Source: a virus
IMG/VR virus record: IMGVR_UViG_3300027980_000070
Coordinates: 1 to 36,699 of that record
Direction: 5' to 3' (one strand)
Length of the DNA stretch: 36,699 bases
The translations under genes and the position numbers were made by a program. Under the pieces are notes generated by a model. It had not been told where the DNA came from. It made no database searches and saw only the letters and a list, made by a program, of their open reading frames with translations. Below are positions 1-36,699 of this stretch, in pieces; position 1 is the stretch's first letter, and each line of letters opens with the position of its first letter.

Positions 1-97
1 GGAACACACCGCCCCCGAACACGCCGCCCCAGAACTCGCCGCTGTGGAACACACCGCCCCAGAACTCGCCGCTGTGGAACACACCGCTGTGGAGCCG
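1..97. repeat. 30-bp tandem repeat encoding pentapeptide pairs
   Basis: Positions 26-55 and 56-85 are identical 30-base units. Degenerate copies flank them (1-25 and 86-97). Each unit encodes ten residues (two pentapeptides) in the minus-strand gene. Unit identity at DNA level implies recent duplication or slippage, so copy number may vary between isolates. Confidence 0.85.
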
Positions 98-256
98 AGC
101 ATGTTTGAAAATGTAGAAATCCTGACCTTCCAGGGTAACTTTATCTGATTTGATTGAATCAAGATCCTCACACCATCCCAGTTTATCATCACCGTTGATG
201 ACGCGATACAATGTTCTCCCGTACTTCTCGATTGTTTCATCTGTTAATTCATACAT
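1..256 (-). CDS. Pentapeptide-like repeat protein (partial, C-terminus beyond window)
   Basis: Read leftward from ATG at 256-254, with a strong Shine-Dalgarno AGGAGGA at 263-269. About 85 residues are visible. The N-terminal ~57 residues (starting MYELTDETIEKYGRTLYRVI) form a non-repetitive head. From residue ~58 the protein becomes a five-residue repeat with Phe at the centre: RLHSG, VFHSG, EFWGG, VFHSG, EFWGG, VFGGG, VF. This periodicity is characteristic of pentapeptide-repeat right-handed beta-helices, although the Gly/Ser/His/Trp-rich consensus is not the classic A(D/N)LXX. Family function is varied; some members mimic DNA, some are surface or structural proteins. I infer no specific function. 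It is last of the visible leftward genes and follows the cytosine methyltransferase. The repeat continues off the window edge, so length is unknown. Confidence 0.7.
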   Translation of the reverse strand, partial: MYELTDETIEKYGRTLYRVINGDDKLGWCEDLDSIKSDKVTLEGQDFYIFKHARLHSGVFHSGEFWGGVFHSGEFWGGVFGGGVF

Positions 257-284
257 CGTTGATCCTCCTGTTATTGTTTCAATC

Positions 285-325
285 AACTTAAACAGCTAAA
301 CAAACTTTGTCAACACTTTTTTACA
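285..325 (-). promoter_or_regulatory. Promoter-like element, copy C (upstream of pentapeptide gene)
   Basis: On the minus strand 325-308 reads TGTAAAAAAGTGTTGACA, containing a consensus -35 (TTGACA, 313-308). A 17-base spacer (307-291) follows, then TAAGTT (290-285), a weak -10. The start point would fall near 278, leaving a short leader with AGGAGGA (269-263) before ATG at 256, a consistent geometry. The 18-base core recurs at 4342-4359 and 10783-10800. The stop codon of the +1-frame methyltransferase C-terminus (310-312) lies inside it. Confidence 0.6.
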
Positions 326-598
326 AGTTTATTCATAAGAACGATAAAGGCAAGTTCTGCTGTTGCTGGCACGACTCCATTTCCGAGCAATCGCAGTTCA
401 TCAGTTCGATTGTCACAGGTTGTGTACAGCTCGGCATTGTCCAGCCAATCGGTAGCCCCATCAGTGTTTCCACCCATCGGGGATTCAGTTTGCCCGACGA
501 CTCTTGGCGGTTCCCATCCGTGCTGTGGCTCGCCAGGGCGAGAGGGCCATAGTAATACACCGTCCTCGGCAGCTGGTCGATGCGTCCTGTCTCCCCCC
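310..598 (-). other. Out-of-frame C-terminus of the cytosine-5 methyltransferase (motif X)
   Basis: Downstream of the G7 tract the +1 frame reads WEPPRVVGQTESPMGGN, then a segment typical of the end of C5 methyltransferases, including LLGNGVVPATAELAF (motif X, bases ~367-390), and stops at 310-312. The catalytic N-terminal frame lacks this motif, so the two pieces look like halves of one gene separated by a single-base indel. The piece has no start codon or Shine-Dalgarno of its own, so it would not be made independently. Whether it is expressed depends on frameshifting or on tract-length variation. Confidence 0.7.
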
Positions 599-1303
599 CT
601 TCCGTCCCTCATCGTAGACATCCCTGGCGTGTCCTTCCAATCCCTCGCTGATGCGGTAGGCCAGTTTGCCGCTTCCCGTAGACTTTTCGGGCCGTTCGTC
701 TTGTTGCTGTTCTTGTCCGGTGCATCTGGGCAACAGTCCGGCGTCGGGTAATTTAGCGAGGATGAACACCCGTTTTCGGCGGTGGGGAGCACCAACTTCT
801 TCCGCGCTGAATATTCCTGCCGTTGCTGTGTAACCCACTCTTTCCAGCTCTCGGAGGACATGGAGCAGAACGGCTGTTCCCGCTTCGTCTGACCAGTCAT
901 CTGACTTGAGCTTGGCGCTGATGATCCCTTCGACGTTTTCAAGAAAGACAAAGGTCGGTTGCATGTCGATGATTGACTGTTTAATGTAAGGGAACAAGTG
1001 TCGCGGGTCATCATCGGCGTTACGGTTCCCTGCTGCGCTGAATGGTTGACACGGGAAACCCGCAACGAGGATGTCAACAAGTCCGTGAAACTGCTTGCTT
1101 GGGAAGGTTTTAAGATCCGGCCAGACAGGTGCCGGGTCCATGAGTCCCGCTTCCATTTTAGCGACCAAGTTCGCTGCTGCAAAACCTTCGATCTCACTAA
1201 CAGCAATGACGCGCAGATTCGGGATTGCTCGTCTAAGTCCGAGACAAATGCCTCCGTAACCCGCGCAAAATTCGACAACTCTAAATTTTTCGGCAATATC
1301 CAT
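485..1303 (-). CDS. Cytosine-5 DNA methyltransferase, N-terminal/catalytic part (frame ends early)
   Basis: C5-cytosine methyltransferase that would transfer a methyl group from S-adenosylmethionine to cytosine. Visible motifs: motif I (FCAGYGGICLGL, SAM binding), motif IV (GFPCQPFS, catalytic Cys85), motif VI (FLENVEGI) and motif VIII (GAPHRRKRVFIL). I start at ATG 1303 (MDIAEKFRV), which has GGAGGT ten bases upstream; a longer TTG start at 1324 would itself sit on that Shine-Dalgarno. The start follows the primase stop directly. As read, the frame stops at 485 with an atypical tail and no motif X. Motif X occurs in the +1 frame downstream. Removing one G from the G7 run (593-599) would give a continuous enzyme of about 330 residues. 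This could be a disrupted gene, a phase-variable or recoded gene, or a sequencing error. Likely role: self-methylation against host restriction. Confidence 0.85.
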   Translation of the reverse strand: MDIAEKFRVVEFCAGYGGICLGLRRAIPNLRVIAVSEIEGFAAANLVAKMEAGLMDPAPVWPDLKTFPSKQFHGLVDILVAGFPCQPFSAAGNRNADDDPRHLFPYIKQSIIDMQPTFVFLENVEGIISAKLKSDDWSDEAGTAVLLHVLRELERVGYTATAGIFSAEEVGAPHRRKRVFILAKLPDAGLLPRCTGQEQQQDERPEKSTGSGKLAYRISEGLEGHARDVYDEGRKGGRQDASTSCRGRCITMALSPWRATARMGTAKSRRAN

Positions 1304-1304
1304 G

Positions 1305-3854
1305 TCACGCCTTACCTCCTTCAATCACAGTCATCGATGTACCCGATCTCACCAGTGACATCTGACGTTCGTATTCTTTATACAATTCTACCCGCCCCAT
1401 CTTCACATACATACTGTGGTTCCGTAGAATATACATCCTCACATCGGTTCGACCCTTTGTCGCTTTCACTTGTAAACCTAATCCGTTTTGCTTCATCACT
1501 TTACCGATCACATTCGCACCGGGTAGCGTTTTAAGAGTGATGCCGATATTTGTCAACGGTGCTGTTTTGAGTGATGCGTGAATGTCAGATACCGTTACCA
1601 AGTCAGATTTGAGCAACCCCATTTCTTGCAGTATGAACTCCTCGATCATCATCAGCAGTGAATCTTTAGAGCTCTCCTGAATCTCTTTGACAAACTCAGT
1701 CAGATGAGGGACACGACCCGGATCAAAGTCACTGAGATCCACAGCGGTCATCAGATAATGGACGCACGCTTTCCATCCCTCACAATCACGAATCCAGTTC
1801 CACCGGTCATCCCAGTACGCTTGCCACTCTTTGGTCACTTGACCCGTGACAGCATCTCTGATCGTCACTGTGGTCCACACAGCATAGTAACGTCGCGCAT
1901 CGTTACTCAGGTTCAAAGGCATAGCGCTGTTCGATGTCATGGTGACGTTGACCACGTTACGAACCAAGACGGGTTTAAGTCCTTTCAGGTTCACGCGCAG
2001 AAGATGAGGGGGAGCTGTTGCTAGGGGTTTGAGTTTATTCGTGACAGCTTTTGCCTCGCTGCGATCACCTAACTCAGTTTCGTTAATATGGAGATACTTT
2101 GTTGACAGTAAATACTCTTGAAAGGACTCAAGCAGATTGTCACCGTTAATTGTGGTGGTATCACGCCCCATCGCCCGTGTGAGAGGATAAAGCAGAAAGT
2201 CCTTACCGTTACCCTCTCCGCCCCCGAGTAACAGAATGTGGTTGATCTTCTGCTCAGGATGACGCAACGTGAACGCCATCCATTTGAGGATGTGGTCTTT
2301 ATGTTCCTGCCATCCGAGTACGTCAAAGTGGTCAAGCCATCGTTGCACACAGCCTGGAACACCCTGCTCAATGTCACCAGCCCAACCATTGACATATTTG
2401 ACACCCATCTCTGTATAGATTCGTGGCATCCCTGGTGCATAGTCGAGCCGGTCAACCTTCTCAACACGACCACTAACCAGCGCCTCTGATCGAGCGTCCT
2501 GATCGAGATGAGCAAATGTACTTTGAAACCCTTCAGCACTGAGCCACATACGTTTTGTAATGTTGTAAAACTGATTCTGTTCAGACACATAAATATGATC
2601 GTCATAAAAGTTGCAATCCTTATCAACTTTCGGGTACCACACCTTGCGCTGCTGCTCGATGATTGATTGTAGGTCTTGCTTGCTCCAATCCATGTGATCG
2701 CGCACCTGCTGCCACCAGTTGAGACGTGTCCCATGGTCAAGGCTGTCAACAGCTTTCAACACGTTGTACGCTGCCAGTGTTGCATTGGGATCCAGCGGTG
2801 GGATGCGCCGTAGCACGTCGACCACTTCCTGATAGTTGACCATCTGCTCTGTTGCTGGTTCAGCGACACCCATGAAGTCCAGACTAACCGCTGGCACAGG
2901 TTTAGGGTCAACCGTACCACCGAAGCTGCGGATCACTTGCCACTTTGTCAGATCAGTCTTGAAACCGGGATGCGATGACTCGATGAACCGTAACAGATCT
3001 GCACCGGTTCGATGTTCGCACGCTCCGTGGTGACACTTAAACCCTATTGATCCGTCATTGTTCGTGAACACAGCCGCACCATCATCAACCGCGTTAGTGT
3101 GTTCTTCCACCCAAGGACATTGAATGTCATATCGTCCTGCTGATCGAACCTCTTTGACGATGATTTCAGGGACGGACAACAACGGATGATCTGAGACTTC
3201 GGAAGCTCCGTCAACTCGACCCTCCCTGCGTTCAGCGTGCAAATCAACACGGAATGGTCCAGCAAGTGATTCGATAGAAGTTGTGACGTTAGGGTTCCAG
3301 TCCAACATGATACACTTGGTAGGCGTCCCGTTGACAAGTTTACTCGCTTTCGAGTTAACCCCTTCAGGAAGTCTGACATATCGTGTTACCCCTTTCATAC
3401 CTGGATCTTTACCCGCTGGTGCAAGTCCCTGTGCAACGAGTCCATCGAGTAAGTTCTCAACCATGTGACGATTGGTGCAAGGCACATCAAGCACCCACCC
3501 CCATTGCTCGGAGCCGGGTGATGTCTGCAACTTATATGTCGGTTGAGGTAATCGTTCAACAGCGTTGATATCTAGTTTCTCCCGCACATCATCAGCGACG
3601 ATCACATGAGTGCAACGGAACAACGCCTTACGACGACGCGCTTTATTCTGCTCATCACCATAGAACGTGCTGATAGTGAAATATTGATTGGTGTTCGGCT
3701 GAATGTAGTACCGACTGAAGTAGTCACCAGACCAACACTTCATCCGGTTCTCAGCGGTAATGTTCGACGGATCATCAGGGAACGCTGTGACGTGCGCCCA
3801 TATATAATCGTCACCGAATAACGTTTTTAGGAATGTCTCGTTATCTATTTGCAT
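1305..3854 (-). CDS. Phage primase-helicase (RepB-like primase, zinc motif, SF3/D5-like ATPase)
   Basis: 849 residues. The N-terminal ~200 residues read like a RepB/archaeo-eukaryotic-type primase domain. A zinc-type cluster follows at residues ~247-281 (CPWVEEHT, then FKCHHGACEH: C274, H275, H276, C279, H281). The C-terminal half is a P-loop helicase of the D5/SF3 (DUF5906-like) class: Walker A GGGEGNGKD at ~544-552, then a conserved block with INETELGDRSEAK and TMTSNSAMPL. Family knowledge: such fusions make primers and unwind DNA at the phage fork. It begins at ATG 3854 and overlaps the preceding small gene by 14 bases, showing translational coupling. Its polymerase and nuclease partners are encoded divergently on the plus strand. 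Domain order is clear; assignment of the primase fold is inference. Confidence 0.85.
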   Translation of the reverse strand: MQIDNETFLKTLFGDDYIWAHVTAFPDDPSNITAENRMKCWSGDYFSRYYIQPNTNQYFTISTFYGDEQNKARRRKALFRCTHVIVADDVREKLDINAVERLPQPTYKLQTSPGSEQWGWVLDVPCTNRHMVENLLDGLVAQGLAPAGKDPGMKGVTRYVRLPEGVNSKASKLVNGTPTKCIMLDWNPNVTTSIESLAGPFRVDLHAERREGRVDGASEVSDHPLLSVPEIIVKEVRSAGRYDIQCPWVEEHTNAVDDGAAVFTNNDGSIGFKCHHGACEHRTGADLLRFIESSHPGFKTDLTKWQVIRSFGGTVDPKPVPAVSLDFMGVAEPATEQMVNYQEVVDVLRRIPPLDPNATLAAYNVLKAVDSLDHGTRLNWWQQVRDHMDWSKQDLQSIIEQQRKVWYPKVDKDCNFYDDHIYVSEQNQFYNITKRMWLSAEGFQSTFAHLDQDARSEALVSGRVEKVDRLDYAPGMPRIYTEMGVKYVNGWAGDIEQGVPGCVQRWLDHFDVLGWQEHKDHILKWMAFTLRHPEQKINHILLLGGGEGNGKDFLLYPLTRAMGRDTTTINGDNLLESFQEYLLSTKYLHINETELGDRSEAKAVTNKLKPLATAPPHLLRVNLKGLKPVLVRNVVNVTMTSNSAMPLNLSNDARRYYAVWTTVTIRDAVTGQVTKEWQAYWDDRWNWIRDCEGWKACVHYLMTAVDLSDFDPGRVPHLTEFVKEIQESSKDSLLMMIEEFILQEMGLLKSDLVTVSDIHASLKTAPLTNIGITLKTLPGANVIGKVMKQNGLGLQVKATKGRTDVRMYILRNHSMYVKMGRVELYKEYERQMSLVRSGTSMTVIEGGKA

Positions 3855-4146
3855 TTAAGAACTCGTAAACGGTGATGGCGAATTTTTTAGGATCAATGAT
3901 GCTATTTTTAGACCACCATGTGCACTTCCATTTTTCAGTGGTGTCACTCTCAAACTCGTCAATAAAATCACACCACCATTCTTGCTCTTGTGACCATTTC
4001 CACAGTTTGAAGAAACCTTTGTGTGAAAAGAAGTTTACAGATGGAAATTTGTAACATTTAAAATCGCTAACATATTTCCACGATCTTTTTGTTTCACCAC
4101 CGTCTACAACTTTTGTCAGATATTCATTTATTTCCCTTATGTCCAC
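3841..4146 (-). CDS. Hypothetical protein, Trp/Lys-rich
   Basis: About 101 residues, with no family I recognise. I choose GTG at 4146 (VDIREINEYL) because GGAGG precedes it by six bases; a TTG at 4152 lies directly against that Shine-Dalgarno. The protein is rich in Trp, Phe and Lys (SWKYVSDFKCYKF, FFKLWKWSQEQEWWCDF, KWKCTWW), without signal peptide or membrane segment. It overlaps the primase start by 14 bases and follows a 41-codon ORF whose stop lies two bases upstream, so the three are probably cotranscribed and translationally coupled. Its position suggests an accessory replication or early host-takeover protein, but nothing in the sequence proves this. Confidence 0.7.
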   Translation of the reverse strand: MDIREINEYLTKVVDGGETKRSWKYVSDFKCYKFPSVNFFSHKGFFKLWKWSQEQEWWCDFIDEFESDTTEKWKCTWWSKNSIIDPKKFAITVYEFLNANR

Positions 4147-4148
4147 GA

Positions 4149-4274
4149 TCAACCTCCGTAAATTTTACTAAGTGCTTGAAACATCTCAATATCAACCATC
4201 ATCGTTCCGAAAAACAGCAACTCATAATCATGTTTATGTTTAGCGTTTATAAATGCCAGAATCACAGTAAACAT
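4149..4274 (-). CDS. Small hypothetical protein, 41 residues
   Basis: ATG at 4274-4272 is preceded by AAGGAGG with good spacing, and the frame runs 41 codons to TGA at 4151-4149 (MFTVILAFINAKHKHDYELL…QALSKIYGG). The first ten residues are hydrophobic but there is no convincing signal sequence. Its 3' end supplies the GGAGG used by the next gene (GTG at 4146), so translation of the two is linked. It is the first gene of the leftward operon. No homologue is recognised; support rests on Shine-Dalgarno, start and gene packing. Confidence 0.55.
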   Translation of the reverse strand: MFTVILAFINAKHKHDYELLFFGTMMVDIEMFQALSKIYGG

Positions 4275-4427
4275 ACCAGCCTCCTTATTTAAAGTCTGGA
4301 AACAGTGACACAGTTACTCTGAAACGTCAAGCAACTTATTTTGTAAAAAAGTGTTGACAGGGTTGATGAGCTGCGTTAGTGTTGCATCCACATCAACCAC
4401 AAATTCACATAAGAAAGGAGAAACACA
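4275..4427. promoter_or_regulatory. Divergent control region between leftward and rightward operons
   Basis: Non-coding 153 bases between the 41-codon gene (minus) and the RHH-like gene (plus). Plus strand: the conserved 18-base element TGTAAAAAAGTGTTGACA at 4342-4359, with TTGACA at 4354-4359, a 17-base spacer and TAGTGT at 4377-4382. An inverted repeat GGTTGATG (4361-4368) / CATCAACC (4391-4398) is centred on that -10. Shine-Dalgarno AAGGAG lies before GTG 4428. Minus strand: TTGACG at 4330-4325 is a possible -35 for the leftward operon, but its spaced -10 (CACTGT) is poor. I see no clear replication-origin iterons. Confidence 0.55.
4361..4398. promoter_or_regulatory. Candidate operator: 8-bp inverted repeat centred on a -10 box
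   Basis: Arms GGTTGATG (4361-4368) and CATCAACC (4391-4398) are perfect inverted repeats 22 bases apart. The centre falls at the predicted -10 (4377-4382) of the rightward promoter. The arrangement suits repressor binding, or a hairpin. The next gene encodes a ribbon-helix-helix-like protein, a plausible autoregulator. Evidence is pattern only. Confidence 0.35.
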
Positions 4428-4625
4428 GTGTCAGAGCAACGCACGTACAACGTAAAAGTAGACGCTGACGACTTGGACAAGTTCGTCAAGAAAGCAAAGG
4501 AGATTGGACGCAAGAACACCGACCTCACCCGAGAGTTTATCAAAGCGTTCAATGAAGACCGGATGACAATCACACCGAGCGAAACACAGCTCAAACAATC
4601 AGAACTCTACAAAAAGGAGAATTAA
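4428..4625 (+). CDS. Ribbon-helix-helix-like small protein, candidate transcription regulator
   Basis: 65 residues from GTG 4428, with AAGGAG seven bases upstream. The layout fits a ribbon-helix-helix (Arc/MetJ-type) fold: a short beta strand (RTYNVKVDA), a first helix (DDLDKFVKKAKEIG) and a second helix (NTDLTREFIKAFNEDR), followed by a polar tail. Family knowledge: such proteins dimerise and bind operators through the paired strands. It is the first gene of the rightward operon, directly downstream of an inverted repeat that overlaps a promoter, so autoregulation of the divergent region is a reasonable inference. It is too short for a firm assignment; it could be another helical phage protein. 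Confidence 0.6.
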   Translation: MSEQRTYNVKVDADDLDKFVKKAKEIGRKNTDLTREFIKAFNEDRMTITPSETQLKQSELYKKEN

Positions 4626-4626
4626 A

Positions 4627-4920
4627 ATGTTGATGGAAGACGCACCTTGTCCAGTATCCCCGCGTCAAACGGGTAAACTTGAATCAATGCTGCAAGAAAT
4701 GAGCAATAGTGTTTATGAAATTGAACGTGCTGAATCAATACTGCAAGATCTCATCGTTCGCATTGATGGTCCGGCACATCAACCAGAAATTAAGACTTCT
4801 TGCGAAAAAGTGAATGAACCAACAACCCTGGTACACGATACTGACAGATTGTTGAATCGCATCTGTTCGTTGAATAACAAGCTGCATTCCGTTGCGAATA
4901 CTTTACACGATCTCATCTAA
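4627..4920 (+). CDS. Hypothetical helical protein
   Basis: 97 residues from ATG 4627, with AAAGGAG upstream and one base after the preceding stop. Two stretches with coiled-coil character are visible (residues ~17-45, GKLESMLQEMSNSVYEIERAESIL; ~70-96, HDTDRLLNRICSLNNKLHSV), joined by a polar linker. There is no signal peptide or membrane segment. A short protein with this two-helix form is common in phage early operons, but I do not recognise the family. It is probably cotranscribed with the RHH-like gene upstream and the Ala/Pro-rich gene downstream. Confidence 0.7.
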   Translation: MLMEDAPCPVSPRQTGKLESMLQEMSNSVYEIERAESILQDLIVRIDGPAHQPEIKTSCEKVNEPTTLVHDTDRLLNRICSLNNKLHSVANTLHDLI

Positions 4921-4935
4921 AAGGAGAACTAAACC

Positions 4936-5340
4936 ATGGTACAAGTCACACTGAATTTTGAAACCGAACAAGCCGCCGCCGAAGCACTGATGAAGTTATC
5001 TGCATCTGAGGTTGTAGCCGAAACCCATGCTACCCCTGCTCCTGCTCCGCCGGCCGCTGCCCCTGCCGCTGCTCCTGCTCCGCCGGCCGCTGCCCCTGCC
5101 GCTGCTCCTGCTCCGCCGGCCGCTACCCCTGCTCCGCCGGCCGCTGCCCCTGCCGCTGCCTCAACGGAGCCTGTCAGTAAAGAGCAAGTGCAACAAGAGA
5201 TGCAGAACGTAGCGACAGCGATGGGTGACCAAGGTGCAGCATGTTTCGCAATCATGAAAGAATACGATTGCACCGGTATCGCGCAACTCACCGCCGAGCA
5301 GCGTATTGAAGTGTTCGCAAAGGTCAAGGCGATGGCATGA
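4936..5340 (+). CDS. Ala/Pro-linker protein of the replication operon
   Basis: 134 residues from ATG 4936 (Shine-Dalgarno AAGGAG). It has an N-terminal ~30-residue segment (MVQVTLNFETEQAAAEALMKL), a ~45-residue Ala-Pro linker (~34-76) and a C-terminal ~55-residue segment (STEPVSKEQVQQEMQNVATA … EQRIEVFAKVKAM) that looks helical. The linker arises from a 33-base DNA repeat. A similar Ala-Pro linker occurs in the DUF2815 protein two genes on. Its stop overlaps the start of the DUF2800 nuclease as ATGA, so translation is coupled. The family is not recognised; the two-lobed layout suggests a tether between two partners. Confidence 0.75.
   Translation: MVQVTLNFETEQAAAEALMKLSASEVVAETHATPAPAPPAAAPAAAPAPPAAAPAAAPAPPAATPAPPAAAPAAASTEPVSKEQVQQEMQNVATAMGDQGAACFAIMKEYDCTGIAQLTAEQRIEVFAKVKAMA
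5038..5160 (+). repeat. 33-bp GC-rich tandem repeat encoding an Ala-Pro linker
   Basis: Units begin at 5038, 5071 and 5104 (GCTCCTGCTCCGCCGGCC…), followed by a degenerate partial copy to ~5160. Every unit keeps the reading frame (11 codons). The DNA-level identity suggests slippage or recombination between units, so the length probably varies among relatives. Confidence 0.85.
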
Positions 5341-6566
5341 GTCACGCACGACTAGGACCAAGTAACCACCGCTGGCCACATTGCCCAGGGTCAATCCGTG
5401 AGGAGTCAGCTTACCCCGATTCATCGGGTGACGCTGCAATCGACGGCACAGGTTCACATTTACTACTTGAGTTGTGCATCGCTGCTGGGAATAAAAGCGG
5501 TAAGTACGACGCATCAGAGTGGCTGGATCGCACCATTGGAGAAGGTCACGAGGATCGTCCACAAGGCTGGTGGGTCAAGCAGGATCGCATTGACCGTGTT
5601 CAGATGATGCTTGATTACATTCAGCGTCGTCGCAAAGAGATGTTTGTGTCGTACCCTGTTGCATCAGAAGTGCAAAGTAACCCTGGTTACTATTTCGGAA
5701 GAGATGATTGGTGGGGAACCGTCGATGTTGAGATGCGTACAAAAGAGATCCTTGAAGTCTCAGACTACAAAGATGGTCGAATGTATGTTGATGTCAAGGA
5801 CAACTCGCAACTGATTTCATACGCCGCTGGCCGTCTCGCACCGTTCATTCTTCAGGATGGTGGCGTTTGTGACCCGACAAAGACTGATATCAAAACAGTG
5901 CGGATGAGTATCGTGCAACCGAAGACAAACCCCGCTGTACGATACGTTGACATGACGCCGGTTGATCTGTGGAATAAAGCTGTTGAACTGTCAATCGCAG
6001 CAGCGATGACTGATGACCCTGATGCGATGATGATTGAAGGGAAACATTGTACATGGTGCAAACATGGCAGAGCTGGTAACTGTGAAGCGAAAGCCAGAAA
6101 AGTATCGGAAGGAGTTAAACGTATGAATTTAGATATGCCAGATGTACCAGCGTCAGAGATGACTGATCAACAACTTGCTGAGATCATGGACGCAGCACCG
6201 TTGATCACCAAAATGATTGAGCAAGTAAACGCTGAGACAAAGAGTCGCATTGAGTCTGGTGGCACAGTTCCAGGTTACATTATGGGCACAGGTCGCAGCT
6301 CTAAGAAGTGGGCAGACGATGAAGAGATCGTTGCTAAGAAGTTGACAGGTATGCGTCAGTTCAAAAAAGCAGACGCTTATCCGGCGAAACTGATTACCCC
6401 TGCTGCTGCGCTCAAGTTCCCCGGTCTGTCTGATCGTCAGAAAGCAAGCATCGAGAAGATGATTGAAGTTGTACCGGGTAAACCTTCAGTCGTCCGTTCA
6501 AATAAAACCGTCAACACTGTTGAAGATATGTTCGGTGCAAATGATACCGGTATGTCATTCATGTAA
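5337..6566 (+). CDS. RecB/Cas4-like PD-(D/E)XK nuclease, DUF2800 family
   Basis: 409 residues. Core motifs are typical of the RecB/Cas4 nuclease superfamily: an Asp in WWGTVDV, the (D/E)XK-like VSDYKDG, then NSQLISYA (QxxxY-type). Four cysteines, C16 (HCPGS), C238, C241 and C249 (CTWCKHGRAGNC), match the C…CxxC…C pattern that binds an iron-sulfur cluster in Cas4/AddB nucleases. The length and the N-terminal HARLGPSNHRWPHCPGS are characteristic of DUF2800. It is expected to resect or process DNA ends in phage recombination, together with the DUF2815 protein downstream. The start overlaps the previous stop (ATGA). The nuclease activity is inferred from the motifs. Confidence 0.85.
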   Translation: MSHARLGPSNHRWPHCPGSIREESAYPDSSGDAAIDGTGSHLLLELCIAAGNKSGKYDASEWLDRTIGEGHEDRPQGWWVKQDRIDRVQMMLDYIQRRRKEMFVSYPVASEVQSNPGYYFGRDDWWGTVDVEMRTKEILEVSDYKDGRMYVDVKDNSQLISYAAGRLAPFILQDGGVCDPTKTDIKTVRMSIVQPKTNPAVRYVDMTPVDLWNKAVELSIAAAMTDDPDAMMIEGKHCTWCKHGRAGNCEAKARKVSEGVKRMNLDMPDVPASEMTDQQLAEIMDAAPLITKMIEQVNAETKSRIESGGTVPGYIMGTGRSSKKWADDEEIVAKKLTGMRQFKKADAYPAKLITPAAALKFPGLSDRQKASIEKMIEVVPGKPSVVRSNKTVNTVEDMFGANDTGMSFM

Positions 6567-6575
6567 AGGAGCGTT

Positions 6576-6794
6576 ATGGTTTCGCTAAGAACTCAATTAG
6601 ATCGTTGTCGTGAACAACGTAAGCGGGATTTGCGACGGCTGCAACGTAAAGAGAAAACCAATCTACCGTATATGCGTATCGGTGATCGCGGTTGTCCGTA
6701 CCACGGTAAAGACACATTCAGTGGTCAGAACCGTAAGTTTGCGGATCGTGTTTATCCTACTGGCGGTGGTTATTTTCGCCTGATTCACATTTAA
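6576..6794 (+). CDS. Small basic hypothetical protein
   Basis: 72 residues from ATG 6576 (AAAGGAG upstream). The N-terminal half is strongly basic (SLRTQLDRCREQRKRDLRRL, QRKEK). The C-terminal half holds CPYHGKDTFSGQNRKFADRV and ends GGGYFRLIHI. It lies between the DUF2800 nuclease and the DUF2815 protein with tight spacing on both sides, so it is part of the same recombination/replication operon. Basic charge suggests nucleic-acid contact. No family recognised. Confidence 0.65.
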   Translation: MVSLRTQLDRCREQRKRDLRRLQRKEKTNLPYMRIGDRGCPYHGKDTFSGQNRKFADRVYPTGGGYFRLIHI

Positions 6795-6807
6795 AAGGAG
6801 TATCAAT

Positions 6808-7554
6808 ATGTTAGTAAAAGGTACATTGAGTTTCCCAACACTGTTCACGCCTAAAGTTGCAAAAGGTGCAACTGAATCTAAGTATTCTGTAACGGTTTTG
6901 TTCCCGCCAACTGATCCGCAGGTTGCACAGATTGAAGCAGCGGTCAACACTGCTAAATCTGACACGTATCCATCCGGTTTCCCCGCTGGTACAGATTGTT
7001 GCTGGATGCCGTATGATGACAAGTATCGTGGTAAAGATTACTATGATCAGCGGTTCAGCGGTTGGTGGGCACTGAGTTGCAATGCGAAAGAAAACGATAA
7101 ACCGGCAGTTGTTGACGCAAACCATGTTGACATTATCGACCCGTCAAAAGTTTACAGCGGTTGCATCGCTGAGGTGCATCTCGGTATCAGCGGTTACACT
7201 AAAGGCCGCGGTGGTATCGGTGGATGGTTGAACGGTGTCAAGTACAGTGGTGAAGAGGGGTCAATGGGACGCCTCGACGGCAAGCCGAACGTTGATCAGA
7301 TGTTCGGTGGATCAGCAGATGCATCTGCCCCTGCTGCCCCTGCTGCTCCTGCTGCTCCTGCTACTCATGCTACTCATGCTGCCCCTGCTGCCCCTGCTGC
7401 CCCTGCTGCCCCTGCCCCTGTTCACCAGATGACAGCTAAGGCTGCTGGCGCAACATACGAGCAGTTCATGGCGCAAGACGGTTGGACTGATGAGCTGTTG
7501 ATCTCTGAGGGTTACATGCTGCCCCCTGGTGGAGCACCACTGGCGTTCCAATAG
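6808..7554 (+). CDS. DUF2815 family protein, probable ssDNA-binding protein
   Basis: 248 residues from ATG 6808 (AAAAGGAG upstream). The N-terminal ~165 residues match the DUF2815 pattern, which adopts an OB-like fold in phage ssDNA-binding proteins: VKGTLSFPTLFTPK, ESKYSVTVLFPPTD, YYDQRFSGWWALSC and GCIAEVHLGISGYTKG. A ~32-residue Ala/Pro(-Thr-His) linker follows (7327-7420), then a C-terminal segment (TYEQFMAQDGWTDELLISEG) of a sort often found at the end of phage replication proteins and perhaps a docking peptide. Pairing with DUF2800 nuclease is common in phages. A rho-independent terminator lies 11 bases after the stop, ending this transcription unit. Confidence 0.8.
   Translation: MLVKGTLSFPTLFTPKVAKGATESKYSVTVLFPPTDPQVAQIEAAVNTAKSDTYPSGFPAGTDCCWMPYDDKYRGKDYYDQRFSGWWALSCNAKENDKPAVVDANHVDIIDPSKVYSGCIAEVHLGISGYTKGRGGIGGWLNGVKYSGEEGSMGRLDGKPNVDQMFGGSADASAPAAPAAPAAPATHATHAAPAAPAAPAAPAPVHQMTAKAAGATYEQFMAQDGWTDELLISEGYMLPPGGAPLAFQ
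7327..7420 (+). repeat. Low-complexity GCCCCT/GCTCCT hexamer tract
   Basis: Runs of GCYCCT with two ACTCATGCT interruptions encode an Ala-Pro/Ala-Thr-His linker inside the DUF2815 protein. It resembles the 5038-5160 tract in composition, but with a different unit and period. Likely slippage-prone and variable in length. Confidence 0.75.
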
Positions 7555-7565
7555 GTTGAGTATTG

Positions 7566-7609
7566 CTCGATCCCTTCATATCCTGCATTGTGTGGGGATC
7601 GAGTTTTTT
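7566..7609 (+). terminator. Rho-independent terminator after the DUF2815 gene
   Basis: Perfect 9-bp stem CTCGATCCC (7566-7574) / GGGATCGAG (7595-7603) with a 20-base loop, followed by six T (7604-7609). It separates the nuclease/SSB operon from the SPFH gene. A weak promoter-like pair (TTGAGT 7556-7561, 17-base spacer, TATCCT 7579-7584) overlaps its left arm and loop and could serve the SPFH gene; this is speculative. Confidence 0.85.
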
Positions 7610-7633
7610 AACAAACATCATAAAGAGGTCGTT

Positions 7634-8452
7634 ATGTTTAAGAAACTAACATTATTAATTATCGTTTGTTCAGTCGTCGTGTTGACAGGGTGCGGGTCAA
7701 ACCCCAGCACACCAGCGGGATCAGAAGGTTACGTCTTTGAAAACCCTCGCATGTTCGGAGAAGGTGGTTTCAGGGGTACACTAAAGGGTCCTCAAAACTT
7801 CGGCGTTTCAGTATTCTGCCGGAACGAGATCATCAATATCGATATGCGACCAAATACTTACCGTGAAAACTTCAACATCCTGGCTAACGACGACCTAAAT
7901 ATCTCCGTCGGTTTTCACGCGGTCTTATCACTGAAGAGCGGAACCGTCAAAGATGTTGTCGAAAACCTTGGTGGCGAACAATGGTATCGACGCTTCGTGC
8001 AAAAAACTTACCGGACATACGTGAGAGAAGCTGTTCAAGGTTACGATAGTAAAGGGATAAAAGAAAACCGTGACAGTATCGCAACAACAGTACGGACAAG
8101 GTTGCGTGACTATCTGAAAGAAACACCAGTGGTCGTGAAAAGTGTAGTTGTTGGTAACATTGATTACCCGGAGGCCGTAGCTCAGGCAGTAGAAAAGAAA
8201 CTTGCCGCCCAGCAACAACTGGAAGCCAAAGAAACCGAACGTCAAATAGCCCGAAAAGACGCTGAAATCAAGATAGAGGAAGCCAGAGGTATCGCAGAAG
8301 CACAGCGGATTATCAACACCACCCTGACAGTTAACTACCTTCAGCATGAGGCAATCAATGCTCAATTAAAAATGGCTGAATCGCCCAACCATACAACCGT
8401 ATACATCCCGTCAGGGAGCAACGGTATCCCCTTAGTTGGTAATATTAAGTAA
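7634..8452 (+). CDS. SPFH/Band-7 (prohibitin-like) domain lipoprotein
   Basis: 272 residues from ATG 7634 (AGAGG upstream). Residues 1-20 form a lipoprotein signal: charged MFKKL, hydrophobic core, lipobox LTGC with the modified Cys at residue 20. Residues ~45-175 read like an SPFH/Band-7 domain (NINVLA-type strand region, FVQKTYRTYVREAV, VRTRLRDYLKETPVVVKSVVVGNIDYPEAV). A ~50-residue charged coiled coil (~178-230) follows, as in HflK/HflC and prohibitins. Family knowledge: SPFH proteins form membrane rings that sequester or regulate proteases. The lipobox indicates anchoring from the periplasmic face of a Gram-negative host. Terminators flank the gene on both sides, the layout of a 'moron' that alters the host. 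A role in membrane stress, FtsH/HflKC interference, exclusion or lysis timing is inference. Confidence 0.85.
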   Translation: MFKKLTLLIIVCSVVVLTGCGSNPSTPAGSEGYVFENPRMFGEGGFRGTLKGPQNFGVSVFCRNEIINIDMRPNTYRENFNILANDDLNISVGFHAVLSLKSGTVKDVVENLGGEQWYRRFVQKTYRTYVREAVQGYDSKGIKENRDSIATTVRTRLRDYLKETPVVVKSVVVGNIDYPEAVAQAVEKKLAAQQQLEAKETERQIARKDAEIKIEEARGIAEAQRIINTTLTVNYLQHEAINAQLKMAESPNHTTVYIPSGSNGIPLVGNIK

Positions 8453-8458
8453 TGTATC

Positions 8459-8504
8459 CCTCCCCGCTGATCCTCCAAACTCCCACGCAGCGGGGAGGCT
8501 TTTT
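8459..8504 (+). terminator. Rho-independent terminator after the SPFH gene
   Basis: Perfect 11-bp GC-rich stem CCTCCCCGCTG (8459-8469) / CAGCGGGGAGG (8488-8498), then CTTTTT (8499-8504). It starts four bases after the SPFH stop codon and isolates that gene from the polymerase operon. Confidence 0.9.
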
Positions 8505-8518
8505 CTTGAGAGGTTACG

Positions 8519-8692
8519 ATGACACTTGAACGGATCAGACAAATTAAAAGAGAATTGAAATGTAAAGATAAGTTGACCGTTGTAATTTCTCACGAGGAAG
8601 CTTTTAACCTTGCTGTAGATTTAGGTTTGGATGACGTCAACGGTCACATTGTTGAAGGTGTGACAATTGAGATAGGGTGTGAAACATGTTGA
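8519..8692 (+). CDS. Small hypothetical protein, 57 residues
   Basis: ATG at 8519 with GAGAGG eight bases upstream (start MTLERIRQIKRELKCKD, end …TIEIGCETC). It has a basic N-terminal helix, a central VVISHEEAFNLAVDLGL segment and an acidic C-terminus. It is the first gene after the SPFH terminator, and its last seven bases overlap the next gene's start (8686), so the two are translationally coupled. No family is recognised. Support comes from the Shine-Dalgarno and the overlap architecture. Confidence 0.6.
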   Translation: MTLERIRQIKRELKCKDKLTVVISHEEAFNLAVDLGLDDVNGHIVEGVTIEIGCETC

Positions 8693-8955
8693 CTAAACTT
8701 AGAGAAATCAGAGCAGAACACATGCTCGATAATAAAGAGTTGGCATCTTTTGTAATGAACGAAAACGATGCCACTAGATTGTTGCATGATCTTAAAGAAT
8801 TCGTACATCTTGGCGGAATGATGAGTGAAGCAGATGTCAACATTGCTATTCGTCTTGCTGAACGTTGTGACTACTCAAAAGTGTGCGAACTGTTAGATGG
8901 TTCAATGTTGTTCGGTATTCCTGTATCAATCAATATCACCGCAGAGGATTTATGA
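8686..8955 (+). CDS. Hypothetical protein upstream of DNA polymerase
   Basis: 89 residues from ATG 8686 (MLTKLREIRAEHMLDN…), almost entirely alpha-helical by composition (LASFVMNENDATRLLHDLKEF, EADVNIAIRLAERCDYSKV). It overlaps the preceding 57-residue gene by seven bases and the polymerase start (8952) by four bases (ATGA). This tight coupling suggests stoichiometric production with the polymerase. No recognised domain, signal peptide or membrane segment. Confidence 0.75.
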   Translation: MLTKLREIRAEHMLDNKELASFVMNENDATRLLHDLKEFVHLGGMMSEADVNIAIRLAERCDYSKVCELLDGSMLFGIPVSINITAEDL

Positions 8956-10787
8956 AAGATTGGATTTACGACATCGAGACATATCCCAACATCTTCTGTG
9001 TTGGGTTTAAATGCGGATCAGATACCCGCACATTTGAGATCAGTTGGAGAGTTAACCAGATTACAGAGTTACTGCAATTCATCGGTCAGATGAAGATCAA
9101 CGGTGATCGGATGGTTGGTTTCAATAACCAGGGTTTCGATTACCCGGTGATTCACTACATCATTGAGAATCAGAACCACGTCACAGTGCTGGACATCTAC
9201 AATAAAGCAATGTCGATCATCAACGCAGGATTCCATAACAGGTTTCAGCATGTGATATGGGATGACCAGTGTCACGTTCCTCAAGTCGATCTGTATAAGA
9301 TCCACCACTTTGACAACGTATCTCGTGCGACAAGTCTTAAGGTGCTTGAGTTCAATATGCGACTCGACTTCATTGAAGATCTACCGTTCGTCCCGGGCAC
9401 ACTGCTCAATTGGGATGAGTGCGGTGAATTGGTCAGTTACATGTGGAACGATATTGACGCAACTGAGCGATTCTATTTCGAGTCAACAAAGCAAATCGAG
9501 TTCCGTGAAACTCTGACCGAGAAGTACGGTCGTAACTTCATCAACCACAATGACACAAAGATCGGTAAAGACTATTTCATCATGGAACTTGAGCGAATTG
9601 TTCCAGGATTCAACAAAAGGAATCAGACACCACGGGAGTCAATCAGAGTGGATGATATCATATTCCCGTATGTCAAGTTCAAAGAACCAGAGTTCCAGCG
9701 TATCCTGAACTGGTTCCGCGCTCAGACGATCACTGACACCAAAGGTGCTTTTAAAGATGTCAACTGCACCATCAACGGGTTCCAGTTTGACTTTGGTACT
9801 GGCGGTATCCATGGATCTGTTGACTCATGTATCGTTGAGTCAGATGATGAATATGTTCTGATCGATGTTGACGTTGCATCGTATTACCCCAACCTCGCAA
9901 TAGCGAATCGACTTTACCCTGAACACCTCGGTGACATGTTCTGTGACATTTACCAAGACGTTTACAATCAACGCAAGACTCACGCCAAAGGTACTGTTGA
10001 GAACGCAATGCTGAAGCTGGCGCTCAATGGTGTGTATGGTGATAGCAACAGTAAGTATTCTCCTTTCTATGATCCGCAATACACCATGAGCATCACGATC
10101 AACGGTCAACTGTTACTGTGCATGTTGGCTGAATCACTGATGTCGGATCACCGCGTTCAAATGATCCAGATCAACACTGACGGACTGACCATCAAAGTTC
10201 ATCGAGGTATGCGCGAATGGGTTTCAGATGTGTGCCGCTGGTGGGAATGGTTGACAGGGTTGGAGCTTGAGGCTGTTGACTACAACCGCATGATGATACG
10301 TGATGTCAATAATTATATTGGCGAATACACTGATGGAAAGTTGAAGAGTAAAGGTGCATACGATTACGATCTTCAATGGCACCAGAACCACAGTAGTATC
10401 ATTGTAGCCAAAGCAGCAGAGGCCGCACTGGTTCATGGTAAAGATATCCGCGAGTTTATTGAGAACCACAGCGACATCCACGAATTCATGCGCCGCACCA
10501 AAGTGCCACGCAGCAGTAAGCTCGTCACCGTTGATTACGAGGGTAATGATACTCAGGTTCAGAATGTCAGTCGATACTACATCAGTTGCCTTGGTGACGA
10601 TCTGGTGAAGATCATGCCACCGACACCCGGTCAAGTGAAGAAGGGTAAGACTGATGATCGACGTATCGGCATTGACACAGGATGGAAGGTGACGATCTGT
10701 AATGACATTCGTGAATGTAATCCTGACGAGATCGAGTTCGAATGGTATATCAAGGAAGCTGAGAAGCTTGTCAAACCGTTGCTGTAA
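8952..10787 (+). CDS. Family B-type DNA polymerase with 3'-5' exonuclease
   Basis: 611 residues from ATG 8952 (MKDWIYDIETYPN; an upstream in-frame ATG at 8883 lies inside the previous gene). Exonuclease motifs: Exo I DIETYP (D7), Exo II GFNNQGFDYP, Exo III YMWNDIDAT. Polymerase motifs: A, DVASYYPNL (D307); B, KLALNGVYG (K355); C, INTDGL (N408-T409-D410). Motif C departs from the usual DTDS, with Asn in place of the first Asp and Gly for Ser; I recall similar variants in divergent phage polymerases but cannot check. It replicates the phage genome with the primase-helicase and DUF2815 protein. The stop codon TAA (10785-10787) lies inside the conserved promoter-like element. Confidence 0.9.
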   Translation: MKDWIYDIETYPNIFCVGFKCGSDTRTFEISWRVNQITELLQFIGQMKINGDRMVGFNNQGFDYPVIHYIIENQNHVTVLDIYNKAMSIINAGFHNRFQHVIWDDQCHVPQVDLYKIHHFDNVSRATSLKVLEFNMRLDFIEDLPFVPGTLLNWDECGELVSYMWNDIDATERFYFESTKQIEFRETLTEKYGRNFINHNDTKIGKDYFIMELERIVPGFNKRNQTPRESIRVDDIIFPYVKFKEPEFQRILNWFRAQTITDTKGAFKDVNCTINGFQFDFGTGGIHGSVDSCIVESDDEYVLIDVDVASYYPNLAIANRLYPEHLGDMFCDIYQDVYNQRKTHAKGTVENAMLKLALNGVYGDSNSKYSPFYDPQYTMSITINGQLLLCMLAESLMSDHRVQMIQINTDGLTIKVHRGMREWVSDVCRWWEWLTGLELEAVDYNRMMIRDVNNYIGEYTDGKLKSKGAYDYDLQWHQNHSSIIVAKAAEAALVHGKDIREFIENHSDIHEFMRRTKVPRSSKLVTVDYEGNDTQVQNVSRYYISCLGDDLVKIMPPTPGQVKKGKTDDRRIGIDTGWKVTICNDIRECNPDEIEFEWYIKEAEKLVKPLL

Positions 10788-10823
10788 AAAAGTGTTGACA
10801 AAGTTTGTTAAGGATTCTATAAA
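10783..10823 (+). promoter_or_regulatory. Promoter-like element, copy A (overlaps VRR-NUC start)
   Basis: TGTAAAAAAGTGTTGACA at 10783-10800 gives a consensus -35 (TTGACA 10795-10800). A 17-base spacer follows, then TATAAA at 10818-10823, a near-consensus -10. The predicted start point (~10830) falls inside the VRR-NUC coding region, whose ATG (10823) shares a base with the -10. The promoter would therefore serve the helicase-methyltransferase-helicase genes downstream rather than VRR-NUC, unless the element is an operator instead. It shares 27 identical bases with copy C (308-325 and beyond). Confidence 0.6.
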
Positions 10824-11140
10824 TGGGTAAAGCAGAAGCAGCAGTCGAGAAGGAACTCGATAAGCAGGTCAAGTTAGCTGGTGGGTTCAGTCGCAAGTGG
10901 GTCAGTCCGGGTCATGCTGGGGTTCAGGATCGGATCTGTTTCTTCCCCGATGGTGAAGTATGGTTCATCGAAGTTAAGACAGCAGGACGCAAACCTGACG
11001 CTCACCAGCTCAGAGAGATAATGCGTCAGCGGGAACTCGGTCACAATGCTGGGTATCTCGCTGGCATTCACGAAGTAATTTCATTCATTTCATCGAACAG
11101 AGTTGAGTGGATGGATAGACAGATGGGGATGTTGTTATGA
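10823..11140 (+). CDS. VRR-NUC domain nuclease
   Basis: 105 residues from ATG 10823 (AAGGA eight bases upstream). The VRR-NUC (PD-(D/E)XK) core is evident: GHAGVQDRICFF with the catalytic Asp, then VWFIEVKTAGRKPDAHQL with the E-V-K motif and the trailing Q. This length is typical of stand-alone phage VRR-NUC proteins. Family knowledge: these act as structure-specific nucleases and commonly sit next to SNF2-type helicases in phages. It overlaps the following helicase as ATGA (11137-11140). A promoter-like element covers its 5' end. Confidence 0.9.
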   Translation: MGKAEAAVEKELDKQVKLAGGFSRKWVSPGHAGVQDRICFFPDGEVWFIEVKTAGRKPDAHQLREIMRQRELGHNAGYLAGIHEVISFISSNRVEWMDRQMGMLL

Positions 11141-12489
11141 TTTACGAGGAGTTCCTAAAATCTAAAAAGATTGAAAACATTTACTCAGGTTTCGATCCTG
11201 TTGATCTGAATGATAATCTTTTCGATTTTCAAAAGGACATTGTGACGTGGGCGTGTCGCCGCGGTAAAGCTGCAATATTTGAGGATTGCGGATTAGGTAA
11301 ATCAATTCAGCAGTTATCGTGGGCAAATCAGGTATGTCACCACACAAACGGCAACGTGTTGATTGTTGCACCGTTGGCTGTATCAAAACAGACAAAACGC
11401 GAAGGTGAAAAGTTCGGAATCATTGTCAACATCGCAAGATGTCAAGATGATATCCAACCAGGAATCAATATCACCAATTATGAAATGCTTGATAAATTCC
11501 ATGCGAGTAATTTCACAGGCGTGGTGCTGGATGAATCAAGTATTTTGAAAAATTACTCAGGTAAAATTCGTAACAACATTATTCAGAAATTCAGAGACAC
11601 GCCGTACAAGTTAGCATGTACAGCAACCCCGTCACCGAACGATCTGATGGAGCTTGGTAATCATTCTGAGTTCCTCACAGATGTGACTCGTTCTGAGATG
11701 TTAGCGATGTTTTTTGTCCATGACTCTGGTGATACCGCGAAATGGCGATTAAAGAAACATGCCGCTGGCGAGTTCTGGGAATGGGTTTGTACATGGGCTG
11801 TTATGATCCGTAACCCGAACGAAATAGGATACGATCAAGATGGTTACACGTTGCCGGATCTAAATGTCATTGATCATTGTATCCCTTATTTCATGGATGA
11901 TGTTCCTGAGAAAATGGGACTCAATGACAGACGAAAAGCACGACGAGAAACGATAACAGATCGGTGCAACATTGCCGCAAATATTGTCAATAACTCTGAT
12001 GAGACATTCATCGTTTGGTGCGATCTCAACGATGAGTCAAAGCTATTGACAGAACTGATAAATGATTCTGTTGAAATAAAAGGAACACATAAATCTGATC
12101 ACAAAGAGAACAGCATGATTGGGTTTTCTGAAAACGAGATCAAGTGCTTGGTGACTAAACCAAAGATAGCAGGTCTAGGTATGAACTGGCAGAACTGTCA
12201 CAATCAAATATTTGTAGGTTTGTCAGATTCTTATGAGCAATACTATCAGGCAGTCAGACGTTGCTGGCGTTTCGGTCAAGAATCAGATGTTAATGTTCAT
12301 GTGATTTACAGTCAGAAAGAAGGGACAGTTGTCGATAATATCAGGTCTAAAGAACAGATGCATAATGAAATGTTCAATACAATGATTAACGCAATGCAAC
12401 CGATCACATCACAAACCGTGAAACATTCGTCTGTTAAAAAAGAATACAAGCCTGGAACAGTAATAAATCTTCCAACATTCATGAGGTAG
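11137..12489 (+). CDS. SNF2-type (SF2) DNA helicase/ATPase, copy 1, intein-free
   Basis: 450 residues. Motif I (Walker A) DCGLGKS at 50-56; motif II LDESSILKNY (D132); motif III ACTATPSPNDLMELGNHSEF; motif VI AVRRCWRFGQ near residue 375. These fit the compact SNF2-like helicases encoded by phages. The role is probably ATP-driven translocation on duplex DNA in replication or recombination, alongside VRR-NUC (4-base overlap upstream) and the methyltransferase (two bases downstream). It is a distant paralogue of the helicase at 13406 but has no intein. Confidence 0.88.
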   Translation: MIYEEFLKSKKIENIYSGFDPVDLNDNLFDFQKDIVTWACRRGKAAIFEDCGLGKSIQQLSWANQVCHHTNGNVLIVAPLAVSKQTKREGEKFGIIVNIARCQDDIQPGINITNYEMLDKFHASNFTGVVLDESSILKNYSGKIRNNIIQKFRDTPYKLACTATPSPNDLMELGNHSEFLTDVTRSEMLAMFFVHDSGDTAKWRLKKHAAGEFWEWVCTWAVMIRNPNEIGYDQDGYTLPDLNVIDHCIPYFMDDVPEKMGLNDRRKARRETITDRCNIAANIVNNSDETFIVWCDLNDESKLLTELINDSVEIKGTHKSDHKENSMIGFSENEIKCLVTKPKIAGLGMNWQNCHNQIFVGLSDSYEQYYQAVRRCWRFGQESDVNVHVIYSQKEGTVVDNIRSKEQMHNEMFNTMINAMQPITSQTVKHSSVKKEYKPGTVINLPTFMR

Positions 12490-12491
12490 AC

Positions 12492-13406
12492 ATGACGAAA
12501 GTTAAAGATCAAATCATCAATGAAAAGTTCAGTTTATATAACGCCGATTGCGTATCAACAGTTGCGTCAATGCCGGATGAATCTATTGATTATACAATAT
12601 TTTCACCACCATTTTCATCGTTGTACACTTACAGCGATAGTATCAATGATATGGGTAACTGTCGAAACGATGATGAGTTTTACAATCATTTTAAATTCTT
12701 AGTGAAAGAGTTATATCGCACAACGAAGGCGGGGAGACTCGTCACATTCCATTGTATGAACATTCCTGCAATGAAAGAGCGTGACGGGTATATCGGTATT
12801 AAGGATTTCCGTGGTGATTTGATCCGAATGTTCCAGGATTGTGGATTCATTTACGCATCAGAAGTTTGTATATGGAAAGATCCGCTCATTGAAGCTGTAA
12901 GAACGAAAGCACTCGGTCTGATGCATAAACAGTTGTGTAAAGATTCGTCAATGTGTCGTCAAGGTTTACCTGATTACGTTGTCACCATGCGTAAACCCGG
13001 TGATAATAAAGATCTGATTAGTCACGAAAACGGACTAATCACTTATGCTGGCGAGGGTGATTTACCAGAAGGGAACCCCAGTCACAACACATGGCGCAAA
13101 TATGCCAGTCCTGTATGGATGGACATTCGCCAAACACACACACTCAATTATCGTGTTGCTCGTGCTGGCAACGATGAGCGTCATATTTGTCCGCTACAGC
13201 TGGATACTATTGAACGCTGTATGACATTGTGGAGTAAACCGAATGATGTTGTTTTGTCACCGTTTGCCGGGATTGGGTCAGAGATCTATCAAGCTGTTAA
13301 AATGGATCGATACGGTATTGGTATCGAACTGAAAGAGTCATATTATGATTGCGCTGTGTCGAATTGTAATGATGCTGCTGGGATCGAAGATCCGGGATTC
13401 ATGTAA
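12492..13406 (+). CDS. DNA amino-methyltransferase (N6-adenine or N4-cytosine), beta-class order
   Basis: 304 residues. Catalytic motif IV is near the N-terminus (FSPPFSSLY; S38-P-P-F41) and SAM-binding motif I is near the C-terminus (LSPFAGIGSE; F258), the circularly permuted beta-class arrangement. Hence it methylates an exocyclic amino group; SPPF does not by itself decide adenine versus cytosine. Its target site cannot be read from sequence. It lies between two SNF2-type helicases, with a one-base overlap to the second (TAATG). Likely roles are protection from host restriction or marking of replicated phage DNA. It is unrelated to the cytosine-5 enzyme on the other strand. Confidence 0.87.
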   Translation: MTKVKDQIINEKFSLYNADCVSTVASMPDESIDYTIFSPPFSSLYTYSDSINDMGNCRNDDEFYNHFKFLVKELYRTTKAGRLVTFHCMNIPAMKERDGYIGIKDFRGDLIRMFQDCGFIYASEVCIWKDPLIEAVRTKALGLMHKQLCKDSSMCRQGLPDYVVTMRKPGDNKDLISHENGLITYAGEGDLPEGNPSHNTWRKYASPVWMDIRQTHTLNYRVARAGNDERHICPLQLDTIERCMTLWSKPNDVVLSPFAGIGSEIYQAVKMDRYGIGIELKESYYDCAVSNCNDAAGIEDPGFM

Positions 13407-16012
13407 TGCTGAAACCAAGTAACCTGTTTGAATACCAGCGCAAGGCGGTACTACACCAACTCTACCACGATAAGTCAATGCTTTGGCTCGGCTGTGGACT
13501 TGGTAAGACGCCAACCACTCTCACCACCATTGACCACCGCATGAGAGCAGGACAGGTTCAGAAGACGCTGGTGTTCGGACCACTGCGAGTCATTCACGCA
13601 GTATGGGAGCGTGAGGCTCGCAAGTGGGAGCACACGAAACACTTACGATTCAGTGTGATCCACGGTAACGAGAAGAAGCGACTCAGACAACTGTTCGCCA
13701 GTGCTGACATCTATCTCTGCAACTATGAGAACATGGGATGGTTGAGTAATGTGTTGGATCACTATTACATCAGCCAGGGTAAACCGTTACCGTTCCAGAT
13801 GGTTGTCTATGACGAGATCACCAGGGTTAAGAACTCGAACTCTCAGCGTGTCGCTGGTGGAAACATCACACGTCAGAAGTTATTCGTCAGGAAACCATCG
13901 GAGCCGTCTGAACAAGATCTGAAAGGTAAAGGGTTAAAAGGTAAAGCGTTGCGTGAAGAAAAGGAACTAATCACCTCACGCAACATTCAACGGTATCAAG
14001 AAATCCGTCAACAGTTTCATCGTAACAAAGATGACATGGTTAATCAAACCGGGGAACTGGTCGTGGTCCCTGAGATAAAAGAAAGGATCATCGGATGGCG
14101 TGAGATGGTACAGCATTTCAAATACAGCACAGGCTTGACAGGCACGCCCTCGTCAAACGGTTACATTGATCTCCATGGTCAGTATCTCGTCATTGATAAT
14201 GGTGAGCGTCTGGGTCAGTACATCAGTCATTATCGTGATTCATATTTCGCTCAAGGTTACGACGGTTGGACGTATGATTTGACCGAGATGGGTAAGAAGT
14301 GGATCGAACACAAGATTGCTGACATCACCATCAAGATGGACTCAGAGGACTATCTGACTCTGCCGCCGCTGAAGATCAACGACATCATGGTGGATCTCCC
14401 TGCAAAAGTGATGCAGCAATATCGTGAAGTTGAGAAGGATATGTTCACTCGGCTCGATAACGGGACAGAGATTGAACTGTTCAACCGTGCATCTGTGTCA
14501 AATAAATGTTTGCAGTTCTGCATAGCTGAAGGTACTGAAGTTCTAACAAAATCAGGATGGAAAAATATAGAAAATATTAAAGCAGAGGATGAAGTGTGGG
14601 ATGGTTGTGAATGGTCAAGTGTTGACGGTTTAGTTTGCAACGGTTATAAAGAAGTGATAGACTGCGATGGTGTTGACATGACACCAGATCACAAAGTTCT
14701 GACTATTTCAGGATGGGTTGAGTCACAGGAGGCTGTTTATGGCAATGCCAGCGGTAGATTTAACAGGAAAAGTGTTCGGCTACCTGGCTGTGTTGAGCAG
14801 GTCAGGGACAACAAGTACAAAAAGCAAAAGAGCTACATGGTTAGTGCGTTGCATTTGTGGAAAAGAATTTATAGCTATCGGTCAAAACTTGAGAAATCCA
14901 AACAGACCGGGGATAAAGTCATGCGGTTGTCGCCACGGGGAAACAATCTTGAGTGTGACAGGTGGTCACGGTATGACAGGTCACAGAGCGTGGGTTTCGT
15001 GGTGCAACATGATATCTCGTTGTCACAATCCAAAAGACAAAGACTATGCGAATTATGGTGCTCGTGGAATAACAGTTTGTCAAAGATGGGAAAACTCTTT
15101 TTCAGACTTTTGGGAAGACATGGGTTCAACTTACAAAGATCACCTGATGATCGAAAGAGTGGGCAACAACGGGAACTACTGCAAAGAGAATTGCAGATGG
15201 GGAACGAGAATGCGTCAAGTAAACAACAAGAGGACATGTCACTACATCAACACACCGACGGGAAGAATAACTGTGACACAAGCAGCAAGACGCTACAACC
15301 TGAACCCTGTGATGATTTTTGCGAGAATAAGATACGGGTGGTTGGAGAAAGATCTTATCCTGCCAAAAGGATCAAGAAGGTCTACGACTTAGTTAACGTT
15401 GGTGACAAACACAGATTCACAGTAAGAGGTTCATCTGGTGAAGTCTTTATGGTTCACAACTGTAACGGATCACCGTACAACGAACCAATGAAACCAGAGT
15501 GGACAGCGCTGCACGATGAGAAGTTGCAAACACTGGATAGCATCGTTGAAGAGGCTCAGGGTAAGACAATCTTACTCGGTTACAGTTTCAAGTCTGACGC
15601 TGAACGGATCATGAAGCGGTACAAGCATTTGAAACCGGTCAACCTCACCAAAGTACCAGCGAAGGATCTCAGCAAGGTGATTGACCAGGGTAACAAGGGT
15701 CAGATTAAATTGATGCTGGGGCATCCTGCCAGCCTCGGTCACGGGGTTGACGGGCTGAACGACTTCTGCCACATCATCGTATGGTTCGGTTTGAATTGGA
15801 GCCTGGAACTGTACGAACAGTTGATCGGTAGGATTGCATCAGGTCAACGGTTCAAGCAACCGGTGACAATGCACAGGATACTGTGTAACGATACGATCGA
15901 TCTCGCTGTTGCTGACGCTCTGAGAAGAAAAGACAGTGACCAAGTTGGATTGAAAAAAGCCATCCAGCGATATCGTGACGGGATGCTGGATGGCTCGATT
16001 GATTTTATGTGA
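13406..16012 (+). CDS. SNF2-type DNA helicase/ATPase, copy 2, interrupted by an intein
   Basis: 868-residue precursor. N-extein (1-371): motif I GCGLGKT (29-35), motif II YDEIT (D136), motif III TGLTGTPSSNGY (~243). Intein at residues 372-685. C-extein (686-868) with CNGSPYNEPMKPEW, ILLGYSFKSDAERI, GHPASLGHGVDGL and the motif VI region YEQLIGRIASGQR. Splicing joins …KCLQF to CNGSPY…, giving a 554-residue mature helicase, close to the normal family length. It probably works with the methyltransferase, VRR-NUC and first helicase. The intein sits at a conserved position (KCxQ…NG) between the two RecA-like lobes. The 3' end overlaps the convergent tail-spike gene by eight bases and also encodes that operon's terminator on the other strand. 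Confidence 0.9.
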   Translation: MLKPSNLFEYQRKAVLHQLYHDKSMLWLGCGLGKTPTTLTTIDHRMRAGQVQKTLVFGPLRVIHAVWEREARKWEHTKHLRFSVIHGNEKKRLRQLFASADIYLCNYENMGWLSNVLDHYYISQGKPLPFQMVVYDEITRVKNSNSQRVAGGNITRQKLFVRKPSEPSEQDLKGKGLKGKALREEKELITSRNIQRYQEIRQQFHRNKDDMVNQTGELVVVPEIKERIIGWREMVQHFKYSTGLTGTPSSNGYIDLHGQYLVIDNGERLGQYISHYRDSYFAQGYDGWTYDLTEMGKKWIEHKIADITIKMDSEDYLTLPPLKINDIMVDLPAKVMQQYREVEKDMFTRLDNGTEIELFNRASVSNKCLQFCIAEGTEVLTKSGWKNIENIKAEDEVWDGCEWSSVDGLVCNGYKEVIDCDGVDMTPDHKVLTISGWVESQEAVYGNASGRFNRKSVRLPGCVEQVRDNKYKKQKSYMVSALHLWKRIYSYRSKLEKSKQTGDKVMRLSPRGNNLECDRWSRYDRSQSVGFVVQHDISLSQSKRQRLCELWCSWNNSLSKMGKLFFRLLGRHGFNLQRSPDDRKSGQQRELLQRELQMGNENASSKQQEDMSLHQHTDGKNNCDTSSKTLQPEPCDDFCENKIRVVGERSYPAKRIKKVYDLVNVGDKHRFTVRGSSGEVFMVHNCNGSPYNEPMKPEWTALHDEKLQTLDSIVEEAQGKTILLGYSFKSDAERIMKRYKHLKPVNLTKVPAKDLSKVIDQGNKGQIKLMLGHPASLGHGVDGLNDFCHIIVWFGLNWSLELYEQLIGRIASGQRFKQPVTMHRILCNDTIDLAVADALRRKDSDQVGLKKAIQRYRDGMLDGSIDFM
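14519..15460 (+). mobile_element. Class 1-type intein (314 residues) carrying an out-of-frame nuclease gene
   Basis: Block A begins at Cys1 (codon 14519-14521): CIAEGTEVLTKSGWKNIENI. Block B is VDMTPDHKVLTISGW, with intein T55 and H58. Block F is KRIKKVYDLVNVGDKHRFTV. Block G ends VFMVHN, followed by the +1 Cys (15461-15463). All catalytic residues for splicing are present (Cys1, block B Thr/His, penultimate His, terminal Asn, Cys+1). Residues ~74-291 coincide with the +1-frame nuclease gene; in the intein frame they form an Arg/Lys/Gln/Ser-rich sequence without endonuclease motifs. Because the frame never stops, the precursor is predicted to be translated and spliced despite this oversized linker. 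Confidence 0.9.
14739..15392 (+). CDS. HNH-like homing endonuclease gene nested in the +1 frame of the intein
   Basis: 217 residues from ATG 14739, with a perfect AGGAGG (14727-14732) six bases upstream; the frame is closed upstream by TGA 14700-14702 and ends at TAG 15390-15392. N-terminal DLTGKVFGYLAVLSRS and a CxC…CGC zinc-ribbon-like module (RCICGK…SCGC) come first. The nuclease core follows: HRAWVSWCNMISRCHNPKD, YGARGITVCQRW, FWEDMG, NNGNYCKENCRWGT, QVNNKR. The C-terminal ITVTQAARRYNLNPVMIFAR resembles a helix-turn-helix. This architecture is familiar from phage HNH-type homing nucleases. The usual IDR-type acidic site reads MIERV here. It should cut an intein-less helicase allele. The last ~20 bases overlap intein block F coding. 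It is translated independently of the helicase/intein frame. Confidence 0.85.
   Translation: MAMPAVDLTGKVFGYLAVLSRSGTTSTKSKRATWLVRCICGKEFIAIGQNLRNPNRPGIKSCGCRHGETILSVTGGHGMTGHRAWVSWCNMISRCHNPKDKDYANYGARGITVCQRWENSFSDFWEDMGSTYKDHLMIERVGNNGNYCKENCRWGTRMRQVNNKRTCHYINTPTGRITVTQAARRYNLNPVMIFARIRYGWLEKDLILPKGSRRSTT
15953..15994 (-). terminator. Late-operon terminator embedded in the opposing helicase gene
   Basis: On the minus strand, GCCATCCAGC (15994-15985) pairs perfectly with GCTGGATGGC (15968-15959), a 10-bp stem with a 16-base loop, followed by six U (15958-15953). It begins 10 bases beyond the tail-spike stop (16005) and ends the 20-kb virion transcript. The same bases encode the last residues of the helicase. 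On the plus strand the stem is not followed by a U run. Confidence 0.85.
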
Positions 16013-18428
16013 TTAACAATGCTCCCGCATTATCGATACCTATTCGTTTTGTTGTTAACCCATCGGGTGATTTGACAAGAATACCAGAACCATCTTTCAA
16101 TATTTGCCAGTCACCTGTACCGTTATCACCGATCCAATTAAAGTTGCTACCAATATAACCCATTTTTACATCACGAGCCGCTGTAGCTGCTTCAAATATA
16201 GCGTTACCACTGTCACCACGAAGCAATGCGCTCAATGTAGCGTCAATCATCTCTAAAGTTGGGTTACTGTCACGAATAATCAACCCACTGTACTCAGGGT
16301 TTATTGTTGTACTTTCATGCCACACACCGCCTTGATAGAATGTATTACCTGGTGCAGCAGAATCAACAGTATTCGATTCAGTACCTGATCCGAAACTGAT
16401 CGGACCCACAACTGAACCCCCTGCTGTCCAATCGATACCAAGATCGCAACCGTTGATCTCAAGATCGACTGTTGCGTAGATGTTACCCGGTGATGCGAGA
16501 ATACCTGTCTCACAGTTATTAACGATACACGGGTAAATTGAAATTGCTGCACCGCCTCCTACAGTTCTCGCACCGATGCCACATGATGCCAGTGGTGCTT
16601 GTGCAAAATTGATGAATGTTCCAGATCCAGCAGTTAAACCAGATGTAAGACAACCACCGCATGACGTTCTGACAAACTGAATTGTTCCTCCTGCTGTACC
16701 TTGATATATCTCAAGAGCTTTAGCGCCACCACCGACATATGAACGGTTCAAGAACATCTCACCATCACCGTACATTCTCAGAACCTTGTCACCAGCTCCA
16801 GCCAGAGTAACACGATCATAGGCATAAAACCGACTCCCGTTGTCACGACAGAATATTAAGTCATGCTCTGTACTACCTGCGCCAGAATACGCAATACCAA
16901 TGTAACGGAGACTGACGCGACCACCGTTCAACATGTTCATGAAACCTTCACGAGATGTACCGTCCCACCCGGTATTCTGAGCAATCAGACTACCTTTGTT
17001 GACGACAACCTGATTCGCTGGTAGACCGAATGTTAAAGTGTTATCGAGTACACCATTTGAAGGAAAACCATTTGCTGAATAGATGTCGAACGTGAACGAC
17101 AACCTATCGCCAGCAATTGACTTGACGATTTGACCACCGTTGACTGCGGCAACGTCGAGAGAACCTTGAGCATTCTGAATACCTATTGGACCACCAACAA
17201 CAGCACCGCTCGGTAACGCACTGTCAACAACAACAGTTGCTTCAAAAATATCACCAGATACCGCGGCATAACTGATTGAGTTTATCTGAATAAAATCTGC
17301 TGTTGATGCCGCACGAATATCAAGTAGTGGTCCAGGTTTAACAACATCAATATAAGTTGACACAGTGTGAACACCATCGGCCAGCTCAATATAAAGTTCT
17401 GCGGTTGACGCAACGCTACATGACAGTAACCATTCACTCATCGCTTGAATGTCATCACCTGTCGTTGGGTTACATTGGAGTTTTACAATTTCACCATTGA
17501 GCAATAGTAATGGTTGACCAGATGCATAAGCAATATTTGTCGCAGTCAGAGAAGATAGATCCGTTGGAGAATTGTCACCATCTGATCCGAAATCTTCCAA
17601 AGTCAAAAACCCATTTACCAGTTTAACCCAGCACCCGATGCCCACCCCGGTTCCCTGTATTGTCAAAAACGCATCACGAGTTGACTTTGTACCGTCGAAA
17701 CCATCGGTATTATCAGGATCGATAATTGTGGCACCGTTTGCAAGATTCTTGTTTAATTCTTCTTGCCATACGAAAACGCCGCCGCCCTTCATTTCACTCT
17801 GCGGTGCTGAGAAAAAATAAGATGACACATTATATAACTTGTCAGATGACGGTGAAGAAACATCAATCAGAGATTTAATGTCATTCACCCGCTCAACAAC
17901 ATCATTTTCAACAAGTACACCGAGTTCCAATGGTGTGACATTTTCCATCCCTTGAAGATCTGATCGCCATCGCAAATATGATTGAGCAACAGGTTCAGGA
18001 AGCGACAAAAATTGATCACCGACGAGAGGAAAACTTTCAGACACACGGATGGATCGTTGTAACTGATCCTCCAATTGTTGAATCAGTCGTGTAAGTTTAT
18101 CAAACGCATTTTCATGAACTTCTGGAAAAAACCCACCCTGCGACTCGAAATCTGTATCTTGTGTTGTTTCGATGTTTGATCGAATATACCATGTGTAATC
18201 TGTAGGAAGATTTCCATCTATCCGTGTTATTGTTCCACCAATGTCCAGACCGATACTGTTAACAGTGTAATCAACATCAACTGTTAACTCAGTCTGAACA
18301 CCTAAATCAGTTGTCTCAAATACACGGATTTCTGATTTATCGGTAATACCAAAATCATAATCATACGTGTCAACCAGACCATTACCGACATACGGTCCAG
18401 ATGTGATGTTAGTGTTAGGTACTGTCAT
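16005..18428 (-). CDS. Tail fibre/tailspike with T7 gp17-like N-terminus and beta-helix body
   Basis: 807 residues from ATG 18428, with a GGGGG-type Shine-Dalgarno. Residues 1-~165 resemble the virion-binding N-terminus of T7-type tail fibres (TSGPYVGNGLVDTYDYDF, LTVDVDYTV, a helix FDKLTRLIQQLEDQLQRSI). From ~285 to ~720 the repetitive strand-and-turn pattern (LRYIGIAYSGAGSTEHDLIF, EIYQGTAGGTIQFVRTSC) suggests a pectate-lyase-like parallel beta-helix, as in receptor-degrading tailspikes. The C-terminus (~730-807) looks like a trimer cap (SGILVKSPDGLTTKRIGIDN). It binds, and perhaps cleaves, a host surface glycan; catalytic residues cannot be assigned. It is last in the late operon, linked to the previous gene by TAATG. 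Confidence 0.85.
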   Translation of the reverse strand: MTVPNTNITSGPYVGNGLVDTYDYDFGITDKSEIRVFETTDLGVQTELTVDVDYTVNSIGLDIGGTITRIDGNLPTDYTWYIRSNIETTQDTDFESQGGFFPEVHENAFDKLTRLIQQLEDQLQRSIRVSESFPLVGDQFLSLPEPVAQSYLRWRSDLQGMENVTPLELGVLVENDVVERVNDIKSLIDVSSPSSDKLYNVSSYFFSAPQSEMKGGGVFVWQEELNKNLANGATIIDPDNTDGFDGTKSTRDAFLTIQGTGVGIGCWVKLVNGFLTLEDFGSDGDNSPTDLSSLTATNIAYASGQPLLLLNGEIVKLQCNPTTGDDIQAMSEWLLSCSVASTAELYIELADGVHTVSTYIDVVKPGPLLDIRAASTADFIQINSISYAAVSGDIFEATVVVDSALPSGAVVGGPIGIQNAQGSLDVAAVNGGQIVKSIAGDRLSFTFDIYSANGFPSNGVLDNTLTFGLPANQVVVNKGSLIAQNTGWDGTSREGFMNMLNGGRVSLRYIGIAYSGAGSTEHDLIFCRDNGSRFYAYDRVTLAGAGDKVLRMYGDGEMFLNRSYVGGGAKALEIYQGTAGGTIQFVRTSCGGCLTSGLTAGSGTFINFAQAPLASCGIGARTVGGGAAISIYPCIVNNCETGILASPGNIYATVDLEINGCDLGIDWTAGGSVVGPISFGSGTESNTVDSAAPGNTFYQGGVWHESTTINPEYSGLIIRDSNPTLEMIDATLSALLRGDSGNAIFEAATAARDVKMGYIGSNFNWIGDNGTGDWQILKDGSGILVKSPDGLTTKRIGIDNAGALLIT

Positions 18429-21400
18429 TATTTCCCCCTATCTGGTCCGAATAATAATTCTCGAACAGTGAACTCTTCACCATCCGCGATGACTTCTTCT
18501 AAATGTTCGCTACTGTTCCACGCTTGAGAAACACCAGGGATACCAAACCATGCACCGATTAACTTGCTCGCACCTTTGACTGACCCCTTGCTTAACTCTT
18601 CATCGGTCAACAACGCTTCACTGACTTTCGGCGCACCTTTTAAACCTTGCTCAATGATACCCGCGAGCGGTGTCAATTGGAACTTATATTCACCAGAGAC
18701 ACCGTTGACGACATCACGGATAAACGGGACACTCTGAACAGGGTAGAGTGCAAGCCCTGTCAGATACCGTTCCCATGCTGATCGGTCATCGTCATCATCG
18801 TCTGACAACTGACCACGCATCGCCATCTCAAACGCTACAGGGATCATGAACAGGAACATTACTTTTGCTGCGAGCGTTGTCGCACTGTAGCGTCCAGCTT
18901 TTGTCCCTCGCACCACGTCCCGCTCCATATTCCACAACGAACTGAAGAACGTGAAGAACATGGTGAACATTCTATTCGATTCGCTTTGATTCCGCATGAT
19001 AGCTGGGAGATCTTTTGTCAGACCCGAACCTTGTACGTTCTCAACAACCCAGTCAGCACGTTGTGTTGCTTTCTTCTCAACAGCATCATTGTAATCAGAC
19101 ATGCTGTTGAAATTCTCAGCGTTCAGATCTACTTTCGCTTCGTCAATCCCTTTATAATATCCAGCGTACCACGACGGTAAGTCAACCATATAAGTCTGCA
19201 CCAAGGCGATATGCTTCATTGATACTTCTTGAGTCGTTGCCAGTAAACCACGTTTACCTTCGATCTTCTGCATAGCGTTACGAACCTCGCGGTCCATGGT
19301 GTTGACTCGGTTCTCCATGATCTTTGAGTTCTCAGATGCGAACTTCCAAGCGTCCTTCATTGTCTGCGGTGATCCGACAACGTGACGCAATCCTCTGTTC
19401 GCATACTTTGCACCAACCTCGGCATAAGTGTTACTCAGACCGCTGATCTGAATGACACCGGTTGACGCTTTGAAACCCATCATTCCCAGAGTTGTACCGA
19501 AACGCAACCGACGAAGGATCTCTTCAAAGAATGTTTTACTCGGTGCTTCCCGACCATCTTTCGCAATGTCATTGAGCCATGGTTTGATCTGACGATACTC
19601 ATCGCGCCCAATCTTTGAAACAATCTTATCTGAGATCTCAGGGTCATTGGTCAGCTTGTGGATCTGTCGCACTGAATCAAAGTGGGTGATGTAGTGGATC
19701 ACCTCTTGAATGTGATTCGGTACCACGTCAAGACTGAATCTGATCGGCGCGAAATACTGAGTCCGTTCGATCTTCGCACCAGTGTCGGCAGTCGGTTTGA
19801 TAAACCCACCATCGCCAAACATCGATTGAGTTTGTTCGTCAATCTTATCCTGGGTGTCGGATGCTCGTTTGCTGCGAAGCGGATCATATTTAATCGGGTA
19901 GTAACCACCTCGGAACTCTCCGAACGATGTATCAACTTTCTGAGCGTCCACCTTCGCTAGTGTCAAGCCGCTGGTCTTCTTGTGGACCTCTGCCATCAAC
20001 GGGAATAGTTCGTCGATCTGACGCCAGATGAGGTCCACCAGTTGCCAGTCTGACTCACTCATGTGACGTAGTACCGCTTGCAACTGCGGGTTGTTGACAG
20101 AGATCTCTTCATCGGTTGCATCTGGTGTGACCCAACCTTCACCCTTGAGCATCTTTTCAAGGTTCGATCTGTTACCGGTGTTCAGCGCAACACTGATTAA
20201 TTGATGACCGAACAAGTGATCGTCAATCTCAGGGATGAACAGTTTCGTGTTATGACGACGCACATCCTCTTTGCTGCGACCATTGATCGCGTCCATAACC
20301 TTTTTACCGACCTGGTTCCACAATCGTTGCTCCTGCTGTGTTGCATCGGTGATCGGCTGGATCATCAGATCATGTGACAGACCGATGCGCTCCCCACCAT
20401 CGAGCCACGACGCGAGGAACGGAATCTTCGTCATCTGTGAGATGGACCAATTGAATTTCTTGACCACGCCCCCGGTTACAATGTCAGCGCGGGATGCTGT
20501 GAACTTATCCGGCAAGTTGTCCAGATGATCAAGCCACTCTTTCTTGACTTCCTGAAATTCGATCAACTCTTCTTCACGTTTGATCTTATTGGCGAACCGC
20601 GCAACATGGTCCAGGTTCTTCAATGAATCGCGGACACCTTTCAACTGATCGAAAGGAATCTCTTTGTAGTGCATCCTGAAAGTTTCAGCCAATACCTCTT
20701 TGGTGAGCTGGATGTTGTCACCATCCTCAGCCCGTTGAGCCGCCCATGTTTCAATACTGTCACGCTTTTCCTGTGCCGCTGTAACGCTGCCTCTGAATTG
20801 GAACCGGGCAAGGATGCCGTCGATCTGGTCAAGATACCCGTTGCCAGCTTTCGCCAACGCAGTGCGAGCAGTTTTCTTGCTGAACTTACGGGTGAACCTG
20901 ACGATCTTCTCACCTTCCAACTGAGCGTCAACCGCTGATCGCCACAGGTAGAAGTTCATCGCCTGTTGAGTCTTAGCGCGTAACGCCGCACCGCGGTCAT
21001 TGTTGTCCATCGCGCTCTGTGCCGCCTGTGCTGCTTTGATTTCAGCCCTACGATACTTTGCCGGTCGAATCTTGTTCAGTGGTAGACGACCGATGTTCTC
21101 AGCAGCAAGTTGCTTGATTGTAGCCCGGTCAATCGTTGGACGTTGCTGACCTTTTGCGAGCTGCTTCATCTCTTGCAGGATCGCCCGGCCACGCTCCTCA
21201 TTGTGAGCAGCATCATGAGCCTGTTCGTCAAGAGTACCGTCGTTGAGGATGTCACCATGCTCAACCTTCATCTCAGCTTCAGCTTGCTCGTTAGCAACTT
21301 CTTTGATCGATCGAGCGTCAAGGATATCGTTCAGCATTTCACTGCCTGAATTGTAACCGAGGAATGCCGCCGCATCGTCTGGTGTGACACCGCCAGCACC

Positions 21401-24400
21401 AGTGACAGTCATGTTCCTGAACGCTGGTGGAATCTTATCAACTCCGAGCATGTTCCGTACCATGACACGATCCATCTTGATCTGACTTTCCTTGTCACGG
21501 AGCTGACCGATTGCACGATACACGCGCTGATTGATCAACTCTTCAGTGATACGTTCAGCACGTTCAGCCTTTTCATCTTTCCACCATGACTCTGTTTGCC
21601 TGGTCAACTCTTTCAGAATCTTGTCACGTAGAGTCTCGTTAGCTTTGTCAGTGGATGACTGAGCTTTTTTCTGGTACGCTTCAAACGCTTCCTCAGTCAT
21701 CCCTGCCATTGCTGCATCAGTGAACAGTGGTTGGTAACGGTTGACAGCTTCAGCCGTGTTGATCTGATCCTCAGTTGCCAGCATCCGGTCAAGGACTTGA
21801 CGCATCTCGTCATCCAGGTTGACCCGCAAATCACCGCGCATCTTCCGATACAGATCAGTCAACCATCGAGCAAACGCCCTGAACGCCTCCCGCAGTTCCA
21901 GAGATGGAGCTTTACCTTCCATCAAGTATGTCTCGAATCCACGCGCAAACTGCTCATGTGTTGCTCTGATGATTGCGCTGTTGATCTCATCTGCTCCTGC
22001 GCTACCTGTGTCGATGAACTGGATAATGTGGTCACTGCTGATCAGATCTTCAGAGATCCCCGCTTCCTGTTTCAGATAACGGTTCGCCTCTTTCGCCACT
22101 TCACCAGCGTTACGCTTGAACCATTCATTGATTGGTGACATTCCTTCAGGGTTGAACTGCTTTTCCATCTCAAGGAAGAAGTGAGCAGACTCGTGCAGGA
22201 ATGTTGACATGTCACTGGCTTCAGTGAGTCGGATCAGGTTCGTTTCAGGATCAAAGAAACCTCGTGCTTCTTGTCTGAATATGTTCGGGTCTTCAATCGC
22301 GTCAACCTCTGCTTGAATTAGATCAACAAGCTGCCGATCTACAGCATCAAGCTCTAACAGGTCTTTAGCTGCTGTTAACCTGTCAAAATCATCTCTTGCT
22401 TCGATCAAGTCTCCCCATAACAATTGTTCTTCTTCTGAAACTTGTCCGACCAACGGTGAGCTTATTTCAAACAATTCCGCGTCAATGTCTGCTTCTTCTG
22501 CGGCAGCTAATCTGTGTGTTCCAGTTATTGCTTGTTCGTCAACTACAACAATTGGTCTACCCATCCAACCATTCTTACGCATATCGTCAGCAAGAATTCT
22601 GATCTTGTCGAAATCCCTGACTTCGTGTAATGTTTCAATCCCTTCTTGAGACAAACCTTCAACACGTTCAGCAAGCTCAACCTGTTTCTCAACAAACGGC
22701 CCCTCAATCGCCAGACCAGACTCAGTGTAAACCTGCTGCACTGATTTACCGGTGCGCTCCGACATGACAGCAGCCCACGCCGGGATGATCTGTGCTGAGA
22801 TCTTAGCAACCTGATCGGTGACACGTCCGGTGTCGATCAACTGTTGCTTAACCGATTCATAAACCTGCTGCGACTCCTGGAACGTGTCAGCGTTGCTTTC
22901 AGCTTCACTCATCAACGACGCAACATAGTCACGATGCTCGACTGATTCAGTCTGCGACTCGAACGGTGTGAGTGAGTCAGCACTGAGTCGCATGTGGGGG
23001 CGCAGCGCGTCAAAATGATCACTGTCAGCCACATTCGCAACAAAGTCAGGTATTGGTATCAGAACGTCACCACCGAGCGCAGCAGCGTCATCTATCTGCT
23101 CTGCGATGAACTTAAACGCCGGATCTTCTACAGCATCAATGTCATTCTCTTGTAAATACTCTTGCAACCGTTCAGCAGGGACATAGACAACATCGTCCTC
23201 TGTTGATGCTTGCTCGACAAACCGACGCACGTCATCCCGGTTACGTTTGACCGCTTTACTGTTCTGAGAGATCTCGGCAAGCTCATCAATCTTACGCTGT
23301 TCAGCGATGTTCTGAGTCTCAGCCTTGACACCGTTGATCGCAACAGTTGTCGCTGTGCCGAATGCACCGATGACAGCCGACGCCCTGGCGCCTTCAACCG
23401 CTGATTCAATTACACCATCGAGAGTGTCAACGCTGAACACGTTATCGAGAACCTGATTAATATCCTGCTCTGTGAATGATTCCTTGTCGGCGAACTTCGC
23501 AAACTCACCAAATAGAGTTTGAGCGCCTTGTTGTAAACCCTCGGTGATACTCTCGCTACCGACCATCACCGCATAATTGCGACCAAGTTCAATCAACTTA
23601 TCCCGTGCTGTCTTACTTCTCAGGACGTTCTTCACTCGTTGCTTGAGCATGCTGTTGAACAGCTTCTTTGATCCGCTGAACACTTTACCAACTTTACTGA
23701 GTGAGAATCCTTCCAGTGCTGCGGCAACAGTACCGTAAGCGATTGACGCATACGCTGCTGTCTGCTGGTCGATCTCGTTACCGTCTTCATCTTTGAACCG
23801 GCTGAACTCGTCAAATGAGCTGCCAGTTTCAAGATCAAGAACCTGCTTCATCACGGACGCTCGTGCAACAGGGACCATGCTGCGGATACCGAGCAGACCA
23901 CCAGCCACCGCCCCCGCTGGAACTGTGACAATCTCCTCCGGTGCTAACGCCTGTGGTCCCAACTGACCGCCGACAACCGCAGCAGTCGCGCCAGCAGCAG
24001 CACCAGTGACAAGACCTTCAGCCAATCGACCAGCGCCAGCGTTCGCCATTGCGATGTAATTGGGGATCTGTTCGGATGCAGCACCAACAGCTTTGAAGAA
24101 CTGTCCCTGGTCATCCTCGTGAGTGATTGCTGTTTGGAGATTATGCAGATGATCAACACGCTCTATCTCAGATTCAGTCAGCGGTGTTCCACCAGGTATA
24201 CCGATCAGATTATAGACGTTACGCGCTTGCAGACCACTCAGTTCGACATTGACCTGACCACGCTCAAACCGACTACCGAGATAATTACCTTTCTCACGCA
24301 ACCACTGTTCCACCCCGGTGAACGTGTCAACGTCATCATGGAATTGTGACGCGATGCTGTGATCTTCAAAGAATCCAGCAGTGACAGAGAAATCCCGCGC

Positions 24401-24742
24401 CATCGCATTGATGTCTAATTTATCAAATGCTGCTTGCTGCTTGAACTCCTCAAGACTCGGTGCAACGATTGGAGCAGGAACACCAGACTGGTTACTGAGT
24501 CGCACAGCTTCAGCGTACTTATCTGGATTCTGCTTTGTCGCGTCGAGGAATGTTGCACGAAGGGGGGCGTTCGTGGATGGTTCCAGAGTTGCCGTGAAAT
24601 CTACATCGGCAAACACCTGATCAAAGTTAGTCGGTGATGGTTCAAAAGTTGGAGATGATAGTGTTTCTTGAATCGGCTGATCAGGAACAAGATCAACATT
24701 TTCAGATTCAAGAATATCAAAAGCCTTATCAAAATCACTCAT
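18428..24742 (-). CDS. Giant internal virion 'polyvalent' protein with HExxH motif
   Basis: 2104 residues, the largest gene here. It occupies the slot of the giant internal core protein in T7-like virions, which is ejected with DNA. Visible segments: Gly/Ala-rich membrane-prone helices (~250-290, TGAAAGATAAVVGGQLG); a ParB-like patch (RILADDMRKNGWMGRPIVVV … GTHRLAAAEEAD, GTHR at 741-744); a zincin-type HESAH (850-854) in MSTFLHESAHFFLEMEKQF; long charged helical regions (~1050-1500); a C-terminal ~500 residues resembling domain LPD38 of polyvalent proteins, with a hydrophobic FTMFFTFFSSLW / VMFLFMIPVAF pair. No lytic transglycosylase motif was seen. The role is probably genome ejection plus early action on host proteins or DNA; the metallopeptidase is inferred from motif only. 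It starts by ATGA overlap. Confidence 0.85.
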   Translation of the reverse strand: MSDFDKAFDILESENVDLVPDQPIQETLSSPTFEPSPTNFDQVFADVDFTATLEPSTNAPLRATFLDATKQNPDKYAEAVRLSNQSGVPAPIVAPSLEEFKQQAAFDKLDINAMARDFSVTAGFFEDHSIASQFHDDVDTFTGVEQWLREKGNYLGSRFERGQVNVELSGLQARNVYNLIGIPGGTPLTESEIERVDHLHNLQTAITHEDDQGQFFKAVGAASEQIPNYIAMANAGAGRLAEGLVTGAAAGATAAVVGGQLGPQALAPEEIVTVPAGAVAGGLLGIRSMVPVARASVMKQVLDLETGSSFDEFSRFKDEDGNEIDQQTAAYASIAYGTVAAALEGFSLSKVGKVFSGSKKLFNSMLKQRVKNVLRSKTARDKLIELGRNYAVMVGSESITEGLQQGAQTLFGEFAKFADKESFTEQDINQVLDNVFSVDTLDGVIESAVEGARASAVIGAFGTATTVAINGVKAETQNIAEQRKIDELAEISQNSKAVKRNRDDVRRFVEQASTEDDVVYVPAERLQEYLQENDIDAVEDPAFKFIAEQIDDAAALGGDVLIPIPDFVANVADSDHFDALRPHMRLSADSLTPFESQTESVEHRDYVASLMSEAESNADTFQESQQVYESVKQQLIDTGRVTDQVAKISAQIIPAWAAVMSERTGKSVQQVYTESGLAIEGPFVEKQVELAERVEGLSQEGIETLHEVRDFDKIRILADDMRKNGWMGRPIVVVDEQAITGTHRLAAAEEADIDAELFEISSPLVGQVSEEEQLLWGDLIEARDDFDRLTAAKDLLELDAVDRQLVDLIQAEVDAIEDPNIFRQEARGFFDPETNLIRLTEASDMSTFLHESAHFFLEMEKQFNPEGMSPINEWFKRNAGEVAKEANRYLKQEAGISEDLISSDHIIQFIDTGSAGADEINSAIIRATHEQFARGFETYLMEGKAPSLELREAFRAFARWLTDLYRKMRGDLRVNLDDEMRQVLDRMLATEDQINTAEAVNRYQPLFTDAAMAGMTEEAFEAYQKKAQSSTDKANETLRDKILKELTRQTESWWKDEKAERAERITEELINQRVYRAIGQLRDKESQIKMDRVMVRNMLGVDKIPPAFRNMTVTGAGGVTPDDAAAFLGYNSGSEMLNDILDARSIKEVANEQAEAEMKVEHGDILNDGTLDEQAHDAAHNEERGRAILQEMKQLAKGQQRPTIDRATIKQLAAENIGRLPLNKIRPAKYRRAEIKAAQAAQSAMDNNDRGAALRAKTQQAMNFYLWRSAVDAQLEGEKIVRFTRKFSKKTARTALAKAGNGYLDQIDGILARFQFRGSVTAAQEKRDSIETWAAQRAEDGDNIQLTKEVLAETFRMHYKEIPFDQLKGVRDSLKNLDHVARFANKIKREEELIEFQEVKKEWLDHLDNLPDKFTASRADIVTGGVVKKFNWSISQMTKIPFLASWLDGGERIGLSHDLMIQPITDATQQEQRLWNQVGKKVMDAINGRSKEDVRRHNTKLFIPEIDDHLFGHQLISVALNTGNRSNLEKMLKGEGWVTPDATDEEISVNNPQLQAVLRHMSESDWQLVDLIWRQIDELFPLMAEVHKKTSGLTLAKVDAQKVDTSFGEFRGGYYPIKYDPLRSKRASDTQDKIDEQTQSMFGDGGFIKPTADTGAKIERTQYFAPIRFSLDVVPNHIQEVIHYITHFDSVRQIHKLTNDPEISDKIVSKIGRDEYRQIKPWLNDIAKDGREAPSKTFFEEILRRLRFGTTLGMMGFKASTGVIQISGLSNTYAEVGAKYANRGLRHVVGSPQTMKDAWKFASENSKIMENRVNTMDREVRNAMQKIEGKRGLLATTQEVSMKHIALVQTYMVDLPSWYAGYYKGIDEAKVDLNAENFNSMSDYNDAVEKKATQRADWVVENVQGSGLTKDLPAIMRNQSESNRMFTMFFTFFSSLWNMERDVVRGTKAGRYSATTLAAKVMFLFMIPVAFEMAMRGQLSDDDDDDRSAWERYLTGLALYPVQSVPFIRDVVNGVSGEYKFQLTPLAGIIEQGLKGAPKVSEALLTDEELSKGSVKGASKLIGAWFGIPGVSQAWNSSEHLEEVIADGEEFTVRELLFGPDRGK

Positions 24743-26346
24743 TCTAAGATCCCTGCTCTCACTGAGGCTTGGTAAAGTCTGACAATGTTTTCAGAGCTGA
24801 CCGACATTCCTCTTGTTCTCAACTCTGATGCGAGAGTGTCAAGATGTTGTGAAGGAACGTCTTCAATACCCTGATCCTTTTGCCATGTTACACCAAGGAA
24901 TGATTTATCGATAGCTGCTTTTTTGGTGAAACTGTTACCAACGTCACGAATCTCAGCTTCAGTCAACTTGGAACCTTTAACATCTTCAGCAGCGTTGAGT
25001 TCATCAGTGAACACCTGATAGATTTGATTGACGAACTCAGCATCTTTTTCAGGTTTAATTCTGCGACCAAGGATCTGTTCAACTGTAGACTTCATTATCG
25101 CAGATGTTGACTGAATGCGAGTTGTTTCAGTGTTCTTCCGCCCACCACGGGCTGACAGTATTGCTGATGTCAACTTGGTCCGGTCAGTCCTGTTCAGGTA
25201 CGAGTAATGATCAAGCGGATCAACCTTTGACAATTGATCAGGTGGTAAGCTCATCACGTCAAAGAATCTCGCCTGATCAGTGATGATCTGTTCTCCTGTG
25301 ACAAATTCTTCCTCAGCTCTCATCAGAGAGTCACGACCATTCGGACCGATAGCTTCCCAGATGTCCAGCGGAACGTCACCAGTCTTCTTTTTACCGGACG
25401 AAATATCAGCATCCCAACTGTTGACTTGTTCCTCTGCGAAGTCTTTCCTAGCTCGCTCATCAACAGTGAACTGGTTGTTAATTTGACGCTGGATCTCTTT
25501 ACGCCGGTCAGGGTCTTCTTCTTGTCGTGCAACAGCGAGCATGTCTTTCAATGGTGCCCCTGCTGAATAGATCTCAAACACTCGACCATTGACATACTGT
25601 TTATCGGCTTCTTTTCCCAGCTTCTCATTGAGTCTGACAGCCTCGCTACCCTCAAGCATATCGCCTTGAGTTTCCATCAGGTCGTTGGCGTTCTCAAGAT
25701 CACCTCGCGACAGAGCACCATTGATCGCGTTACTGATGAACGATGACCTGAACGATTCAAGATCTCGCGCTGTGACTTCATCGCCTACCAGCTCACGACG
25801 ATCCTGAATAGCTAACTCACCGAGCGAAAGATATGTAGCCAGCTCTTTATCGTTATTGTAGTACAGATTGGCGTTCTTGAGAGCGTTCTGTTCTTGAGCT
25901 TTACTGGTGGCGAGCATCCATGTTTCTTGACCCTTTGACGCATGACGCAAGATCGACGCTCTGTCACGAGTAACACGCACCGCTGCGGCACTTTGAAACA
26001 TCGCGGCAGCTTGAGGATTGAGTTCTTTGGAGTAACGAGCAACCATATCGTCAAGATTCCTGGTTGCCGCTTCCGCACTATCGAGAGCTGTACGACCTTG
26101 AGTATTAAAGTAACCGTCATTCGGATTGAAGAACATTTCGTTCTTCTCGTTGTCAAACGCCAGCATTGCATTTTCAGCAGCGGAACGGTCACGCTGCTGT
26201 TGGAACTGTTGCAGACCTTTCGTCAGGTTCGTCAACCCGGACGCAAGCGCACGAGTGCCAGAACTCACATCAGCAACCCGCGCACGCGGCTGCTGGGTAA
26301 CTGGTGTTCGAACCGTTGGTGTAGATACTCTCGGTACTTGAGGCAT
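24739..26346 (-). CDS. Internal virion (ejection) protein, gp15-like position
   Basis: 535 residues from ATG 26346 (TAATG overlap with the gene before). A Pro/Thr/Arg-rich N-terminus (MPQVPRVSTPTVRTPVTQQP) is followed by long helices, with Gln- and Ala-rich stretches (LTNLTKGLQQFQQQRDRSAA, AAMFQSAAAVRVTRDRASIL). There are no membrane spans or enzyme motifs. Its place between the gp14-like protein and the giant protein, and its size, match the middle internal core/ejectosome protein of T7-like podoviruses. By family analogy it would help form the periplasmic conduit during DNA entry. The call rests on synteny and composition. Confidence 0.7.
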   Translation of the reverse strand: MPQVPRVSTPTVRTPVTQQPRARVADVSSGTRALASGLTNLTKGLQQFQQQRDRSAAENAMLAFDNEKNEMFFNPNDGYFNTQGRTALDSAEAATRNLDDMVARYSKELNPQAAAMFQSAAAVRVTRDRASILRHASKGQETWMLATSKAQEQNALKNANLYYNNDKELATYLSLGELAIQDRRELVGDEVTARDLESFRSSFISNAINGALSRGDLENANDLMETQGDMLEGSEAVRLNEKLGKEADKQYVNGRVFEIYSAGAPLKDMLAVARQEEDPDRRKEIQRQINNQFTVDERARKDFAEEQVNSWDADISSGKKKTGDVPLDIWEAIGPNGRDSLMRAEEEFVTGEQIITDQARFFDVMSLPPDQLSKVDPLDHYSYLNRTDRTKLTSAILSARGGRKNTETTRIQSTSAIMKSTVEQILGRRIKPEKDAEFVNQIYQVFTDELNAAEDVKGSKLTEAEIRDVGNSFTKKAAIDKSFLGVTWQKDQGIEDVPSQHLDTLASELRTRGMSVSSENIVRLYQASVRAGILE

Positions 26347-26966
26347 TATGTACTCCCGAAGTTAAACCATCGTGACGCTACAGCAGTGTTACCACCTTGA
26401 CCCGCGAAACTCCCCGATGTTTGTCCTGACAAACTGAACTGACTACCCTGAGTTGTTCCGGCTACCGCGACACTACCTGTATCTTGTTTCGGAGCAGACC
26501 CGGCAAGAGATCCAGCAGCCCCACCCAATGAACCAATGGTGCTGAACACTGTACCGACAGCAGCAAGTTTACCCTGTTTCAATGCGAAGTCACCAGACGA
26601 TTCAGTCAGCTCAGCCCTGGACTCAAGTGCTGTCGCTTGCTCTTCGCCAGACTCTCTGATCCGCATCGCGTTGATTTCACCGATGAGAGCGGTATCTTCC
26701 TGGATCTGTAACGCTGTGCCGAAATCGATATTTGCACCACGCGAAGCAAGGACGGCGCGTTGACGAGAGATTAACTCAAACGCTCGCTGACGTTCCTCAT
26801 TCTCCTGAATTCGCGCCTCGTTACGAACTTCTACAGCTTGGTTGCGGTCAACAGCAGCGTTGTAATCTGCAACATCCTTTTCATACCGCGCTTGGTCAAC
26901 CTGACTCTTCGCAGTGACAGCACCGGCGATGATGACGGCTGCGTAGTACACGGCTGCATAACACAT
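26346..26966 (-). CDS. Internal virion protein, T7 gp14-like
   Basis: 206 residues. I start at ATG 26966 (MCYAAVYYAAVIIAGAVTAK), which has a GAGAGG Shine-Dalgarno and follows the gp13-like stop by one base; a longer in-frame start at 27032 lies within that gene. There is a hydrophobic N-terminal segment (residues ~4-18), then a long charged helix (YEKDVADYNAAVDRNQAVEV … NEERQRAFELISRQRAVLAS), then a Gly/Ser-rich tail (GSLGGAAGSLAGSAPKQD). This layout is that of gp14-type ejection proteins, thought to cross the outer membrane during infection. The motif RGANIDFGTALQIQ is typical of the family. Confidence 0.8.
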   Translation of the reverse strand: MCYAAVYYAAVIIAGAVTAKSQVDQARYEKDVADYNAAVDRNQAVEVRNEARIQENEERQRAFELISRQRAVLASRGANIDFGTALQIQEDTALIGEINAMRIRESGEEQATALESRAELTESSGDFALKQGKLAAVGTVFSTIGSLGGAAGSLAGSAPKQDTGSVAVAGTTQGSQFSLSGQTSGSFAGQGGNTAVASRWFNFGST

Positions 26967-26967
26967 A

Positions 26968-27435
26968 TCAACCTCTCTCCATGTGGAACCGCATAAAATA
27001 CTCACCTGAGTTGATAAACAACACAGGATCATCCATTTGAAAACCCATTCTTTTCAACCAGTTAACACTGACACGGTTCTTCACATGTACATAGTTTTCC
27101 AACATTCTATACTTTTCCAACATAATTTCCAAGACTTTAGGAACGTCTGTCATGAAATGTTTACGATATTTCAACGCTTCATCGCATCCGAGCAACCATG
27201 GTACACCGATATCAGTCACTAGTGATTTTGATGATATGCCGAAAATGACAAGCGGTACACCATCGGGAGACACCGCTGTAACAATGTCGTCTGACTTCCT
27301 GACACCGAGCATCAGTGAGTCATAGGGGTTGTGACCGGATGCAGCGTACACTTCATCACGGTCAGCCTGACGCATGTTATTAGCGACGTAAGCAACATCG
27401 AAAATGTCAGTATGTTTGAAAGTTAAATTAGCCAC
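26968..27435 (-). CDS. gp13-like protein with GNAT-type fold
   Basis: 155 residues from GTG 27435, overlapping the nozzle gene's end by eight bases. It resembles the phage gp13 family (DUF2833), which has an N-acetyltransferase-like fold: VAYVANNMRQADRDEVYAASG, DGVPLVIFGISSKSL, GVPWLLGCDEALKYRKHFM, and NYVHVKNRVSVNWLKRMGF (a GNAT-like final helix and strand). In T7 this gene product affects virion assembly/maturation. No evidence that the acetyl-CoA site is functional. It lies between the tail nozzle and the gp14-like core gene, as in T7-like operons. Confidence 0.8.
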   Translation of the reverse strand: MANLTFKHTDIFDVAYVANNMRQADRDEVYAASGHNPYDSLMLGVRKSDDIVTAVSPDGVPLVIFGISSKSLVTDIGVPWLLGCDEALKYRKHFMTDVPKVLEIMLEKYRMLENYVHVKNRVSVNWLKRMGFQMDDPVLFINSGEYFMRFHMERG

Positions 27436-29719
27436 CTATATCGAACTCCGGTGTGATGGTCAGTATTGACATGGGTAACGGATCAAGCTGACGGATTGCA
27501 ACTTTACCGTCATCGTTCCAATCTGGTGATATGGTGATGCGACGTTCATTCGTTTTCAACGCGATAGTGTTGTAACTATCAGAATCGAACCGGGGTTTAA
27601 TCTCAATCAGATTATCTGTGTCGGGTCCAACCCATCCACCTCGTGACTTCTGGAACCTTATCGCAACTTCAGCGATACTCTTCTTACGCCCCTGAGTTGA
27701 CTGTTCAGCGGAATCAATCCCCAGCGTCACGATGTCGGATAGGTATTGTAAACCGACATGAACGATTGATGCTGCCCGTGGTAATGTGATCGACCCGGAC
27801 GATACTGTCAAGTCTCTAACCACGTTGCCGTCTGCCAGTGTGATGACTGTCTCACCTTCAAGGTGGTCAAGTCCTGTCAACACTGTCACAGGTGAACCAT
27901 TATAACTCAACCCACTGTCAACATAGAATGAGTTTTCAGAGACATCATTGTATCGTTTCTCAAGTCGCTCAATGTACCGAACATCTGAACCGTTGATCGT
28001 GCGTTTCACCACGAAATAAGTAGCATCACGACCATCTTCAGCAATCGACGCAACTGACTCATACTGACCGTCAGTATCGTGTCTATGCCACGCCCAAACC
28101 TTATGCTCTTTCTGGTAAGTCAATCCGATCAAAGCACCGTCATCCATTACACACCACAGAACACCGAAGGGATCTTTCGAGTAATCCATATCAACGATAC
28201 TACGACCTTCAAACAGATGTTCAGCCATGATTGACACATCGTTGCCAGAATACCTGGCACTCTCTATCGCGTAGTTCAGATCGAAGATCTTACCACTCTT
28301 CTCGCTGGCAAACAGTATCGAATCGTTGATAATCGCTGGTCGAACTTTACTCGCCCCAGTATATGCTTGAGGTTTTGCACCGATGGTGCTGGGAGTCAGA
28401 ACAAAGTCTTGACCCTCGGTTATCCTGTAAGCGTTGCCAGACGTTAACAGAACCAGATCCTCAAGCGAGATGATGTGACGGATCTCGTTGACTTGACGAC
28501 TGTTGATGGTGAATGTAATACCGTCATCATCCCGCGTCGGTGTTGAGAACCTGAGTGAATTGAAGATACCAGACTGTGTTGCAAAGAACGTCTGAGGATT
28601 GTTGTCAGTATTGGCAAACAACCGCCGTTGCTGGTAATAACCCACAGCACCTACGTAATTGTTTACCGAGCTGATAGGAACATTCTCTTCCGGTGGTGTT
28701 CTACTTGTGTCTGGTCCGATGTTATAATCCTCAAATATTGGGTTCTTTGTTTCACCAATGAAACCATAAGTGCCTGTACCGTTTGCGACATCTTTGTAAA
28801 CCGTGTAAAATTTAGCACTGATTACAGAATCCCACGCCAACCGTATACCAGCTGTTTGCGTTAAAGATTTTGTGCGAAGAAATTGCTCACTTGATTGTAA
28901 TGATTCCACACCGTCTTCATCTGTTGCTGTGATGACATAACGGTAAGATTTATTAAAATCACCTTCGCCAGACCCGGTTGTTTGGATCGCCGCATTAACT
29001 TCAGCAACACCTCCCGCAGTGTAAACTCCGAATGTCGTTGTATCCTCATTAAGTTCAAAAGTCGTCGTTGTCAGCACTGTGATTTTATAGAAATTACCAT
29101 TCAACTCCGTCATACCGTTAACGAGCGAAATTGATACAGTATCACCAGTTGAGAACCCATGATCGGTCGTAGTTGTTACAACCCCGTTTACGGCATTGGT
29201 TACACCACTGATGTCAGCAGACACTGCGGTAGACCATGTGGGAATTGTACCAGATGATGCGAATGATATTTCAGTGAGAGTCCATGCATCGTGATCCGTT
29301 CTTGTCAGATCACGAGTCGCATAGTTGCGGTGAGCCAGAGTCATCGTGTCAGCAGACTGCACAAAGTTGATATCAAAGATGTCATCCTCTGAGTAAGGTG
29401 TAGCAATCTCAAATATCGCAGGACCGACACCATCGAGAACGTAACCCCCATCCCTGATGACACGCATCACTTGATGACCGAACTCAAGGATGTACGTTTG
29501 CTCAGTGTTGAACTCAAACGGGATCACACGAGTCTTTCTGGTCGAATCCTTGACCTCACCGATGAACCGCATCCCTGGTCGATTGTGGACACCGCCTTGC
29601 GCCCTGACGATGAAGTTACGACAGGTATCAAGACCAGTGGTGTACCGAGCAAGATCGACACGCTGATGGAGTGAAGGGTCAAGTTCACCAGATACAAAGC
29701 TGCGAAGCGTATTCTTCAT
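27428..29719 (-). CDS. Tail nozzle / tail tubular protein B-like
   Basis: 763 residues from ATG 29719, directly abutting the adaptor gene's stop. The N-terminus (LRSFVSGELDPSLHQRVDLARYTTGLDTCRNFIVRAQGGVHNRPG) is a signature of podovirus nozzle/stabilisation proteins; an equivalent occurs in T7 gp12-like and BPP-1-like phages. The remainder is beta-rich (VVTTTTDHGFSTGDTVSISL, YVITATDEDGVESLQSSEQF) with several Ig/propeller-like stretches. It should form the hexameric tail tube tip below the adaptor ring and open for DNA ejection. No enzyme motif visible. Confidence 0.88.
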   Translation of the reverse strand: MKNTLRSFVSGELDPSLHQRVDLARYTTGLDTCRNFIVRAQGGVHNRPGMRFIGEVKDSTRKTRVIPFEFNTEQTYILEFGHQVMRVIRDGGYVLDGVGPAIFEIATPYSEDDIFDINFVQSADTMTLAHRNYATRDLTRTDHDAWTLTEISFASSGTIPTWSTAVSADISGVTNAVNGVVTTTTDHGFSTGDTVSISLVNGMTELNGNFYKITVLTTTTFELNEDTTTFGVYTAGGVAEVNAAIQTTGSGEGDFNKSYRYVITATDEDGVESLQSSEQFLRTKSLTQTAGIRLAWDSVISAKFYTVYKDVANGTGTYGFIGETKNPIFEDYNIGPDTSRTPPEENVPISSVNNYVGAVGYYQQRRLFANTDNNPQTFFATQSGIFNSLRFSTPTRDDDGITFTINSRQVNEIRHIISLEDLVLLTSGNAYRITEGQDFVLTPSTIGAKPQAYTGASKVRPAIINDSILFASEKSGKIFDLNYAIESARYSGNDVSIMAEHLFEGRSIVDMDYSKDPFGVLWCVMDDGALIGLTYQKEHKVWAWHRHDTDGQYESVASIAEDGRDATYFVVKRTINGSDVRYIERLEKRYNDVSENSFYVDSGLSYNGSPVTVLTGLDHLEGETVITLADGNVVRDLTVSSGSITLPRAASIVHVGLQYLSDIVTLGIDSAEQSTQGRKKSIAEVAIRFQKSRGGWVGPDTDNLIEIKPRFDSDSYNTIALKTNERRITISPDWNDDGKVAIRQLDPLPMSILTITPEFDIGG

Positions 29720-30370
29720 TTACATCCTCGCTGTGACGAGTGCTGGGAGTTTCCGTTTCGGACGACGTGACTCATTCATGCTGGCGGATATCGCAGCACT
29801 GATTGATTGAGCATACATCACCGACGCATCTTGTCTCATTGCTCTACCTATGTCTCCACCCATCACGGGTACAGCAATGAGCATTGCCAAGTAATGTGAC
29901 AACGCTGTGACCAGTAGCGGATCAAACAGCGCCACGTCAACATCAGCAGTGTAAATTGCGTATGCTTCATTTTGGTCCGTTACGATGATCCGACCATCAC
30001 CGCCGTGTTGAATCTCAAACGGAACCGATAATTCAGGTTCGATGAACTCAGCGATGAACCGACCACGATTGGCAAGTTGATCGTCTTGTTGTGATTTGAA
30101 AGCGAAGTCACCTGTGACAATCTTGAGGTTCAAACAGTCACCAGGGTACTGGTATGTGAATACCCAGTGGAGAGGTGTTTCTGATCTGAGTTGCAGTGGT
30201 GCAACTTTTCTCGCAAACTGCCAGTCATTGTCACGTAGGACAAACTGACGAGCAGTGTCAAAGTGCAACTTACACTGTTGCGCTTCAACACTACCCTCAG
30301 TCAGCGAGTTGATACTCTTACCACGGACGCTGGCTAAAGCTCTGTTGCATACTTCAATAACATTCGACAT
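29720..30370 (-). CDS. Head-tail adaptor / tail tubular protein A-like
   Basis: 216 residues from ATG 30370 (MSNVIEVCNRALASVRGKSI; GGAGG seven bases upstream). The upstream in-frame TTG at 30376 is too close to that Shine-Dalgarno. The N-terminal helix-rich segment (QQCKLHFDTARQFVLRDNDWQFARKVAPL), followed by LHWVFTYQYPGDCL, is characteristic of the T7 gp11-like adaptor family, which forms a 12-fold ring between portal and nozzle. The C-terminal helices (ALSHYLAMLIAVPV … SMNESRRPKRKLPALV) are typical too. It precedes the nozzle gene without a gap. Confidence 0.88.
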   Translation of the reverse strand: MSNVIEVCNRALASVRGKSINSLTEGSVEAQQCKLHFDTARQFVLRDNDWQFARKVAPLQLRSETPLHWVFTYQYPGDCLNLKIVTGDFAFKSQQDDQLANRGRFIAEFIEPELSVPFEIQHGGDGRIIVTDQNEAYAIYTADVDVALFDPLLVTALSHYLAMLIAVPVMGGDIGRAMRQDASVMYAQSISAAISASMNESRRPKRKLPALVTARM

Positions 30371-30389
30371 AACCAACCTCCGTTAATTG

Positions 30390-30743
30390 TTATAGCACAA
30401 GTGGTGAAAAAGATCTGACTACAGCTTTAAAAACATGGTCTTTTGCTTGTTGCTCTCTCGGTAACTGTTCGTAAGGGACAAAACAAGGATGCTCTTTCTT
30501 TTCTGGATCTTTTACTTCACCGTATTTCCAACCATCGCGTTCTTTTTCCGCTAACCAACTGTCATGACTCGCGCTAGCTGGTGCGTCAGGGTTGTCAAGA
30601 TTGAACTCAACTCCAACCATCGCACTATCTTTTTGCCATTGTGGTGACTCATCCCATGATACTTGAGACAAGTCACCCAGAGCTTCACACAACGCTTTAT
30701 TAATTTCATGACAAACTCTAGCTATGTATTCTTTTTTGATCAT
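30390..30743 (-). CDS. RyR-domain protein
   Basis: 117 residues from ATG 30743 (MIKKEYIARVCHEIN; GAGGTG upstream). The RyR-domain pattern, named after ryanodine-receptor repeats and widespread in phages, is clear: SHDSWLAEKERDGWKYGEVKD, EKKEHPCFVPYEQLP and QAKDHVFKAVVRSF. Its function in phages is unsettled; a ligand-binding or protein-interaction role has been proposed for the fold. Here it sits inside the virion operon between the capsid genes and the tail adaptor, which hints at a packaged or assembly-stage protein. That placement is observation; the role is inference. Confidence 0.85.
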   Translation of the reverse strand: MIKKEYIARVCHEINKALCEALGDLSQVSWDESPQWQKDSAMVGVEFNLDNPDAPASASHDSWLAEKERDGWKYGEVKDPEKKEHPCFVPYEQLPREQQAKDHVFKAVVRSFSPLVL

Positions 30744-30755
30744 AACCACACCTCG

Positions 30756-30977
30756 TTACAGTGTTTGAACGCCGTCCTCATCACCCATGAACGAATCAAC
30801 AGTGTCATTCGGTTCAGCAGTGTTCTTTTTCTTAGGGTCTTCCTTGACCAGCTCCAACCACGAAGGCATCTCTTTCTTCGGAATCGGTTTTGATGTCACC
30901 ACGGGGTCATGCTTGCCGCCCGGCTCACGCAATACGCCGCCAAAAAACCCTGGTGACTTTACTCGATATTTAGGCAT
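30756..30977 (-). CDS. Small hypothetical virion-operon protein
   Basis: 73 residues from ATG 30977, with AGGAGG at good spacing. The basic N-terminus contains YRVKSPGFFGGVLREPGGKHD, a pattern I associate with small proteins downstream of capsid genes in phages. The middle is charged (KKEMPSWLELVKEDPKKKN) and the C-terminus acidic (DTVDSFMGDEDG). There is no signal or membrane segment. It is placed after the hairpin that follows the cement gene, so its transcript level may be lower than that of capsid genes. Function unknown. Confidence 0.7.
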   Translation of the reverse strand: MPKYRVKSPGFFGGVLREPGGKHDPVVTSKPIPKKEMPSWLELVKEDPKKKNTAEPNDTVDSFMGDEDGVQTL

Positions 30978-30993
30978 CTAATCCTCCTAAGTT

Positions 30994-31020
30994 AAAAGGA
31001 GCAGAGTTGCCCCTGCTCCT
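30994..31020 (-). terminator. Hairpin with short U-run after the cement gene (attenuator-like)
   Basis: Minus-strand AGGAGCAG (31020-31013) pairs with CTGCTCCT (31004-30997), an 8-bp stem with an 8-base loop, followed by UUU (UUUU counting the base of the stem) and AAC. It lies in the gap after the cement-protein stop (31028). The U run is short, so partial termination or mRNA end-protection is more likely than a full stop. Confidence 0.5.
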
Positions 31021-31027
31021 CTCACAA

Positions 31028-31462
31028 TTAAGCGCCGGTTACGTTGGTCTGATTACCCATGCTGATACCAGCAGTGATTTGACCTTCAGTCGGGTCAGTC
31101 CCGACGACAGTGTAACGAACACCAAGATAACGACCCTCTGCGCCATTCGGTACATACTGCATGAATGTCTGTTTCCCTGCCACCAGATCAGCGAGCAGGA
31201 TTGATTCAGTGTTCAACACAGTACCAAGAGTACCAGCGACATCGCCAGTCTCAAGGGTGACAGTCAGACTGGTCAGAGTGTTGAATGCTTCTGTGACCTG
31301 AATCAGAATCGGAATCGGGTTACCTTTACCGATGTCACCATTCAGAGCAGCAGCGGCGTCATACGGAGTTCCACGAACACCGGTGTCAATGACGTTGGTC
31401 GATAGCGCGGTAGCGGTAATCGCCTGATCATCAGAGAACAATTGTTGAGCAGATAAAATCAT
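31028..31462 (-). CDS. Capsid cement protein, Bbp16 family
   Basis: 144 residues from ATG 31462 (AAAGGAGAAACATC upstream). The N-terminus MILSAQQLFSDDQAITAT followed by STNVIDTG, then GKGNPIPILIQVTEAF, LTVTLETGD and RYLGVRYTVVG, follows the Bbp16-family cement protein of Bordetella phage BPP-1. That family has a jelly-roll fold and trimerises on the capsid surface to stabilise it. Its position directly after the major capsid gene agrees. It is flanked on both sides by hairpins and has a strong Shine-Dalgarno, as expected for an abundant structural protein. Confidence 0.9.
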   Translation of the reverse strand: MILSAQQLFSDDQAITATALSTNVIDTGVRGTPYDAAAALNGDIGKGNPIPILIQVTEAFNTLTSLTVTLETGDVAGTLGTVLNTESILLADLVAGKQTFMQYVPNGAEGRYLGVRYTVVGTDPTEGQITAGISMGNQTNVTGA

Positions 31463-31483
31463 GATGTTTCTCCTTTAAATTGA

Positions 31484-31501
31484 AGCCGGGTTTCCCCGGC
31501 T
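31484..31501 (-). other. Stable GNRA-type hairpin between capsid and cement genes
   Basis: Minus strand AGCCGGG–GAAA–CCCGGCT: a perfect 7-bp GC-rich stem with a GAAA tetraloop, starting seven bases after the major capsid stop (31508) and followed by UCAAUUU. It has no proper U-run, so it looks like a 3'-end stabiliser or processing/attenuation site that sets the capsid to cement mRNA ratio rather than a full terminator. Confidence 0.6.
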
Positions 31502-31507
31502 CATTGA

Positions 31508-32506
31508 TTAGACTACGCGAGCCTCAGTGTTGATCAGAGAGTCAGTCTCACGAATCGGAATACCACGGTAAGTCATGACCTCTTCACCTTGGATCTCCAT
31601 CGGCTTCAGTCGAACGAAGCTATCAGATGCTCCGGCATTGGTTGCCAGTGCATCCAGTGCTTCAAGCACGTCGCGGTTACAGTAGATGGCAGTGTTACCA
31701 CCAGCGACACGACGAGTCTGGAGACGGTAATAAGCGTTACGCAGGAAGTCATACAGTGCGACACTACCAGCCTTCATCAGACTTACATCGATATTGGCAA
31801 CGCGGGAAACGTAACGCCAGTCCTTAACAGCAAGACCCACGTTCCAAGTGAACTTTTCCTCTTCGACGTAGTAAGGGTTACCATCACCATCGGTGACACG
31901 TTGCTCACCTTTGTCTTCACGCTGAACACCGGCCTGAGTACCTTCAGGATAGAGTAGATGACACTGATTATCACCCCATGTTACGAACCAGATCGAGGTG
32001 TTATCAGAACCAGTACCACCAGCGTCGATGATCTGACCACCGTTAGCAGCACCGAGGTCGTTGAAACGTGGAGCCAGACCCATGAACTGCTCAGGATCAG
32101 ATGCAGAGTTACCGTAAAATGTTTTCGTACCGACTTCTTGAGCCATTGCTTCAAGATACGCTTGAGCTTCAGACAGACGTAACGCGCCAGCATTCTTTGA
32201 CAGGGCGAGTACACGCTTGTCAACGGTTGACAGACCTTCAACGAATCCGGTGGTGTCAGTGACCTGAGCCTTGGTGCTCTTGCTCTGTTCGATACCCTTG
32301 TACAACTTACCCCATGTTACAGTGGGTAAACCAGTGCGGACAGTGTGAACGTGATTGGTTGATTGGTTACACTCCATCGCCAGAGCGTCATCGAGGATCG
32401 GAGTCATCTGACTCAACATCTCGATTACTTCTGCGATGGTTCCATCAGGGTTCTGGTTTTTGTAGACATCAATCAGGTCTACAAACTTCGATCCGAGAAT
32501 TGCCAT
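31508..32506 (-). CDS. Major capsid protein (HK97-fold type)
   Basis: 332 residues from ATG 32506 (AAGGAGAAACACC upstream). Recognisable stretches of the podovirus capsid family found with Bbp16-type cement: MSQMTPILDDALAMECNQ, TGLPTVTWGKLYKGI, GFVEGLSTVDKRVLAL, TKTFYGNSASDPEQFMGLAPR, and the C-terminal ALDALATNAG / YRGIPIRETDSL. Size and content suit an HK97-like fold, with the capsid formed around the upstream-encoded scaffold. Neighbours: scaffold 11 bases upstream, hairpin then cement downstream. Confidence 0.92.
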   Translation of the reverse strand: MAILGSKFVDLIDVYKNQNPDGTIAEVIEMLSQMTPILDDALAMECNQSTNHVHTVRTGLPTVTWGKLYKGIEQSKSTKAQVTDTTGFVEGLSTVDKRVLALSKNAGALRLSEAQAYLEAMAQEVGTKTFYGNSASDPEQFMGLAPRFNDLGAANGGQIIDAGGTGSDNTSIWFVTWGDNQCHLLYPEGTQAGVQREDKGEQRVTDGDGNPYYVEEEKFTWNVGLAVKDWRYVSRVANIDVSLMKAGSVALYDFLRNAYYRLQTRRVAGGNTAIYCNRDVLEALDALATNAGASDSFVRLKPMEIQGEEVMTYRGIPIRETDSLINTEARVV

Positions 32507-32517
32507 GGTGTTTCTCC

Positions 32518-33129
32518 TTAGTTATTGGGATAGAGTCGTTTGACAATATCCGTTGATTGCGCCGTTGGTGACCCGCTGCCAGGGTTGTCTTCCTTCGTCA
32601 GATTACCGATCTTAACGAACATCCGTACAATCTCAGGATGAGAACCAGCACCAGAGTCAGCGAGGAACTTGGTCAGCTCAGGTGTACCGAACTTGTCAAC
32701 AGCCTCTTTTGCAATGGCGAGATTCTTGTCAAAGTTATCGCCGCCGATTTCCTTATCAGCTTTGATCCCTTTTTCCCATCCAGCAATCGTTTCATTGAAC
32801 TGAGATGTCTGACATTCCGTAAACTTCTGAACTGATTTAGCCTGTAGATCGACAAGTTTCTGGGCTTGCTCTTGATTCAGCTTGAGTTCCTTGAACAACG
32901 GAACAGCTTCACCGAGTAAGTCAGAATCAACTTCGATTCCTTCCGGCATGTCAAAATCAGAATAGTTTTCAGGAACCTCGTCAGCTTTCTCTTCGGGTTC
33001 GTTAACCGTGGTTTGATCATCTGTCGTCACATCAGGTTGATCGGTGGTTTGATCATCTGTCGTCACATCAGGTTGATCGGTGGTTTGGTTGTCCACAGCA
33101 GCGTCGTCTGCAATAACGGGATCAGCCAT
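32518..33129 (-). CDS. Capsid assembly scaffold protein
   Basis: 203 residues from ATG 33129 (AAAGGAGAATTCAA upstream), with a strongly acidic N-terminus built from the repeat TTDQPDVTTDDQ. The rest is helical: VDSDLLGEAVPLFKELKLNQ, AQKLVDLQAKSVQKFTECQ. The segment FGTPELTKFLADSGAGSHPEIV and the Gly/Ser-Pro C-terminal part are typical of T7 gp9-like scaffolds. It should guide procapsid assembly and leave before packaging. It overlaps the Bbp19-like gene by eight bases and precedes the capsid gene, the classical order. Confidence 0.85.
   Translation of the reverse strand: MADPVIADDAAVDNQTTDQPDVTTDDQTTDQPDVTTDDQTTVNEPEEKADEVPENYSDFDMPEGIEVDSDLLGEAVPLFKELKLNQEQAQKLVDLQAKSVQKFTECQTSQFNETIAGWEKGIKADKEIGGDNFDKNLAIAKEAVDKFGTPELTKFLADSGAGSHPEIVRMFVKIGNLTKEDNPGSGSPTAQSTDIVKRLYPNN
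33008..33079 (-). repeat. 36-bp direct repeat in the scaffold gene
   Basis: Two identical 36-base units at 33008-33043 and 33044-33079, with the start of a third at 33080. They encode 12-residue repeats (TTDQPDVTTDDQ type) in the acidic N-terminus. In-frame duplication or slippage is implied. Confidence 0.8.
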
Positions 33130-33382
33130 TTGAATTCTCCTTTAACATTGTTTGATATGATCCGGGGGCGTGAGTCATGATTTCATTGAGAATCATCAAT
33201 CCCTGGTTACGCCCACCTTCGTTGAAAATCGTTTGATTACTCTGACCACTGAACGAGCAACGGAACAACCCGGCTCGCTGCAAAATTCTATGAACAAACC
33301 GACGACCAGATTCATCGGACATGATGTTGATAATGTCCTGTTTCTCTTGATCAATCAGTTGCTTTTGCTTATTGCTTGACAT
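33122..33382 (-). CDS. Bbp19-like phage protein
   Basis: 86 residues; I choose ATG 33382 (MSSNKQKQLIDQEKQD) over the TTG at 33388, with a weak GGGG Shine-Dalgarno inside the portal 3' end. The core SDESGRRFVHRILQRAGLFR, CSFSGQS, FNEGGRNQGLMILNEI matches the Bbp19-type domain (Bordetella phage BPP-1). Function is not established; it always seems to be near the portal and scaffold genes. It overlaps the portal by 14 bases and the scaffold by eight, so all three are translationally coupled. Confidence 0.85.
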   Translation of the reverse strand: MSSNKQKQLIDQEKQDIINIMSDESGRRFVHRILQRAGLFRCSFSGQSNQTIFNEGGRNQGLMILNEIMTHAPGSYQTMLKENSNG

Positions 33383-35069
33383 TTTCAACCCCTGCCTGAC
33401 GCATAAACGCTGTCAATGCGTTCTGACCCTGAGTATCTGTCTCAGATAACGTCTTAGCTGAATCAACCAATTGAGGCGCAGCCAACGCAGCCTGTTGATC
33501 CTGTTGCGCCTGAGCTTCCGCAGCAACAGAGTCATTATAATCGTCATCACTAGTGATGAGATCCGGTGACACACCAATCGCTTCAGCGTATTCGTCAATG
33601 CTTTTCGGCACGTTGAACTTGTGACGAGCTGAAGGGTCAAGCTGCGAGATGTTACCCACATAACCGGCAACTTGTTCAATTGCACCAATTGACACCATGC
33701 GTTGAGCCTGAGCAAGTACAGAGATATATTCAACTTTGATGTTCTGTTCACTCAGCTCTTCAGGGATCTCACCGAAGATACCGGTCTGGATACCGATGTT
33801 AAATGTGCGGTCAATCAGAGGATCAAGTAGCTCGTTATGAATACGCTCAAGAACCGGACCCAACATCAACAGTTTTTCCTCGTGACGTTCAGCAATCTCA
33901 CGCGCTGTAATCTGCCGCCTGTCGCTGTTCGCAAGCATCAAGAACAGATCGACGTAATATGCTTTCTCAATCCGATCCTCGACCTCTTTGATATCCTGAA
34001 TATGGAAGTCAATGCGAGGCTGAACTTGATAAGCTGGTTTCAGTAAATCCCCGGCGTTCGAATCAACGAAACTGATCTCACCAGATGGTAGACCGTCAAC
34101 CAAAGCGTTACGCATTGTCGAGGGGGCGATGAGATGAGGATCAACCATCTTCTCGATAGCTTCATACTTCATCTTTTCAGAAAGCTGCAACGCCTTACTG
34201 TCACCGAGTGCATCCATACCCGGGCACGCTACACCGTAGACATCTTCCCCAGTGACTTCCCAACGTGGAGCCATGATGGGGAAATCATCGAATCCGCTTT
34301 CGAGCAGGAACTTATCTTGTCTATCTGCTTTCTCGAAATAGATAGACCTGAATTTCTTATCCTTGGCCAAGGGACTAAAGCTGTCACGGTTGTCATTGGG
34401 TTCAACAATATGAATAACGTCGATCCACGCCTCAGTGTTGCCGGTATCCCATTGACGCTGAACCTCGTTACTGCATTTATCATAACCGAACTTCTTGACA
34501 ACCTGACCAACGGACAATTGATACTCACGCGCCCATGTGTCAACCTGATCCTTACCGTTCAGACCAAGGAAGTAACTACCAACAGTGTAAGGCTTACACC
34601 TGATCACGTTATCAAAGTCGTCAAACACACCGAGTGACGATGTACCGAATACCCCGAGTTCCTGATAAACAACATGCAGTGAATTGTAAAGATTCGACTG
34701 ATTGAAGATCTCACGCATAATACGCTCAACACGCATCAACCATGCTTTGACGTTGGGGTTGCCCATCAGATCTTTGTTATTGAGTGCCAGCTTGAACCAC
34801 GGACGCGCAGGAGATGTGATACCTGCCATCATGCCAGATGCCAATGTTCTGACAGCACGACGAGCAGTATTGTTGAGTTGTTTGGTGTTACGTTTGTGAC
34901 CCTTGTTGCGGTCAGACACAAGGAACCGCCCCCGGTGAGCAAGCTGATAGTCACTCAGCTCTCTCCACCATGGGAAGAAAGATGACCGCTCAGAACGCAG
35001 CAATTCAACCCGTTTCAGATATGACTGCTTACGAGTAAACGATCTGAGTGCTTTATCTGAATCGGCCAT
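33369..35069 (-). CDS. Portal (head-tail connector) protein, T7 gp8-like
   Basis: 566 residues from ATG 35069. The N-terminal region LRSERSSFFPWWRELSDYQL and HRGRFLVSDRNKGHKR, then TARRAVRTLASGMMAGITSPARPWFKL, are hallmarks of the podovirus head-tail connector family. Further: QSNLYNSLHVVYQELGVFGT, YTVGSYFLGLN, DVFLMLANSDRRQITAREIA-type helix near residue 375. The C-terminus is Gln/Ala-rich. It forms the dodecameric portal through which terminase pumps DNA. Order terminase–MCGGG protein–portal–scaffold–capsid is standard. Confidence 0.92.
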   Translation of the reverse strand: MADSDKALRSFTRKQSYLKRVELLRSERSSFFPWWRELSDYQLAHRGRFLVSDRNKGHKRNTKQLNNTARRAVRTLASGMMAGITSPARPWFKLALNNKDLMGNPNVKAWLMRVERIMREIFNQSNLYNSLHVVYQELGVFGTSSLGVFDDFDNVIRCKPYTVGSYFLGLNGKDQVDTWAREYQLSVGQVVKKFGYDKCSNEVQRQWDTGNTEAWIDVIHIVEPNDNRDSFSPLAKDKKFRSIYFEKADRQDKFLLESGFDDFPIMAPRWEVTGEDVYGVACPGMDALGDSKALQLSEKMKYEAIEKMVDPHLIAPSTMRNALVDGLPSGEISFVDSNAGDLLKPAYQVQPRIDFHIQDIKEVEDRIEKAYYVDLFLMLANSDRRQITAREIAERHEEKLLMLGPVLERIHNELLDPLIDRTFNIGIQTGIFGEIPEELSEQNIKVEYISVLAQAQRMVSIGAIEQVAGYVGNISQLDPSARHKFNVPKSIDEYAEAIGVSPDLITSDDDYNDSVAAEAQAQQDQQAALAAPQLVDSAKTLSETDTQGQNALTAFMRQAGVENVKQ

Positions 35070-35072
35070 GTC

Positions 35073-35285
35073 TTAACTACCTAACAAGGTTTTCTGTTGA
35101 GTTGTCGCAGGTTGATCCAGACCACGAGGACCGGTCAACAGTGTGCCACCAGCGGTTTCACCACGCTTCTTCTGAATCTCTTCACGAAACGCACCACCGG
35201 CTGACTGCTCAGGTGTCGGTGCAGGTGTCGGTGCTTCAGGTAATGCTGCTGGTTCTCTCGGTGCGCTTCCGCCTCCACCGCACAT
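35073..35285 (-). CDS. Small MCGGG/Pro-rich protein between terminase and portal
   Basis: 70 residues from ATG 35285 with AGGAGG seven bases upstream. It starts MCGGGGSAPREPAALPEAPT; Gly- and Pro/Ala-rich, no hydrophobic segment. Similar tiny proteins occur near the portal in many podoviruses, but their role is not established. The cysteine at position 2 is not within a lipobox. Packed between the terminase stop (35309) and the portal start (35069). Confidence 0.75.
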   Translation of the reverse strand: MCGGGGSAPREPAALPEAPTPAPTPEQSAGGAFREEIQKKRGETAGGTLLTGPRGLDQPATTQQKTLLGS

Positions 35286-35308
35286 ATCATACCTCCTGTG
35301 TGAATAAA

Positions 35309-36699
35309 CTACTCACAATCTAATCTATCTAACACACTACGTCTACCTTTTTTCTCAGGTACACCTCTTGATGTGTGAATTTCTTTCTTTGGAACAACAA
35401 GTTTCGGCACATGTTCAGCGAAAGTCAGAGCCAGAGCATCAGCCCAATCGGGTGAAGCGAGGCCACGTTTCTTCATATCTTTCTTACGCTCAAGCATCAG
35501 TTGCTCTTTTGCATTGTGACCATACTCACGAGTCGTCAACTCAGTTTCGAGAATCGGACTGTTCTTGATCGCACCACCAGTGAACAACCACTGGCGCATT
35601 CGACCCCACATCTCAGCAGCCCGATTGACATAAGTCCGATCATCAGCAGCACTCTCACCGAAGCCAACATCAAACGCGTTGTAACCAAGCTGGCGTAGAC
35701 GATCTGCAATAGGTCCACCCATCGCCCCCGAATCACAAAAGATTGCATCAGGTTTATGTCGTTGCAGTACATCGCTGAGTTTGCTGATCAGCTTCATACT
35801 GTCGCGCACCTTTTCACCAGGGATGCGATACGTCATCTCAGACTTCGCATCAAAGCCGCGACGGAATTGAATCATCACATTATCAGACCCACCCCGGGCA
35901 AGGTCAATGCCACAGATCAACGGATCATCAGGATAATACGGAACGTCGCGCCTCTGAGCAACACTGACGATATCGTTAGGGATATATTGCATGTCGCTAG
36001 CTTTAGGGAACCGACCCAACACACGAACACGGAAGAAGTCAGAATCCTCGCCCCAGTCCTTGCGCCATACTTCAATCTGCTTCTTGTTGGTCATCTTCGC
36101 TGTGCGACTGTCGATCTGTTTCGTTATCCAGCGATGTTTCTGACCATGGAATATCTCGTGGAATGCACCGCTGTTACGAGTAGGGTTACCGAAGACAAAA
36201 TGCATCGGTTCGCCGTCGGTCTTACCACCCTCAGCGACCTCGTAAATCTTATCAGGAACAGCAGACCCTTCATCAAACAGATACCACGGTGTTGAGTTGG
36301 CACAGTGCAAACCAGCGAATGATTCACTGTTCTCTTCACGACAGGTCTGAGCGTCAACACGCCACGTCTCAGAGTGACCGTGACGATATATCGACATGTT
36401 ACCGCGTCCGTTGTTATACTCAAACCAGTGACCGGTCAGGCACATCTTGCGCCATTTACCCAACTCACCCCATGTCTTTGTTCGAAGCTGATCAGATGTA
36501 TTAGCTGTGACTACACCTTTGCTGTGTGGCCGGGTAGATGCGATGAACAGGATGATCCACGCAGACATGGCTGACTTGCCAATACCGTGCCCTGACGCAA
36601 TGCCGAACTGAATCGGGTCAACAGGTGTAAACCCGTCGAACCCTCGATCTTTGATCTGAATTCCCCATTCAGTGAGCAGATCAACCTGCCACTGATCAG
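35309..36699 (-). CDS. terL: Large terminase subunit (partial, N-terminus outside window)
   Basis: The open frame continues through the right edge (first visible codon 36697), so about 462 C-terminal residues are seen and the internal Met at 36568 is not the start. ATPase: Walker A SGHGIGKSA near the edge, Walker B-type WYLFDEGSAVPD. Nuclease: ICGIDLARGGSDN (catalytic Asp), AIFCDSGAMGGP and PDWADALALTF, the usual acidic triad of TerL RNase-H-like nucleases. It packages the genome into the procapsid via the portal. The small subunit, if present, lies beyond the window. The late promoter must also be upstream, outside. Confidence 0.93.
   Translation of the reverse strand, partial: DQWQVDLLTEWGIQIKDRGFDGFTPVDPIQFGIASGHGIGKSAMSAWIILFIASTRPHSKGVVTANTSDQLRTKTWGELGKWRKMCLTGHWFEYNNGRGNMSIYRHGHSETWRVDAQTCREENSESFAGLHCANSTPWYLFDEGSAVPDKIYEVAEGGKTDGEPMHFVFGNPTRNSGAFHEIFHGQKHRWITKQIDSRTAKMTNKKQIEVWRKDWGEDSDFFRVRVLGRFPKASDMQYIPNDIVSVAQRRDVPYYPDDPLICGIDLARGGSDNVMIQFRRGFDAKSEMTYRIPGEKVRDSMKLISKLSDVLQRHKPDAIFCDSGAMGGPIADRLRQLGYNAFDVGFGESAADDRTYVNRAAEMWGRMRQWLFTGGAIKNSPILETELTTREYGHNAKEQLMLERKKDMKKRGLASPDWADALALTFAEHVPKLVVPKKEIHTSRGVPEKKGRRSVLDRLDCE

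Follow-up and report, generated by a model that had tools for sequence, protein, structure and literature searches.

Introduction

Descriptions of inteins place the homing nuclease in the same frame and in the same polypeptide. The window analyzed here, which is the whole 36,699-nucleotide stretch of the IMG/VR virus record IMGVR_UViG_3300027980_000070, raises the question of where the nuclease is encoded when the frame of the intein itself lacks one. A first-pass annotation, made from the sequence alone, had placed a free-standing HNH-like gene in an alternate frame inside a helicase intein. We followed up this proposal computationally. Our preferred answer, to which we assign a probability of about 0.8, is that the element is a mobile, splicing mini-intein whose homing nuclease is encoded by overprinting and translated independently, and that the linker of the intein is a by-product, which is kept only open. 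Expression, splicing, cleavage and homing are all inferred, and no expression, splicing or cleavage data exist for the element.

Results

The Intein in the Helicase Gene Has No Nuclease in Its Own Frame

The helicase ORF (Table 1) matches the Pfam families SNF2-rel_dom (E 1.2e-11), ResIII and Helicase_C. The junctions of the intein with the exteins are TTC/TGC at 14518/14519 and AAC/TGT at 15460/15461. Block A is CIAEGTEVLT, block B is GVDMTPDHKVLT, block F is VYDLVNVGDKHRFTV and block G is VFMVHN; the splicing-block HMM scores are 110 and 59 (C-block HMM, 59 bits). The residues of a class 1 intein (C1, T55, H58, H313, N314 and Cys+1) are all present, as the first-pass annotation had claimed, and the first five are invariant across the 78 members of the intein family described below. 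The AlphaFold2 model has the HINT fold in its splicing part (pLDDT 93-98), and the top PDB matches found with it by Foldseek are all inteins (for example, 6frg, E 5e-4). Protein splicing of this intein is inferred from these features, without splicing data.

Table 1. Features of the helicase locus and of the nested gene in the window.
Feature	Position	Strand	Remarks
SNF2-like helicase precursor ORF	13406-16012	+	868 aa
N-extein, SNF2-like helicase	13406..14518	+	Pfam matches; collinear with the intein-less L001 helicase, 75% identical
Intein	14519..15460	+	314 aa; Cys1 to His-Asn, then Cys+1 (TGT at 15461)
Intein N-terminal splicing region, blocks A and B	14519..14728	+	residues 1-70; pLDDT 93-98
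Shine-Dalgarno AGGAGG of the nested gene	14727..14732	+	6 nt upstream of ATG
Nested HNH-family endonuclease gene	14739..15392	+	217 aa; frame +1 relative to the intein
Dual-coding linker, intein frame	14789..15358	+	residues 91-280; predicted disordered; without endonuclease motif
Intein C-terminal splicing region, blocks F and G	15359..15460	+	residues 281-314; pLDDT 93-95
C-extein, helicase	15461..16012	+	begins with Cys+1; 84% identical to intein-less L001; Pfam Helicase_C

The linker was modeled with a pLDDT of only about 43-69. When the intein frame of the window was searched with PHROG, Pfam and NCBIfam profiles, no HNH model matched, as the first-pass annotation had predicted for the linker, and the weak matches were confined to the splicing blocks. 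Pfam and NCBIfam gave no significant family for the intein or for the nuclease product taken alone. Since an HNH match in the intein frame is absent from all 78 members, the element does not qualify as a canonical bifunctional intein. A match of the intein frame to phrog_93, annotated as "endonuclease", is an apparent contradiction. However, in the window and in the other +1 members checked, this match covers the splicing-block region (approximately residues 19-117). Therefore, we read phrog_93 as a family that contains inteins and not as a nuclease domain. The match spans the whole intein only in the +2-type inteins.

The +1 Frame Encodes an HNH-Family Nuclease

The first-pass annotation had described a complete gene of 217 codons in the +1 frame with its own AGGAGG and ATG, and all its coordinates were verified. 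The gene starts with the ATG at 14739, and its stop codon (TAG, 15390-15392) overlaps the codons of block F. The closure of the +1 frame by TGA at 14700-14702 upstream of the gene, and that of the third frame by TAG at 14755-14757, were likewise found as described. The AGGAGG is the sole copy on the + strand of the whole window. As had been predicted, the product matches phage HNH endonuclease families among the PHROGs (phrog_374, E 2e-55; phrog_3377, E 6e-42; also phrog_2081). Its AlphaFold2 model has a mean pLDDT of 92.

Matches of this model to PDB folds were at noise level, with none at E<=0.001. The best match of the nuclease profile to PDB sequences was I-HmuI, which was marginal (E 0.24). 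In the I-HmuI alignment, the canonical first His of the HNH motif is absent; an Arg is aligned there in 58/58 aligned members (DR/ER...N...N). Since the Arg is seen family-wide, the missing His is a trait of the subfamily and not a sign of decay, and the catalytic chemistry of the nuclease is only inferred. Thus, the term "HNH-like" of the first-pass annotation holds for the PHROG family but not for the first His of the motif. Furthermore, residue 142 of the window nuclease is Gly, where 54 of the 58 relatives have Asp or Asn. Judged from these two residues, the window copy may be weak or inactive. A plasmid search gave no match.

Two other long open frames, both on the minus strand, are nested in ORFs of the window, 2072-2755 in the primase ORF and 25815-26222 in the endolysin ORF. 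They have no PHROG match and are probably due to chance.

Related Helicase Genes Have an Empty Site

Two IMG/VR homologues, L001 and L002, lack the intein at exactly the insertion point of the window (NKCLQF/SNGSPY and NKCLQF/ANGSPY, respectively), and their exteins are 75-86% identical to those of the window. Thus, the insertion is precise and in frame. A third homologue, L006, has an intein at the same helicase site; its exteins are 57-63% and its nuclease is 69% identical to those of the window. The +1 residue is Cys in both occupied genes and Ser or Ala in the empty ones. On sequence comparison, this patchy presence at a fixed site fits horizontal spread. Cleavage of the intein-less allele by the nuclease and promotion of its own copying are inferred; there are no cleavage data, and only the patchy distribution is seen.

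Another member of the same helicase family (L003:5001-7508) contains a different type of intein, which is in frame and has a stretch that resembles LAGLIDADG (AGLLDTDGYL). It is located at another site, adjoining the ATP-binding motif (GRGK/C). Thus, a single helicase family has been hit by both types of intein.

The Nested Layout Recurs in Dozens of Phage Inteins

When phage records were searched by tblastn, the intein-frame and the nuclease-frame queries converged on the same DNA. The shared targets were the DNA polymerase genes of APSE-1 and its relatives, of Shewanella phage SFCi1 and of Caulobacter phages. Among the IMG/VR loci found via the nuclease, each locus with a spanning alternate-frame ORF (the window, L006, L007, L008/L009, L081 and L004) also has an intein-bearing ORF, and the relative frame is always the same.

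A search for related loci with the window intein alone gave nothing, and the loci were found when an intein alignment was used as the seed. Filtering by the N- and C-terminal splicing HMMs left 80 unique inteins, 78 of which were usable. The viral loci were the best 80 of 290, ranked by tblastn similarity to the whole window intein. Because of this ranking, the sample favors members with the insert. In 77 of the 78 inteins from these best 80 of 290 loci, the longest alternate-frame ORF matches HNH PHROGs at E<=1e-5; 71 of these ORFs are in the +1 frame and 6 are in the +2 frame. The exception is L160, which has an 82-aa ORF in a mini-intein of 166 aa. SNF2-like helicases and DNA polymerase A are each interrupted at several sites, and other phage genes have insertion points as well. 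Carriers of the architecture include APSE-1, SFCi1, Sodalis phage SO-1 and streptococcal prophages, and six prophage-like loci in bacterial genomes have the +1 nuclease. Since dozens of related phage inteins share it, the nested layout is a conserved design and not a freak of a single genome.

These results modify the nesting proposed by the first-pass annotation. The out-of-frame nesting in an intein that looks competent for splicing is supported by every test, but it is not a unique event. The architecture is inherited and shared by 77/78 of the sampled inteins, with a few independent origins.

Seven loci (L092, L107, L119, L148, L166, L169 and L173) carry a pair of inteins from this family, and in four of these loci (L107, L119, L148 and L169), the nuclease is in the +1 frame in one intein and in the +2 frame in the other.

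The Intein Frame Avoids Stop Codons

Stop codons in the intein frame were counted across the 77 nested genes and compared with the counts expected when synonymous codons are permuted within each gene. No stop was present in 17,423 nuclease codons, against an expectation of 559 +/- 18, whereas the unused third frame of the same genes had 1,097 stops versus 1,056 expected. For the window gene alone, the permutation gave a mean of 12.4 intein-frame stops, and zero was never reached in 20,000 trials. The first-pass annotation had put the probability that this frame stays open by chance at 3 in 100,000; an open frame far beyond chance was borne out, but the figure was too generous to chance. Because the 77 inteins had been selected for an open frame, the test was rerun without this condition. 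Among 86 pairs of N-block and C-block in one frame, none had a stop in between. In contrast, 0/74 free-standing relatives of the nuclease keep that frame open, and there it has 11.3 stops per 100 codons.

In the +1 layout, an intein-frame stop arises where a T-ending codon precedes AA, AG or GA. At two-fold pyrimidine codons in this context, the nested genes use C 690 times and T 0 times, in comparison with C 1,592 and T 1,151 elsewhere in the nested genes and C 439 and T 860 in the same context in free-standing relatives (Fisher p 2e-141 and 2e-230, respectively, with relatedness ignored).

The first-pass annotation had accepted stops in the intein frame of relatives as a refutation. None was found in the 17,423 codons, but one locus on a Dependentiae contig (L176:3001-3944) has a broken intein frame and still holds a nuclease ORF. 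This is decay, a misassembly or some other arrangement.

Selection Acts on the Nuclease Frame

The first-pass annotation had proposed a comparison of codon-position substitution rates in both frames. In this comparison, the nuclease frame is constrained and the linker behaves like the third frame. Over 138 pairs, 49% of the changes are at nuclease third positions. Omega of the nuclease frame was 0.08-0.24 in close streptococcal and other pairs and about 0.1-0.2 in most. Purifying selection thus acts on the nuclease frame. For the linker in the intein frame, most omega values were close to 1 or higher, and the unused third frame gave a very similar picture; the identity of the linker between relatives equals that of the third frame. 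Therefore, apart from having to lack stops, the linker peptide is under no detectable constraint on its amino acids. The AlphaFold2 models agree with this pattern, in which the splicing parts and the nuclease are ordered and the linker is disordered.

In Many Members, Start Signals Lie in Splicing-Block Codons

The starts of the nuclease genes cluster at intein nucleotides 188, 203 and 221. In many members, the Shine-Dalgarno sequence is inside splicing-block codons, such as GAGGT in H-E-V-L and GGAGG in E-G-W. An ATG or GTG with a Shine-Dalgarno sequence of >=5 nt was found in 41/69 members, where 13.9 were expected after synonymous permutation of the intein frame. In several +2 members, the likely start is in the VEW codons near nucleotide 93, and the Shine-Dalgarno sequences are weaker. 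Internal initiation yielding a free nuclease is inferred from these signals, without expression data.

Origin and Loss of the Nested Genes

In the nuclease tree, the nested genes require at least five label changes, and branches with good support force two of these. The +2 members form a single clade. On this tree, a few independent nestings were followed by long inheritance. In a streptococcal polymerase intein (L189:2852-3356), approximately 423 nt of the nuclease region are deleted in frame. The splicing blocks are retained and the intein frame is open, and most of the nuclease is gone. This deletion is an apparent natural loss of the nuclease, and L189 and the mini-intein L160 are the expected decay end of the homing cycle.

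Discussion

Proposed Mechanism and Alternatives

Under the mini-intein reading, frame 0 would encode a short HINT splicing domain joined by a throw-away linker of approximately 190 residues, and its product would excise itself and restore an intact helicase. The +1 frame of the linker DNA would give a separate HNH-family homing endonuclease of 217 aa, made as a free protein from its own Shine-Dalgarno sequence and ATG. This nuclease would cleave a helicase allele without the intein at the point of insertion, and repair would copy in the whole 942-bp element. Selection acts on the nuclease protein in the +1 frame and, in frame 0, on the splicing blocks and the absence of stops, with the amino acids of the linker essentially free.

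A single genome alone could not have ruled out that the dual coding is an artefact or decay, produced when sequencing errors or a pair of compensating indels shifted the frame of a canonical in-frame HNH intein. We consider this possibility negligible. The same two open frames occur in 77 inteins from many contigs and from isolate phages, the nuclease frame is under strong selection while frame 0 avoids stops, a Shine-Dalgarno sequence and a start codon are present, and no member of the set has an HNH match in frame 0. Sequencing error is thus rejected by the conservation of the architecture. Two compensating indels had been named as a refutation by the first-pass annotation, and they are excluded in effect, because dozens of diverged relatives keep the same two frames. 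It is also very improbable that the insert is an HNH-encoding group I (or II) intron that interrupts a polymerase or helicase gene. The SO-1 record does annotate the homologous element in this way, with the polymerase and gp39 labeled "type I self-splicing intron", and HNH genes are common in phage introns. However, frame 0 is open through the insert and contains all splicing blocks, C1, HN and C/S+1, none of which an intron needs. A group I intron was rejected because an intron RNA core was not found; no Rfam match at the gathering threshold was detected anywhere in the window.

Two further alternatives accept the intein and differ in the origin or the role of the nuclease. The nuclease could be made by programmed frameshifting from the precursor, as a fusion of N-extein, intein and nuclease, and not by internal initiation. 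A few members do lack a good Shine-Dalgarno sequence (3/77 have none of 4 or more nt), but the over-representation of Shine-Dalgarno sequences with starts speaks against frameshifting, and in the window almost no room is left for it, since the +1 ORF is closed by the TGA 36 nt before the ATG. We regard frameshifting as improbable. The nested gene might also no longer be, or might never have been, a homing enzyme. It could be a hitch-hiking free-standing phage nuclease or serve in competition between phages, while the intein spreads passively. HNH genes of the same family stand free throughout phage genomes, the catalytic His is absent, and L189 and L160 keep the intein without the nuclease. 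On the other side, a homing cycle predicts both the patchiness at one fixed site, where the nuclease relatives are matched, and the survival of inteins that have lost their nuclease. We regard a role other than homing as unlikely.

Relation to Known Systems

No description of an out-of-frame nuclease inside an intein was found in the literature; the coverage was partial and did not include a preprint on non-canonical actinobacteriophage inteins. This preprint (Gosselin et al., bioRxiv 10.1101/2025.01.02.630785), cited in PMC11855218, is said to treat actinobacteriophage inteins with a non-canonical architecture and may describe out-of-frame nucleases in them.

We are evenly divided on a broader proposal, namely that the family represents an undescribed and widespread class of "overprinted inteins". 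In this class, the nuclease would always be a separate protein from an overlapping frame with start signals in conserved splicing-block codons, and the class would have arisen more than once and now be a major form of intein in the DNA polymerases and helicases of tailed phages.

The nearest published case, though not in an intein, is the ShiLan domain and the Pacc40 insertion, where HNH endonucleases are encoded out of frame within the methylase genes of mycobacteriophages (Arsenault, Gosselin, Gogarten 2025, PMC11855218). Neither a splicing domain nor a ribosome-binding site was detected by these authors, who conclude that these are neither inteins nor introns and note that overlapping reading frames are frequent in actinobacteriophages (PMC11855218). 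As in the window, the insertion hides an HNH gene in another frame without closing the host gene, and the distribution is homing-like. In contrast to these cases, the insert described here has all intein splicing blocks, the HINT fold and a Shine-Dalgarno sequence, and the family resides in helicases and DNA polymerases. In canonical bifunctional inteins, the endonuclease is in frame and is of the LAGLIDADG or the HNH type (for the latter, Dalgaard et al. 1997, cited in PMC5050341). The window intein shares with them the splicing blocks, the conserved insertion sites and the location of the nuclease between blocks B and F, but its nuclease is the separate product of a gene in another frame, and its in-frame linker has no nuclease.

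The nested layout would be a second solution, in which one frame is spliced and the nuclease is encoded in another, so that folding of the nuclease is separated from splicing. The idea that a free nuclease acting in trans homes better than an intein-bound one becomes testable. With one frame constrained only against stops, these overlapping genes are also a clean case provided by nature, and the cost of overprinting is measurable with them. In many phage inteins, including those in the polymerases of common Salmonella and Streptococcus phages, a long, "featureless" linker may conceal a nuclease that gene finders drop because of the overlap.

The DNA polymerase inteins of APSE-1 (NC_000935.1, P45/P46) and Sodalis phage SO-1 (NC_013600.1, gp38/gp39) are direct relatives with the same architecture. 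Their records already list the overlapping HNH ORFs as genes, without the interpretation as homing genes nested in inteins. P46 of APSE-1 is annotated as a truncated ORF of 140 aa, and the SO-1 nuclease is annotated as the product of a group I intron. Both annotations look like misannotations of the nested-nuclease architecture.
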